From Accumulibacter sp. (lineage in GTDB: Bacteria; Pseudomonadota; Gammaproteobacteria; Burkholderiales; Rhodocyclaceae): a stretch of DNA of 54,210 nucleotides. Made by a program: the position numbers and the translations under genes. The DNA lies in NCBI RefSeq assembly GCF_023806565.1, contig NZ_JAMTDV010000062.1:89298-143507 (forward strand). Direction: 5' to 3'. This document shows positions 1-54,210 of this stretch, in pieces. Within the stretch, counting starts at the first letter, position 1; each line of letters opens with the position of its first letter. The notes beneath the pieces were generated by a model, which saw only the letters and a program-made list of their open reading frames with translations, searched no databases and was not told the DNA's origin.

Positions 1-178
1 GAGAAAAGCGGCAATCCCGACTTTTCCTTGACTTTGCGCAAACATTCGCCAAATCTTCAAAAATGGCCCGTTTTTTGGCCCGTTTGCAAGCCCCCCGTGG
101 CTTGTCCGTCTCCCGCGCGATGGCATAATTGCCGTTTATGCGGATCTCGATCCACATGCTTGTTAAGAGGTACGTTTC

Positions 179-844
179 ATGACATTTCCATTGGGCCGAG
201 TGGTCGCGGTGGTCTCGCAGAAGGGGGGGGCCGGAAAAACCACCGTTGCCATGCAGTTGGGCGGCGGATTCCACGCCATCGGCGCTTCCGTGCTGCTCGT
301 CGATCTCGATCCGCAGGAAAGCGCGTTTCGCTGGGCGGAGTCCGCACCCTTGCTCGATTCCAGTCTGCAGCTCGACGTCCGCAAGATGTCCGGGCTCGAG
401 CTGATCAAACGGGTCGGGGAACTGCAGGAGGAGGCTTCGTACATCATTCTCGACACGCCGCCGTCGATCTACCACCCGTCCACCCTGGCTGCACTCGCCG
501 TCGCACATCTCGCGCTGGTCCCGGCGGTACCCAGTCCGACCGACCTGTGGTCGACGCTTGCCGTCGAGCGCCTGATTCTCAATCGCATGGAGCAAAGCCA
601 CCGCCTGCATGGCTGCATTCTCCCGAATCGCGTCCAGAACACCGCGCTCGCTACGGATGTGCTTGAACTGCTGCATGAATTCACCCTGCCTATCCTCGAT
701 GCCATGCTCTGCCAGCGCAACGCTTACGCGCAGAGTGCGGTTGTCGGAGCCTCGGTTTTTCAGCTCGGAGCGGGTGCCGAAGCCGCACAAAAAGAGGTCC
801 GCAAGCTTGTCGCAGCCGTTCTTAAACAATTGGGAGATACCTGA
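179..844 (+). CDS. parA: ParA/MinD-type partition ATPase
   Basis: A 221-aa ParA-family ATPase, which would dimerise on ATP and position DNA or another cargo by binding the nucleoid. The deviant Walker A motif KGGAGKTT sits at about residues 15-22, followed by a Walker A' stretch with VDLDPQ near residue 42 and the switch segment LDTPPS near residue 97. The length is typical of the short chromosomal orphan ParA proteins that lack an N-terminal HTH. An AGAGG ribosome site lies about nine bases before the ATG. The stop overlaps the next ATG (TGATG), so the two genes are very probably translated together. No parB, parS-like repeats or gidA/gidB neighbours are visible, so this is not the main chromosome partition locus. 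The cargo is unknown. Confidence 0.88.
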   Translation: MTFPLGRVVAVVSQKGGAGKTTVAMQLGGGFHAIGASVLLVDLDPQESAFRWAESAPLLDSSLQLDVRKMSGLELIKRVGELQEEASYIILDTPPSIYHPSTLAALAVAHLALVPAVPSPTDLWSTLAVERLILNRMEQSHRLHGCILPNRVQNTALATDVLELLHEFTLPILDAMLCQRNAYAQSAVVGASVFQLGAGAEAAQKEVRKLVAAVLKQLGDT

Positions 845-1578
845 TGACGACACCCACCAGCACTGCCAACAACAAGACCGCCCTTCGGGCAAGCCTGAAA
901 AAGGAAGACGAGTCGCTTGCCGAACGTCTGGCGGCAACGGACGTTCCCCTGGTGCCACCGGCGGAAGCCGAGAGTTCCGAAATCCCTGTGCCGGCAGCGG
1001 GCACCGTTGTGGCTCCGGCGCGCAAGACAGGCCTGGCAACTGCGACCGGTACCGCCAAACCGGCCAAAGCCGCAGTCGTGAAGTCGGCCGCCGCGGCGAA
1101 GGCAGCAGCGCCCGCGCCGGCTGCGAAGAGTGCCAAAAGGGCAGCGCCGGCGAAAGCGAGCCTACCTGCTGCTGCAGCAAAGTCGAAGTCGTCCGGCAAG
1201 GGCGCGACCATGGTCGCCAAGCCCGGCACCTCGGGAAAAGTGGCCAGGTCTCCGTCCCGGGTCGAGTCTGCGCCGGCGGTCGCGAAGACCGAGAGCGGGA
1301 AAAAGGCCGGCAAGCTGGAAGAGGCGGTGGGGAAGCTGGAAAAGTCGGCCCGCGAGAAGGGCGACAAGCTCGTCCGTCACTCGGTCGAGTTGCTGAAAAG
1401 CGAGTCGGCGGCCATCGAAGGCTTGCGCGCGGAGTTGGCGAAAGCGGCGGGTTGGGCCGCCAGCAAGTCGGACATCCTGCGTGCCGGCGTACGTCTTTTC
1501 GCCGAACAAAAGGTCGAACAGATGAAGGAATTGCTCGCCAGTTTGGCCGCTGCCTCGGGGGGCAAGAAGAAAGGCTGA
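844..1578 (+). CDS. Ala/Lys-rich protein, probable ParA partner
   Basis: A 244-aa protein of unknown function, coupled to the upstream parA by a one-base stop/start overlap. Residues 1-150 are low complexity, rich in Ala, Lys, Pro and Ser in the style of histone H1 or AlgP tails, and probably disordered and DNA-binding. Residues 150-185 look like a charged helix or coiled coil. The segment SKSDILRAGVRLFAEQ near residue 210 resembles the second helix of a ribbon-helix-helix DNA-binding domain, but I see no clear first strand. By position it could serve as the adaptor that links ParA to its cargo, as small partners do in ParA-type cargo-positioning systems. That role is inference. The GC-rich repetitive N-terminus makes homology assignment by eye unreliable. 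Confidence 0.7.
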   Translation: MTTPTSTANNKTALRASLKKEDESLAERLAATDVPLVPPAEAESSEIPVPAAGTVVAPARKTGLATATGTAKPAKAAVVKSAAAAKAAAPAPAAKSAKRAAPAKASLPAAAAKSKSSGKGATMVAKPGTSGKVARSPSRVESAPAVAKTESGKKAGKLEEAVGKLEKSAREKGDKLVRHSVELLKSESAAIEGLRAELAKAAGWAASKSDILRAGVRLFAEQKVEQMKELLASLAAASGGKKKG

Positions 1579-1759
1579 TCCGGCAATGGCCGCGGCGCTG
1601 AACGCACGTGTGGCCCCGGCCGAGGAATTGGAGGGTTTCCGATCGAAGGCTGCCCGTTGCCTGGGCAGAATTTTTTTGTGACCGAAATGGCGCCGAACAG
1701 CAAGCGGCGTAGTTCAACCGAGAGCCGCCCGCGAGGGTGGAAAACCAAGGGAGGTTAGT

Positions 1760-2398
1760 ATGTTCAGTAGTCTGATGCCACAACGCAGGGAATTTTTCGA
1801 ACTCCTCGCCGCTCACTCCGAACGGGTCGTGGCGGGAGCGAATGCCACCTTGCGCCTGATCAATGGCCTGGGGGGAGAGGGGGAAAACGTCTCGGCGCTG
1901 GTCGCCGAGGTGAATCTCAACGAGAAGGAGGCCGACAAGATCAAGACTCAGGTGATCGAGCGTCTGCACCAGTCGTTCACGACGCCGATCAACCGCGATC
2001 AGATCCACGCGCTGACGACCGATCTCGACAAGACGCTGAATGCCCTGCAGGACGTCGCCAACGCCCTCGACATGTACAGCATCAAGCAGTCGACGGTCGA
2101 AGCACGCGAAATGGCGTCCTTGGGTGCGGATGCCTGCATGCGTCTGAATCGCGCAGTTGCCGCACTGGGCAACAAGAGTCGGCGCGAGGAGACGCTCAGC
2201 CTGTGCAAGGAAATCGAGGAGATCGAGTCGCGGGCCGACACCATTCAGCACAAGGCGATCACCGAGCTATTCCAGGAAGGAGCCAATGTCTGGCAAACGA
2301 TGAAGATGCGGGAGTTCTATTCGCTTCAGGAGGCCGTGCTTGACTGCTGTCAGGATGCGGCCAAGATGATCGAAGAGATCCTGATCGAAAACTCCTGA
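1760..2398 (+). CDS. DUF47 PhoU-like partner of PiT (first copy)
   Basis: A 212-aa DUF47 (PhoU-like, all-helical) protein. It is identified by family pattern: the MxPxRxEFFELLAAHSERV start, conserved acidic/His helices and the ending YSLQEAVLDCC..MIEEILIENS. DUF47 proteins are commonly encoded immediately before PiT phosphate transporters and are thought to modulate them or bind metal/phosphate clusters; the mechanism is not established. A strong GGGAGG ribosome site at 1749-1754 supports the start. The pit gene follows after 13 bases, so the two form an operon. It is clearly paralogous to the protein at 3730-4365, which has the same length and the same N- and C-terminal signatures. Confidence 0.9.
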   Translation: MFSSLMPQRREFFELLAAHSERVVAGANATLRLINGLGGEGENVSALVAEVNLNEKEADKIKTQVIERLHQSFTTPINRDQIHALTTDLDKTLNALQDVANALDMYSIKQSTVEAREMASLGADACMRLNRAVAALGNKSRREETLSLCKEIEEIESRADTIQHKAITELFQEGANVWQTMKMREFYSLQEAVLDCCQDAAKMIEEILIENS

Positions 2399-2411
2399 GA
2401 GGTAGCCCAAT

Positions 2412-3425
2412 ATGGAAGGCCTGACTTTGAGTATCTGGACGTTGGCGCTACTGATTGCGGTGGCGTTGGCGTTCGACTTCATGAACGGGTTTCATGACGG
2501 TGCCAACTCGATCTCGACGATTGTCGCGACCGGCGCGCTGACCCCCAAACAGGCGGTACTGTTCGCCGCCTTTTTCAACTTCGCGGCGCTGTGGATATTT
2601 CAGCTCAAGGTGGCGGCGACCATCGGCAAAGGCACCGTCGACCCGCATTTTGTCGATCACTACGTGATTTTCGGGGCGCTGGTCGGGGCCCTGGCCTGGA
2701 ACATCATCACCTGGTACTACGGAATCCCCTCGTCGTCGTCGCACGCGCTGGTCGGCGGTCTGGTCGGGGCGACCGTGGCCAAGTCCGGATCGGGTGCGCC
2801 AATCATCTGGGAAGGGTTCGGGAAGATTCTCGCCTTCATCATCATTTCGCCGCTGGTCGGAGTGATCATCGGCGGTCTGTTGATGGTGCTGGTTGCATGG
2901 ATCTTCCGTAACAAATCGCCCTATCAGGCGGGCAAATGGTTCAAGGGCGCGCAGTTGTTTGCGGCCGGCGCGTACAGCCTCGCGCACGGGGGCAACGACG
3001 CACAGAAGACGATCGGCATCATCTGGCTGTTGCTGATCACCGCCGGGGCGGCGACCAAGGACCAGGCGAGCCTGCCGATGTGGGTGGTGTACGGCTGTTA
3101 CTTCGCCATCGCCTGGGGAACCTATCTCGGCGGCTGGCGAATCGTCAAGACGATGGGCACCAAGATCACCAAGCTCAACGCGATCAGCGGCTCCTGCGCT
3201 TCCATGGGCGGCGCGATCACTCTGGCGCTGGCGACGTTCGGCGGTATTCCGGTGTCAACGACGCATACCATCACCGGTGCGATCATCGGGGTCGGGGCTG
3301 CTACCGACGTCAAGGCGGTACGTTGGGCGATCACCGCCAACCTGCTTGTTGCCTGGGTGTTGACGATTCCGGCAGCAGGTCTGATCGCGGCAATCTTCTG
3401 GTACATCGGAACCAAGTTTCTGTAG
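2412..3425 (+). CDS. pit: PiT-family inorganic phosphate transporter
   Basis: A 337-aa inner-membrane phosphate:cation symporter of the PiT family. The duplicated family signature is visible as DFMNGFHDGANS near residue 22 and SLAHGGNDAQKTIG near residue 192, each in one half of the inverted-repeat fold. About ten hydrophobic segments run through the sequence. The length matches the short bacterial PiT type that pairs with DUF47, rather than the roughly 500-aa E. coli PitA type. In polyphosphate accumulators such carriers are thought to move metal-phosphate in during uptake and out when polyphosphate is degraded. A GAGAGG ribosome site overlaps the end of the upstream DUF47 gene, which indicates co-translation. 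Confidence 0.95.
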   Translation: MEGLTLSIWTLALLIAVALAFDFMNGFHDGANSISTIVATGALTPKQAVLFAAFFNFAALWIFQLKVAATIGKGTVDPHFVDHYVIFGALVGALAWNIITWYYGIPSSSSHALVGGLVGATVAKSGSGAPIIWEGFGKILAFIIISPLVGVIIGGLLMVLVAWIFRNKSPYQAGKWFKGAQLFAAGAYSLAHGGNDAQKTIGIIWLLLITAGAATKDQASLPMWVVYGCYFAIAWGTYLGGWRIVKTMGTKITKLNAISGSCASMGGAITLALATFGGIPVSTTHTITGAIIGVGAATDVKAVRWAITANLLVAWVLTIPAAGLIAAIFWYIGTKFL

Positions 3426-3729
3426 GTGCCCGGTCGCTCTCTGCAACTCGGGCGGCCCCGCGGCGAGGGGGCCCGCTTCGCGGTCTCGAAGCGCTGGCGG
3501 CCATTCCTGCTGACGGTATCACTGCCGGCCCGTGGCGCGACTGGCGAGAACGGCGAAAGCGGCACGGCGCATCTTGTCGAAGCAGCCGCTTCCCGCCGGG
3601 AGCGTCCCTCGCGATGTTCTCGACGCAGTCGGCAGCACCCCCGCCGAGGATTGGTCCAGCTGAAAGTGAGCAACGTCCGGCATGACGCGTAGCAATCGTT
3701 AAGACAAATGATTACCAAGGGAGTTACTT
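3426..3729. other. Intergenic stretch between pit and second DUF47 gene
   Basis: This 304-base stretch has no convincing gene. An 88-codon open frame starting at 3426 has no ribosome site and an arginine-rich, shadow-like composition. A GC-rich inverted repeat (GGCCCC near 3452, GGGGCC near 3468) lies just after the pit stop and could end or stabilise the upstream transcript, but no T-run follows it. The last 60 bases are AT-richer and probably carry the promoter of the second DUF47 gene, although I cannot point to clear -35/-10 boxes. Confidence 0.4.
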
Positions 3730-4365
3730 ATGTTACCCAAGCGGACCGAGTTTTTTGACCTCCTTGCGGCACATAGCGAGCGAGTCCAGGCAAGTGCCAA
3801 TGCCATGCTGCGTCTGATCAGCAGCCTGGGAGCAAAAGAGGCGGACATGGCCGGCCTTATCAATGAAGTCAACATGAACGAAGGCAGTGCGGACAAGATC
3901 AAGAGCGACATGATCACGCTGCTGCACCGGTCCTTCGTGACGCCGCTCAACCGCGACCAGGTATACGCGATCACGCTGGATCTAGACCGCGTCGTCAATG
4001 CCGTGCAGGATGTCGCGCAGGCGGTCGGAATCTACCACATCAACGTGGCTACCCCCGAAACGCGGACGCTGGCCTCGATGGGGGTCGAGGCGTGCATGCG
4101 CCTGACGCGGGCGATCTGCGCCTTGAAGGAGAACGAGCGCAGCGACGAGGCGGTCAACCTGTGTCAGGAAATCGAGCGCATCGAAGAAAAATCCGACCTG
4201 GTCATGCAGCAGGCAATCCGTGGCCTGTTCGAGCACGAGGGGGATGACGCTGCCGCCCTCAATGCGCTACGGATGCGGCAGTTCTATTCCCTGCAGGAGG
4301 AAGTCCTCCGCAGCTGCAAGGAGACCGCGCAAATGCTTGAAGAGATTCTGATCGCGAATTTCTGA
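3730..4365 (+). CDS. DUF47 PhoU-like protein (second copy)
   Basis: A 211-aa DUF47/PhoU-like protein, strongly similar to the copy at 1760-2398. Both share the start pattern RxEFF(D/E)LLAAHSERV, the block MNxxxADKIK and the ending FYSLQEE..MLEEILIANF. AGGGAG at 3718-3723 gives a good ribosome site. It lies after pit, separated by about 300 bases, so it may have its own promoter. Having DUF47 genes on both sides of one PiT gene is unusual; one copy may be a duplicate freed to regulate differently. Function is inferred from the family and the neighbours only. Confidence 0.88.
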   Translation: MLPKRTEFFDLLAAHSERVQASANAMLRLISSLGAKEADMAGLINEVNMNEGSADKIKSDMITLLHRSFVTPLNRDQVYAITLDLDRVVNAVQDVAQAVGIYHINVATPETRTLASMGVEACMRLTRAICALKENERSDEAVNLCQEIERIEEKSDLVMQQAIRGLFEHEGDDAAALNALRMRQFYSLQEEVLRSCKETAQMLEEILIANF

Positions 4366-4535
4366 TCGCTTGTCCGAGGCCGGAACATCGGCGGCTGGCC
4401 AGCACGCTGCCGCCGACCTTCGCGCCTCGGCATGCCGGAGTAGGCCGGCAACTGCGGTTGCCAGCGCGGGCGGCGGGAATCAGACGTCTGCGGCAGGACT
4501 GCGGCGAGCCTGTTTGCCGCCGGGCAGTTCGTAGC

Positions 4536-5771
4536 TCATTCGACCAGCAAGCCGAGACGGCGCGCCAGCCACTTGGTCGTCGTCGCCTGGATCAGGATGG
4601 TCATGATGATCGCAACGAAAGTGACGGCGGCGATGACTTCCGCCCCGGGCGCCTTGACCCCGAGCAACAGGCCGGCCAAAGCCGCCGGAATGACGCCAGT
4701 CTCACGTGTCCAGCACATGAACAGGAGCTCTTCGAGACTCCACTTGGCGCGGCGGTCGGGCAGCGCGCAGAGAAAGACCGCCGCCGGCCGGGCGACCAGC
4801 ATGAATACCGTCACCACCAGCGCGGCACCGAAGAAATACTTCTCCATCAAGCGGAAATCGATCTGCGATCCCAGCAGCAGAAAGATCAGCATGCGCGCAA
4901 TCAGCGCGGTGGTCATCACGAACTCGTCGAGGCGGCGACCCTCTTCGCTATCCATGGCAAAGCCGAAGGATTCCTTGTTTCCGAGCATCAGGCCGAAGAC
5001 GAAGACTGCCATGAAGCCGCTCGCGTGCAGACCGTCGGCGCTGAGGAAGGCAGCCATCACCGCCATCAGCGTGACCAGGGGCGCGTATTCGGCGAGAAAG
5101 TCGAAGCGCCGGTGCCCGATGATGAAGGCGGCTGCATAGCCCAATACGGCACCCGCGAGCAAGCCGACGCCGGACTGGAAGAAGAAGTCGCCAACCGCCG
5201 TTGCCGCAGAAAACTCCCCGCTGCCGGTGGCTACCGCCAGCACGGCGAAGGTCGATACCGCACCGGTGGCGTCGTTGAGCGCCGACTCGCTGACCACCAT
5301 TTGTGCCACCCGGTCACGCACGTGGACCTGTCGAAAGATCGGTACCAGCGTCGCCGGGTCGGTCGATGCGATCGCGGCCCCGAGCAGCATGGCGACGAGC
5401 AATGGCAAGCCAAGGAAATGGTACGCGGCAAAGCCGGTAATCGTCGCGGTGACCAGCACGCCGAGCGTTGCGATGACGACGATGGTGATCCACACTTCCT
5501 TCAGCACGCTGAAGCGCAACGATGCCCCGCCGTCGAAGAGCAGGTAACAGGCGCCGAAGATGAGAATGATCTGGTTGAGCGCGGAATCGGCCTGGATCGC
5601 CACCAGGCCGGAGACCTCGGGGCCCAGGAGGATGCCGACGATCAGGAACACCACGATGTCCGGAATCTTTATCCAGACGGCGGCGACGCGGGCAAGCATG
5701 CCGAATCCGAGCAGGACCATGAATACCTGGAGAATGCTCTTGGCAAGATCGATGCTGCTGGGCGAATCCAC
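4536..5771 (-). CDS. CPA1-type cation:proton antiporter
   Basis: A 411-aa polytopic membrane protein of the monovalent cation:proton antiporter family (NhaP/CvrA-like). It has about twelve hydrophobic segments, with the family's charged intramembrane region in GAAIASTDPATLVP and the downstream SESALNDATGAV. The open frame extends further upstream (to 5885), but that part is proline-rich and non-conserved. A GTG at 5771 with GGAG just upstream gives the expected N-terminus (DSPSSIDLAKSILQVF). No cytosolic TrkA-C regulatory domain is present after the membrane part. It stands alone on the minus strand between phosphate genes. It may rebalance K+/Na+/H+ during phosphate and polyphosphate cycling, but this is inference from position. 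The exact ion cannot be read from the sequence. Confidence 0.85.
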   Translation of the reverse strand: MDSPSSIDLAKSILQVFMVLLGFGMLARVAAVWIKIPDIVVFLIVGILLGPEVSGLVAIQADSALNQIILIFGACYLLFDGGASLRFSVLKEVWITIVVIATLGVLVTATITGFAAYHFLGLPLLVAMLLGAAIASTDPATLVPIFRQVHVRDRVAQMVVSESALNDATGAVSTFAVLAVATGSGEFSAATAVGDFFFQSGVGLLAGAVLGYAAAFIIGHRRFDFLAEYAPLVTLMAVMAAFLSADGLHASGFMAVFVFGLMLGNKESFGFAMDSEEGRRLDEFVMTTALIARMLIFLLLGSQIDFRLMEKYFFGAALVVTVFMLVARPAAVFLCALPDRRAKWSLEELLFMCWTRETGVIPAALAGLLLGVKAPGAEVIAAVTFVAIIMTILIQATTTKWLARRLGLLVE

Positions 5772-6024
5772 GGAAGGTCTCCATAAAGAAAGGGGAGGAG
5801 GTGGCGCGAAGTGTCTGCCGACCGGGCCGGGACGCAGTATAAGCGAAATCGGTGGATCCATTTTGGCTGGTCCCATCGGCCGCACTTGGGACTACAATTC
5901 GCCCGGGAAGCCAAGGAGGGTTCTGTCGTGCGTACCGGAGGTGCCGGTCGCTGCCTCGTTGCGGTGCCGATCACTCGCCGTTCGACTGTCCCGGCCTTTC
6001 CACTCGCCATGAAGGAGGATGCCG

Positions 6025-6705
6025 ATGTTGTCCAGCAATCGGGTCGTGGCCTTGTTCGGAAGATCGCCGTTCAAGCCCCTGCAGCAGCATATGCGCATCG
6101 TGATCGAGTGTGTCGATGAGGTGCGACCTTTGTTCGAGGCCTTGATCGCCAGGGATACGGAGCAACTGGAAGAATGCAAGAACCGCATCTTCCTCAAGGA
6201 GCGCGAGGCCGACGCGATGCGCAACGAACTCTGCGACCGCCTGCCGAGAAGCATGCTGCGGGCCGTCGATCGGCAGGATTTCCTCGAAGTCCTGGCATTG
6301 CAGGATGCGATCGCCGACACGGCGCAGGATATCGCTGGCTTGCTGGTCGAGCGTCCGATGGAGGTGTACGGTGGCATGGGGGAGCCGCTGATGCGCCTGG
6401 TTTGCCGTTGCATCGAAACCTGCCACCACGCGCACCTGATCGTCCAGAAACTTGGCGACCCGCAGCAGACCGGCTTCCGGGGCCGCGAAGGCAGCCGGAT
6501 GGACGAGATGGTCGTCGAATTGAGCAATATGGAAAGCGATACGGACGTGATGGGGATGGCGCTGGCCCGTGCCCTGTTCTCGGAGGAGGACAACTTCAAG
6601 CCGGTGTCGGTGATGATCTGGTACCAGTTGATCCAGTGGGTGGGCAATCTTGCCGATTACGCCGAAAAGGTCGGCGATCGCTTGCGCCTGCTCACTTCGC
6701 GCTGA
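6025..6705 (+). CDS. DUF47 / TIGR00153-type PhoU-like protein (third copy)
   Basis: A 226-aa helical DUF47 protein of the TIGR00153-like subfamily, recognisable from SPFKPLQQHM near the start, the acidic helix KEREADAMRNELCDRLP and the ending IQWVGNLADYAEKVGDRLRLL. It is much more divergent from the two copies around pit than those are from each other. The ATG at 6025 is preferred to that at 6019, because AGGAGG at 6013-6018 then has six-base spacing. Proteins of this subfamily usually precede a PiT gene, but here none follows: the next genes encode a P-loop protein and a phosphoesterase. It could act on the distant pit product or another transporter. Confidence 0.87.
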   Translation: MLSSNRVVALFGRSPFKPLQQHMRIVIECVDEVRPLFEALIARDTEQLEECKNRIFLKEREADAMRNELCDRLPRSMLRAVDRQDFLEVLALQDAIADTAQDIAGLLVERPMEVYGGMGEPLMRLVCRCIETCHHAHLIVQKLGDPQQTGFRGREGSRMDEMVVELSNMESDTDVMGMALARALFSEEDNFKPVSVMIWYQLIQWVGNLADYAEKVGDRLRLLTSR

Positions 6706-6917
6706 CCGCCAGGCGTGCGGGCGTCGGCCAATCCGATGTTTGCTGCCGGCCACGAATCGTTCCGGGAAATCGGCCGAGGGCTCGAACAGCAGAAGCGACC
6801 GGTTTTCCCCTTTTCGCTGCACCCACCTCACCGGATCGGACGCCACAGCGTGCACGAGGCGCTGCCGTGCCGCCGGCTCCTCCGCCGGCACTTGACTGAG
6901 CGCTGGCGCCTGCGACG

Positions 6918-7532
6918 ATGACGAATCTGCCAACCCGGCCCATCGAACGGCTGCAGAACTTCCGAGGCATTGACTTTCCCGCCGACATTCGCTGCGGCCA
7001 GATTCTGGTCACCGGCCCTCCGGGCGCCGGCAAGACGACGCTGATCGGCCACCTCGGCGGCTGGTCCGAGGAAGGCTATCTCGATCTCGGCCGCAAGCAT
7101 TGGTGGCGGTCCGAAATCCTCTGCGTTCGTCCGCGCGAGATTCATCTGGGCCTGCCTTTTCAGGGCCTGGCGAATGCCGTGTCGGTCTTCGACGCAGAAT
7201 TTCTCGACCGCGATCCGCTGCCGCCGGTCGACTTCGATCGCATCGTCCTGCCGCCGCGCAAGCGCCACTTTTTTTCGGTCGACTGGTACCACCGCTACGT
7301 CTTCGAGTTCCTTCTGCCGCCGCCCGAGCTGGTCTTCGCACGCCGCACGCAACGGGCGATCCTGAGCACTCACCCGGTGGACGCCCAACTCAGTCTGGCC
7401 ATCTGCCTGGCACAGCGCGACGTATTCCGTTGCGTTGCCGAGTTCCTGCACCGCAATGGGTTCAGCGTCCATCTGCGCGAAGGGACGGACGGCCAATTGC
7501 GACGTTTCCCGGAAATGCTGCCAGAACCGTGA
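6918..7532 (+). CDS. Small P-loop NTPase of unknown role
   Basis: A 204-aa protein with a clear Walker A motif GPPGAGKTT at about residues 33-41. No confident Walker B is visible; a candidate is FDRIVLPPRK near residue 107. It resembles P-loop kinases or AAA-type NTPases that lack other domains, and I do not recognise the family. Its stop overlaps the potential GTG start of the following metallophosphoesterase (GTGA), so the two proteins are probably made together and may act on one substrate. It could be a nucleotide or lipid kinase opposed by the phosphatase, but nothing in the sequence proves this. Confidence 0.75.
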   Translation: MTNLPTRPIERLQNFRGIDFPADIRCGQILVTGPPGAGKTTLIGHLGGWSEEGYLDLGRKHWWRSEILCVRPREIHLGLPFQGLANAVSVFDAEFLDRDPLPPVDFDRIVLPPRKRHFFSVDWYHRYVFEFLLPPPELVFARRTQRAILSTHPVDAQLSLAICLAQRDVFRCVAEFLHRNGFSVHLREGTDGQLRRFPEMLPEP

Positions 7533-8989
7533 GCAGAATGGCCGCCCGCCGCTCGTTCAGGCCATCGAGTCTGTGGGCACGGCTGCGGGCCGCGGTTGCC
7601 CGCCTGGGTTTCGGCTGGGGGCATGACCTCAAGCTGGGTGAAGCCTACCAGTTGGGGAGCGGCAAGGTGCGAGTGCCGCTCGATGGCCTGCCGATCGAGA
7701 TCACCCTCGGGCGCAACGAGAAACGGCTGCACCTCTACCCGGAAACCCGAATCGACCCGCGCGGACACTTGCTTCGACTGACGAGTATCGTCATCGTCGA
7801 TCCCAGCGCACATCGTCGTCGGATCAACGGCTTCCTTCGTCTGACCCCGAAGAGCTGGCTCGCTCTGGGTTCTGGCGAGGAGGTGCAGCAGGCGCTGTTC
7901 AATTACCCGCCGACCGTGGATGAGCAGCACTTGGTGGTGGTCTATGGCCGCGACGCACTGGTGTTTCGCAATCTCAGCGACGCCGGCAGCGCGATCGGCC
8001 CGCTGCCGCCCGAACCCGCGTGGGTCCGCGAGGGACTGTTCCGGCGCTTGCGCGCAATCTTTGGTGGCCCGATTCGCCTGCTGCAAAGAGACGAAGCGCT
8101 GCGGCTGATCGAAGCAGTCAACGCGCTGCTGCGTCAGGAGAGCTATCGCGCGCTGGACGAGCGGGGACTGCCGGGCGGGTTGCTCGACCTGCCACCGGCG
8201 ATCACCCCGGTTCTCGTCGCCGACATGCACGCCCAGGTCGACAATCTGCTGACCGTGTTGAGCCAGAATGCCTTTCTGGCCGCGCTGGAGGAAAGGCAGG
8301 CGGCGCTCGTCATCCTCGGTGACGCGGTGCATTGTGAGCTGGATGGGCAACTCAGGGAAATGGAAGGCTCGATGCTGATGATGGATCTGATCTTTCGTCT
8401 GAAGCTGCGTTTTCCCGAGCAGGTGTTCTATCTGCGAGGCAACCACGATTCCTTTTCCGAGGAAATGTCCAAGGATGGCGTTCCGCAGGGGCTGCTGTGG
8501 GCCAGGGAACTCAGCGAGCGGCGGGGCGCCGCCTATCTGAAAGCGATGGAAGAGTTCTACGGTTTGTTGCCCTACGTCGTCGCTTCCCGGGATTTCGTGG
8601 CCTGCCACGCGGCGCCGCCGACGAGCAAGGTCAGCCGCGAGATGCTGGTGCAAATCCATCGCCACCCGCGACTGATCCTCGAACTGACCAACAACCGCCT
8701 GCAACGGCCGAACCGTCCGCTGGGTTACCGCCGGCGGGACGTCAAGCGCTTCCGCCGCTGCCTGGGGCTTGATCCGGACACGCCTCTGATCGTTGGGCAC
8801 ACGCCGATCGATCGCGAGCAGACGCTCTGGTTGAATGTCGATGGAATTGCCAATCATCATGTCCTGTTCAGCGCCAGTCCTGATCAGGTCGGCGTATTCA
8901 CGCGCGTCGGCGACGCCATGGTTCCCTTGCGTTACCCGGTCGATGCCATGACGTCGGTGATCAATGCCCTGCGGGTAGACGCGAACTGA
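7529..8989 (+). CDS. Calcineurin-like metallophosphoesterase
   Basis: A 486-aa protein whose C-terminal half is a calcineurin-type metallophosphoesterase. The metal-ligand motifs come in order: ADMHAQ (about residue 230), LGDAVHCE (about 263), RGNHDS (about 303) and GHTPID (about 421). The N-terminal 200 residues form a separate domain with no motif I know. The start is GTG at 7529, overlapping the upstream stop, or ATG at 7538 nine bases later; both are weak in ribosome-site terms. The open frame extends back to 7100, but that part overlaps the P-loop gene. It is likely a protein or small-molecule phosphatase. Its coupling to the P-loop gene is the best clue to function. Confidence 0.85.
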   Translation: MSRMAARRSFRPSSLWARLRAAVARLGFGWGHDLKLGEAYQLGSGKVRVPLDGLPIEITLGRNEKRLHLYPETRIDPRGHLLRLTSIVIVDPSAHRRRINGFLRLTPKSWLALGSGEEVQQALFNYPPTVDEQHLVVVYGRDALVFRNLSDAGSAIGPLPPEPAWVREGLFRRLRAIFGGPIRLLQRDEALRLIEAVNALLRQESYRALDERGLPGGLLDLPPAITPVLVADMHAQVDNLLTVLSQNAFLAALEERQAALVILGDAVHCELDGQLREMEGSMLMMDLIFRLKLRFPEQVFYLRGNHDSFSEEMSKDGVPQGLLWARELSERRGAAYLKAMEEFYGLLPYVVASRDFVACHAAPPTSKVSREMLVQIHRHPRLILELTNNRLQRPNRPLGYRRRDVKRFRRCLGLDPDTPLIVGHTPIDREQTLWLNVDGIANHHVLFSASPDQVGVFTRVGDAMVPLRYPVDAMTSVINALRVDAN

Positions 8990-9046
8990 TCTTCTTCCGG
9001 ATTCCACCGTTCGACTTTCAGCAAGCCATCGATCTTTCCGAGGAAG

Positions 9047-9418
9047 CTAGTGATCGGGTAGATCGTTTGAAGGGATTCGCCGGGGAGTCCTGCCGTCCTT
9101 GCCCTGACCGGGAGGAGGCGCGAATCGTCGGCCGGGAAACCGGCGCTGGTGCGGAAGCCGCCGACGTGCGATACCCAGCCAGCCGACGACCGTCGAACCG
9201 AACAACCAGGCGGCGGCCGGCACGGGTAAGGCGGTGGCGGTCTGAATGTAGAACTGGTTGGTACCGGTCAGCGTGCGGAAGCTGACCTGCGTGTTGCCCG
9301 GCATGTTCAGGGCGTAGACGCCGTTGCTGTCAGGGCGAAAGTGGTCTTTGCCGAACGTGCCGCGGCTATTCCCGTCACTCCTTCGCGTGGGTTGGTGCAG
9401 TTTGGTTGACGCCGCTTG
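9047..9418 (-). pseudogene. Remnant of a PEP-CTERM (VPxPA-type) secreted protein
   Basis: Read on the minus strand, the open frame from 9418 encodes a short extracellular-looking tail (...DSNGVYALNMPGNTQ...) followed by a textbook exosortase sorting signal: VPAAAWLFGS, a hydrophobic stretch and GIARRR. Such signals end PEP-CTERM proteins, which exosortase-bearing Gram-negative bacteria export and process at the cell envelope. Two things show decay. The frame is closed at once upstream by a TGA at 9419-9421, so no signal peptide or body remains. The natural stop after the Arg cluster is gone, so the frame runs on for about 36 unrelated residues. The intergenic sequence on either side holds no further recognisable piece. 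Confidence 0.7.
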
Positions 9419-9490
9419 TCAACCGAACTCGGAGGCGAGCGTTGTTCGCTCCATGGAAGAGACGCAACAATACTTCGACAGGAGAAGAGA

Positions 9491-9775
9491 ATGGGTAGTC
9501 TAAGCACCGAATCGTTCGACCAGTTCATCGATTCCCTAAAGCAGGCCGGTGTCGAGATCAGTAACGAGAGCGAGTTGCGCGAGCGACTGGCGGAAGCGCA
9601 GCGTTGGCGTTTTGCTTTCGCCACCTTGGCGGCCAATGGTCGGCCGTTGGGGATTCGTTTTCAGGATGGCGGCAGCGGACTCAACGAGGCAGGAATCCAC
9701 GAGACCTTTGCTCGCTTCCAGTTTCCTGAAGTTCTCCAGAACACCTTTGCGGCCAGCCTTCGGACTGGACATTGA
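9491..9775 (+). CDS. Small conserved protein, tandem paralogue A
   Basis: A 94-aa protein with no recognised function. AGGAG at 9480-9484 sets the ATG at 9491. It aligns without gaps to the 94-aa protein at 10058-10342 with about 60% identity, including a fully conserved block ELRERLAEAQRWRFAFATLA. The layout (short amphipathic helix, E-L-R-x-x-L-x-x-A, then a glycine turn and LGIRF) faintly recalls Nif11-type leader peptides or small helical regulators. There is no double-glycine cleavage site and no cysteine-rich core, so a peptide-precursor reading is weak. A terminator-like hairpin follows at 9858-9885. Confidence 0.7.
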   Translation: MGSLSTESFDQFIDSLKQAGVEISNESELRERLAEAQRWRFAFATLAANGRPLGIRFQDGGSGLNEAGIHETFARFQFPEVLQNTFAASLRTGH

Positions 9776-9857
9776 TCACTCGCTGGTCTTCGCCCGGCGA
9801 AACGCGGCGGCCGTCGGTTCCACCGATCCTTGGCTGACCCCCGGGTGTTGGAGAAAC

Positions 9858-9885
9858 AAAAGGCCCCCGTGTTGATGGGCCTTTT
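9858..9885 (+). terminator. Terminator-like hairpin after paralogue A
   Basis: AAAAGGCCC and GGGCCTTTT form a perfect nine-base-pair stem around a ten-base loop, ending in TTTT. It lies 80 bases after the stop of the 9491-9775 gene and before the second paralogue, so the two copies are probably separate transcripts. The stem is self-complementary at its ends, so it could also work in the opposite direction. Confidence 0.65.
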
Positions 9886-10057
9886 CCGTTTGCTGCATCC
9901 CGTCAAGACTCGCCAAAAGGCTTTGGCCGAAATTTCCCTTCCGTTCGACAGGCGCGATCAATCGAAGCGGCACCTGTTCCATCCTGTCAACCGCTGTCCG
10001 TCCCTAGCGTTATCGACATGGTGGAGACACACGACAACACTGATAATGGAGAGCGAA

Positions 10058-10342
10058 ATGAGTCGTCTAGGTGCCGAGTGTTTTAACCAGTTCCTGGATT
10101 CTCTGAAGCAAGCAGGTATAGTGATAAGCAACGAAACTGAGTTGCGTGAGCGCTTGGCGGAGGCGCAGCGCTGGCGATTTGCCTTCGCCACCCTCGCTCG
10201 CTGCGGGCGCTCGCTGGGCATCCGCTTCGAGGAGTCCGGTGTGCGCGTCAGCAAAGCGGCCATTCACCGCGCTTTCTCCCGTTTCGATCTGCCGGAAAGT
10301 CTGGAGATTTCGTTCGCCGCGGGTCTTCTGGCGCAGCACTGA
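10058..10342 (+). CDS. Small conserved protein, tandem paralogue B
   Basis: The second 94-aa member of the tandem pair. It is placed at ATG 10058 by analogy with copy A and by GGAG at 10048-10051; an in-frame ATG at 10046 is the alternative. Conservation with copy A is strongest in residues 8-53 and weaker toward the C-terminus. The sequence before each start is also alike (both have an ATGG..GAGAC..C.ACAA motif about 35-40 bases upstream, out of frame), which suggests the duplication included the leader. Function is unknown. The short, soluble, charged sequence suggests a small helical binding protein. Confidence 0.7.
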   Translation: MSRLGAECFNQFLDSLKQAGIVISNETELRERLAEAQRWRFAFATLARCGRSLGIRFEESGVRVSKAAIHRAFSRFDLPESLEISFAAGLLAQH

Positions 10343-10567
10343 TGTGCGACTTGCCGTAGCAAGGTCGCGTGTTCCCGCTGCGAGCGTACGAGGGGAGGCG
10401 GACGGACAGGTTTCCCTTCAGGCACGACGGCGACCGCGTGCAGTGGCCAGTTGATGAGCGGTTTCCCGCTGCTTCTGGCGATGGCAAAGGGTCGCGCCTG
10501 AGGGCCGCGTTCACGGTAGTGTTCACGGTTGTTGAAGGATGGTGGCCGTGTGAGTCATAATGTCGCC

Positions 10568-10942
10568 ATGAATGACTCGCCGCCCCAGGATCCGCGTCGC
10601 CGGCTCCGCGAACTCCTCGCCATTCCCGAGCGCGATCGTACCGACGAGCAATGGGATGAACTCATCGAGATCGAGATCACGCTCGCCCCGGGAAACCGCG
10701 AGTCGGATCGTCCTGCGGATCGCCAACCCGAGCGTCAGGCCGAAAAGCGGCAGGGCGTCGCCCCAGGTGGTCGTCGCCCCGAGCAACGCAAGTCCGGACC
10801 CAGGCCCAATCTACCGCGTTCCGATCCGCGATCGCCAGTGCCCCGCATGGAATCTGCAGCGGACGTGACGCCCGAGACGCGCTCGCCCAAGCGACACGTG
10901 CGGCGGCCGCGACGCCCGACTGAGCCCCCGGGCGAGGGCTGA
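10568..10942 (+). CDS. Small hypothetical protein with disordered tail
   Basis: A 124-aa protein. The first 45 residues look structured and conserved-protein-like (SPPQDPRRRLRELLAIPERD, then two acidic helices). The remaining 80 residues are rich in Arg, Pro, Glu and Ser and probably disordered. I do not recognise a family. The ATG at 10568 is chosen because the conserved-looking segment starts there; the frame is open from 10529. It converges with dnaQ, whose stop is 31 bases away. It could be a spurious frame in GC-rich DNA, but the N-terminal composition argues for a real gene. Confidence 0.5.
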   Translation: MNDSPPQDPRRRLRELLAIPERDRTDEQWDELIEIEITLAPGNRESDRPADRQPERQAEKRQGVAPGGRRPEQRKSGPRPNLPRSDPRSPVPRMESAADVTPETRSPKRHVRRPRRPTEPPGEG

Positions 10943-10973
10943 GACCGGCCCTTCTCCGCACTCCGCTATCGCA

Positions 10974-11699
10974 TCAGCTGCCGCTCCTGGCGCGTAACCA
11001 CATACAGTTGCCTTTGCTCGCCTGGTCGATGGCGGTGAGTACTGCTTCATGTTCGGCCAGTTCCTCTGCGCTGGCGCGTGTGACCTGCAGTGTCCGGCGG
11101 GAATGTTCTTCGCCGGGCGCCGCTCGTGCGGCAGCTTCGAGGCGAACTCCTGTATCGTCGTCAAGATCGATGACCAGGCTTTCCTGGCCACGAGTCATTG
11201 CCAGGTAGACCTCGGCAAGTATCTCCGCATCGAGCAGGGCGCCATGCAGCGTGCGATGCGAGTTGTCGATTCCGTAGCGATCACATAGCGCGTTGAGGTT
11301 GTTTTTCTTGCCTGGGTGCAGCTCCTTGGCCATGCGTAGCGTGTCGCACACGGAGTGACAGACGGTATCGATTGGCGCCATTTCAAGCATCGCCAGTTCG
11401 GCGTTGAGGAAACCGACGTCGAACGCTGCGTTGTGGATGACCAGTTCGGCACCGCGCACAAAATCCAGAAACTCTGGCGCAATGTCGGCGAAGCGGGGCT
11501 TGTCGAGCAGAAACTCGCGGCTGATTCCATGTACCGACAGGGCACCCGCGTCGATTTCCCTATCCGGATTGAGGTAGCGGTGGAAATGGCGGTTGGTCAG
11601 CCGCCGGTTGCGCATCTCGACGCCGGCGATTTCGATGATGCGATGCCCAAGCTTGTGCTCCAGGCCGGTAGTCTCGGTATCGAGAAAGATCTGGCGCAT
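10974..11699 (-). CDS. dnaQ: DNA polymerase III epsilon subunit (3'-5' proofreading exonuclease)
   Basis: A 241-aa DEDDh exonuclease that proofreads for the replicative polymerase. Exo I is DTETTG at residues 7-12, Exo II is HNAAFDVGFL near residue 90 and Exo III is HGALLDAEILAEVYL near residue 155, with the H-x4-D pair intact. The C-terminal tail after about residue 185 would contact the alpha subunit. The length matches E. coli DnaQ (243 aa). It lies 23 bases after rnhA on the same strand, in the conserved methyltransferase-rnhA-dnaQ order also found in E. coli (yafS-rnhA-dnaQ, there with rnhA and dnaQ divergent). Confidence 0.96.
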   Translation of the reverse strand: MRQIFLDTETTGLEHKLGHRIIEIAGVEMRNRRLTNRHFHRYLNPDREIDAGALSVHGISREFLLDKPRFADIAPEFLDFVRGAELVIHNAAFDVGFLNAELAMLEMAPIDTVCHSVCDTLRMAKELHPGKKNNLNALCDRYGIDNSHRTLHGALLDAEILAEVYLAMTRGQESLVIDLDDDTGVRLEAAARAAPGEEHSRRTLQVTRASAEELAEHEAVLTAIDQASKGNCMWLRARSGS

Positions 11700-11722
11700 G
11701 TGCGGCTTCCTATGTCCGTCGC

Positions 11723-12184
11723 CTAGCGGGGAGCGGGCACTTGACGCAGTTCGTCCATGGCTCGATTGGCCAGCGCGTCGGCGCGCTCATTGCCGGGCTG
11801 CCCGGCATGGCCTCTGACCCAGCACCACCTGATCCGGTGCTGGCCGGCGAGCTCGTCCAGCCGTTGCCAGAGATCGGCGTTCTTCACCGGCTGCTTGTCG
11901 GCGGTGCGCCAGCCATTTCGCTTCCAGTTGTGGATCCACTCGCTGATGCCTTTCTGCACATACTGGGAATCGGTGTGCAGTTCGATTGTCGCCGGTCTCT
12001 TGAGCGCTTCCAGGGCACGGATCGCGGCGGTCAATTCCATGCGGTTGTTGGTGGTCGATGCTTCCCCACCCCACAGTTCCTTCACGCGGTCGCCTGCCTG
12101 CAGCAGCACCCCCCAGCCCCCCGGTCCGGGATTGCCGCGACAGCCGCCGTCGGCGTAGATGATGACGGCTGATTCAGCGCTCAC
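11723..12184 (-). CDS. rnhA: Ribonuclease HI
   Basis: A 153-aa RNase HI, which cuts the RNA strand of RNA-DNA hybrids during replication and R-loop removal. All four catalytic carboxylates are visible in context: [11 protein letters not shown] (Asp near 11), NNRMELTAA (Glu near 50), ELHTDSQYV (Asp near 72) and GNERADALA (Asp near 136). The length is normal. The start overlaps the end of the upstream methyltransferase gene by 11 bases, indicating one operon running methyltransferase, rnhA, dnaQ. Confidence 0.96.
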
Positions 12185-12893
12185 GTCGTTCTTTCTTGCT
12201 GATTGCCGACAATGCCTTGCGTGGAGCCCCCTGCTGTTTCCATCGTGGGACGATCAGGCGCATGCCGTGAACGCGCTTGATCGCCCGCAAGAGGTAGACC
12301 CCGCCGGCAAAGCTCCACCAGCGACTGCCAACAGCTTCCAGAAAGTGCCAGTGCTTCAGCCAGCGTTCATGCATGCATGGCGGCGAGTAACAACCGAGAC
12401 TGGCGCACTCGACCTCGAAACCGAGCAATTGCAGCCAGTCCTTGAGACGTGGCACTGACAGGTATTGCCCCTCCCAAGGGAAATCGCCGGGGCAGTTGGG
12501 CAGGCGGCGGCGCAGGCCCCAGAGCGAGATCGGATTGAACCCGGTAAGCAGCAGCTCGCCCTCGGGAATCAGCACACGCTCGACCTCGCGCAGGATCTGG
12601 TGTGGGTCCCGGTGGAATTCGAGGACGTGCGGCATGACAATCAGATCGATGCTATGGGCGGCGAATGGCAACTGCCGCAAATCGCAGAGAACGTCAACCC
12701 TGCCCGAGTCGGCAGCGACCTGGCGCAAGGGAATGCGATTCTGCGCAAGCAGATCGCGTTGCGGCATGCCCAACTGGATCGCGTTGTAGCCGAAAACGTC
12801 GACGACCACGGCGTCGATCGCGGCCTGTTCCCACGCCATGACGTAATTCCCCTGTGGGGATTGCAGCCACGCGTCGAGGCCGAGGATTGACAT
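12174..12893 (-). CDS. SAM-dependent methyltransferase (YafS-like)
   Basis: A 239-aa class I methyltransferase-like protein. The fold is shown by [27 protein letters not shown] (motif IV region, with the glycine-rich motif I degenerate) and [22 protein letters not shown], which is nearly the E. coli YafS pattern. The open frame runs back to 13127, but the conserved N-terminus begins at the ATG at 12893. It is the first gene of the rnhA-dnaQ operon. Its start is only 24 bases from the divergent gloB start, so the two promoters must overlap coding sequence or each other. The substrate is unknown in the family. Confidence 0.85.
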
Positions 12894-12917
12894 TTTCTGC
12901 AGTTCTTTCAAAATTCG

Positions 12918-13685
12918 ATGATGTTTGACGTCATTCAGATACCTGCGTTCCAGGACAACTACATTTGGCTGTTGCGCAAGGGGGCCGCAGCTGTCGTGGT
13001 CGATCCCGGCGACGCTCGCCCCGTGCTCGCAGTGCTGGAGCGCGAGGGACTGTCTCTGCGCAGCATTCTCATCACGCATCACCACGGCGATCACCAGGGT
13101 GGTGTCGCGGACCTGCTGGAGCACCATCCTGCTGCCGAAGTTTTCGGCCCGGCAGCGGAGTCGATTGCCGGTATCAGCAAACCCTTGCGTGGCGGCGATA
13201 CGGTGCAGCTTGATTCACTGGGTGTCGATTTGCGGGTGCTTGCAGTGCCGGGGCATACCCTCGGACACCTTGCGTATTATGGCGCAGCTTGTCTGTTTTG
13301 TGGCGACACCTTGTTCGCCGGCGGCTGCGGTCGTCTGTTTGAGGGAACTGCCGCTCAGATGGCCGATTCGCTGTCTCGCCTGGCGGCATTGCCGGACGAC
13401 ACGGCGGTGTACTGCGCCCACGAATACACGCAGGCGAATCTGCGGTTCGCCTTGGCGGTCGAACCCGGGAATCTTCGGCTGCAAGGTAGAGCGGTGGAGG
13501 TCGCGGAGGCGCGCGCCAAGGGCCAACCGACGGTACCATCAACGATCGGGCTGGAAAAGGCGACCAATCCCTTCCTGCGTTGTAGCGAACCGGAAGTGGT
13601 GGCTTCCGTCCGACGCAGGACACCTGCTGCTGGCGACCAGTTGACGATTTTTGCCGCCCTGCGCGAGTGGAAGAACGGCTTCTGA
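12918..13685 (+). CDS. gloB: Hydroxyacylglutathione hydrolase (glyoxalase II)
   Basis: A 255-aa metallo-beta-lactamase-fold enzyme that hydrolyses S-lactoylglutathione to lactate and glutathione, the second step of methylglyoxal detoxification. The dinuclear metal motif THHHGDH lies near residue 53, with further ligands in [26 protein letters not shown] and YCAHEYT. The C-terminal HAGH domain ends in the usual RR-x-x-K-like region. A second ATG at 12921 is an equally possible start. Pairing with the methyltransferase/rnhA/dnaQ block is a classical proteobacterial neighbourhood. Confidence 0.95.
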
Positions 13686-13824
13686 CGCAGCGGCTTCTGA
13701 CGCAGCAACTTTCCGCGCGTACGTGGTCATTGGTTTTCCCGGCCGCCCGTGGGCTCGCCGTGACGCGGATGCGGGGGCCGTCTCTTCATGCTAAATTGGC
13801 AATTTCCCCTGCTCGCCAGCCGCC

Positions 13825-16800
13825 ATGAATGACCAAGCCGCTCCGCTCGGGGCAGCCGCCTCCCGCTTCGTCGCAAAATATGGGTGGTGGCTGCTGCTCG
13901 CCATACTGGGCATCGGCCTGCTCGGTTTTGTCGTTCTGCCACCAATACTGAAGTCAATCCTGGTGGATGAGCTCGCCGCCACGTTGCATCGTCCGGTGAG
14001 CATCGCCAGCATCCGCATCAACCCCTACGCCCTGTCCGTGCAGATCGATGGATTTGCCATCGAGGAAAAGGGAGGGGGCGACAAGGTGGCGGGCTTCGAC
14101 CGGCTGTACGTCAACTTGGAATCCAGTTCGCTGTTTCGCGGCGGGCCGGTGATCAGCGAGCTGCAGTTGGCCGGTCCAAGGCTGAAACTGGTGCGTCTGG
14201 CCGACGGACGTTTGAACTTTTCCGATCTGATCGACGAGTTCTTGGCCCGACCCGAGTCGAACGAGCAGACGCCCTCCTTCGCGGTCAGCAATATCCAGAT
14301 TACTGGCGGCCAGCTCGAGTACGACGACCGGATGCTTGATGAAAGACATCTCGTCAGCGAGTTGAGCATTGCATTGCCATTCCTTTCGAGCCTGCCCAGT
14401 TCGACCGAAATCTTCGTCGAACCGGCTTTTTCCGCGTTGATCGATGGCTCATTGCTGGTCGCTCAGGGCAAGAGCAAGCCTTTCGCAAAGTCCAGGGAAA
14501 GCGAGCTGGCTCTGAATTTTCGCGATGTGCACCTTGGCCGGTATCTCGCGTATTCGCCGATTCGCCTGCCGATCGAGGTCGCTTCCGGCGCGCTTGACAG
14601 TGAGTTGAAGCTGGGCTTTCGCCGTGCGGACGATGATCGCTCTACGCTCAGTGTGTCTGGAAGTTTCGCCATCAAGGATCTGCTGGTCAAGGATAGCGAA
14701 GGTGGTCCGTTGTTGGCCCTGAGGCGCCTGGAGGTGGAGCTTGGTGAGGTGGATCCCGCCAACGGGAATTTCGCAATTGAACGGGTTGCCGTCGATGGCC
14801 CCGAAATCCACGCGCGGGTCAGCCGGCAAGGGACGATCAACTGGATCGATTTCTTCAACAAGCAACTCGGGTCTCGCGGAGCGCCAGAGGCGGATGCCAG
14901 AACGGCCAGGCAGCCCTCGTCGCCAAGCTGGTCGCTCGGAGAAGCGAGAATAACCGGTGGTGTGCTGCGTTGGTTCGACGAATCGCATGGTGCGCCGTTC
15001 GAGGCTAGCGTCGAGGGACTCGAGGCGAGCTTGAAGGGACTCGACAGCAGCGGTGACGGGTCAGCCGAATTCGCTGCGGCGTGGCGGCTGCAGGCTGGAC
15101 AGTGGATCAAAGGGGACGCGTTTTCGATCAGGGGAGGCCATCTCCGCCTCGCCAAGCGCGAGATCGCGATCGACGAGGTTGCCGTGCGCGGTACCCGGCT
15201 GCTGCTGCGACGAGCTGCCGATGGCAGGATCGAGTTCGTTCCGCCGCCTTCCCTGCGCGCCGTCCAAGCCGCGCGCAAGGATTCGGGAGCACCATGGAAA
15301 TTGAACGTCGCCAAGTACCACGGGGAGGACTTGGGGCTGCGTTTCGAGGATGGCGCTGTTTCGCCGGCAGTGGTGAACACCATCGAGGCAATGAACGTCG
15401 ACGCCGAGAACCTGTCGACGGAGCCGGGCAGGAAAGCGAAGGTGGCGGCACGGTTTCGCATCAACCGCCGGGGCGAGATCGAGGTGGGTGGCAGTTTTCA
15501 GCCTTTCCCACTCGAGGCGGACCTCAAGGTAGGCGTCACGGCGTTTGAACTCTTGCCGGTACAGCCTTACTTTACGGAGCGCTTGAACGTCGAGGTCAGC
15601 CGTGGTCAGGTGACACTCAACGGTGACCTGGAATTGCGTCAGTCGGGGCCTGGTTCGCCAGACAGTGCCCGGCTGTCCGGCGGTTTTGCCGGACAGGTGA
15701 CGGTGGGCGATTTCTATGCGGTCGACAAGATCAACTCGGCAGACTTCCTGAAGTGGAAATCCTTGTATGTCGGAAAGGTCGAGGCCCGTCTGAATCCCGA
15801 TTCGCTCTCGATCGGCGAGGTGGCACTGGCCGATTTCTTCGCGCGCGTGATCGTCAGTCGTGAGGGGAAGCTGAACCTGCTGCAGATCGTTCGTCAGAAC
15901 GACGCGGCGACGCCGAAAGCGCAAGTGCAGCCGGTGGTGGCGGGCGGCGATACGGCCGTGGCGGCGGTGGCGACGGGCACGCCGAGGCCGCCGATAAGGA
16001 TCGGCAGGATCACCTTGCAGGGTGGCGACATCCGGTTCAGCGACAACTTCGTAAAGCCGAATTACTCGGCGAATCTGAAGAAGATCGGCGGCACGATCAG
16101 TGGTCTGTCGTCCGCAGCGGAAAGCGTGGCGACTCTCGACCTGCGTGGAAGCTACGACAATCTTGCGCCTCTCAGCATTTCCGGGCAAGTGAACCCGCTT
16201 TCACCCAGGCCCTATCTCGACGTGCAGGCGGAGATCAAGGGCGTGGAGTTAACTTCGCTTTCACCGTATTCGGGGAAGTATGCGGGTTATGCGATCGAAA
16301 AGGGCAAGCTGTCGCTGTTCGTCAAGTACAAGATCGAGAATAACCGGATGACCGCCGAGAATCGCGTGTTCCTCGATCAACTGACTTTCGGCAACGCGGT
16401 CGACAGTCCGGACGCGACCAAGCTGCCGGTGATGCTGGCGGTTGCTCTGCTGAAGAACCGGAATGGTGAGATTGACATCAATCTACCGATTGCCGGTTCC
16501 CTCGATGACCCGGAATTCAGCGTCGGCGGACTGGTGGTCAAGGTGATCATGAACCTGCTGGTGAAGGCGGTGACTTCACCTTTCGCGCTGCTGGGATCGA
16601 TATTTGGTGGCGGCGAGGAGCTTTCAAACCTGGAATTCGACCCTGGCCAGGCGACGATTACTCCGCAGGCGCAGCAGCGCATCGAGAATCTCGCCAAGGC
16701 ACTGAACGATCGGCCTGCACTGAAACTGGACATCGAAGGACGAGCGGACTCCGACGGCGATACGGAAGGGCTCAAGCGGGCGCGTCTGGATCAGAAAGTG

Positions 16801-17187
16801 CGGGATCTGAAGCGTGAGGACCTCGCCAGAAAGGGGGGACGGAATGGAGCGACGGACGTCGTCGAAGTCAGTTCAGGGGAATACCCGGCACTCCTGGAAC
16901 GGGTCTACCGGGCGGAAAAATTTCCCAAGCCACGCAATCTGATTGGGATGGTGAAAGGGCTTCCGGTCGACGAAATGGAGAAACTGATCCTGGCCAACTC
17001 GATTGTCGAGGAAGAGGATCTGCGCGAACTTGCGGATCGGCGGGCAAAGGCAGTGCTGGATGGGCTGGTCGCGCGTCAGGTCGATGGCGAACGCCTGTTT
17101 CTGCTGCCGGTGAAGCTCGGCGCGGCGAGCGGTCGGTCGGACGGATCGCTACCCAAGGAAAACCGGGTGGCACTTTCGCTCAAGTAG
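13825..17187 (+). CDS. Large DUF748/AsmA-like envelope protein with OmpA-like tail
   Basis: A 1120-aa protein anchored by one N-terminal membrane helix (WWLLLAILGIGLLGFVVLPP, about residues 25-45). The rest is periplasmic and made of repeated beta-rich DUF748 segments typical of the AsmA-like superfamily. These proteins form long grooved bridges and are implicated in lipid transport between membranes. Near residue 935 the sequence LEFDPGQATITPQAQQRI starts an OmpA-like region that stays partly recognisable (DIEGRADSDGD), which may contact peptidoglycan. The gene stands after gloB with a 139-base gap and 51 bases before rmuC. The exact substrate cannot be read from sequence. Confidence 0.85.
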   Translation: MNDQAAPLGAAASRFVAKYGWWLLLAILGIGLLGFVVLPPILKSILVDELAATLHRPVSIASIRINPYALSVQIDGFAIEEKGGGDKVAGFDRLYVNLESSSLFRGGPVISELQLAGPRLKLVRLADGRLNFSDLIDEFLARPESNEQTPSFAVSNIQITGGQLEYDDRMLDERHLVSELSIALPFLSSLPSSTEIFVEPAFSALIDGSLLVAQGKSKPFAKSRESELALNFRDVHLGRYLAYSPIRLPIEVASGALDSELKLGFRRADDDRSTLSVSGSFAIKDLLVKDSEGGPLLALRRLEVELGEVDPANGNFAIERVAVDGPEIHARVSRQGTINWIDFFNKQLGSRGAPEADARTARQPSSPSWSLGEARITGGVLRWFDESHGAPFEASVEGLEASLKGLDSSGDGSAEFAAAWRLQAGQWIKGDAFSIRGGHLRLAKREIAIDEVAVRGTRLLLRRAADGRIEFVPPPSLRAVQAARKDSGAPWKLNVAKYHGEDLGLRFEDGAVSPAVVNTIEAMNVDAENLSTEPGRKAKVAARFRINRRGEIEVGGSFQPFPLEADLKVGVTAFELLPVQPYFTERLNVEVSRGQVTLNGDLELRQSGPGSPDSARLSGGFAGQVTVGDFYAVDKINSADFLKWKSLYVGKVEARLNPDSLSIGEVALADFFARVIVSREGKLNLLQIVRQNDAATPKAQVQPVVAGGDTAVAAVATGTPRPPIRIGRITLQGGDIRFSDNFVKPNYSANLKKIGGTISGLSSAAESVATLDLRGSYDNLAPLSISGQVNPLSPRPYLDVQAEIKGVELTSLSPYSGKYAGYAIEKGKLSLFVKYKIENNRMTAENRVFLDQLTFGNAVDSPDATKLPVMLAVALLKNRNGEIDINLPIAGSLDDPEFSVGGLVVKVIMNLLVKAVTSPFALLGSIFGGGEELSNLEFDPGQATITPQAQQRIENLAKALNDRPALKLDIEGRADSDGDTEGLKRARLDQKVRDLKREDLARKGGRNGATDVVEVSSGEYPALLERVYRAEKFPKPRNLIGMVKGLPVDEMEKLILANSIVEEEDLRELADRRAKAVLDGLVARQVDGERLFLLPVKLGAASGRSDGSLPKENRVALSLK

Positions 17188-17238
17188 TGCCGCTCGTTGC
17201 CCGCTGCGTTGGCAATCGGCTTCCCGGAAGAACAAGCG

Positions 17239-18582
17239 ATGGGTGAGGGCATGTATTACACCTTGGCGCTGATCGGCTTCGTACTGATCGGGTTGCAGAT
17301 CGTTGTGCTGCTGCGAGGGGGGCCTGCGAGAGCGCTGCTGGACGTGCGTTTGCACGAAGTGCAGGCAGGGATCGACCGTCTGGAGCGCGAACTGCGGCAG
17401 GAACTGGCCGAGGGAAGGCGTGAGGCCGCAGCTGCAGCGCGTGGCGATCGCGAGGAGCAGGCAGTCTCGCTGAGCCGCCTGGCGCAGGCACTGGCCACGC
17501 AACTGGCGCAACTCGGCAAACTGCAGACGCAGCAACTCGAGTCCTTCGCGCAGCAGTTGTCACGGTTGACCAGCAGCAACGAGCAACGCTTCGAGAGTTT
17601 GCGTCTGGCGCTCGAAGCGCGCCTTGCCACGATGCAGAACGACAATTCCATCAAATTGGAAGAGATGCGCCGGACGGTCGATGAAAAGCTGCATGCGACA
17701 CTCGAGCAGCGGCTTGGCGATTCCTTCAAACTGGTCAGCGAGCGCCTGGAGCAGGTGCACCGGGGGCTTGGCGAGATGCAGACGCTGGCGACAGGGGTCG
17801 GCGATCTCAAGCGCGTGCTGACCAATGTGAAGACTCGCGGTACCTGGGGTGAGGTGCAACTGGACGCGCTGCTCGAACAATTGCTGACTGCCGAGCAATA
17901 TGCAAGAAATGTCGCGACGAGGCCGCACAGTCTGGATCGCGTCGAATTTGCCATTCGCTTGCCGGGGACCGAAAAGGCGGACGAACAGCGACCCGTCTGG
18001 CTGCCGATCGACGCGAAATTTCCGCTCGAGGACTATCAGCGCTTGCTCGACGCGCAGGAGAGAGCCGATCCCGCAGCGCTCGAACTGGCGTTCAAGGCGC
18101 TGGAAGGCCGGTTGCGCGACGAAGCCAGAAAGATCCGCGACAAATACGTCGAACCGCCTTATACGACGGATTTCGCGATGCTCTATCTGCCGACCGAAGG
18201 TTTGTACGCGGAAGCATTGCGGCGACCGGGGCTGGTCGACGGCTTGCAACGGGATTTCCGGATCTGTGTCGCCGGGCCGACGACGCTGGCAGCGCTGCTC
18301 AACAGTCTGCAAATGGGTTTCCGGACCTTGGCCATCGAGCGCCGATCGTCGGAAGTGTGGGCCGTTCTTGGCGCTGTCAAGACGGAGTTCGGAAAGTTCG
18401 GCGAAGTGCTCGAACTGACCCGGCGCAAGCTCGAGCAGGCGAGCCGCAGCATCGAGTCGGCCGGCGTTCGGACACGCCAGATCGAGCGCAAACTGAGAGG
18501 CGTCGAAGCGCTACCGGTGCTCGAAGCGCAATTGCGGCTCGGTGATCTTGAAGAGCTCGATTCGCCTGCCGACGAGCCATGA
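17239..18582 (+). CDS. rmuC: DNA recombination protein RmuC
   Basis: A 447-aa RmuC-family protein, which limits inversions and rearrangements at short inverted repeats and has a PD-(D/E)XK nuclease-like core. It has an N-terminal membrane helix (YYTLALIGFVLIGLQIVVLL), then a long coiled coil to about residue 180, then the conserved core with LKRVLTNVKTRGTWGEVQL and LPIDAKFPLEDYQRL, then GPTTLAALLNSLQMGFRTLA. The ATG at 17239 is chosen over the frame's earlier ATG at 17197 because the membrane helix should be near the N-terminus; 17251 is also possible. The stop overlaps the next gene's ATG (ATGA). Confidence 0.93.
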   Translation: MGEGMYYTLALIGFVLIGLQIVVLLRGGPARALLDVRLHEVQAGIDRLERELRQELAEGRREAAAAARGDREEQAVSLSRLAQALATQLAQLGKLQTQQLESFAQQLSRLTSSNEQRFESLRLALEARLATMQNDNSIKLEEMRRTVDEKLHATLEQRLGDSFKLVSERLEQVHRGLGEMQTLATGVGDLKRVLTNVKTRGTWGEVQLDALLEQLLTAEQYARNVATRPHSLDRVEFAIRLPGTEKADEQRPVWLPIDAKFPLEDYQRLLDAQERADPAALELAFKALEGRLRDEARKIRDKYVEPPYTTDFAMLYLPTEGLYAEALRRPGLVDGLQRDFRICVAGPTTLAALLNSLQMGFRTLAIERRSSEVWAVLGAVKTEFGKFGEVLELTRRKLEQASRSIESAGVRTRQIERKLRGVEALPVLEAQLRLGDLEELDSPADEP

Positions 18583-19031
18583 GGCGGGCTGCGCTGGAAG
18601 CCTCGTTTCGCGCGACGACGTACCGTGTCACGGTTCCCGAAGGGTTTTTCTGCCTGCGGATCGGGGTCGCGCATCCGGCCTTTGACAGCTTCCTTCTTCA
18701 CCGGGCGCCGCCCACGCTGCCGCTCGGCGAGCAGCAGCGCGAATATACCGCTGGTGTCTGCTGGGGCATAGTCACCGCGTACAATCCGGGATTGCTGCGC
18801 TCCGAAGACGACAACCGGCTCGCGCAGGCGCGACTGTACGAGCGGATCGCGGCCTCGGGCTGGCCATTTCTTGCCGCCTGCAACCTTGCCGATGGCGGGT
18901 CCTGGCCGGAGGAACCGAGTTATCTGCTGCTCGCCGACACCGCAGAAGTAGCGAGCTTGGGACGCGAATTCGGCCAAGTCGCCGTGGTCTGTGGGCGAAC
19001 GAGGGAAGCGCCGCAATTGATCTGGTTGTGA
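18579..19031 (+). CDS. DUF3293 domain protein
   Basis: A 150-aa protein with the DUF3293 pattern: SFRATTYRV near the start, WGIVTAYNPGLLRSEDDNR in the middle and ...EPSYLLLADTAEVASLGREFGQ toward the end. It is soluble and has no catalytic motif I can name. Its ATG overlaps the rmuC stop by four bases, so it is translated with rmuC. Family members are widespread in proteobacteria and functionally uncharacterised. Confidence 0.8.
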   Translation: MRRAALEASFRATTYRVTVPEGFFCLRIGVAHPAFDSFLLHRAPPTLPLGEQQREYTAGVCWGIVTAYNPGLLRSEDDNRLAQARLYERIAASGWPFLAACNLADGGSWPEEPSYLLLADTAEVASLGREFGQVAVVCGRTREAPQLIWL

Positions 19032-19053
19032 CCGGTGCTACGGTTGCGTTGCC

Positions 19054-19848
19054 TTACCAGAGTTTCCACCACGGTTGCTGCCGTTCGAGGCCGCGCACGT
19101 AGTACTCGCTGTCGGGGAAGTTCTTGCGCATGACGCGTTCGGCGTCGTCACGCAGATCGATCAGGCCAAGCGCATCGTAGGCCTTGACCATGATGAACAG
19201 CGCTTCCTCGATAGCGGGTGCGTCGGGGTAGTTCAACACTGCGTACTGGGCACGGTTGGCTGCCGCAAGATAGGCACCTCGTTTCATGTAGTAACGGGCG
19301 ACGTGCAATTCCAGCGTGGCCAGCGCATTGACCAGATACTTCATGCGCAGAATTGCGTCCGGAGTGTACTTGCTGTCGGGGAAACGCGTGACCAGCTCGC
19401 GGAAGGAATCGAAAGATTCGCGCGCGCCTTTCGGGTCGCGTTCGGTCATGTCCTGGTTGCTGATGCTCCCCAGGAGGCCCTGGTCCTCGTTGAAGTTGAT
19501 CAGCCCGCGCAGGTAATAGACGTAGTCTACGTTGGGATGATTCGGATGGAGTTTGATGAAGCGGTCACAGGCAGCAAGGGCCGAAGCAGTGTCCATGTCC
19601 TTCCAGTAGGCGTAGGCGATGTCGATCTGCGCCTGCTGCGCGTAGCGGCCGTAGGGGTAGCGCGATTCAAGCTTCTCGAAGTACTTGATGGCTTTGCTGT
19701 ACGAGCCGCCGTTGAGTGCGTCCTTCGCTTCCGTGTACAGCTTGTTCGCCGACCAGCCTATGGTTTCGTCCTTTTCTTCCGGGAAGAGCCCGCAGCCGGA
19801 GATCAGGGTTGCGAGGAAAAGCGTTGCGATTACCGCTAAACTACGCAT
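19054..19848 (-). CDS. bamD: Outer membrane assembly lipoprotein BamD
   Basis: A 264-aa lipoprotein of the BAM complex, which inserts beta-barrel proteins into the outer membrane. The signal peptide ends in the lipobox LISGC, with the lipidated Cys at residue 19. Tandem TPR helices follow, including YTEAKDALNGGSYSKAIKYFEKLESRYPYG and HPNHPNVDYVYYLRGL. The length is the usual one. A perfect TATAAT on the minus strand at 19914-19919 is a likely -10 box, about 65 bases before the start and therefore inside the first codons of the divergent rluD frame. Confidence 0.95.
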   Translation of the reverse strand: MRSLAVIATLFLATLISGCGLFPEEKDETIGWSANKLYTEAKDALNGGSYSKAIKYFEKLESRYPYGRYAQQAQIDIAYAYWKDMDTASALAACDRFIKLHPNHPNVDYVYYLRGLINFNEDQGLLGSISNQDMTERDPKGARESFDSFRELVTRFPDSKYTPDAILRMKYLVNALATLELHVARYYMKRGAYLAAANRAQYAVLNYPDAPAIEEALFIMVKAYDALGLIDLRDDAERVMRKNFPDSEYYVRGLERQQPWWKLW

Positions 19849-19849
19849 G

Positions 19850-20986
19850 ATGGAAAGCCCAAAGAGAAGGAAGGCGGCGGCCGACGCGCCAAGGCGGGAG
19901 ATCGGGCGGCCCGATTATAGCGCAAACCCAAGAATTGCCCTGAGCGTGCCCGGCGACTGCAGCGGTCAGCGAGTGGACCAGGTCCTTGCCCGACTGCTTG
20001 CCCAGCATTCGCGAAGCCGCCTGCAGGGCTGGATACGCGAAGGAAGGGTGGCGGTCGGCGGGACGCCGATTGTCGAGCCGAGACACAAGCTGTGGGGAGG
20101 CGAGACCATCGAAGTCGCCGAAGCCCGCGACGAACGCGCCGAGCCTTCGGCAGCGGAAAACATTCCATTGCAGGTGGTCTACGAGGACGACAGCCTGCTG
20201 GTCATCGACAAGCCTGCCGGCCTAGTGGTTCATCCGGGTAATGGCAACTGGTGCGGCACCTTGCTGAATGCCCTGCTGCACCATGTCGCACAAATCGAGA
20301 AGGTGCCGCGGGCGGGGATTGTCCATCGCCTTGACAAGGATACCAGCGGCCTGATGGTCGTGGCCAAGACTCTTGCAGCGCAGACCGATCTCGTGCGACA
20401 ACTGCAGGCGCGCACCGTCAAGCGGCATTATCAGGCGCTCGCGCGCGGTAATCTGGAAGGAGGCGGAACGATTGACGCGCCGGTAGGTCGGCATCCGACG
20501 CTGCGCACCCGGATGGCGGTGGTCGCCAACGGTCGGCCGGCACGGACGCATTACCGAGGGCTGGAGTCCTTCATTGGTTGTACTTTGATCGAATGCGCGC
20601 TGGAAACCGGGCGGACGCATCAGATACGCGTACACCTGACCGCGCTTGGTCATCCTCTGGTGGGCGATCCGGTCTATGGGCGCGCTCTCGGCGGCGTGCC
20701 GCAAGGCCCCTGCTTTCCTCGCCAGGCCCTGCACGCCTGCCGCCTGTCGCTGACGCACCCGGACACGGGCAGGGCCATGTCCTGGAAATCGGCGCTGCCC
20801 GATGACATGGCGTTGCTGATCGAGACGCTGCGGCAGGAGACACGGTTGCTGGCAGCAGGAGTGAACGCTTGTGAAGGCCTCTGCGATGAGGCCAGCGATG
20901 TACGGAATGCAGCGCGCGACATCAACCCTGGGTCCAAAGGCATATGCGGCGACGATTGCTGCGACGAGTTGCCGGACGAGCAATAG
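19850..20986 (+). CDS. rluD: 23S rRNA pseudouridine synthase RluD
   Basis: A 378-aa pseudouridine synthase (the U1911/1915/1917 enzyme in E. coli). An N-terminal S4 RNA-binding domain (RVDQVLARLLAQHSRSRLQG) is followed by the catalytic domain with HRLDKDTSGL carrying the nucleophilic Asp and ALETGRTHQIRVHL further on. The C-terminal 45 residues are a non-conserved, Asp/Cys-containing extension. The ATG at 19850 lies two bases from the divergent bamD start; no ribosome site is evident there, and the true start may be a downstream non-ATG codon near 19935, closer to the S4 domain. pgeF follows 18 bases later. Confidence 0.9.
   Translation: MESPKRRKAAADAPRREIGRPDYSANPRIALSVPGDCSGQRVDQVLARLLAQHSRSRLQGWIREGRVAVGGTPIVEPRHKLWGGETIEVAEARDERAEPSAAENIPLQVVYEDDSLLVIDKPAGLVVHPGNGNWCGTLLNALLHHVAQIEKVPRAGIVHRLDKDTSGLMVVAKTLAAQTDLVRQLQARTVKRHYQALARGNLEGGGTIDAPVGRHPTLRTRMAVVANGRPARTHYRGLESFIGCTLIECALETGRTHQIRVHLTALGHPLVGDPVYGRALGGVPQGPCFPRQALHACRLSLTHPDTGRAMSWKSALPDDMALLIETLRQETRLLAAGVNACEGLCDEASDVRNAARDINPGSKGICGDDCCDELPDEQ
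19914..19919 (-). promoter_or_regulatory. Candidate -10 box of bamD
   Basis: On the minus strand these bases read TATAAT, exactly consensus, in otherwise GC-rich sequence, 65 bases before the bamD ATG. No good -35 hexamer is seen at 17 bases. The box lies within the likely coding start of the divergent rluD gene. Confidence 0.5.
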
Positions 20987-21004
20987 CCGACGAAGTCATG
21001 CGAC

Positions 21005-21775
21005 ATGTCCAGTGATGCGCTGCTCGACGAGGACTGGATCGTTCCCGAGTGGCCGGCACCCGCTCGCGTGCGGAGCTTGATCACGACGCGTCGGGGCGGG
21101 GTGAGCGTCGCTCCCTATGCAAGTTTCAACCTTGGTGCTCATGTTGGTGACGATCCGTTGGCGGTGGCGGCCAATCGCCGACAACTCTCGCGCCAGTTGC
21201 CGTCGTCGCCGTACTGGCTGAATCAGGTGCACGGCACCGCGGTAGTTGACGCCGGGGCTTCCCAGTTGCGGCTTCCGACCGCCGATGGTGCGCTTGCCCG
21301 GACGGGCGCAACCGTCTGCGCGGTGATGACCGCAGATTGTCTGCCAGTGCTGCTCTGCGATGAAACGGCGTCGGTCGTCGCGGTCGCCCACGCCGGTTGG
21401 CGCGGCCTGCATGCCGGCATTCTGGAAAACACGGTGGCAGCGATGCGCGTACCAGGCAGTCGGCTACTCGCCTACCTCGGGCCTGCGATCGGCCCGCGGG
21501 CCTTTGAGGTTGGCGACGAGGTCCGCGCCGCCTTCGTCGAAGTGCACGCCGAGGCGGCGGTGGCGTTCACCGCCATCGCCAGGAAGGTCGATGGTTCGGG
21601 CGGATGGCTGGCCGACATTTTCCTGCTGGCGCGCCAACGTCTGGCGCGTCTCGGGGTCGAGGCCGTCTTCGGTGGCAGACACTGCACGGTAGGTCAGGCG
21701 AGCCGCTTCTTTTCGTTTCGGCGTGATGGAGTGACCGGACGCATGGCTTCCCTGATCTGGCTGTCGGCGGCGTAG
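21005..21775 (+). CDS. pgeF: Peptidoglycan editing factor PgeF (multicopper polyphenol oxidase-like)
   Basis: A 256-aa member of the YfiH/laccase-domain family. In E. coli this protein removes mis-incorporated serine-containing muropeptide precursors. The family's metal/active residues are visible in LNQVHGTAVVDAG, MTADCLPVLLCD, VAHAGWRGLHAGI and GPAIGPRAFEVG. It ends in RFFSFRRDGVTGRMASLIWL, the usual C-terminus. It follows rluD by 18 bases, the conserved rluD-yfiH pairing. No signal peptide is present. Confidence 0.93.
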   Translation: MSSDALLDEDWIVPEWPAPARVRSLITTRRGGVSVAPYASFNLGAHVGDDPLAVAANRRQLSRQLPSSPYWLNQVHGTAVVDAGASQLRLPTADGALARTGATVCAVMTADCLPVLLCDETASVVAVAHAGWRGLHAGILENTVAAMRVPGSRLLAYLGPAIGPRAFEVGDEVRAAFVEVHAEAAVAFTAIARKVDGSGGWLADIFLLARQRLARLGVEAVFGGRHCTVGQASRFFSFRRDGVTGRMASLIWLSAA

Positions 21776-21840
21776 TCGGTGCGCAAGTTAGTCGTCCGCG
21801 GTACCGCTCTTGCCGAGTGGAGCTTTTCGAACACTTTGCA

Positions 21841-21872
21841 TTGACAGCTCACATGCTGCAATGCAGAATAAA
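21841..21872 (+). promoter_or_regulatory. phbB promoter with PhaR-type operator
   Basis: A perfect -35 hexamer TTGACA lies at 21841-21846, and an AT-rich -10-like region (AGAATAAAA) at about 21865-21873. Between them, CTGCAATGCAG at 21856-21866 is a perfect inverted repeat of the form CTGC-N3-GCAG, the TGC-rich motif reported for the PHA repressor PhaR. An operator in the spacer would block polymerase directly. phbB begins about 165 bases downstream and phaR is the next gene. Confidence 0.6.
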
Positions 21873-22038
21873 AGGTCGCTGTGTCGGTGACTTTCAAGCG
21901 CTGCAAGCGTCGTCCTGATCGCGGTGGGGGAGTTCGGCCCGGGCGCGCCGGTGCGGGCGGCAGTGGTCGGCAGGTGTTGTGAGCCTGGCGGTGTGGTGCC
22001 GCCATTTGTTTGATTCGTCAACAGGAAAGGAAGGAATT

Positions 22039-22782
22039 ATGACGCAACGTGTTGCTTTGGTTACAGGTGCCATGGGCGGAATCGGTACGGCCATTTGCCA
22101 GGAACTGGCCAAGGCTGGCCACAAAGTGGTTGCCGCCTACCATCCGGAGTTCGACAAACCGGAAGAGTGGGGCAAGGCGATGGCCGAAGCCGGCTTCAAC
22201 GACTTCATTACCGTAGCCGGCGACGTTTCCGACTATGATTCCTGCGTCAGTCTGGTCGCAGAGGCCGAGGCGAAGGCTGGTCCGATCGACATTCTGGTCA
22301 ACAATGCAGGCATCACGCGTGACAAGATGTTTGCACGCATGGAACTGGCTCAATGGAATGCCGTGATTTCAACCAACCTGGGCAGTCTCTTCAACATGAC
22401 CAAACAGGTTTCGTCGAAGATGGCCGAGCGCGGCTGGGGGCGGATCATCAACATTTCGTCGGTAAATGGCCTTCGGGGACAGGCCGGTCAGACCAATTAC
22501 TCCGCCGCAAAGGCGGGGGTGATCGGCTTTACCAAGGCGCTCGCAGCCGAATTGGCGGCCAAGAACGTGACGGTGAACGCCATTACTCCCGGTTATGTAG
22601 CGACGCCAATGGTGATGGCGATCAAGCCGGAGATTCTGCAAGGTATCGTCGATACCGTGCCGATGAAGCGTCTGGCGCGGCCGGAAGAGATTGGCGGTGC
22701 CTGTGCCTATCTCGCTTCGGACATTGCCGGGTTCATCACTGGATCGACGCTGAACATCTGTGGTGGTCTCTATTACCAGTAG
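22039..22782 (+). CDS. phbB: Acetoacetyl-CoA reductase (PHB synthesis)
   Basis: A 247-aa short-chain dehydrogenase that makes (R)-3-hydroxybutyryl-CoA from acetoacetyl-CoA with NADPH, the second step of polyhydroxybutyrate synthesis. The cofactor motif TGAMGGIG lies at residues 10-17, NNAG near 90, and the Ser-Tyr-Lys catalytic set in ISSVNGLRGQAGQTNYSAAK. GDVSDYDS and the C-terminal GGLYYQ/M ending are typical of PhaB rather than FabG. AAGGAAGGA before the ATG gives a strong ribosome site; the upstream extension of the frame to 21979 is untranslated leader. A PhaR-type operator precedes it, a strong terminator follows it, and the PHA repressor gene phaR comes next. Confidence 0.95.
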   Translation: MTQRVALVTGAMGGIGTAICQELAKAGHKVVAAYHPEFDKPEEWGKAMAEAGFNDFITVAGDVSDYDSCVSLVAEAEAKAGPIDILVNNAGITRDKMFARMELAQWNAVISTNLGSLFNMTKQVSSKMAERGWGRIINISSVNGLRGQAGQTNYSAAKAGVIGFTKALAAELAAKNVTVNAITPGYVATPMVMAIKPEILQGIVDTVPMKRLARPEEIGGACAYLASDIAGFITGSTLNICGGLYYQ

Positions 22783-22811
22783 ACACGGGTTTTTGCGGCA
22801 GATAGACCAGG

Positions 22812-22841
22812 ACAGGCTCCAATAGGGGCCTGTTTTTTTTT
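22812..22841 (+). terminator. Intrinsic terminator of phbB
   Basis: ACAGGCTCC pairs with GGGGCCTGT (nine pairs, one G-T) around an AATA loop, followed by a run of eight or nine Ts. This is a textbook rho-independent terminator, 30 bases after the phbB stop, separating phbB from phaR. Confidence 0.92.
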
Positions 22842-22848
22842 GCCGGCG

Positions 22849-22869
22849 TATAATTGTGCTGCACCGCAT
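22849..22869 (+). promoter_or_regulatory. phaR promoter -10 with near-match PhaR site
   Basis: TATAAT at 22849-22854 is a perfect -10 box immediately after the phbB terminator. Five bases later, CTGCACCGCAT (22859-22869) matches CTGC-N3-GCAG at seven of eight defined positions, at the expected transcription start. This would allow PhaR to repress its own gene. There is no good -35 hexamer because the terminator T-run occupies that region. Confidence 0.45.
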
Positions 22870-22924
22870 CAACGGGCGTCACAGAATGCTTGTCGAGTCA
22901 TCACCAAATGGAGGAAGGGTCCTC

Positions 22925-23500
22925 ATGCCCGAGCAGCCGCGACTGATCAAGAAATACCCGAACCGACGTCTTTACGACACAAAGACGAGCGCCTACATCA
23001 CCTTGAGCGATGTCAAGGACCTGGTTCTGGCGAGAGAAAACTTCAATGTGCTGGACGCCAAGACCAGCGAGGACATTACGCGCAGCATTCTCTTGCAGAT
23101 CATTCTCGAGGAGGAGGCCGCTGGCATTCCTCTGTTCACCACCGACCTGTTGGCGCAGATGATTCGCTTTTACGGTCACGCGATGCAGGGAATGCTTGGC
23201 AAGTATCTGGAAACGAACATAAAATCCTTCGTTGAATTCCAGAAGAAGCTGCAGGATCAGTCGCAGCAGCTATACGGGGAAAGCAGCAGCCAGATGCAGA
23301 ACGACATGTGGTCGCAGTTCATGAACTTCCAGGGACCGGCGATGCAGACGATGATGGCCACCTACATGGAGCAGAGCAAGAAGATGCTGCATCAGATGCA
23401 GGACCAGTTGAAGAGTCAGACGCGCACCCTGTTTACCAGCATCCCATTGACGGGCTTCCCAGGCGACTCGGCCAAGCACCCGAAAGACGCAGAGACGTGA
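22925..23500 (+). CDS. phaR: Polyhydroxyalkanoate synthesis repressor PhaR
   Basis: A 191-aa PhaR, which senses PHB chains, binds granules and represses phasin and related genes. The N-terminal PHB/PHA accumulation regulator DNA-binding domain is plain (RLIKKYPNRRLYDTKTSAYI, ITLSDVKDLV). A second domain has IPLFTTDLLAQMIRFYG, and the C-terminus is rich in Gln and Met (MQNDMWSQF..). The ATG at 22925 is preferred over the frame opening at 22856: it gives the conserved N-terminus and has a purine-rich GGAGGAAGGG upstream. Its binding-site type occurs both before phbB and at its own start region. Confidence 0.95.
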   Translation: MPEQPRLIKKYPNRRLYDTKTSAYITLSDVKDLVLARENFNVLDAKTSEDITRSILLQIILEEEAAGIPLFTTDLLAQMIRFYGHAMQGMLGKYLETNIKSFVEFQKKLQDQSQQLYGESSSQMQNDMWSQFMNFQGPAMQTMMATYMEQSKKMLHQMQDQLKSQTRTLFTSIPLTGFPGDSAKHPKDAET

Positions 23501-23558
23501 ATCATGCAGTTGCGCGCCTCTCTTGATGTCATTCTCGTCCGTTTCTCTTCGCGCAGGG

Positions 23559-24764
23559 TCAGCGCAGGAGCGCGACGTAGGTGGCGGCAATGATCGCCGT
23601 GGTGATCACCCCGCTGATATTGGCTCCCAACGCGTGCGGCAGGATGATCGCCCGGGGATTGGCAGTAGAGGCGATTTTCTGGACCACCTTGGCGGTCGTC
23701 GGGACGCAACTGACGCCGGCGATGCCGATCATCGGGTTGTACTTGCCACCACTCCAGAAGTAGAGGATATAGCCGCCCAACAGGCCGCCGAGGGCGGAAA
23801 TGGTCAAGGCCAACATGCCCAGGAGCAACAGTTTCAGGACGGTCGGTTCGAGCAGCGTGTTGGCTTCGCACAGCACCCCCAGCGTCAGTCCGAGGAAGAA
23901 CGTGGCAGCGTAGAGGAAGACGTCGCCGAGCAGCTTGGTGAAGGAGTCGATGCCGCTCTCACGTACCGCGACGCCGACGAACAGCGAGAAAAATAACGGG
24001 GCGGCTACCGGAAACAGCAGGCAGAGCAGCGTACAGGCTACCACTGCGAAGATGAGTTTCTGCGAACGACTGATCTTCGATCCGCGATCGGCGACCATGT
24101 TGATCCCGCGGATGTGCTCCGGTACCAGCCACTTGATCAGGTACGGGTACGCACCATAGGTCAGACCGAGATACAGATAGCCGACAACGGTGATGGGGAC
24201 GAACAGATGCTTTGCCAGCACCAGCGACGTGAACAGGACCATGGGTCCGTCGGCGCCGCCGATGGTTGCCACGGCGGCCGCCTCGCGTTCGCTGAGGCCC
24301 AAAGCAACGGCAATCGGGAAGACAGCAATCGTCCCCAGTTCGGCGAACAGCGCGATGAACATGCTCTGGAAGGGGCGCGCCATCACGTAGCCAACGTCCA
24401 GGAGGACCCCAATACCCATGAACACCAGACAGGCGATCAAACCGTTGCTGAATGTCAGCGTATAGATCGGTTGCAGCCAGTCGATCTGCATGATGTTCAT
24501 CAGTTCGATCGGATCGGAGATCAGCGGATCCACGAACAGCGTCCCCATCTTGCCATTTTCGATGAACATGACGCCAGCGTTGACCGACGACATGCCGAGG
24601 CCCATCGGGATCATCAGCAATGGCTCGAGAACGTTCTTCGAGCCCAGATAGATCAGAAAAAAACCGAGCAACATCAGAAAGATGCGCCCGAAGGTGACCT
24701 TCGAGTCCGCGGCGACCAAGGTTGCGACGCCCTGAAACAGATCGAGAAAATGGATGCCTTCCAT
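23559..24764 (-). CDS. mmdB: Sodium-translocating decarboxylase beta subunit
   Basis: A 401-aa inner-membrane protein of the OadB/MmdB/GcdB family, which decarboxylates carboxybiotin and pumps Na+ outward. Conserved segments include GLSEREAAAVATIGGADGP (the Asp essential for Na+ coupling), GYLYLGLTYGAYPYLIK and the C-terminal SCVPTTAKVVQKIA and PHALGANISGVI. About ten membrane helices are expected. The start is the ATG at 24764 (MEGIHFLDLFQG). It is the last gene of the operon mmdA-mmdD-mmdC-mmdB. The carboxyltransferase type upstream points to methylmalonyl-CoA rather than oxaloacetate as substrate. Confidence 0.92.
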   Translation of the reverse strand: MEGIHFLDLFQGVATLVAADSKVTFGRIFLMLLGFFLIYLGSKNVLEPLLMIPMGLGMSSVNAGVMFIENGKMGTLFVDPLISDPIELMNIMQIDWLQPIYTLTFSNGLIACLVFMGIGVLLDVGYVMARPFQSMFIALFAELGTIAVFPIAVALGLSEREAAAVATIGGADGPMVLFTSLVLAKHLFVPITVVGYLYLGLTYGAYPYLIKWLVPEHIRGINMVADRGSKISRSQKLIFAVVACTLLCLLFPVAAPLFFSLFVGVAVRESGIDSFTKLLGDVFLYAATFFLGLTLGVLCEANTLLEPTVLKLLLLGMLALTISALGGLLGGYILYFWSGGKYNPMIGIAGVSCVPTTAKVVQKIASTANPRAIILPHALGANISGVITTAIIAATYVALLR

Positions 24765-24855
24765 ACGCTTCGGTTCCCGCGCACGGCGGCATCGCTGCAC
24801 CGCCGACGCATAGAGTTGCTGATCGCAGGAAAGTGCTCCTGCCGGCCAATCCAGC

Positions 24856-25257
24856 TCAGCTGATCGTTACCAGTGGCTGTCCCCCCTCGACCGCATCCCC
24901 CGGCTTTACCAGCACACGCGTAACCTGGCCGGCACGACTCGCGGTAACGGGGGTCTTCATTTTCATTGCCTCGAGCACCAGCAGACGGTCGCCAGCGGCA
25001 ACCGTCTGGCCGACCGTGACGTCGACCTCGACGACCACGCCTCCCATTCCGGCCAGTTCGTCCCCTGCTCCGGCGGCGGCTGGAGGCGGTGCGGACGTTA
25101 CCGGCGCAGCCGTTGTGCTCGCGACCGTACCAGCTACCGTCGCCGCAACGGAGGCGGCATTCGGCGCCGGTGCTTGCGCGGCCTGACCGACAGTAAGTTC
25201 AAGAACGCTCACCTCGTACTCGCGTCCGTTTACGGTAACCTTGAATTGCCTCGGCAT
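24856..25257 (-). CDS. mmdC: Biotin carrier subunit of the decarboxylase
   Basis: A 133-aa biotinyl protein. It has an N-terminal strand region (FKVTVNGREYEVSV), an Ala/Pro/Thr-rich flexible linker of about 45 residues, and a C-terminal biotinyl domain with the biotinylation motif EAMKM (Lys near residue 99) and an ending LVTIS. The linker lets biotin swing between the carboxyltransferase and the membrane beta subunit. It lies 12 bases after the small membrane subunit and 91 bases before mmdB. Confidence 0.92.
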   Translation of the reverse strand: MPRQFKVTVNGREYEVSVLELTVGQAAQAPAPNAASVAATVAGTVASTTAAPVTSAPPPAAAGAGDELAGMGGVVVEVDVTVGQTVAAGDRLLVLEAMKMKTPVTASRAGQVTRVLVKPGDAVEGGQPLVTIS

Positions 25258-25269
25258 TTCTTGCTCCTG

Positions 25270-25602
25270 TTATCTGGCACCGCGGCCCGTGGCGGGCCCT
25301 GGCGTATGGGAATGCTGACTGGCGCGCGCGCCGGCGGCCCAGCCATGACTGGTTGGTGCGATGTGCAGTATCCGGTGCGCTCCGATGGCCACGTAGATCG
25401 CTGCCGACAGAGCAGCCACGTCTTCATCCGGAACGCCAAGCCCTATCGGACAGACGGTCCCGGTTGGAATCTCGGGTTGTATGGCCTTTTCCATGCGGCC
25501 GGTCACGGCAACCAGAACCTTGATCAATATGGCAACGAGTGCCGAGATCACGATGGAAATGCCGTAGACCTGGAGTCCCTGGAGAATTGCAGCAGTCACC
25601 AT
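25270..25602 (-). CDS. mmdD: Small OadG/MmdD-type membrane subunit
   Basis: A 110-aa protein with one N-terminal membrane helix (ILQGLQVYGISIVISALVAILIKVLV), a polar linker and a C-terminal EEIAAI-like helix (DEDVAALSAAIYVAIGAHR), the layout of OadG gamma / MmdD delta subunits. These small subunits hold the carboxyltransferase to the membrane pump. The gene sits between mmdA and mmdC, 25 and 12 bases away respectively. Sequence similarity in this family is low, so much of the call rests on position and topology. Confidence 0.82.
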   Translation of the reverse strand: MVTAAILQGLQVYGISIVISALVAILIKVLVAVTGRMEKAIQPEIPTGTVCPIGLGVPDEDVAALSAAIYVAIGAHRILHIAPTSHGWAAGARASQHSHTPGPATGRGAR

Positions 25603-25627
25603 GAGTGATATTCCTTGTTGCTGACCG

Positions 25628-27181
25628 TCACATGGGGATGTTGCCGTGTTTCTTGGCCGGCCGCAGTTCTCGCTTGTCGAGGATCTTGCGCAATGCGAGC
25701 GCGACCATCCAGCGCGTGTCCTGCGGTTCGATCACGTCCGTGATATAGAAATTGCCGGCCGAAACGTACGGTGAGGCGAATTCGTCGCGGTACTCCTGAG
25801 CCAGTTCTGCTGCCCTCGCCAGGCGATCCTCGGCTTCCGCAAGCTCCTTGCGGTAGAGAATCTTCACCGCTGCCTCTGCACCCATGACGGCAATTTCGGC
25901 GGTAGGCCAGGCGAAGACCATGTCCGCTCCCAGTTCCTGGCTGCACATAGCGAGATACGATCCGCCGTAGGCCTTGCGCAGAATCACCGTGATCTTCGGA
26001 GCGGTGCACGAACCGTAGGCCGAGAGCATTTTTGCCCCGTGGCGGATGATGCCGCCCCGCTCCTGTTCGACCCCCGGCAGGAAGCCGGGAACGTCGACCA
26101 GGGTCACGATCGGTACGTTGAAGATGTTGCAGGTGCGGACAAAGCGAGCGACCTTGTCCGCCGCGTTGAGATCGAGGGCACCGGCCATCACCATGGGCTG
26201 ATTGGCCACGATGCCAACGACGACGCCGCTGATCCGGGCGAAACCGACGATCACGTTGCGCGCAAAGCCCGCGTGCACTTCGAGCAACTCGCCGTGGTCC
26301 ACCACCCGGCGGATCACGGCGTGCATGTCCAGCGGATCGGACGGGCTGTCCGGGATGCAGTCATTGATCTCCGGGTCTTCCATTTCCTCGATCGGTACCG
26401 TCAGATCATGCGGCGGATCCTCGGTGTTGTTGGCAGGGAGGTACGAAAGCAGTTGCTTGACCAGCGCAATCGCGTGCTGATCGTCTTCGGCGATGAAATG
26501 GGCGTTGCCACTGACCGTCGCGTGCATTTCGGCGCCGCCGACTTCCGACATGGTCGTCACGCGACCGGTGACCGCCTTGATCACTTCCGGTCCAGTGAGG
26601 AACATGTGCGCGTTGTGACGCGTCATGATCACGAAGTCCATCAGCGCAGGTGAATACGCCGCACCGCCAGCGCAGGGGCCGCAGATCACCGCAATCTGTG
26701 GCACTACGCCGGAGAGCAGAACGTTGGCGTAGAAGACGTCGCCATAGCCGGAAAGCGCATCCACACCCTCCTGAATGCGCGCGCCGCCCGAATCCTTGAA
26801 CGCCACCACGGGCACGCCGATTTTCAGTGCGTGGCGCATGATGCGCGTGATCTTGCGGGCTTGCATCTTGCCCAGGGTGCCGGCGACGACGCTGAAGTCC
26901 TGACTGAATGCTGCGACCTGGATGTTTCCTACGTAGCCGCTGCCGGCAAGTACGCCGTCGGCGGGCAGATCTCGTCCGGCCATGCCGAAGTGGGTCGCGC
27001 TGTGCACTGCGTGCAAGCCAAGTTCCTGGAACGTTCCCTCCACGAAGAGGGCGTCGAGGCGCTCCCGGGCGGACAACAGGCCCTTGGCATGCAACGCCTC
27101 CAGCTTTTCGGGACTGATGTTTTCAGTGAGCTTGGCACGCCTCGTGCGGAGCTTTTCTATCAACTCGGGTCGTATCGTCAT
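25628..27181 (-). CDS. mmdA: Methylmalonyl-CoA decarboxylase carboxyltransferase subunit
   Basis: A 517-aa acyl-CoA carboxyltransferase of the MmdA/PccB type, which transfers CO2 from methylmalonyl-CoA to biotin and yields propionyl-CoA. Visible features are the duplicated crotonase-like halves, oxyanion-hole glycines in GPCAGGAAYSPALMDF and RKAYGGSYLAMCSQELGAD, and the CoA-site region KDSGGARIQEGV. OadA has a different fold, so an oxaloacetate enzyme is unlikely; glutaconyl-CoA decarboxylase alpha is longer. It leads a four-gene operon with the membrane and biotin subunits, giving a complete Na+-pumping enzyme. In PHA-storing bacteria this would supply propionyl-CoA from succinyl-CoA and feed hydroxyvalerate. 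Confidence 0.92.
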   Translation of the reverse strand: MTIRPELIEKLRTRRAKLTENISPEKLEALHAKGLLSARERLDALFVEGTFQELGLHAVHSATHFGMAGRDLPADGVLAGSGYVGNIQVAAFSQDFSVVAGTLGKMQARKITRIMRHALKIGVPVVAFKDSGGARIQEGVDALSGYGDVFYANVLLSGVVPQIAVICGPCAGGAAYSPALMDFVIMTRHNAHMFLTGPEVIKAVTGRVTTMSEVGGAEMHATVSGNAHFIAEDDQHAIALVKQLLSYLPANNTEDPPHDLTVPIEEMEDPEINDCIPDSPSDPLDMHAVIRRVVDHGELLEVHAGFARNVIVGFARISGVVVGIVANQPMVMAGALDLNAADKVARFVRTCNIFNVPIVTLVDVPGFLPGVEQERGGIIRHGAKMLSAYGSCTAPKITVILRKAYGGSYLAMCSQELGADMVFAWPTAEIAVMGAEAAVKILYRKELAEAEDRLARAAELAQEYRDEFASPYVSAGNFYITDVIEPQDTRWMVALALRKILDKRELRPAKKHGNIPM

Positions 27182-27586
27182 GGGAAGTCCTGACAGGTGG
27201 CTAGGTTGGAACTAATTCTCATTATCGATTCTGCAAATTACTGGCGACCTTCCGGCACGATAGTATCCATATTTTCGCGAGTGTTGGCTAGTGCAAAACA
27301 ATTTTTTCGGATGGGCTGCAGCGCGGCGCAGTGACTTTGGTGATACCGGTCCCGTTTGACTTGGGCATGCACGCTTCGGCTTGCGTTTCGAAAAGGACGT
27401 ACGATCAGCGAACATCGAGAAGCGAACGCTGCGGCGGGGTCGGGCAGAAGCGGCTGTCGGCAGATGTCGTGGGGGAAGTTGCCCGATCGCGTACAATAGC
27501 GAGCAGGCGTCGCCTTGTGGCGTGGCTAATCGGATCTGCTTCGCGCTCGGCGAGTCCGATGCGCTCGCGGCGCAGACGGCCACCAC
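27182..27586. other. AT-richer intergenic region upstream of mmdA
   Basis: This 405-base gap between the mmdA start and the tRNA-Leu terminator holds no convincing gene; open frames here read through the tRNA or lack ribosome sites. The half next to mmdA is clearly AT-richer than the surroundings and should carry the operon promoter. A Fur-like palindrome lies at 27208-27226 (listed separately). I do not see consensus -35/-10 pairs with proper spacing. Confidence 0.4.
27208..27226 (-). promoter_or_regulatory. Candidate Fur-like box before mmdA
   Basis: The minus strand reads GATAATGAGAATTAGTTCC, matching the classical 19-base Fur consensus at about 14 positions, with the core TGAGAAT typical of real sites. 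It lies 27 bases before the mmdA ATG, where a repressor would block initiation. A chance match in a short AT-rich tract is possible. Confidence 0.35.
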
Positions 27587-27610
27587 AAAAAAGCCCCGAG
27601 AGATCGGGGC
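27587..27610 (-). terminator. Intrinsic terminator of tRNA-Leu
   Basis: On the minus strand GCCCCGA / TCGGGGC forms a seven-pair GC-rich stem with a four-base loop, followed by six Ts. It lies ten bases after the encoded CCA of tRNA-Leu, the normal end of a single tRNA transcript. Confidence 0.9.
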
Positions 27611-27619
27611 CTGTGTGAT

Positions 27620-27706
27620 TGGTGCCCAAGAGAGGAATCGAACCTCCACGGTGTTGCCACCACTAGGACCTGAACCTAGCGCGTCTACCAATTTCGCCAC
27701 CTGGGC
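27620..27706 (-). tRNA. tRNA-Leu (anticodon CAG)
   Basis: An 87-base class II tRNA read on the minus strand. The acceptor stem GCCCAGG pairs with CTTGGGC, the D arm contains AATTGGTAGA, the anticodon stem CTAGG/CCTAG encloses the loop TTCAGGT with anticodon CAG, a long variable arm (GGTGGCAACACC) marks leucine, and the T loop is TTCGATT. The CCA end is encoded. A terminator follows at once. Confidence 0.95.
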
Positions 27707-27745
27707 ATTTCCAGCGAAGGCCGAATTCTAAAGGAAGATCAGCAA

Positions 27746-29917
27746 ATGTCAATAATCGAACTGTCGCCAGTCCGCCGGCGCGATCCGTTTCTGGAGCGCG
27801 AGCGCAAGCGCTACGAGAAGCCGCTGCCGTCGCGCGAATACGTGCTGCAGATGCTCGAGGCGCAGGGAAAACCGGTCAGTTTCGAAGACCTATGCGAGCT
27901 CCTGGAAATTCGCCAAGAGGAGCTGGATACGTTCCAGCGCCGCTTGCGGGCGATGGAAGGGGAAGCGCAGCTGCTGCGCAACCGCAAGGGGTCATTCATC
28001 CTGCCGGAGCGCGCCAGTCTCATCGCAGGGCGTGTCGAGGGACATCCCGATGGCTATGGTTTTCTGATTCCCGACGACGGAAGCGAGGATCTTTCTCTCG
28101 AAGCCCGCCAGATGCAGAAGGTGCTTCATCGCGACCGTGCGCTCGTACGCGTCGTCGGCGTCGACCGTCGCGGGCGACGCGAGGGGGTGATCGTCGAGGT
28201 TCTCGAACGGGCCAATAGCCGGGTCGTCGGCCGCGTCGTGATCGAGCATGGCATCACCTTCGTCGTACCCGAAAACCGGCGCATCAACCAGGATATCCTG
28301 ATCGCGCCGGATGGTGGCAGCATGGTCGGGGCAGGCGAGGTGGTCACCGTCGAGATCATCGAGCAGCCGAATCGGCACTCGAAGCCGATTGGGCGCATCG
28401 TCGAGGTGCTCGGCAACTACGCCGACCCCGGAATGGAAATCGAAATCGCGCTGCGCAAGCATGAACTGCCCTTCGAGTTCTCCGCCAGCGCTCTCGCGGA
28501 AGCGGCGGCCTTGCCCGAGGCGCTCGATCCGAGACATTGGCAGGGACGAGCCGACCTGCGTGCGTTGCCACTGGTGACGATCGACGGCGAAACGGCGCGC
28601 GACTTCGACGACGCAGTCTTTGCCGAGCAGGCGGACGCCGGTTGGCGGCTCGTGGTGGCGATCGCCGACGTCAGTCACTACGTAGCGCCGGGGACGGCGC
28701 TCGATCGGGAGGCCAGGGCGCGCGGCAACTCCGTGTATTTTCCACGCCGGGTCATCCCGATGTTGCCGGAGAAACTTTCGAACGGGCTGTGTTCGCTGAA
28801 TCCCGGCGTCGATCGTCTGGCGATGGTTTGCGACATGGAAATAGATTCGCATGGCGAGATCACCGCTTACCGTTTCTATCCGGCAGTTTTTTGTTCGCAC
28901 GCGCGACTGACCTATGACCAGGTCTGGAGCTGGCTTGCCGGAACGGCGCAGGTGACGAACGAGGCCGAGCGCGCGCTGCTGCCGCGGCTGCAGGCGCTCT
29001 ATGCGCTGTTCAAGGTACTCTGCGAGGCGCGCAGCAAGCGCGGAGCGATCGATTTTGAGACGATCGAAACGGTGATGCTGTTCAACGAGCACGGCAAGAT
29101 CGAGAACATCGTTCCGCTGCGCCGTAACGATGCTCATCGTCTGATCGAAGAGTGCATGCTGGCTGCCAATGTCTGCGCTTCCGACTTTCTCCAGAGAAGA
29201 CGGCATCCATGCCTCTATCGCATCCATGAAGGCCCGACGCCAGAGAGGCTCGAAGCACTGCGCAACTTCCTCAGGGAGTTCGGAATCGGCCTTGGCGGTG
29301 GGGACGATCCGAAGGCCAAGGACTACGCCAGGCTGCTGGACAGTATCAGGGACAGGCCCGATGCGCAGTTGCTGCAGACGGTGATGCTGCGTTCCTTGCG
29401 CCAGGCGCTGTACAGCCCGGACAACGTGGGCCACTTCGGGCTGTCGTACGAGCACTACACGCATTTCACTTCGCCGATCCGCCGCTACCCGGACTTGCTG
29501 GTTCACCGTTCGATCAAGGCCGCGCTGGGCGGGACGCACTACACTCCCGGCGATTGGGAGGAGATCGGCCTGCATTGCTCGATGACCGAGCGGCGTGCCG
29601 ACGAGGCAACGCGCGACGTCGGCAACTGGCTAAAATGCTATTACATGCGAGACCGAATCGGCGAGGTTTTTGCTGGGACGATCGCGGCGGTGGTGCCCTT
29701 TGGCATCTTCGTGGCGCTCGATCAGGTGTATGTCGAGGGTCTGGTGCATGTATCGGAGCTCGGCGAGGAGTACTTTCAGTACGACCAGGTCAAGCACCAG
29801 ATGCTGGGCGAGCGCACCGGTCGACGCTATCGCCTCGGCGACCGATTGCAGGTGAAGCTCGTGAGGGCGGATCTGGAGACGGGGCGGATCGACTTCGTGC
29901 TTCCGGATGCGTCGTGA
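27746..29917 (+). CDS. rnr: Ribonuclease R
   Basis: A 723-aa RNB-family 3'-5' exoribonuclease that degrades structured RNA and takes part in rRNA and tmRNA quality control. Order of domains: an N-terminal helix-turn-helix-like segment (PVSFEDLCELLEIR), two cold-shock OB folds (RVEGHPDGYGFLIPDD; NSRVVGRVVIEHG), the catalytic RNB domain with TIDGETARDFDDAVF (Asp ligands near residue 285) and HFTSPIRRYPDLLVHR, and a C-terminal S1 domain (VFAGTIAAVVPFGIFVAL). It lacks the long lysine-rich tail of E. coli RNase R, which explains the shorter length. It starts 40 bases beyond the tRNA on the opposite strand. Confidence 0.95.
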   Translation: MSIIELSPVRRRDPFLERERKRYEKPLPSREYVLQMLEAQGKPVSFEDLCELLEIRQEELDTFQRRLRAMEGEAQLLRNRKGSFILPERASLIAGRVEGHPDGYGFLIPDDGSEDLSLEARQMQKVLHRDRALVRVVGVDRRGRREGVIVEVLERANSRVVGRVVIEHGITFVVPENRRINQDILIAPDGGSMVGAGEVVTVEIIEQPNRHSKPIGRIVEVLGNYADPGMEIEIALRKHELPFEFSASALAEAAALPEALDPRHWQGRADLRALPLVTIDGETARDFDDAVFAEQADAGWRLVVAIADVSHYVAPGTALDREARARGNSVYFPRRVIPMLPEKLSNGLCSLNPGVDRLAMVCDMEIDSHGEITAYRFYPAVFCSHARLTYDQVWSWLAGTAQVTNEAERALLPRLQALYALFKVLCEARSKRGAIDFETIETVMLFNEHGKIENIVPLRRNDAHRLIEECMLAANVCASDFLQRRRHPCLYRIHEGPTPERLEALRNFLREFGIGLGGGDDPKAKDYARLLDSIRDRPDAQLLQTVMLRSLRQALYSPDNVGHFGLSYEHYTHFTSPIRRYPDLLVHRSIKAALGGTHYTPGDWEEIGLHCSMTERRADEATRDVGNWLKCYYMRDRIGEVFAGTIAAVVPFGIFVALDQVYVEGLVHVSELGEEYFQYDQVKHQMLGERTGRRYRLGDRLQVKLVRADLETGRIDFVLPDAS

Positions 29918-30036
29918 TGCCGGATCGATCTGCTTCGGTTACCCGTGCGGGTTGGTGTCGAAGAGCGCGCAGAGGATAGTGTGGCGCCGCGCCGCGGTGC
30001 CGTTCGCGGAGTCGCGGCAGGCAACGGAAAGGTGAA

Positions 30037-32871
30037 GTGGTGAACGCAGAGATTCGGGAAGTGCCATCGCACGAGGCGTCGGCGGATACCTCGGCGAGGC
30101 TGCTGCGCGTGGTGTCGGCGATGGTCGAGGAGACTCGTCCGGGACGGGTCGGGCGCGTGGGCATGCACAGCCATCTCGAGCGGGATCTCGGTCTGGACAG
30201 TCTGGCGCGCGTCGAACTGCTGCTGCGCGTCGGTAGCGAGTTCGGCAAGTCACTGCCCGAGGCGGCGCTCGCCGAGGCCGAAACCACACAGGACCTTCTA
30301 CGTTTCATCGACCGGGCGAGTGCCGAGCGCCCTGCGGCGGAGCGCGTCGAGTTTGCCGGCCGCGTCGGCCAGATCAGCATTCCCAGGCACGCCGAGACGC
30401 TGGTCGAAGTCCTCGAGTGGTACGTGAAACACGAGGCGCAACGCCCGCACGTGCTGCTCTACGGGGATGCCGGCAGCGAGCACGGTGCATCCGGCGCGCA
30501 GGTAATCACCTACGGCGATCTGTTGCTGCAGGCGCGTCGCGTGGCGACCGGGTTGGTGTCGCGCGGCCTGCTGCCACGACAGGCGGTTGCGCTGATGCTG
30601 CCCACCGGACGGGACTATCTGACGAGCTTTTTCGGGGTGATGCTCGCCGGTGGCATTCCCGTGCCGATCTATCCCCCGGCGCGCCTGGGGCAGATCGAGG
30701 ATCACCTGCGGCGACACGCGCGCATCCTGGCCAACGCCGAGGCAGTGTTCATCATCACCGTGCCCGCGGCAAAGGGTGTGGCTGCGCTGCTGCGTGCAGA
30801 GGCGCCGACGCTGACCGACATCCTGACCCCGGCGGAACTAGACAGCGAGCCGATCAGCTTGCTCTACCGGGCCGGGCCGGACGACATTGCCTTTCTGCAA
30901 TACACTTCCGGCAGTACCGGCGACCCGAAGGGGGTCGTCCTCAGCCATGCCAACCTGCTCGCCAATCTGCACGCCATTGGCGATGCCGTCGGGGTGTCAG
31001 GCGACGACGTTTTCGTTTCGTGGTTGCCTCTATACCACGACATGGGTTTGATCGGCGCCTGGTTCGGTTCGCTCTATTTCGGCATGCGCCTGGTGCTGAT
31101 GTCGCCGCTGGCGTTCCTGGCGCAACCGGTGCGCTGGCTGCGGGCCATTTCGCAGCATCGCGCAACGGTTTCTGCTGCGCCCAATTTCGCCTACGACTTG
31201 TGTGCGCGCAGGCTCGCCGACGCCGATCTCGCCGGGCTCGATCTCTCCAGCTGGCGCCTCGCCCTGAACGGTGCCGAACCAGTGAGCCCGGCAACGCTGC
31301 AGGCCTTTGCCACCCGCTTCGCTCCCTATGGCCTGAGTGGCAAGGCGATCACCCCCGTCTATGGTCTGGCCGAGAATTCGGTCGGGCTGGCATTCCCGCC
31401 GCTGGATCGTGGACCACGCATCGACCGGATCGAGCGGGAGGCGCTGGTCCATCGCAAGTGTGCGCTGCCGGTGGCCAGAGAAGACGGCGACGCGATGTGC
31501 GTGCCGGCATGCGGCCACGTCTTGCCGCGGCACGAAATCCGCGTGGTCGACGAGCATGGCGCCGAACTGCCCGATCGGCGTGTCGGGCGTCTGCAATTTC
31601 GAGGGCCGTCTGCGACGCGCGGCTACTATCGCAATCCGGCGGCGACAGAAACACTGTTTCGCGACGGTTGGCTGGACTCCGGTGATTTCGCCTATACCGT
31701 GGAGGGCGAGATTTACCTGACCGGTCGGGTCAAGGATCTGATCATCCGTGGCGGTCGCAACCTCTATCCGTACGAACTCGAGCAGGCGGTCGGCAACCTC
31801 GCAGGTGTGCGCAGGGGATGCGTCGCGGTTTTTGCCAGCAACGACCCGGTCACTGCCAGCGAGCGGCTGGTCGTCCTTGCAGAAACGCGCGAGGACGATG
31901 CCGGGCGGCGCGACGCGTTGCAGCGGCAGATCAACGAAACGGCGATCGAGGTCATCGGCATGCCGGCGGACGAGGTCGTTCTCGCTCCGCCGAACTCGGT
32001 GCTCAAGACTTCGAGCGGCAAGATCCGGCGCAACGCCTCGCGTGAAGCCTTCGAACAGGGCTTGATCGGTGCCCGCAGTGCTCCTCCGCGAATCCAGCTC
32101 TGGCGGCTTGCCATGGCGTCGCTGCGCGCCCGCCTTGCCGAGTCGACCGATCATCTCGTGACCAGGGCGTACGGTGCGTGGTGCTGGTGTGTCTTTCTGC
32201 TCCTCGCCCTGCCGGTGATCCCGCTGGTGGTCGCCTTCCGTAGGCCGGCGATCGGCCGTCACGTCGTACACCGTGCGGCACGCGTCTTCCTGCGGTTGGT
32301 CGGCATGGCGATTCCGTCTGCTCGCGCCGGCGACCTGCCCAAGCTACCGCACCTGCTGCTGGTCAACCACTGCAGTTATCTTGACTCCCTGGTGCTCGGT
32401 GCCGTCCTGCCGCCCGGCTGCGCCTACGCTTTCGTTGCCAAGCGCGAGTTCGTCGAACAGCCGCTCGTGCACGCTTTCCTGCGCGCGCTGGGTACGCTTT
32501 TCGTCGAGCGTTTCGATGCGGCCAGGAGTCAGGAAGACGTGGAAGCAATCGTCGCTGCGCTGGCCCGAGGTCGCAAGGTGGTGGTCTTCCCGGAAGGCAC
32601 TTTCTCCCGGGAGGCCGGGCTCAAGCCGTTCCGCATGGGCGCTTTCGTCGCCGCGGCGCGGGCCGGTGTGCCGGTGCTGGTCGGCGGATTGCGCGGAACG
32701 CGCGCAGTGCTGCGTGATCAGACCTGGATGCCGCGCCGCGGCCAGGTGGCGTTCGAGATCGGACCTCTGCTTGCTCCCGATGGCGACGACTGGGGCGCAG
32801 CGGTGCGCCTGCGTGACGCAACGCGCCGGGCGATGCTGCAGTTCTGCGGCGAGCACGACCTCGAGCGCTGA
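30037..32871 (+). CDS. Three-domain ACP / fatty acyl-AMP ligase / acyltransferase
   Basis: A 944-aa fusion. Residues 18-93 form an acyl carrier domain with the phosphopantetheine serine in LGLDSLARVE (Ser55). Residues about 115-690 form an adenylate-forming fatty acyl-AMP ligase: the P-loop is QYTSGSTGDPKGV, and the C-terminal subdomain carries GDFAY, GRVKDLIIRGGRNLYPYELE and the catalytic lysine in SSGKIRRN. A hydrophobic segment (CVFLLLALPVIPLVVAF) leads to a PlsC-type acyltransferase with NHCSYLD (the H-x4-D motif) and FPEGTFSREAG. The enzyme could activate a fatty acid, load it on its own ACP and transfer it to a lipid acceptor. Tandem GTG codons at 30037 and 30040 are candidate starts after AAGG. 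It starts 119 bases after rnr. The product is unknown. Confidence 0.85.
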   Translation: MVNAEIREVPSHEASADTSARLLRVVSAMVEETRPGRVGRVGMHSHLERDLGLDSLARVELLLRVGSEFGKSLPEAALAEAETTQDLLRFIDRASAERPAAERVEFAGRVGQISIPRHAETLVEVLEWYVKHEAQRPHVLLYGDAGSEHGASGAQVITYGDLLLQARRVATGLVSRGLLPRQAVALMLPTGRDYLTSFFGVMLAGGIPVPIYPPARLGQIEDHLRRHARILANAEAVFIITVPAAKGVAALLRAEAPTLTDILTPAELDSEPISLLYRAGPDDIAFLQYTSGSTGDPKGVVLSHANLLANLHAIGDAVGVSGDDVFVSWLPLYHDMGLIGAWFGSLYFGMRLVLMSPLAFLAQPVRWLRAISQHRATVSAAPNFAYDLCARRLADADLAGLDLSSWRLALNGAEPVSPATLQAFATRFAPYGLSGKAITPVYGLAENSVGLAFPPLDRGPRIDRIEREALVHRKCALPVAREDGDAMCVPACGHVLPRHEIRVVDEHGAELPDRRVGRLQFRGPSATRGYYRNPAATETLFRDGWLDSGDFAYTVEGEIYLTGRVKDLIIRGGRNLYPYELEQAVGNLAGVRRGCVAVFASNDPVTASERLVVLAETREDDAGRRDALQRQINETAIEVIGMPADEVVLAPPNSVLKTSSGKIRRNASREAFEQGLIGARSAPPRIQLWRLAMASLRARLAESTDHLVTRAYGAWCWCVFLLLALPVIPLVVAFRRPAIGRHVVHRAARVFLRLVGMAIPSARAGDLPKLPHLLLVNHCSYLDSLVLGAVLPPGCAYAFVAKREFVEQPLVHAFLRALGTLFVERFDAARSQEDVEAIVAALARGRKVVVFPEGTFSREAGLKPFRMGAFVAAARAGVPVLVGGLRGTRAVLRDQTWMPRRGQVAFEIGPLLAPDGDDWGAAVRLRDATRRAMLQFCGEHDLER

Positions 32872-33014
32872 GAGCTTGTGTGCGAAGCAGGCGATCGGAT
32901 CGGTGGAAAGGCGCGCGGCGTCAGCGTTTACCTGCTTGCTGTGCTCTCCGCTCTCCCGGTGGTGATTGCACGCCCAGCCGCAGGCAGGCGCGCAATCTCG
33001 TGGTTATGCTTTGA

Positions 33015-33329
33015 TCACTTCAGGCCGAGGATCCATTTCACCAGTTTGTTGGCTTCCTCAGGCGTAACCGAAGGGTTCGGCGGCATCGGCACCGGACCCC
33101 AGACGCCCTTGCTCCCCTTGATCACCTTCTCGGCGAGCATCGCTTCGTCTGCGGCGGTGTATTTCTTCGCCACTTCCTTGTAGGCGGGGCCGACGAGCTT
33201 CTTGTCGACCGCGTGGCAGGACAGGCAATTCTTGGACTTCGCCAGGGCTTCGGCGTCGTCGGCTGCTTGGGTAGTGCCGGTGGCGATCATGCCGGCAGCC
33301 GCCAGCAGGCACAGGTGGATAGTCTTCAT
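33015..33329 (-). CDS. Small periplasmic cytochrome c (c551/c552 type)
   Basis: A 104-aa monohaem class I cytochrome c. A signal peptide of about 22 residues (cleavage after TTQA) is followed by the haem site CLSCH near residue 35 and the axial methionine in VPMPPNPSVTPEE near residue 80. Size and motif spacing match the c551-type electron donors of cytochrome cd1. It is encoded after nirS on the same strand with a 125-base gap that contains a strong hairpin, so it is the likely electron donor to NirS (NirM-like). The assignment as donor is by neighbourhood. Confidence 0.88.
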   Translation of the reverse strand: MKTIHLCLLAAAGMIATGTTQAADDAEALAKSKNCLSCHAVDKKLVGPAYKEVAKKYTAADEAMLAEKVIKGSKGVWGPVPMPPNPSVTPEEANKLVKWILGLK

Positions 33330-33414
33330 CTTTGCTCCGTTTGCAATCAGGGATTCGTAATCATCCGGCTTGGGCAGCAGGCCTGGTCATACCATCTCGT
33401 TCGTCGACCGACGG

Positions 33415-33443
33415 CCGGGCAGGTCGTGAGCGAACCTGCCCGG
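33415..33443 (-). terminator. Strong hairpin between nirS and cytochrome c gene
   Basis: CCGGGCAGGT and ACCTGCCCGG form a perfect ten-pair stem with a nine-base loop, starting 12 bases after the nirS stop. No T-run follows in the minus direction, so it may be an mRNA-stabilising or attenuating hairpin that sets the nirS to cytochrome ratio rather than a full terminator. Confidence 0.55.
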
Positions 33444-33454
33444 TCGGCAGCGGC

Positions 33455-35245
<1,791 letters not shown>

Positions 35246-36031
35246 TTACTGCACCAGAAATGTCGCCTCGGCGTCCAGGTCTACGTTTTCGATCACCGCC
35301 TGTCCGGCCAGAACACGAAGATACTGGCGGAGCGCGGTCACATAGGTCTTCTGCCGCAGCGCACATGCCACCGTGGCATGCACCACTGCAAACGGCTGCG
35401 CAACACCGGCATTGCGCCCAAGGATCTCGACCACGTGCAGGCCAAAGCGGCTGTGCACGAGTCGCGGCAGGACACCCATCGAGGTCTGGCCAAACACCTC
35501 CCGAGCGAACTCGGGAGCGCAATCGGAAGCGGCCAGCCAGCCGAGGTCGCCGCCCTCGGCAGCGCTCGGACAATTCGACAGGAGACGAGCCGCCGCGGCG
35601 AAGCGGTCCGCCTCGTCATCGTCGTGGCTGCGAACATCGAGCAGAGCCGCCTCGGCGCGCCTTCTCAAGGCGCCCAGGTCGACGCCGGGGGTGACTGCGA
35701 AAAGGATATGCCGCAGGTGCACCGTCTCGCCTGTCTGGTAGGTGCTGGCGTGCGCCAGATAGTGGCGCCGGCACTCGTCCTCGGATGGTTCGGGCACCTG
35801 CAAGGTGTCGTCGAGCAGTGCTTCGATGGCCATCGCACTCTGTTCGCCGATCACTCCGTCGGCGCTCGGCGCATCCTCGGCGCAGAGCAGTCCCGCCGCC
35901 TGCGCCGCCTGTCGCAGCAGTTCCGTGCACGCGCGCTGGCGCAGTTCTTCCGCCGTCAGCACTGCCGCGGCGGTGTGCAGCGCGACACCGTTGACGCGTG
36001 CGATGCTGTGGGCGCAATCGGTGGTCGGCAT
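35246..36031 (-). CDS. PpiC-type peptidyl-prolyl isomerase of the nar operon
   Basis: A 261-aa parvulin-type prolyl isomerase. The rotamase domain covers about residues 100-215, with VHLRHILFAVTPG, GGDLGWL and RFGLHVVEILG as signature elements. The N-terminal 95 residues are helical, as in NifM-like proteins. There is no obvious signal peptide, so it probably acts in the cytoplasm on nitrate reductase assembly. It follows narI by nine bases; a ppiC-like gene after narGHJI is a known arrangement in beta- and gammaproteobacteria. Confidence 0.85.
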   Translation of the reverse strand: MPTTDCAHSIARVNGVALHTAAAVLTAEELRQRACTELLRQAAQAAGLLCAEDAPSADGVIGEQSAMAIEALLDDTLQVPEPSEDECRRHYLAHASTYQTGETVHLRHILFAVTPGVDLGALRRRAEAALLDVRSHDDDEADRFAAAARLLSNCPSAAEGGDLGWLAASDCAPEFAREVFGQTSMGVLPRLVHSRFGLHVVEILGRNAGVAQPFAVVHATVACALRQKTYVTALRQYLRVLAGQAVIENVDLDAEATFLVQ

Positions 36032-36040
36032 GCGCTTGCC

Positions 36041-36772
36041 CTACTGTGCGGCGCCGGGTTGGCGGACCTGGCCCGCGGGGACGTTGAGCCGGCGGCTGCG
36101 CACCAATTGATACGGGCGCAGCAGGTAGGCAAGCGAGGCGAAGCCGCTCCACACATGCACCATGCGGGTGAAGGGGAAGACCAGGAAGAGGCTCATGCCG
36201 AGGAACATGTGCAGCTTGAAGACCCAACTGACCCCGGCCAGCAGATCGGCTGCGTCACCGTGGAAGGTGACGATGGCCTGTGCCCAGCCGGCGAGCAGAA
36301 GCATCACGCTGCCGTCCAGATGCTGCGCCGAGAACGGCAGGGTGATCAGGCCGAGCGCCAGCTGCACCCAGAGCAGCGCGAGAATCATGATGTCGCTGGC
36401 TTTCGAGGTGGCGCGGATGCGCTCGTCGGTCAGCCGCCGAGCCAGCAGGATCGTCACTCCGACAAAACCCAGAGCACCCGCGATGCCACCCGAGATCATC
36501 GCCATCACCTGCTTCGATCCGGCGCTGATGAAATGCTCATAGACGGCGTGCGGCGTCAGCATTCCCAGCAGGTGACCAAAGAAGAGAAAGAGGACGCCGA
36601 TGTGGAAAAGATTGCTGCCCCAGCGCAGCTGTGCGGTACGCAGGAGTTGGGACGAGTCGCTTTTCCAGGTGTATTGGTCCCGGTCGAAACGGAGCAGGCT
36701 TCCCAGGAGAAAGACGCTCAGGCAAATGTAGGGGTAATACCCGAACAAGAAGGTATTGAGCCAGGTGCTCAT
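36041..36772 (-). CDS. narI: Respiratory nitrate reductase gamma subunit
   Basis: A 243-aa membrane cytochrome b with five predicted helices that oxidises quinol and passes electrons to NarH. Haem-ligand histidines are in LFHIGVLFLFFGHLLG (two in the second helix) and in KLHMFLGMSLFLVFPFTRMVH (fifth helix). The length is typical. Its start overlaps the narJ stop by four bases. It is part of narGHJI. Confidence 0.95.
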   Translation of the reverse strand: MSTWLNTFLFGYYPYICLSVFLLGSLLRFDRDQYTWKSDSSQLLRTAQLRWGSNLFHIGVLFLFFGHLLGMLTPHAVYEHFISAGSKQVMAMISGGIAGALGFVGVTILLARRLTDERIRATSKASDIMILALLWVQLALGLITLPFSAQHLDGSVMLLLAGWAQAIVTFHGDAADLLAGVSWVFKLHMFLGMSLFLVFPFTRMVHVWSGFASLAYLLRPYQLVRSRRLNVPAGQVRQPGAAQ

Positions 36773-37464
36773 GCTTGCACTCCTCCTGCGACAGATGTGC
36801 TGCGTACGAAATGAATGGGCTGCGCCTGCTGGGGTCGGGTCTGGCCGAGCGCCGAGCAGCCGCCGAAAACGGGCGGTTCGGCCCAGCTTGCGTCGATCGG
36901 TTCGTCGGCGACGATTGCCACGGCCTCGGCCTTCTCGCCGGCCAGCTCGATCAGCGACGCGATCACGCTGGCATACGCCGAGCGCCGCCGTTGCAGCGCC
37001 GCGAAGAGGGCGTTGAGCAGATGGACGAACTCGCAGAGCAGGGCGCGCGCTTCGCGTGGCGGCTGTGTCGACGCGAATTCGAGCACGACCGGCAGGTAAT
37101 CGGGCAACTCGCCGGGCGCGAGGTGCAGGCCCGCACTCTCGTAGGTGCGCAGCAGATCGACCATCGCCGGGCCGCGCTCGCGTGAGTCGCCATGGACGTG
37201 CTCGAACAGGTGCAGCGAGGTGGAACGCCCGCGATCGAACAGTTCCACGTATTCGGCCTCGACCTCGAGCGGCGGACGGTGCGCGATGGACTGCAGCAGC
37301 CCCTGCAATTCTGCCCGCCTGGGCGTGCCGAGAGCAGCTTCGGCGTCGAGCGCGGCAGCCATTTCGTCTACGTTCGCGCGCGTCTCCGCGTCCGGGTAGC
37401 CGAGCAGACGTGCCAGCGCGCGCAGCGTCCTGTTTGCCGTGGGGATCGTCTCGAAGAGAGCCAT
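36769..37464 (-). CDS. narJ: Nitrate reductase molybdenum cofactor assembly chaperone
   Basis: A 231-aa cytoplasmic chaperone that holds NarGH while the Mo-bis-MGD cofactor is inserted. The TorD/NarJ fold pattern includes RALARLLGYPDAETR near the start and YVELFDRGRSTSLHLFEHVHGDSRERG in the middle, the family hallmark. It lies three bases after narH and overlaps narI by four bases, as expected for co-translation. Confidence 0.94.
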   Translation of the reverse strand: MALFETIPTANRTLRALARLLGYPDAETRANVDEMAAALDAEAALGTPRRAELQGLLQSIAHRPPLEVEAEYVELFDRGRSTSLHLFEHVHGDSRERGPAMVDLLRTYESAGLHLAPGELPDYLPVVLEFASTQPPREARALLCEFVHLLNALFAALQRRRSAYASVIASLIELAGEKAEAVAIVADEPIDASWAEPPVFGGCSALGQTRPQQAQPIHFVRSTSVAGGVQA

Positions 37465-37467
37465 GAC

Positions 37468-38991
37468 TCAGATCTCCACCTTGACCGGAATGGTGCGCCG
37501 CTTGCCTGCACCGAACAGACTCGTCTGGCTGGCGCCCTCCGAGCAGCCGTTGCCAAATGAAAAGCCGCAGCCGCCGCGTACGTCGAAGGCGTTTTCGGCA
37601 TATTCGCGGTGCGTGGACGGGATGACGAAGCGGTCCTCGTAGTTGGCAATGGCCATCACCCGATACATCTCCTCGACTTCGGCCTGGGTCATCTGCACCT
37701 GCTTGAGCACCTCCAGGTTGACGCGGCCGTCGACGTGTTTGTCACGCTGATAGGCACGCATCGCCAGCATGCGTTCGAGGGCGCGCACCACGGGCGCCGT
37801 GTCGCCGGCGGTCAGCAGGTTGGCCAGGTACTTGACAGGTATGCGCAGTTGCTTGACGTCGGGGATTTCGCCGTTGCTTCCCAGGTGGCCGGCATTGGCC
37901 GCCGCGCTGATTGGCGAGAGCGGTGGGACGTACCAGACCATCGGCAGCGTACGGTATTCGGGGTGCAGCGGCAGCGCTACCTTCCAGTCGACCGCCATCT
38001 TGTAGACCGGACTGTTGCGCGCGGCGTCCATCCAGGCGTCGGGGATTCCGTCGATGCGCGCCTGCTCGATGACCTTCGGATCGTTGGGGTCGAGAAAGAT
38101 CTGCAGCTGCGCCGGGTAGAGGTTGCGATCGTGCTCACCGCTGGCCGCTTCGCCGATGCGGTCCGCGTCGTACAGCAGCACGCCCAGATAGCGGATGCGA
38201 CCGACGCAGGTTTCCGAACAGACCGTCGGTTGTCCGGATTCGATCCGCGGATAGCAGAAGATGCATTTTTCGGCCTTGCCGCTCTTCCAGTTGTAGTAGA
38301 TCTTCTTGTACGGACAGCCGGAAACGCACATCCGCCAGCCGCGGCACTTGTCCTGGTCGATCAGGACGATGCCGTCTTCCTCGCGCTTGTAGATCGAGCC
38401 CGACGGGCACGATGCCACGCACGCGGGGTTCAGGCAGTGTTCGCAAAGACGCGGCAGATACATCAGGAAGGTGTTCTCGAACTCGCCGTAGATTTCCTTC
38501 TGGATGTCGTCGAAGTTCCGGTCCTGGCCGCGCTTGCTGAACTCGCCGCCCAGGATTTCCTCCCAGTTCGGTCCCCACTCGATCTTTTCCAGGCGCTTGC
38601 CGGTGATCAGGCTGCGCGGCCGTGCGGTCGGTGCCGCCTTCATTTCCGGCGCCGAGTGCAGATGCTCGTAGTCGAAGGTGAAGGGTTCGTAGTAGTCGTC
38701 GATCTGCGGCATGTTCGGGTTGGCGAAGATGCGCATCAGCAGCTTCCACTTCGCTCCCTGGCGTGGTTCGATATTGCCGTTCGCCTTGCGTACCCAGCCG
38801 CCGTTCCAGCGATCCTGGTTTTCCCACTCCTTGGGGTAGCCGATCCCGGGTTTGCTTTCGACGTTGTTGAACCACGCGTACTCCATTCCGGGACGGCTGG
38901 TCCACACGTTCTTGCAGGTGACCGAACAGGTGTGGCAGCCGATGCACTTGTCCAGATTCAACACCATGCCGATTTGGGCGCGAACTTTCAT
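37468..38991 (-). CDS. narH: Respiratory nitrate reductase beta subunit
   Basis: A 507-aa iron-sulfur subunit that carries electrons from NarI to NarG. Cysteine clusters are visible: CIGCHTCSVTCKNVW near residue 16, CEHCLNPACVASCPSG near residue 180, CRGWRMCVSGCPYKK (Trp replaces one Cys, the known 3Fe-4S site) and KCIFCYPRIESGQPTVCSETC. The start is the ATG at 38991 (MKVRAQIGMVLNLDKC), overlapping the narG stop by four bases; 11 extra codons upstream are not conserved. Confidence 0.96.
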   Translation of the reverse strand: MKVRAQIGMVLNLDKCIGCHTCSVTCKNVWTSRPGMEYAWFNNVESKPGIGYPKEWENQDRWNGGWVRKANGNIEPRQGAKWKLLMRIFANPNMPQIDDYYEPFTFDYEHLHSAPEMKAAPTARPRSLITGKRLEKIEWGPNWEEILGGEFSKRGQDRNFDDIQKEIYGEFENTFLMYLPRLCEHCLNPACVASCPSGSIYKREEDGIVLIDQDKCRGWRMCVSGCPYKKIYYNWKSGKAEKCIFCYPRIESGQPTVCSETCVGRIRYLGVLLYDADRIGEAASGEHDRNLYPAQLQIFLDPNDPKVIEQARIDGIPDAWMDAARNSPVYKMAVDWKVALPLHPEYRTLPMVWYVPPLSPISAAANAGHLGSNGEIPDVKQLRIPVKYLANLLTAGDTAPVVRALERMLAMRAYQRDKHVDGRVNLEVLKQVQMTQAEVEEMYRVMAIANYEDRFVIPSTHREYAENAFDVRGGCGFSFGNGCSEGASQTSLFGAGKRRTIPVKVEI

Positions 38992-41900
38992 GCCTGTGCT
39001 CCTTGCGCTGGCTCGTCGAGCCAATCCACGCGGGCCATCTTGCGGACCACGACGAACTCGTCGCGATTGGTGCCGATCGTCCCGTAATAGTTGAATCCGT
39101 AGCTGAACTGGGCGTAGCCGCCGATCATGTGGGTGGGCTTGAGGACGGCGCGCGTCACCGAATTGTGGATGCCGCCGCGGACGCCGGTGATCTCGGAACC
39201 GGGGGTGTTCACGATCTTCTCCTGCGCGTGATACATCAGGACCATTCCCGGGTTGACCCGCTGACTCACCACTGCGCGGGCGGCAATGGCGCCGTTGACG
39301 TTGAACAGTTCGACCCAGTCATTGTCGACGATCCCCGCTGCCCGTGCGTCATCCTCGCTCAACCAGATGATCGGTCCGCCTCGACTGAGCGTCAGCATCA
39401 GCAGATTGTCCGTATAGGTCGAGTGTATCCCCCATTTCTGGTGCGGCGTGATGAAATTCAGCAGGATTTCCGGGTTGCCATTGCGCCGGACGCCATGGAT
39501 GCCGGCGGTGGTTTTGAGATCGACTGGCGGCCGGTAACTCGAGAAGCCTTCGCCAAAGGCGATCATCCACGGATGGTCGAGATAGAACTGCTGACGGCCG
39601 CTCAGCGTGCGCCAGGGAATCAGTTCATGCACGTTGGTGTAACCGGCGTTGTACGAAACCGTTTCGCTTTCGATGCCGCTCCAGGTCGGTGAGCTGATGA
39701 TCTTGCGTGGCTGCGCCTGGATGTCGCGGAAACGAATCTTCTCGTCCTCGCGGTACAGCGCCAGGTGGCTGTGATCGCGGCCCGTGACCTTGCCCAGTGC
39801 CCGCCACGCCTTGACGGCGACATGGCCGTTGGTCTCCGGCGCGAGTTGCAGCACCACTTCGCAGGCATCGATGTCGCTCTCGATTTTCGGCATGCCGCAG
39901 GTGACGCCCTCGGCGAGCACCACGCCGCTCAGTTCGCCGAGTTGCTTCACTTCATCCTGGGTATTCCAGGCAATGCCCTTGCCACCATTGCCGAGCCTGC
40001 CCATCAGCGGACCGAGAGCGGTGAATCGCTTATAGACATTCGGGTAGTCGCGTTCGACGACCTGCACCTGTGGCGCCGTCTTGCCGGGGATCAACTCGGT
40101 TTCGCCGCGCTTCCAGTCCTTCACGTCGAGCGCCTGCGCCAGTTCGGCGGCGGTATCGTGCATCATCGGCGTCAGCACGGCCTCCCGTTCGACGCCCAGG
40201 TGGCCGACGCAGATCTCGCTGAACTTCCTGGCGAAACCCTTGTAGATCTCCCAGTCGCTGCGCGACTGCCAAGCGGGATCCACCGCCGCCGACAAGGGAT
40301 GGATGAAGGGATGCATGTCACTGGTGTTGAGGTCGTTCTTCTCGTACCAGGTTGCGGTTGGCAGCACGATGTCCGAGTAGAGGCAGGTGGTGCTCATGCG
40401 GAAATCCAGCGTCACCAGCAGATCGAGTTTGCCCTCCGGGGCCTTCTCGTGCCAGACGACTTCCGTCGGCCTCGCCTGCTCATCGCCCAGATCCTTGCCC
40501 TGAACGCCGTTGCTGGTGCCCAGCAGGTGCTTGAGGAAGTACTCGTGTCCCTTGCCCGAGGAACCGAGCAGGTTGGAGCGCCAGACGAACAGGTTGCGTG
40601 GCCAGTTGCTGGGGTTGTCCGGATCGGTGCAACTCAGTTTCAGCGAGCCATCGGTCAATGCCCTGGCGACATAATCCCGGACCTCCAGGCCAGCCGCCTG
40701 TGCGTCGCGCACCACCTGCAACGGATTGGTCTGAAGTTGCGGCGCCGAAGGCAGCCAGCCCATGCGCTCGGCGCGCACGTTGTAGTCGATCATGCTGCCC
40801 GCGTACTTGCCCCGGTCGGCGAGAGGCGAGAGTACCTCTTCCATGCCGAGCTTTTCGTAGCGCCACTGGTCGGTGTGAGCGTAGAAGAAGCTGGTCGAAT
40901 TCATCTGGCGTGGCGGGCGGATCCAGTCGAGCGCAAAGGCCAGCGCGGTCCAGCCGGTTTGCGGGCGCAGTTTCTCCTGTCCGACGTAATGTGCCCAGCC
41001 ACCACCGCTCTTGCCGATGCAGCCGCACATCATCAGCAGGTTGATGATGCCGCGATAATTCATGTCGCTGTGGTACCAGTGGTTCATCGCCGCGCCGATG
41101 ATGACCATCGACTTGCCGTGCGTCCGGTCGGCGTTGTCGGCGAACTGGCGGGCGACAGTGATGACCTGGTCGCGCGGCACGCCGGTGATGCTCTCCTGCC
41201 AGGCAGGGGTATAGGGTACATTGTCGTCGTAGCTAGTGGCTGCCGCTTCGCCGGGCAGACCGCGAGCGACGCCGTAGTTGGCCACCTGCAGGTCGAACAC
41301 CGTGGCTACCAGCACTTCACGCAGACCGCCGTCCCCGGCGAGCGTCAGTCGCTGCACCGGAACCGTACGCACCAGCACGTCACTTTGCCGATTGCTCGGG
41401 AAGTGCTCGCTGTGCACGCCCCCGAAATAGGGGAACCCGACCTGCGCGCTGGCGACCGTTTCCGGCGTTCCTTCGAGCAGCGACAGCTTGAGCTTCACCT
41501 GCTCGCCAGCGACTGCCTCGCGGTCTTCGAGGTTCCACTTGCCCTGATCGCTGCGTCCTTCGCTACCCCAGCGGAAGCCGATTGAACCATTCGGCACGAC
41601 GACCTTGCCGGTCGCATCGAACGCCACGGTCTTCCATTCCGGGTTGTTGTCCTGGTCGAACTTGCCGGCGAAATCGGAGGCGCGCAGATAGCGATCGGGC
41701 ACCAGCAACTTGTCGCCAGACGGGGTGGTGTGCTCCTTGAGCATCACCAGCAGTGGCAGATCGGTGTAGCGGCGGACATAGTCGTCGAAATACTCGCTGC
41801 GCCTGTCGAAATAGAACTCCTTCAGGATCACATGCCCCATCGCCATCGCCACAGCCGCGTCGGTGCCCTGCTTGGGGTGCATCCAGAGGTCGGCGAGCTT

Positions 41901-42764
41901 GGCCACTTCGGAATAGTCCGGGGTCACCGCCACCGTCTTGGCACCCTTGTAACGCACCTCGGTGAAGAAGTGCGCGTCCGGGGTGCGCGTCTGCGGCACG
42001 TTGGAGCCCCAGGCGATGAGAAAGGTCGAGTTGTACCAGTCGGCCGATTCGGGGACGTCGGTTTGTTCGCCCCATATCTGCGGGCTGGACGGCGGCAGGT
42101 CGCAGTACCAGTCGTAGAAGCTCATGCAGACGCCGCCGATCAGGCTCAGATAGCGGCTGCCGGCAGCGTAGCTGACCATCGACATGGCGGGAATCGGCGA
42201 GAAGCCGATCACCCGATCGGGCCCGTGTTTCTTGATCGTATAAACGTTTGCCGCGGCGACGATTTCGTTGACTTCCTCCCAGCTCGAGCGCACGAAGCCA
42301 CCGAGACCGCGCACGCTCTGATACTCGCGGCGCTTGGCGTCGGACTCGACGATCGACGCCCAGGCATCCACCGGCTCGTACGCCAGGCGGGCGGCACGCC
42401 AGCTCTTGAGCAGACGGCCGCGCACCATCGGATACTTCACCCGGTTCGCACTGTAGAGGTACCAGCTATAGCTGGCGCCGCGCGCGCAGCCGCGCGGTTC
42501 GTGGTTGGGCATGTCCCAGCGGGTGCGCGGATAGTCGGTCTGCTGGGTTTCCCAGGTGACGATGCCGCCCTTGACGTAAATCTTCCATGAACACGAACCC
42601 GTGCAATTGACGCCATGCGTCGAGCGCGCGATCTTGTCGTGCGCCCAGCGATTGCGGTAGGCGTCTTCCCAGGTGCGGTCCTCGCCGGTGACCTTGCCAT
42701 GGTCGTCGGCAAAGGTCTCGCTTGGCGCAGAGAAGTAGCTCAGTCGGTCTAGAAAGTGGCTCAT
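38988..42764 (-). CDS. narG: Respiratory nitrate reductase alpha subunit
   Basis: A 1258-aa catalytic subunit with Mo-bis-MGD that reduces nitrate to nitrite at the cytoplasmic face. The N-terminal FS0 cluster motif is HGVNCTGSCSW near residue 50, with histidine as the first ligand. The Mo-binding Asp region follows with IAWGSNVPQTRTPDAHFFTE near residue 250. Later conserved blocks include HWYHSDMNYRGIINLLMMCG and LRMSTTCLYSDIVLPTATWYEK (there written with DF before RMST). Size matches E. coli NarG (1247 aa). It is preceded by two narK genes and followed by narHJI. Confidence 0.97.
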   Translation of the reverse strand: MSHFLDRLSYFSAPSETFADDHGKVTGEDRTWEDAYRNRWAHDKIARSTHGVNCTGSCSWKIYVKGGIVTWETQQTDYPRTRWDMPNHEPRGCARGASYSWYLYSANRVKYPMVRGRLLKSWRAARLAYEPVDAWASIVESDAKRREYQSVRGLGGFVRSSWEEVNEIVAAANVYTIKKHGPDRVIGFSPIPAMSMVSYAAGSRYLSLIGGVCMSFYDWYCDLPPSSPQIWGEQTDVPESADWYNSTFLIAWGSNVPQTRTPDAHFFTEVRYKGAKTVAVTPDYSEVAKLADLWMHPKQGTDAAVAMAMGHVILKEFYFDRRSEYFDDYVRRYTDLPLLVMLKEHTTPSGDKLLVPDRYLRASDFAGKFDQDNNPEWKTVAFDATGKVVVPNGSIGFRWGSEGRSDQGKWNLEDREAVAGEQVKLKLSLLEGTPETVASAQVGFPYFGGVHSEHFPSNRQSDVLVRTVPVQRLTLAGDGGLREVLVATVFDLQVANYGVARGLPGEAAATSYDDNVPYTPAWQESITGVPRDQVITVARQFADNADRTHGKSMVIIGAAMNHWYHSDMNYRGIINLLMMCGCIGKSGGGWAHYVGQEKLRPQTGWTALAFALDWIRPPRQMNSTSFFYAHTDQWRYEKLGMEEVLSPLADRGKYAGSMIDYNVRAERMGWLPSAPQLQTNPLQVVRDAQAAGLEVRDYVARALTDGSLKLSCTDPDNPSNWPRNLFVWRSNLLGSSGKGHEYFLKHLLGTSNGVQGKDLGDEQARPTEVVWHEKAPEGKLDLLVTLDFRMSTTCLYSDIVLPTATWYEKNDLNTSDMHPFIHPLSAAVDPAWQSRSDWEIYKGFARKFSEICVGHLGVEREAVLTPMMHDTAAELAQALDVKDWKRGETELIPGKTAPQVQVVERDYPNVYKRFTALGPLMGRLGNGGKGIAWNTQDEVKQLGELSGVVLAEGVTCGMPKIESDIDACEVVLQLAPETNGHVAVKAWRALGKVTGRDHSHLALYREDEKIRFRDIQAQPRKIISSPTWSGIESETVSYNAGYTNVHELIPWRTLSGRQQFYLDHPWMIAFGEGFSSYRPPVDLKTTAGIHGVRRNGNPEILLNFITPHQKWGIHSTYTDNLLMLTLSRGGPIIWLSEDDARAAGIVDNDWVELFNVNGAIAARAVVSQRVNPGMVLMYHAQEKIVNTPGSEITGVRGGIHNSVTRAVLKPTHMIGGYAQFSYGFNYYGTIGTNRDEFVVVRKMARVDWLDEPAQGAQA

Positions 42765-42797
42765 GCGGATTCCTCGGGAACGTAAGGGCCTGGCAGA

Positions 42798-44444
42798 TCA
42801 GGGATTCTTCACGTACGCGTTGGCGCGCAGGTAGAACCACCAGTTGAGCACCAGACACACGGCGTAAAACATGGAAAAACCGTACATTGCGATCTGCGGC
42901 GTGCCTGCCTTGATCTGGTCGCCGATGACAATGGGAGCGATGAAGGCGCCGTAGGCGGCGACGGCGGAAGTCCAGCCGAGTACCGGGCCGGCCTGCTGCC
43001 GATCGAAGATCACGCCGATGGTGCGGAAGGTCGAGCCGTTGCCGATGCCGCTGGCCGCGAAAAGCACGATGAACAGGCCGAGAAAGGCGGGGAAGTATTG
43101 CTCGGGGGTAGCCGAGGCATACGCCTGCATCATCACGTAGCCGACCGCGATCGAGGCGACCACCATCACCGCGGAGATGAACTGGGTGACGATCGAGCCG
43201 CCAAGCTTGTCGGAGATCCAGCCGCCGATCGGGCGCACCGCGGCCCCGACGAAAGGCCCGATCCACGCGTAGGCCAGTACAGTGGGCGCGTTCGGGTTGT
43301 TCGTGGTGTGCTGCATCACGCCGTTCGCGTCGGGCACGTGGCTGACTCCGAAGATCACCTTCATCGCCAGCGGCAAGGCCATCGAGAAGCCGATGAACGA
43401 GCCGAAGGTGACGATGTACAGCGCCGTCAGGCTCCAGGTGTGCTTGTCCTTGAAGATCGCGAACTGCCTGGCAACATTCTCCTTCATCGTGCCAAATGCC
43501 GCCAGCTTCATGATCAGCAGCGCGCTGACGATATCGAGCGGGATCGCGACCCACATGCTGATGAGGCCCAGGCCCGTGGGCTTGGGCAGGTAAAGGTAGA
43601 GGCCGAGGATCGACGGGATGAAGGCCAGCGTGTAGAGCCACGTGATCTTGGCGAACGCGACGATGGGGTTACCGGTGTCCGGCGAGACGCTCTTCAGGTT
43701 GTTCATGCCAAACCAGCAAAGAATCGACAGCGGCACCAGCGAGAGCACCCAGGCGAAGCCGGCGTTCTGGATCCAGGTCGGCGTGCTGGCCGGGATCTTG
43801 CCGAAAATCCAGCCGCTGTTCTTGAGCAGCGTCATTGGCTCGCCGCCAAAGGAGCCGAGCAGCGGCACTGTCATTACCAGTGGGATGACGATCTGCATCG
43901 TCGTCACGCCGAAGTTGCCGAGTCCGGCGTTGAGTCCGAGGGCGGTGCCCTGCAGCCGCTTCGGGAAGAAGGTGCTGATGTTCGACATCGAACTCGCGAA
44001 GTTTCCTCCGCCCACCCCGCACCACAGCGCCATCAGTTGGAAGGCCCACAGCGGCCAGTCCTTGTGCTGCAACACGATGCCGGTTCCGATCGCCGGTGCC
44101 AGCAGCATCGCGGTGGTCAGAAAGATGGTGTTGCGGCCGCCGGCCAGGCGGATCAGGAACGAGGCCGGAATGCGCATCGTCGCGCCGGCGATCCCGGAGA
44201 TTGCGGTGAGCGTGAACAGCTCGGCCTGGCTGAAGGGAAAGCCGAGATTGAGCATCTGCACCGTGATGATTCCCCACATGCCCCAGACGGCAAAACCGCA
44301 CAGCAGTGCCGGCACAGAAATCCAGAGATTGCGGTAGGCGATCCGCTTGCCGGTGTTTTCCCAGAATGCGTCGTCTTCGGGTCGCCAGTCGATGACGTCG
44401 GCCGAACTCGTGCGTACGGACGCGGCGGGCTTGGTGCTTTGCAT
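42798..44444 (-). CDS. narK: Nitrate/nitrite transporter NarK (second copy)
   Basis: A 548-aa major facilitator transporter with about twelve membrane helices and the nitrate-signature glycines in GVGGGNFASSMSNISTFFPKR and the second signature ending in AASGIGNGSTFRTIG. It is longer than the neighbouring 415-aa paralogue because of extra loop segments near residues 200-250. The ATG at 44444 has GGAG close upstream. It lies 33 bases before narG and 36 after the first narK. In related operons one copy behaves as nitrate/proton symporter and the other as nitrate/nitrite antiporter; this longer one is likely the antiporter (NarK2-like), by inference. Confidence 0.92.
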   Translation of the reverse strand: MQSTKPAASVRTSSADVIDWRPEDDAFWENTGKRIAYRNLWISVPALLCGFAVWGMWGIITVQMLNLGFPFSQAELFTLTAISGIAGATMRIPASFLIRLAGGRNTIFLTTAMLLAPAIGTGIVLQHKDWPLWAFQLMALWCGVGGGNFASSMSNISTFFPKRLQGTALGLNAGLGNFGVTTMQIVIPLVMTVPLLGSFGGEPMTLLKNSGWIFGKIPASTPTWIQNAGFAWVLSLVPLSILCWFGMNNLKSVSPDTGNPIVAFAKITWLYTLAFIPSILGLYLYLPKPTGLGLISMWVAIPLDIVSALLIMKLAAFGTMKENVARQFAIFKDKHTWSLTALYIVTFGSFIGFSMALPLAMKVIFGVSHVPDANGVMQHTTNNPNAPTVLAYAWIGPFVGAAVRPIGGWISDKLGGSIVTQFISAVMVVASIAVGYVMMQAYASATPEQYFPAFLGLFIVLFAASGIGNGSTFRTIGVIFDRQQAGPVLGWTSAVAAYGAFIAPIVIGDQIKAGTPQIAMYGFSMFYAVCLVLNWWFYLRANAYVKNP

Positions 44445-44480
44445 AAGGGCTCCGATCAAGAAAGGGAGGGCGTGCGCACG

Positions 44481-45728
44481 CTAGGAGGCTCGGCGGCTAT
44501 CGGCGCCCAGGAGATGGGTGCCGCGCACTTCGGTGTAGTACATCCATATCAGCGAAACCCAGACCACTCCGTACATCAGCATGAACGCGCTGGAACGAAT
44601 GCCGGTGAGGTCCATGATCGCGCCGAACATGATCGGCAGCACGAATCCGCCCAGTCCCCCTGCCAGTCCGACGACGCCGGAAATGACCCCGATGTTGGCC
44701 GGATATTCGTCGGAGATGTACTTGAACACCGACGCCTTGCCGAAAGCCCAGGCGATGCCGAGCAGGAACACCAAAGCGGTGAACAGGTAGACGTTGAGGC
44801 CGATATGGAACGATCTGGGACCATTGACCGTCATGATGGTGAAGTCGGTCTGCGGGTAGCTGAGAAGGAACAGGCAGATCCAGCTCAGCCACAGCACCCA
44901 CCAAGTCACGGCGTGCGCCCCGAAGCGGTCGGCAAGCCAGCCGCCGACGGCGCGCAGCACCCCGCCGGGCAACGAGAAGCAGGCGGCCAGCAGGGCGGCG
45001 TTGGTGATGGTCAGACCGAATTCGCCGACGTAGTACTGGACCATCCACAGGCTCATCGCGACATAGCCGCCAAAGACGATCGAATAGTACTGGCACAGCT
45101 TCCAGACCTTGGGATCCTTGAGCGCCACCAGCTGTTGCCGCCAGGTGATCTTCGAATCGACCAGATGCGTCGGATCGGAATGGCTGAACAGCCAGAAGAT
45201 CAGTGCGGTGGCGAGCATTGCTCCGGAATACACCTGGGGAACCGCGGTCCAGCCGAACGCGACGATCAGCGCCGGCGCGACGAACTTGTTGACCGCAGCG
45301 CCCGAGTTTCCGGCGCCGTAGACGCCCATCGCAAAACCCTGCCGTTCCTTGCTGAACCAGCGTGCGACGTATGGCGTGCCGACCGAGAACGAGCCGCCGG
45401 CCATGCCGACGAACAGGCCGAGGACCAGGAAGTGCCAGTACTCGGTGGCGTAGGAAATCAGGAAGATCGGCACGACACAGAGCATCATCAGCACGAAGAG
45501 GACGATGCGGCCGCCGTACTTGTCGGTCCACATTCCCAGGGGCACGCGGATCAGCGAGCCGGTGAGCACCGGCGTCGCCGTCAGCAGGCCGAATTCGGTG
45601 GCGTTGAGGCCGAGCGTGGTCTTGATCGGGATGCCGATCACGCCAAACATCATCCACACCATGAAACAAACCGTGAACGCCAGCGTGCTGACGATCAGCA
45701 CCGCCAGCCCTTGCCCCTGCCTGCTCAT
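44481..45728 (-). CDS. narK: Nitrate transporter NarK (first copy)
   Basis: A 415-aa major facilitator protein with about twelve helices. Signatures include VGMAGGSFSVGTPYVARWF and GLAGGLGGFVLPIMFG (the two glycine-rich nitrate signatures). The ATG at 45728 gives a normal N-terminus (MSRQGQGLAVLIVSTLAF); the frame's 28 upstream codons run through the FNR box and are not translated. It is the first gene of the denitrification block and lies 71 bases downstream of a perfect FNR-type site. Confidence 0.92.
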   Translation of the reverse strand: MSRQGQGLAVLIVSTLAFTVCFMVWMMFGVIGIPIKTTLGLNATEFGLLTATPVLTGSLIRVPLGMWTDKYGGRIVLFVLMMLCVVPIFLISYATEYWHFLVLGLFVGMAGGSFSVGTPYVARWFSKERQGFAMGVYGAGNSGAAVNKFVAPALIVAFGWTAVPQVYSGAMLATALIFWLFSHSDPTHLVDSKITWRQQLVALKDPKVWKLCQYYSIVFGGYVAMSLWMVQYYVGEFGLTITNAALLAACFSLPGGVLRAVGGWLADRFGAHAVTWWVLWLSWICLFLLSYPQTDFTIMTVNGPRSFHIGLNVYLFTALVFLLGIAWAFGKASVFKYISDEYPANIGVISGVVGLAGGLGGFVLPIMFGAIMDLTGIRSSAFMLMYGVVWVSLIWMYYTEVRGTHLLGADSRRAS

Positions 45729-45798
45729 AGAAAAGATCCCCGTCCCTGCGTGTCGATCGAAACAGGAGAAGGCTAACGCAGGACCCTGATCAGCCAAC

Positions 45799-45812
45799 TT
45801 GATGCGGATCAA
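45799..45812 (-). promoter_or_regulatory. FNR/Anr/Dnr-type box upstream of narK
   Basis: TTGATGCGGATCAA is a perfect match to TTGAT-N4-ATCAA. Its centre is 77 bases before the narK ATG, leaving room for a class II promoter (centre at -41.5) and a leader of about 36 bases. It predicts induction of the whole nar block at low oxygen or with nitrogen oxides. Confidence 0.85.
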
Positions 45813-45931
45813 GATTAGAAAAATCGCTGGTCGGGCGCTCGCCGACGAGGTAGGCGGCAGGTTTCCGGCGCCGTTTCGGTCATTCCGCGACGAGCAGGCG
45901 GGGGCGGCCGGTGCCCGTCTGCCGCTGCCGA

Positions 45932-47152
45932 CTACTGATGCCGCAGCGCCTCGATCGGGTCGAGAGCGGCGGCGCGGAGTGCCGGATAGTAGCCGAAGAA
46001 GATACCGACGCCGGCGGCGACAGTGAAGGCGACCAGGATCGAGGCACCGGAGATGACGATCACCATGTCGGTCAACGCGTTGGTCAGAAGCGCCCCGCCG
46101 ATGCCGAGCAATAGTCCGATCAGGCAGCCGGCGATCGAGATCATCAGCGCTTCGAGCAGGAACTGGGCGAGGACATCCCTCTGACGCGCGCCGATCGCCA
46201 TGCGGATGCCGATCTCGCGCGTGCGCTCGGTTACCGAGACGAGCATGATGTTCATGATCCCGATGCCGCCGACGAGCAACGAGACCGAAGCAATCGCGCC
46301 GAGCAGCACCGACATCACACGCGTTGTCTCGGCGGCCGAATCGGCGGCGGCCGCCAGATTGCGCAGGTAGAAATCGTTGTCCTGTCCCTCGCGCAGGCGA
46401 TGGCGCTGGCGAAGCAGCGCGACCATGCTCTTCTCGACCGCCGGCATCGCTTCGGCCGAATTCGCCTGCACCAAGATCAGACGCACCGAGCCCGGAAACG
46501 GGTTGCCGAAAACCTTGCGCTGCGCGGTGGTCAGCGGAATGATCACGGTATCGTCCTGGTCACGGCCGTCGAGATTCTGCCCCTTCTTGCCGAGCACGCC
46601 GATGATCATGAACGGGCTCTGGCCGATGCGCATCGTCTTGCCGAGCGGATCGTCATTCGGGAACAGATTGTCGGCAGCGGTCTGGCCAATCAGAGCCACC
46701 CGCGTCGCCGCGCGCACATCGGAGTCGCCGAACGGGTAGCCGCTGACGATCGTCCATGCGCGCGCATCGAGGTAAGGGGGCGTCGTGCCGACCACCGTCG
46801 AACTCCAGTTGCTGGCACCGGCCACCAGTTGCTGTGTACCCTGCTGCACGGGAGCGACGTTGACCACGCCGTCGAGCTCGGCGATCGCCGCGGCGTCGGC
46901 GATGGTCAGCGTCGGACCACCACCCCCGCCACTGCGCAGCCCGCCGGCGCTGGTCGATCCCGAGATCAGGATGTACAGATTGCTGCCCATGGTGCTGATG
47001 GTTTGCGCCACGGCGTACTGTGCGCCCTGGCCGATGGCCATCATCAGCACCACCGAACCGACGCCGATCACCATGCCAAGCATCGTCAGCGCGCTGCGCA
47101 GGCGGTTGATCCCCATCGCCTGCCAGGCTTCCCCGAGCATTGCCCTCAACAT
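45932..47152 (-). CDS. MacB-type ABC transporter permease
   Basis: A 406-aa permease of the MacB/FtsX type. There is one N-terminal helix ([21 protein letters not shown]), a large periplasmic domain (about residues 50-275), then three helices including [32 protein letters not shown], the family hallmark. It ends in the typical [11 protein letters not shown]. It overlaps the ATPase gene by seven bases. MacB-type permeases need a periplasmic adaptor and TolC to export antibiotics, peptides or lipids; no adaptor gene is present here. Confidence 0.92.
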
Positions 47153-47856
47153 GCGGTGGGCACGCGCGCCGGGGTCGGCGCGTCACTGACCACGCGTCCG
47201 TCACGAAAACGCACCTGCCGCCCGGCGTGCGCGGCGATGTCCGGTTCGTGGGTGACCAGAACGATCGTGATGCCCTCGCGGTTGAGCGCCGCAAACAGCA
47301 TCATGATTTCTTCGCTGGTGTGGCTGTCGAGGTTGCCGGTCGGTTCGTCGGCGAGGATCAACTGCGGCGAGTTGACCAGCGCCCGCGCGATCGCCACGCG
47401 CTGCTGCTGTCCTCCGGAAATGCGGCTGGGCAGTGCGTTGCCATATTCGCCGAGGCCGACCCGGGCCAGTTCGTCCAGCGCCCGCCGCTGCCGCTGGTCG
47501 CGCTCGACGCCCGCGTAGACCAGCGGCAGCGCGACGTTGTCGGCCAGTGTCATGCGCGGCAACAGGTTGAAGCCCTGGAAGACGAAACCGATGCTGCGGT
47601 TGCGCAACTCCGCCAATTGGTCACGGCTCAATTGCGCCACGCGCTGGCCGGTCAGGAAGTATTCGCCACAGCTCGGTGTATCGAGACAGCCGAGCAGGTT
47701 CATGAAGGTCGACTTGCCCGACCCCGAAGGTCCCATGATGGCGACGAACTCGCCCGCCTGGATTTCGAGGTCGACTTCGCGCAGCGCCGGGAAGAGTCCT
47801 GCGGCGGTGCGGTAGGACTTGCCGAGACCACAGACGCGAATGACCGGGTCGGCCAT
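47146..47856 (-). CDS. ABC transporter ATPase (MacB/LolD type)
   Basis: A 236-aa ATPase. Walker A is GPSGSGKST near residue 40, the Q-loop is [10 protein letters not shown], the ABC signature is [15 protein letters not shown], Walker B is [12 protein letters not shown] and the H-loop is LVTHEPDIA. It drives the adjacent MacB-like permease. Its ATG overlaps the stop of a 26-codon reading frame that fills the gap to the TolC gene. Confidence 0.94.
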
Positions 47857-47936
47857 CAGAGAAATTCCGTGTCGACCGCGTCGCGCCGCTCGCCAATCGG
47901 CGGAAGCTTCGGCGGTCGCCCCCAGACGGTGCTCAT
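47856..47936 (-). other. 26-codon reading frame linking tolC-like and ATPase genes
   Basis: This tiny frame begins with ATG overlapping the stop of the outer-membrane efflux gene (ATGA) and ends with TGA overlapping the ATPase ATG (TGATG). It encodes MSTVWGRPPK...VDTEFL, not a recognised peptide, and no ribosome site precedes it. It occupies the place where the periplasmic adaptor gene of such operons normally sits. It may be a translational bridge or the scar of a deleted adaptor gene. Confidence 0.4.
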
Positions 47937-49417
47937 CGCGGGCCGGACGGCCGCGTGGCCTGCGGCCGATTGCTGCCCATCAGCAGAAGCTGGCCGTCGA
48001 GCGTGCCGACGGCCTTGGCCAGAGTCGCGCGCGACACATACCAGTCGAGCATCGCCTGGATGCGTTGCAGGCGGGCATTGGCCAATGCGCTTTGCGCATT
48101 GAGGACGTCGAGGATGTTGCCGACGCCGGCCTTGTATCTTCCCAGCGCGACTCGTTCCGATTGCTCGGCGCTGGCCAGCAGGTCGACACTGCTGCGTACC
48201 GTCTGGGTGGCGGTGGCGAGGCTCTGATACGCTTCCCAGACGTCCAGCGCGATCTGCTGACGGACATTGTCGCGCCGGGCGGTCTGCACCTCGGTCCGCG
48301 CTTCGGCGGCGCGGACGTTGTACGTGGTGTTGAAGCCGGAGAAGATCGGCAGATTGACGGTCAGGCCGATCGAGCTGCCGTTGGCCGTGGCGCTGCCGAG
48401 ATCCGCCCATTGCGGACCGGCGCTCAGCGAAAGCGTCGGCATGCCAGCGGCGCGTGCATAGTCGACGCCGGCTTCGGCGGCCCTGAGTTCGGCTTCCGCG
48501 GCCTTGAGGTCCGGTCGCTGTTCGCGCGCTTCGGCAATCAGCGCCGCGACGTCGCCTTCGAAGCTCGCGTCCGGCGGCGTCGCTGCGAGGTCGTCGAGCC
48601 GCAACGGCTGATTGGCGTCGAGTCCCATGACGTTGGCCAGGCGGCCGAAGCTGTTCCGCAGCAGGCCTTCGGCGCGGATGCGGCTGAGTGTCGCCTGTGA
48701 CCAGGCGGTCTGCGCCTGCAGTCGATCGGCCGGGGTGCCGGTGCCGACACGATAGCGGACCTCGGCGGCGGTGAGGCTCTCGCGACTGGCCCGCTCCGTC
48801 TCCAGCGCGGCAGCCACCGCCGCCCGCGCCGCCTGGGCGTTGTAATACGCCTGCAGGGCGTTGAGAAAGACGCTTTGGACCGTCGAGTCGAGCGTCGAGA
48901 CGGCGGCGCTCATCAACTGCCGGGCGACTTCGAGGTTGGCCGAGCGGGCGCCGAAGTCGAAGAGCAGCCACGAGAGGGTCAGCGAGGCACTGCGCTGCTG
49001 GGCGCTCTGCGAATCGATCCTGACCCGGCTGGCGTTGGCTTGGCCGTTGAGCGTCGGCAGCAAATCGGATTCGGCGAGACCGACCTGGGCGGCCTGCACG
49101 CGCGTTGCCGACCACACCTCGCGGGTGGTCGGATTCCTGCAAAGTGCCAGGTTCACGACTTCGAGCAGGCCATAGGGGGCATCGGCTGGCAACGGCTGGC
49201 AGGGCGGCGCGGCGCGTTCGCCGTAGAGCGACGGGCGCGGTGGGACCAGCGAGCGGGTGGCGAAGGGGTCGCGCAGTTCGAAGGCGGGCAAATCTCCGGC
49301 CAGTGTCCCCAGCAAGAGTGTGGTGATGACGACGTTTCGGGCGTTGCCGCCCTGCTGCCGATCGCTCGTAGGCGCCAAGGCGGGTTTGGCGAGTGCTGGA
49401 GGTGTGATCTGAACCAT
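47933..49417 (-). CDS. TolC-family outer membrane efflux protein
   Basis: A 494-aa outer membrane factor. The two repeated OEP halves are visible as long heptad-rich helices (about residues 80-280 and 290-480), with characteristic starts such as LALCRNPTTREVWSATRVQAAQVGLAESDLLPTLN and EQRPDLKAAEAELRAAEAGVDYARAAGMPTLSLSAG. The N-terminal 60 residues contain a hydrophobic export segment (VVITTLLLGTLAG) preceded by an unusually long polar stretch, so a later start is possible. It is the first gene of a TolC-ATPase-permease operon lacking an adaptor. Confidence 0.9.
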   Translation of the reverse strand: MVQITPPALAKPALAPTSDRQQGGNARNVVITTLLLGTLAGDLPAFELRDPFATRSLVPPRPSLYGERAAPPCQPLPADAPYGLLEVVNLALCRNPTTREVWSATRVQAAQVGLAESDLLPTLNGQANASRVRIDSQSAQQRSASLTLSWLLFDFGARSANLEVARQLMSAAVSTLDSTVQSVFLNALQAYYNAQAARAAVAAALETERASRESLTAAEVRYRVGTGTPADRLQAQTAWSQATLSRIRAEGLLRNSFGRLANVMGLDANQPLRLDDLAATPPDASFEGDVAALIAEAREQRPDLKAAEAELRAAEAGVDYARAAGMPTLSLSAGPQWADLGSATANGSSIGLTVNLPIFSGFNTTYNVRAAEARTEVQTARRDNVRQQIALDVWEAYQSLATATQTVRSSVDLLASAEQSERVALGRYKAGVGNILDVLNAQSALANARLQRIQAMLDWYVSRATLAKAVGTLDGQLLLMGSNRPQATRPSGPR

Positions 49418-49486
49418 TTTTCGCTAGTATAGCCAGAGGGGGAACGATCTCGTGTGCGTGGCAGTGATCCAGCGGCTGGCATCGAG

Positions 49487-50149
49487 ATGAACCGGATCGT
49501 CATTTGCCCCGATGATTGGCGGCTGTCGCGCGGCTTGCTGACGTTGGTGCGCCGTCCCGACGGGGGGCGCTCCGCATTGCCGCTGACCGTACATCGTCCG
49601 AGCATGCTGGTCGGCGACAGCGCAAGCGGGCGCATCATTTACTTCCAGGCCTTTTTGTCACCTGTGCGAATTCCTCTCGGGGCGGAGCACCCTCGGCCTG
49701 ACACCGAAATTCGGCCAGGCAAGGCTGGACATCGTCCCCGCCGACTGCGTTGCCAGGATCATCGCCTGGTGGACTACGATGACGATCAGCGGCGGCGGCG
49801 CATCCTGCATTCCTGCTCGGGGCCGGATCTGGCGCTGCCGCTGTACCGCCTGCGCGACCGTGTGCGGCAGGCGTATTCGCTTGCCGGCCGCCGGCTGCCA
49901 CCGGTCATCAATCTGCCCACGGGAGTCTTTCGGGCGATCCTGACCGGCGTCACCGTGCTGATGTCGGACGAGGCCAGGCGCGCGGTCAGGACGCTGCCGC
50001 CATTCCTCGATTGCCTCGCCACCGACCGGGCCTTTGCCAACCGGGATACGCAGCAACTGGTTGCCGATGCCGGTCTGCCCGTACCGGATCTTGAGCAATA
50101 CCTCGACCGTGTCCTGCACTACCATCTGGATGCTGCGCGAGCCGATTGA
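49487..50149 (+). pseudogene. Truncated, frameshifted SDR reductase (NAD_binding_4 / thioester reductase type)
   Basis: The continuous frame (220 residues from ATG 49487) is a composite. Its first part has VHRPSMLVGDSASGRIIYFQAF and its last part RILHSCSGPDLALPLYRLRDR, both typical of the C-terminal half of male-sterility-type (acyl/thioester) reductases. Between them the family sequence continues in another frame: HLCEFLSGRSTLGLT, then FGQARLDIVPADCVARII. Removing one T from the T5 run at 49652-49656 and adding one base near 49770 would restore one coherent protein. The N-terminal NAD-binding part (GATG motif) is absent, as the gene begins 69 bases from the divergent TolC gene. A degraded fragment is likely; sequencing errors could explain the shifts but not the truncation. 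Confidence 0.65.
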
Positions 50150-50247
50150 CGGGAGAGGGCGGATCCGGAGATACTTGCACACTCAGTCGGACATCCGCTT
50201 CTTCCGCGGGTCCCGCAAGCCCAGAGCGGTCTCGCCTTCGTTCTCCC

Positions 50248-50775
50248 TTGCTTTCCAATCCGCCCCTGTCCAATCACTCCAATAGCTGGTATGTCTGTTT
50301 CACCAAGCCTCGCCAGGAGGCTCTGGCGAAGCGTAAGCTCGAGGAACAGGGGTACGAGGTCTTCCTTCCGATGCTCACGCAGTGGGAGAGGAAAAAGGAG
50401 GGCTGGGCAAGAAAGCAGCAGGTGATGTTCCCTCGCTACGCTTTCCTGCGTTGTGGTCGCCCCGGGCAAAGCATCGGCCCGGTCCGCAGCACACCCGGGA
50501 TGAGCGGGCTGGTGACCTTCGGCATGATCCCGGCGACGCTCGACGAATCGATCCTGGAAGCGATCCGCGCGCTGGTCGAGCGCCAGGAAAACCGGTCAAA
50601 TGAGGAACTATTTCCTTTCCAGGCCGGCGACAGCGTGGAAATATGCGATGGTCCGCTGAAGGGGATGTCCGGGATCGTTTCCGCCGTCGCCACGGAACGG
50701 GTGACGGTGCTGCTTAGCCTGCTCGGTCGGGAAAAGCCGGTCGCGATACCTCCGGATCAACTGGCCCTGGGGTAG
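50248..50775 (+). CDS. rfaH: RfaH-like transcription antiterminator (NusG paralogue)
   Basis: A 175-aa NusG-family protein of the RfaH type, which boards RNA polymerase at ops sites and carries it through long polysaccharide operons. The NGN domain begins at SWYVCFTKPRQEALAKRKLE and contains the family motifs EQGYEVFLPM and FPRYAFLRCG; a KOW-containing C-terminal domain follows (FQAGDSVEICDGPLKGMSGIV). No ATG or GTG lies near the conserved N-terminus. The TTG at 50248 gives the right length; TTG 50146 (overlapping the previous stop) would add a Ser/Pro-rich stretch and CTG 50266 would shorten it. An exact ops element follows 54 bases after the stop, and another lies before gmd. Confidence 0.85.
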   Translation: MLSNPPLSNHSNSWYVCFTKPRQEALAKRKLEEQGYEVFLPMLTQWERKKEGWARKQQVMFPRYAFLRCGRPGQSIGPVRSTPGMSGLVTFGMIPATLDESILEAIRALVERQENRSNEELFPFQAGDSVEICDGPLKGMSGIVSAVATERVTVLLSLLGREKPVAIPPDQLALG

Positions 50776-50817
50776 GTGTCGTCGGGCTGCATGGCTGAAG
50801 TGCTGAATGCTGTGAGG

Positions 50818-50845
50818 CATTCGGGCATGGCGGTAGCGTGCCCGG
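50818..50845 (+). promoter_or_regulatory. ops element, copy 1 (downstream of rfaH)
   Basis: GGCGGTAGCGTGC at 50829-50841 is identical to the core ops (operon polarity suppressor) sequence recognised by RfaH. It is embedded in a 28-base block identical to copy 2 at 52964-52991, and it is framed by GGGCA...TGCCC, which can form a hairpin presenting the GGTA core in the loop. It lies 130 bases before the Rpn-family gene. Confidence 0.8.
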
Positions 50846-50970
50846 AGAATCGAAGACGAATTCGGCCGGAAGCGCGCCCGAACAGCGCCACGCGCGCAGC
50901 AGGAGACGACTTCGAACGCGGCTCCGACGACTCATAGCCCTTCATTCCGGAACCGCTGCCGCTGCCCCGC

Positions 50971-52014
50971 GTGACCGAAACCGATACCTCTGACAACGTC
51001 GCCGACAGCTACGACAGTCCGTGGAAGGACATGCTCGAACATGCCTTCCCCGAGTTCATGGCCTATTATTTCCCGGCTGCCGACGCAGAGATCGACTGGA
51101 CGCGGGGCCACCAGTTCCGGAACACCGAACTGCGGCAAGTCGTTCGCGACGCCGAACTCGGCAAGCGCTTCGCCGACGCGCTCGTCCAGGTCACGCTGAC
51201 CAATGGGGAAGAACGCTGGATCTACATCCACGTCGAAGTTCAGGGTCAGCGTGATGCCGATTTCGCGCAGCGCATGTTCACCTACAACTACCGGCTCTAC
51301 GACCGCTACGCCTGTCCGATCGCCAGCCTTGCCGTACTCGCCGACGACGACGAAGGCTGGAAGCCCGACCATTTCGGCTTCGAGGTACTCGGCTGCCGCC
51401 ACCACCTGCATTTCCCGATCGACAAGCTCAGCGAGTCTTGCCAAGACCTTGAGAACCTGGACGCCAACCCCAACCCCTTCGCCCTGGTCACAGCCGCGCA
51501 CCGCCGCACCCGGCAGACGCGGCATGACGCCGAAGCCCGTTACCAGGCCAAGCGCAGTCTCGTCCGCCTGCTGTATCGACAGGGCTGGGAGAGACAGCGC
51601 ATCCTCGACCTCTTTGCGGTGCTCGACTGGATGATGCGGCTGCCGGATGCCCTGGAACAGAAGTTGTGGAAAGATATCGAAGCGATGGAAGGAGAAACGC
51701 GAATGCCCTACGTCACCAGTGTCGAACGCCTCGCCACGCAGCGCGGGATGGAGCAAGGCATCCAGCAAGGCATCCAGCAGGGTATCGAGCAAGGCATCGA
51801 GCAAGGCATCGAGCAAGGCATCGAGCAAGGTACGGAGCGAGGCGAGCGGATCGGCGAAGCGAGGGTCGTCGAGCGGTTGCTTGCCCGACGCTTCGGCCCG
51901 CTCAGTGCCGAAACCCGTGCGCGCCTGCAAGCCGCCACACTCGAACAGCTCGACCGCTGGGCCGAGAAGCTTCTCGACGCCGCCACGCTCGATGAAGTCT
52001 TCAACGAAAACTGA
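50971..52014 (+). CDS. Rpn-family (PD-(D/E)XK) nuclease/transposase-like protein with DUF4351
   Basis: A 347-aa protein of the Rpn/YhgA-like group (recombination-promoting nuclease, PDDEXK fold). The N-terminus has the family pattern YDSPWKDMLEHAFPEFMAYYFP and the catalytic region shows FADALVQV...IYIHVEVQGQ near residue 80 (D and E-x-Q). A repetitive helix of eight 4-residue units (GIEQ/GIQQ) near residues 259-290 leads to a C-terminal DUF4351-type ending (RRFGPLSAETRARLQ..WAEKLLDAATLDEVF). The start is GTG at 50971 without a clear ribosome site. It sits between the two ops copies, splitting rfaH from gmd, and looks like accessory or mobile DNA. Confidence 0.85.
   Translation: MTETDTSDNVADSYDSPWKDMLEHAFPEFMAYYFPAADAEIDWTRGHQFRNTELRQVVRDAELGKRFADALVQVTLTNGEERWIYIHVEVQGQRDADFAQRMFTYNYRLYDRYACPIASLAVLADDDEGWKPDHFGFEVLGCRHHLHFPIDKLSESCQDLENLDANPNPFALVTAAHRRTRQTRHDAEARYQAKRSLVRLLYRQGWERQRILDLFAVLDWMMRLPDALEQKLWKDIEAMEGETRMPYVTSVERLATQRGMEQGIQQGIQQGIEQGIEQGIEQGIEQGTERGERIGEARVVERLLARRFGPLSAETRARLQAATLEQLDRWAEKLLDAATLDEVFNEN
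51745..51840 (+). repeat. Eight 12-base tandem repeats inside the Rpn-family gene
   Basis: Eight consecutive 12-base units, best represented by GGCATCGAGCAA, run in frame and encode G-(I/M/T)-(E/Q)-Q units. Three central units are identical, the outer ones diverge. Such repeats change length by slippage without breaking the frame. Confidence 0.9.
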
Positions 52015-52963
52015 ACTTTCCTGACGTCATTTTCGGTGCGGGGGTCAGAGGGACAACCCGCGCAAACGGCCGACAACACCGACCGAGCGGCCTGGCCCAC
52101 GCGAAATCGGTGGGTGCCGAGTGCCACGCCAACTGCCGACGTACCCGCATCGCCGTACACCGTCGGACGGACGCCCTCCTGGGCAAGCAGATTCGCGCCC
52201 GTGAATTTGTCGTCGCCGTTCCGTTCCACCATCTGTACTGGGACAGAATCGCCGACCCCACCCGCCGGCCTTCCTGCCGGGATCAAAGCATGAGACTGAG
52301 CGCAACGGGACATTCCGCAATCCGTGAGCGGAAAAACCTGATCGCTCGGGAATACGCGACGGAAAAAAGGCGCCAGATCCAAAGGGCTGTCGCAGCATTG
52401 TCCCCGATACTCCTGGCGATCGTGCCGAATGTGATTAAAGACGCCGCGATCATCGTCGATAAGTACACAGGATGAGAACCCGTATGGCAGAACGGCGGTC
52501 CGCACGGATCGGAGGACCTCCGAATGGCACTCGCAGCGATGGCAATCCGCTGATCGATGAAGCAGCCAGCGAGGGGGGTGACCGGCGCCCGGCTTTTGCC
52601 GGCCACGGCTGCATTGCCATGCCGACCAGCGGCCGCTGTGCTGATCGGCGAAGCCGAAAGGCGGGGCTGGGCCTGGCGGTTCGGGTGGGCGAGCATCACG
52701 CGTCGCACGGTTGGGGTAGCTCGAATCGCCTCGAAGTGCCGACTCGATAGGCCTTTCGCAGGTATCCCGCGCCGGCCGATCGACTCGGCCGCAGACGGCG
52801 CGGAACTCGCCCGGACGCGGGAACGGGCGGAAAACGTGAAGGAATGCACATCCCGCTGGAGCCCGCGATGAGATCATGCGGGCAGGTCGCGGTGCCGGTG
52901 TTGCGCGCGGTGCTGTACCGACCGCTATTCTACGAGAGCGGATGAGACTGCTGAATGGGAGAA
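52015..52963. other. Gene-poor stretch between the Rpn-family gene and ops copy 2
   Basis: About 950 bases with no gene I can support. Several overlapping frames exist on both strands but lack ribosome sites, have arginine/proline-rich shadow composition and match nothing I recognise. The best small candidate is 52290-52475 (+, 61 codons, MRLSATGHSAIRERKN..), with an alternating charged then hydrophobic profile (AVAALSPILLAIVPNVIKDA) but atypical, A-rich third positions; I rate it below reporting level. The whole stretch could be debris of inserted DNA. Confidence 0.4.
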
Positions 52964-52991
52964 CATTCGGGCATGGCGGTAGCGTGCCCGG
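52964..52991 (+). promoter_or_regulatory. ops element, copy 2 (leader of gmd)
   Basis: GGCGGTAGCGTGC at 52975-52987 exactly repeats the ops core, in the same 28-base block as copy 1. It lies 98 bases before the gmd start, the position expected for an RfaH loading site in a polysaccharide operon leader. Confidence 0.82.
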
Positions 52992-53085
52992 GAGGGTCTG
53001 GCACCTTCGCCCACAGGAGTGAAAGGGCGTGCTGCCAAGTCACACAGCCGGTTCTTGTTGCGAAGACTATGCAAGGGGTTTTCTA

Positions 53086-54210
53086 TTGGAAGCAAATCGG
53101 AAGGTAGCCCTGATCACCGGTGTTACCGGCCAGGACGGAGCCTATCTGGCAGAGCTGCTGCTCGAGAAGGGCTACGAGGTTCACGGCGTCAAGCGCCGGT
53201 CGTCGCTTTTCAACACGGATCGGATCGACCACCTCTATCAGGACCCGCACGAACCCGGGCGGCGTTTCATTCTGCACCACGGCGATCTCACCGACTCGAC
53301 GAATCTCATCCGCATCATCCAGGAAGTGCAGCCGGACGAGATCTACAACCTCGCCGCGCAAAGCCACGTCGCCGTGAGCTTCGAGGAGCCTGAGTACACT
53401 GCCAACGCGGACGGTCTCGGAGCGCTGCGCATGCTCGAGGCAATCCGCATCCTGGGCCTGGAGAAGAAAAGCCGCTTTTACCAGGCGAGCACCTCCGAGC
53501 TCTATGGTCTGGTTCAGGAGATACCCCAGAAGGAAACGACCCCGTTCTATCCGCGCAGCCCGTACGCGGTCGCCAAGCTGTATGCCTACTGGATTACCGT
53601 CAATTACCGCGAGGCGTACGGGATCTACGCTTGCAACGGCATTCTCTTCAATCACGAAAGCCCGGTGCGAGGCGAAACGTTCGTTACCCGCAAGATCACC
53701 CGAGCCATCGCGCGAATCGCGCTGGGCCTGCAGGATTGCCTGTACCTCGGTAATCTGAGTGCCCTGCGCGACTGGGGACACGCCCGGGATTACGTCGAGA
53801 TGCAATGGCTGATGTTGCAGCAGGAGCATCCCGAAGACTTCGTGATTGCCACCGGAGTGCAGTACAGCGTGCGACAGTTCGTCGAATTCGCTGCCGCCGA
53901 ATTGGGGATCAGCGTTGGCTTCGAAGGCGAGGGCGTCAACGAGGTTGCCGTCGTGACCAGGGTCGAGGGCGATCAGGCGAAGGTCAAACCGGGGGCGGTG
54001 ATCGTTCGCGTGGATCCGCGCTACTTCCGCCCGACGGAAGTGGAAACCCTGCTGGGTGATCCGAGCAAGGCTCGCGAAAGACTCGGCTGGAGCCCGACAA
54101 CCAGTCTGCGCGAACTGGTCAGGGAAATGGTACTGGCCGATCACGCGGCGGCGAAGCGCGATGCGCTGGTCAAACTCGCCGGCTTCAAGACCTTCGAACA
54201 TTACGAGTGA
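53086..54210 (+). CDS. gmd: GDP-mannose 4,6-dehydratase
   Basis: A 374-aa extended SDR that converts GDP-mannose to GDP-4-keto-6-deoxymannose, precursor of GDP-fucose, GDP-rhamnose or related sugars for exopolysaccharide or LPS. The Rossmann motif is [16 protein letters not shown] near residue 11; the catalytic region shows [11 protein letters not shown] and [10 protein letters not shown] (Tyr-x3-Lys), and [21 protein letters not shown] is diagnostic for Gmd. TTG at 53086 with AAGGGG seven bases upstream gives the normal length (E. coli Gmd is 373 aa); the frame is open back to 53029 but those codons are not conserved. It probably heads an operon that continues beyond the window and is read under RfaH/ops control. 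Confidence 0.95.

Follow-up and report, generated by a model that had tools for sequence, protein, structure and literature searches.

The window analyzed here, a stretch of 54,210 nucleotides from an Accumulibacter genome, ends with an RfaH-like NusG paralog, two copies of the ops sequence and a polysaccharide gene, and thus raises the question of whether these parts form a system that loads a specialized elongation factor onto RNA polymerase and, if so, how the site would be read. The original prediction took regulator, target site and polysaccharide gene to be a complete antitermination circuit, an interpretation that the analysis partly supports. The arrangement is probably an RfaH-type, JUMPstart-like system for loading polymerase at surface-polysaccharide operons; it is repeated and in part linked in cis, and the three components may together make up a complete circuit. 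An exact-match search confirmed the two exact ops sites reported by the rfaH-like gene and before gmd, as well as the identical 28-base block around each of them. The features of the locus are the following, in order of position.

50248-50775, + strand: RfaH-like NusG paralog (NGN + KOW domains), likely TTG start at 50248, frame open from 50146
50801-50827, + strand: hairpin of element 1, TGCTGAATGC...GCATTCgGGCA, z -4.1 for 50800-50830, with covariation
50818-50845, + strand: identical 28-bp block, copy 1
50829-50841, + strand: ops copy 1 (GGCGGTAGCGTGC), 1 nt 3' of the hairpin and 54 nt past the paralog stop
50971-52014, + strand: Rpn-family (Transposase_31/DUF4351) gene, between the two ops copies
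52949-52973, + strand: hairpin of element 2, TGCTGAATG...CATTCgGGCA, z -2.9 for 52945-52976
52964-52991, + strand: identical 28-bp block, copy 2
52975-52987, + strand: ops copy 2 (GGCGGTAGCGTGC), 98 nt ahead of the likely gmd start
53086-54210, + strand: gmd, GDP-mannose 4,6-dehydratase, frame open from 53029, TIGR01472 at 586 bits versus a cut-off of 415

Both ops copies fall between called genes (paralog stop at 50775, Rpn-family gene at 50971-52014, likely gmd start at about 53086). They flank the Rpn-family gene, with the NusG paralog upstream and gmd downstream, the stop of the latter being the last base of contig C62, which is 143,507 nt long and contributes positions 89,298-143,507 to the window. 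Lying in the sense orientation, in an untranslated stretch and before putative target genes, GGCGGTAGCGTGC appears by sequence and position to be an ops element.

Within the 3,714,392 bp of the genome the exact 13-mer occurs three times, two of these being the window copies; the third (C20:8314) was dropped, as the surrounding element is absent there. A model of the element, derived in part from the two window copies, identifies exactly two places in the genome at E≤1e-5. When mismatches are allowed, the bare core is not enriched, either in the window (7 matches with up to 2 mismatches versus 3.27 expected, 7 of 100 shuffles reaching 7) or in the genome (23 matches with up to 1 mismatch versus 30 for a reversed control pattern). 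Hence, the significance of the two sites derives from their exact identity, the duplicated block, their place and their presence in relatives. Scans for promoters (2 promoter-like sites versus 0.8 expected) and terminators (1 terminator-like site versus 3.8 expected) were uninformative. The lack of enrichment of the mismatched core would suit the notion that chance, or duplication during assembly, has put two GC-rich motif copies near an unrelated NusG paralog, but the recurrence of the same element on the same strand and in the same place in many genomes renders this explanation negligible.

This recurrence was assessed over 688 kb, made up of 47 regions oriented by the paralog, of which 21 belong to the genus and 26 to other genera of its family. 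With at most one mismatch, ops is present 44 times in the sense and twice in the antisense orientation (33 versus 0 for exact sites), and all 44 sense sites lie downstream of the paralog, in a sample of which only about 60 kb lies upstream of it. The first ops is located no more than 400 nt past the paralog stop in 22 of the 47 regions, of which 2 are among the 21 genus regions and 20 among the 26 others, with distances of 61-313 nt in the latter. Six further family loci, for which 1.5 kb was read, contain one ops among them, bringing the count outside the genus to 21 of 32; the other 11 have no ops within 500 nt, one of them (G144) presenting it at 1.8 kb. The remaining genus sites are found 1.1-19.3 kb downstream of the paralog, with up to four per region. 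Three of the four copies in G020 belong to recent duplications, and in G019 and G026 elements reside on large contigs other than the one encoding the paralog, so that service in trans is likely there.

At the class level, the paralog was detected at E≤1e-20 in 64 of 274 genomes. Leaving aside the locus of the window itself, 23 of 63 loci present ops with at most one mismatch (16 exact) in the few kb read, all 23 in the sense orientation and none antisense, with 20 downstream and 3 upstream of the paralog gene; the other 40 have no ops in the stretch read. Downstream ops was also found in 32 of 61 named loci (34 sites, with 2 further sites elsewhere), including Sulfuritalea, Hydrogenophilales, Rhodospirillales and Desulfobulbaceae records, a count that is not independent of the 47-region scan, since both share Accumulibacter genomes. 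No ops is present in eight loci of 2.5-3.5 kb around housekeeping nusG. The letter-for-letter conservation of ops far from the enterobacteria is real, but not peculiar to this locus: 16 of the 63 class loci also have the exact core close to an RfaH-like gene. Among the papers listed by literature searches that mostly covered freely available journals, none was seen to report ops in betaproteobacteria or Accumulibacter.

Co-occurrence of paralog and element was analyzed by searching 28 Accumulibacter genomes with the protein and with a covariance model of 27 distinct elements (R1, at E≤1e-5); R1 was built from these same genomes, and its matches in them are therefore partly due to construction. 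Both partners are present in 18 genomes, the paralog alone in 2 (G002, G013), the element alone in 1 (G016, 72% complete) and neither in 7 (Fisher P = 2e-4, uncorrected for kinship). Scoring as absent the element of G023, which is degenerate (3 mismatches in ops), changes these values to 17, 3, 1 and 7, and P to 7e-4. A pattern search allowing one mismatch gave the same picture for 22 genomes among the matches listed; allowing three mismatches yields matches in 28 of 28 genomes, making that level uninformative. Two weak genus matches (G007:C53 and G023:C22) are degenerate elements with three core mismatches and were omitted from the DUF4351 proximity count given below, and R1 matches weaker than about E 1e-4 in the family scan were taken as mostly chance unless located beside the paralog.

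The conserved element includes an RNA structure, though not the one first proposed. The GGGCA/TGCCC arms described around ops are present in both copies, but they do not covary: the stem that they would form was rejected as a conserved structure, showing no both-sided change in two tests (3 inner pairs on 27 genus elements; 5 pairs on the 22-element set defined next), and 7 of 22 rows leave its outermost pair unpaired. The covarying hairpin sits instead just upstream of ops, in the layout TGCTGAATGC...GCATTC(g)GGCA, one base, then ops. In 22 elements (16 from the genus and 6 from outside, out of 47 distinct elements), 5 of 10 pairs are changed on both sides, with 19 double-change cells, a value reached by 0 of 500 shuffles, and slid controls fail in the same test. 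The six outside elements, on which this covariation case rests, were picked from 20 distinct ones for having stems that align with the genus stem. Compensated stem changes outside the genus include GTGCGC/GCGCAC and GTGCAC/GTGCAC. Of the 20, the remaining 14 have another stem layout and were used in the pooled test only, and within the genus alone (27 elements, 7 helix pairs) no double changes were found upstream of ops. In the pooled test, which comprised 61 distinct, partly related non-Accumulibacter elements, stems that end 0-2 nt before ops have a mean score of 4.75 versus 3.38 for shuffled sequences (0 of 300), and the score drops as the stem end is moved away from ops. Tested singly, elements reach P≤0.05 in 16 of 17 cases in the genus and in only 3 of 20 outside it, where the pooled test is the one strong result.

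A stem-loop ending about 1 nt before ops is the JUMPstart layout, and the E. coli waaQ JUMPstart, with a 5-bp stem, 1 nt and ops, has the same one. The Rfam JUMPstart model (RF01707) scores at most 22.6 bits, at four sites of relatives, versus a gathering threshold of 35 and 55.2 for waaQ, and neither window element has a listed match at E≤10. In the part of Weinberg et al. (2010, PMC2864571) that was available, JUMPstart RNA is listed for gamma-proteobacteria, with a conserved stem-loop. For E. coli, the excerpts of PMC11001881 consulted here place the RNA 3' end of the ops pause at U11, attribute the cycle to ops and RfaH alone and describe the ops pause as distinct from hairpin-stabilised pauses, an account that speaks against a needed RNA hairpin and makes any role of the hairpin a hypothesis. 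With a pause at U11, the hairpin described here would end 12 nt before the RNA 3' end. Such is also the spacing of pause hairpins. The covarying hairpin thus gives the JUMPstart structure a role that can be tested, its placement as a pause hairpin being deduced from spacing.

The candidate reader is, as predicted, an RfaH-type NusG paralog by its matches to Pfam NusG (6e-18), to the TIGR01955 RfaH model and to RfaH and NusG structures in the PDB. The TIGR01955 score (108.3 bits, 108.2 in a repeat) is under the curated cut-off of 144.5 and does not place it in that equivalog family. Strong matches (E below 1e-50) are present in 20 of 28 Accumulibacter genomes, its own included, the others being 62-74% identical, and the closest named orthologs (62-72% identity) belong to Candidatus Accumulibacter necessarius, conexus, phosphatis, adjunctus, aalborgensis and others, in keeping with the betaproteobacterium-like, Rhodocyclales-related origin assumed in the original prediction. 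In E. coli RfaH, the side chains contacting ops are K10, H20, R23 and R73, according to the sections of Zuber et al. (2018, PMC5995543) at hand. Across 21 of 21 Accumulibacter sequences, K10 is kept and the other three are replaced (H20K, R23E, R73P), so that the absence of ops-contacting residues, named in the original prediction as an observation that would tell against it, is borne out for three of the four side chains and not for K10. Q24, T72 and G74 are likewise retained, the polymerase-binding F56 and Y54 are conserved in 21 of 21, and E48 is Q in 20 of 21. The portion of PMC2871177 that was accessible reports for E. coli RfaH a strong loss of ops delay or binding when H20, R73 or T72 is replaced by alanine, and only mild impairment for R23A. 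Some RfaH orthologs are reported to function poorly in E. coli (PMC13015549). In the 23 ops-bearing class loci, the R73 position is occupied by L in 10, I in 5 and R in 5, the H20 position is N in 16, and Q24, T72 and G74 are invariant. The 40 class loci without ops look alike (R at the R73 position in 12, N at the H20 position in 30), and contact residues do not separate the two sets. The C-terminal domain was predicted by AlphaFold2 as a NusG-type beta-barrel (pLDDT 88, pTM 0.61, from a run without an E. coli control in the same pipeline), and the model lies near NusG and recruited RfaH structures; on this prediction, RfaH-style autoinhibition would not be supported.

Another NusG paralog, LoaP, probably recognizes an RNA hairpin. 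By analogy, the Accumulibacter paralog might read the upstream hairpin rather than ops DNA, leaving ops as merely a strong pause, which would be in keeping with the loss of H20, R23 and R73, three of the four side chains that touch ops in E. coli, and with the covariation of the hairpin. We consider this unlikely, because G5 and T6 of ops are constant while the hairpin sequence varies (in elements selected by ops likeness), as would be expected if the protein reads those bases, and because the Accumulibacter sequences retain K10, Q24, T72 and G74. The sequences are best interpreted as a JUMPstart-like ops system whose reader is most likely a divergent RfaH-type protein. The site is retained, whereas much of the surface known to read it is not, and we take the replacement of three of four contact side chains beside a conserved ops as a sign of another mode of reading, not of a functionless site.

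Under this divergent-reader model, polymerase that has transcribed past the paralog gene, or that enters an exopolysaccharide (EPS) module, would pause at ops with the RNA 3' end at U11 and with the nascent-RNA hairpin ending 12 nt upstream of that end. Recruitment of the RfaH-like protein would then depend on the ops bases exposed in the non-template strand, and the protein would stay on the polymerase and keep NusG/Rho away through long, gap-rich EPS units. Since one ops copy lies directly behind the gene of the regulator itself, the regulator transcript could load the regulator in cis, and further copies before other EPS modules, which in some relatives sit on separate large contigs, would rely on supply in trans. 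Accumulibacter being a main organism of phosphorus-removing sludge in wastewater, control of its EPS is also of practical interest.

Likeness in working mode to the E. coli RfaH/ops system in JUMPstart (RF01707, e.g. waaQ) is well supported, as both present an exact ops, a hairpin ending 1 nt before it, a NusG-paralog partner and polysaccharide genes downstream, although by the tests made the system falls outside the curated RfaH and JUMPstart families. It differs from E. coli JUMPstart in hairpin sequence and in an Rfam score below gathering, and from E. coli RfaH in the linkage of regulator gene and site in many relatives, in the several copies per EPS cluster, and in a reader without H20, R23 and R73 and with a predicted barrel C-terminal domain. 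The cis-encoded NusG paralogs UpxY, TaA and LoaP of polysaccharide or antibiotic operons also have the regulator in or beside the target cluster, and no ops use is stated for them in the passages of PMC7593976 and PMC7819879 consulted, whereas here ops is exact and some Accumulibacter genomes have copies and paralog on different large contigs. Wang et al. (2020, PMC7593976) describe RfaH-like clusters, CL2-CL8, that likewise have RfaH-like genes beside glycosyltransferase and epimerase genes; here, a candidate loading site is shown. The portion of that article consulted states that E. coli RfaH is the one member whose recruitment is understood in detail, that K10 preceded the rise of RfaH and that R73 arose later. 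With an exact ops tied to paralogs that have K10 but neither R73 nor H20, target finding by other RfaH-like proteins becomes testable with a named site and a named protein.

A broader reading can be put forward tentatively, as a possibility that falls somewhat short of an even case. Hairpin and ops together may be an old polymerase-directed loading signal of RfaH-type paralogs across Pseudomonadota and beyond, one that would predate the E. coli reading mode. As ops stays letter-perfect while H20, R23 and R73 drift, specificity would come from K10, Q24, the T72-G74 turn and the paused complex, the RNA hairpin being kept at pause-hairpin spacing (12 nt), and in Accumulibacter the signal would have been multiplied in EPS clusters with co-oriented Rpn nuclease genes.

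The search of related genomes suggested by the original prediction bears out the tie, in place and strand, between ops and RfaH-like genes, and the genes behind ops, among those tested, belong mostly to polysaccharide synthesis or to the Rpn family. A paralog beside copies of the ops signal, each preceded by a conserved hairpin, suggests that a switch for sugar-coat production is widespread, despite the lack in this paralog of most residues that E. coli RfaH uses to read the signal. Target types comprise gmd, other epimerase-family genes, UDP-glucose dehydrogenase, ABC transporter, NeuB and carbamoyltransferase. Ten chosen frames in G006, one of them without a Pfam match, follow the order paralog, gmd, an Epimerase (Pfam) gene that we take to be fcl-like, a beta-CASP protein, ops, two Rpn-type genes, ops, an Rpn-type gene, a DUF3368 protein, ops, an epimerase and UDP-glucose dehydrogenase. 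Ten frames chosen from three further family genomes show ops followed by ABC transporter, epimerase and C-methyltransferase genes (G028), by cytidylyltransferase, aminotransferase, carbamoyltransferase and methyltransferase genes (G095), and by NeuB and UDP-GlcNAc 2-epimerase genes (G137).

The Rpn nuclease genes could also be taken to mean that the element is mainly a recombination joint, in which conserved blocks before EPS modules, together with these genes, would enable the swap or duplication of modules, the likeness to ops being inherited from JUMPstart and its use in elongation secondary. Such a joint would account for the DUF4351 genes near the elements (29 of 37 elements with one within 5 kb; 35 of 114 matches there, all on the same strand) and for G020, where three copies lie in recent repeats matching over 311-346 bp to the left and 86-91 bp to the right of the core start. 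A recombination site would need neither compensatory hairpin changes nor near-fixed spacing, the regions fetched from outside the genus mostly have one copy, directly behind the paralog, and the other five genomes compared with G020 share only the short element between copies, all of which leaves this alternative quite improbable beside a loading system.

DUF4351 matches in the genus number 114 (109 over the family cut-off). The 35 located within 5 kb of one of the 37 elements, 35 of 35 on the same strand, compare with about 0.3% expected by genome fraction, and the 29 elements with such a gene nearby include neighbouring copies that are not independent. The association may be with ops or with EPS clusters in general. 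The Rpn-family gene of the window is one of only 2 DUF4351 matches in its own genome.

Across the 28 Accumulibacter genomes, genes of the Rpn family were found grouped with ops elements, each of which consists of an upstream hairpin followed by ops. One such gene lies in the window:
50971-52014, Rpn-family (Transposase_31/DUF4351) gene.
In this set of genomes, 35 of 114 DUF4351 matches were located within 5 kb of an ops element, all 35 in the same orientation as the element, and 29 of 37 ops elements had a DUF4351 gene at a distance of 5 kb or less. The genome harboring the window presented only two DUF4351 matches, one of them between both window ops copies.

An RfaH-like paralog was identified in all five genomes of g21, another genus of the same family (G047, G107, G152, G183 and G210), and no ops site with at most one mismatch was detected in the stretches read for these five genomes (1.5 kb in three, 16-18 kb in two); the g21 paralogs may use a different signal instead of ops. 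In three loci (L255, L259 and L260, from records under Proteobacteria, Deltaproteobacteria and Desulfobulbaceae bacterium), the ops variant GGCGGTAGCATGC was observed 80-110 nt downstream of the paralog, accompanied by a different hairpin, of the GTTGAACA...TGTTCAC type.

The last base of contig C62 (window position 54210) is the end of the gmd stop codon, and the related contigs G003:C37, G015:C16 and G001:C53 end less than 1 kb from an ops site. The remainder of these exopolysaccharide clusters therefore lies outside the sequence seen. Between two ops sites of another Accumulibacter genome, G006, a group II intron-like match was located (locus L088, 14353-14432), with a score of 36.3, slightly under the Rfam gathering score of 40.
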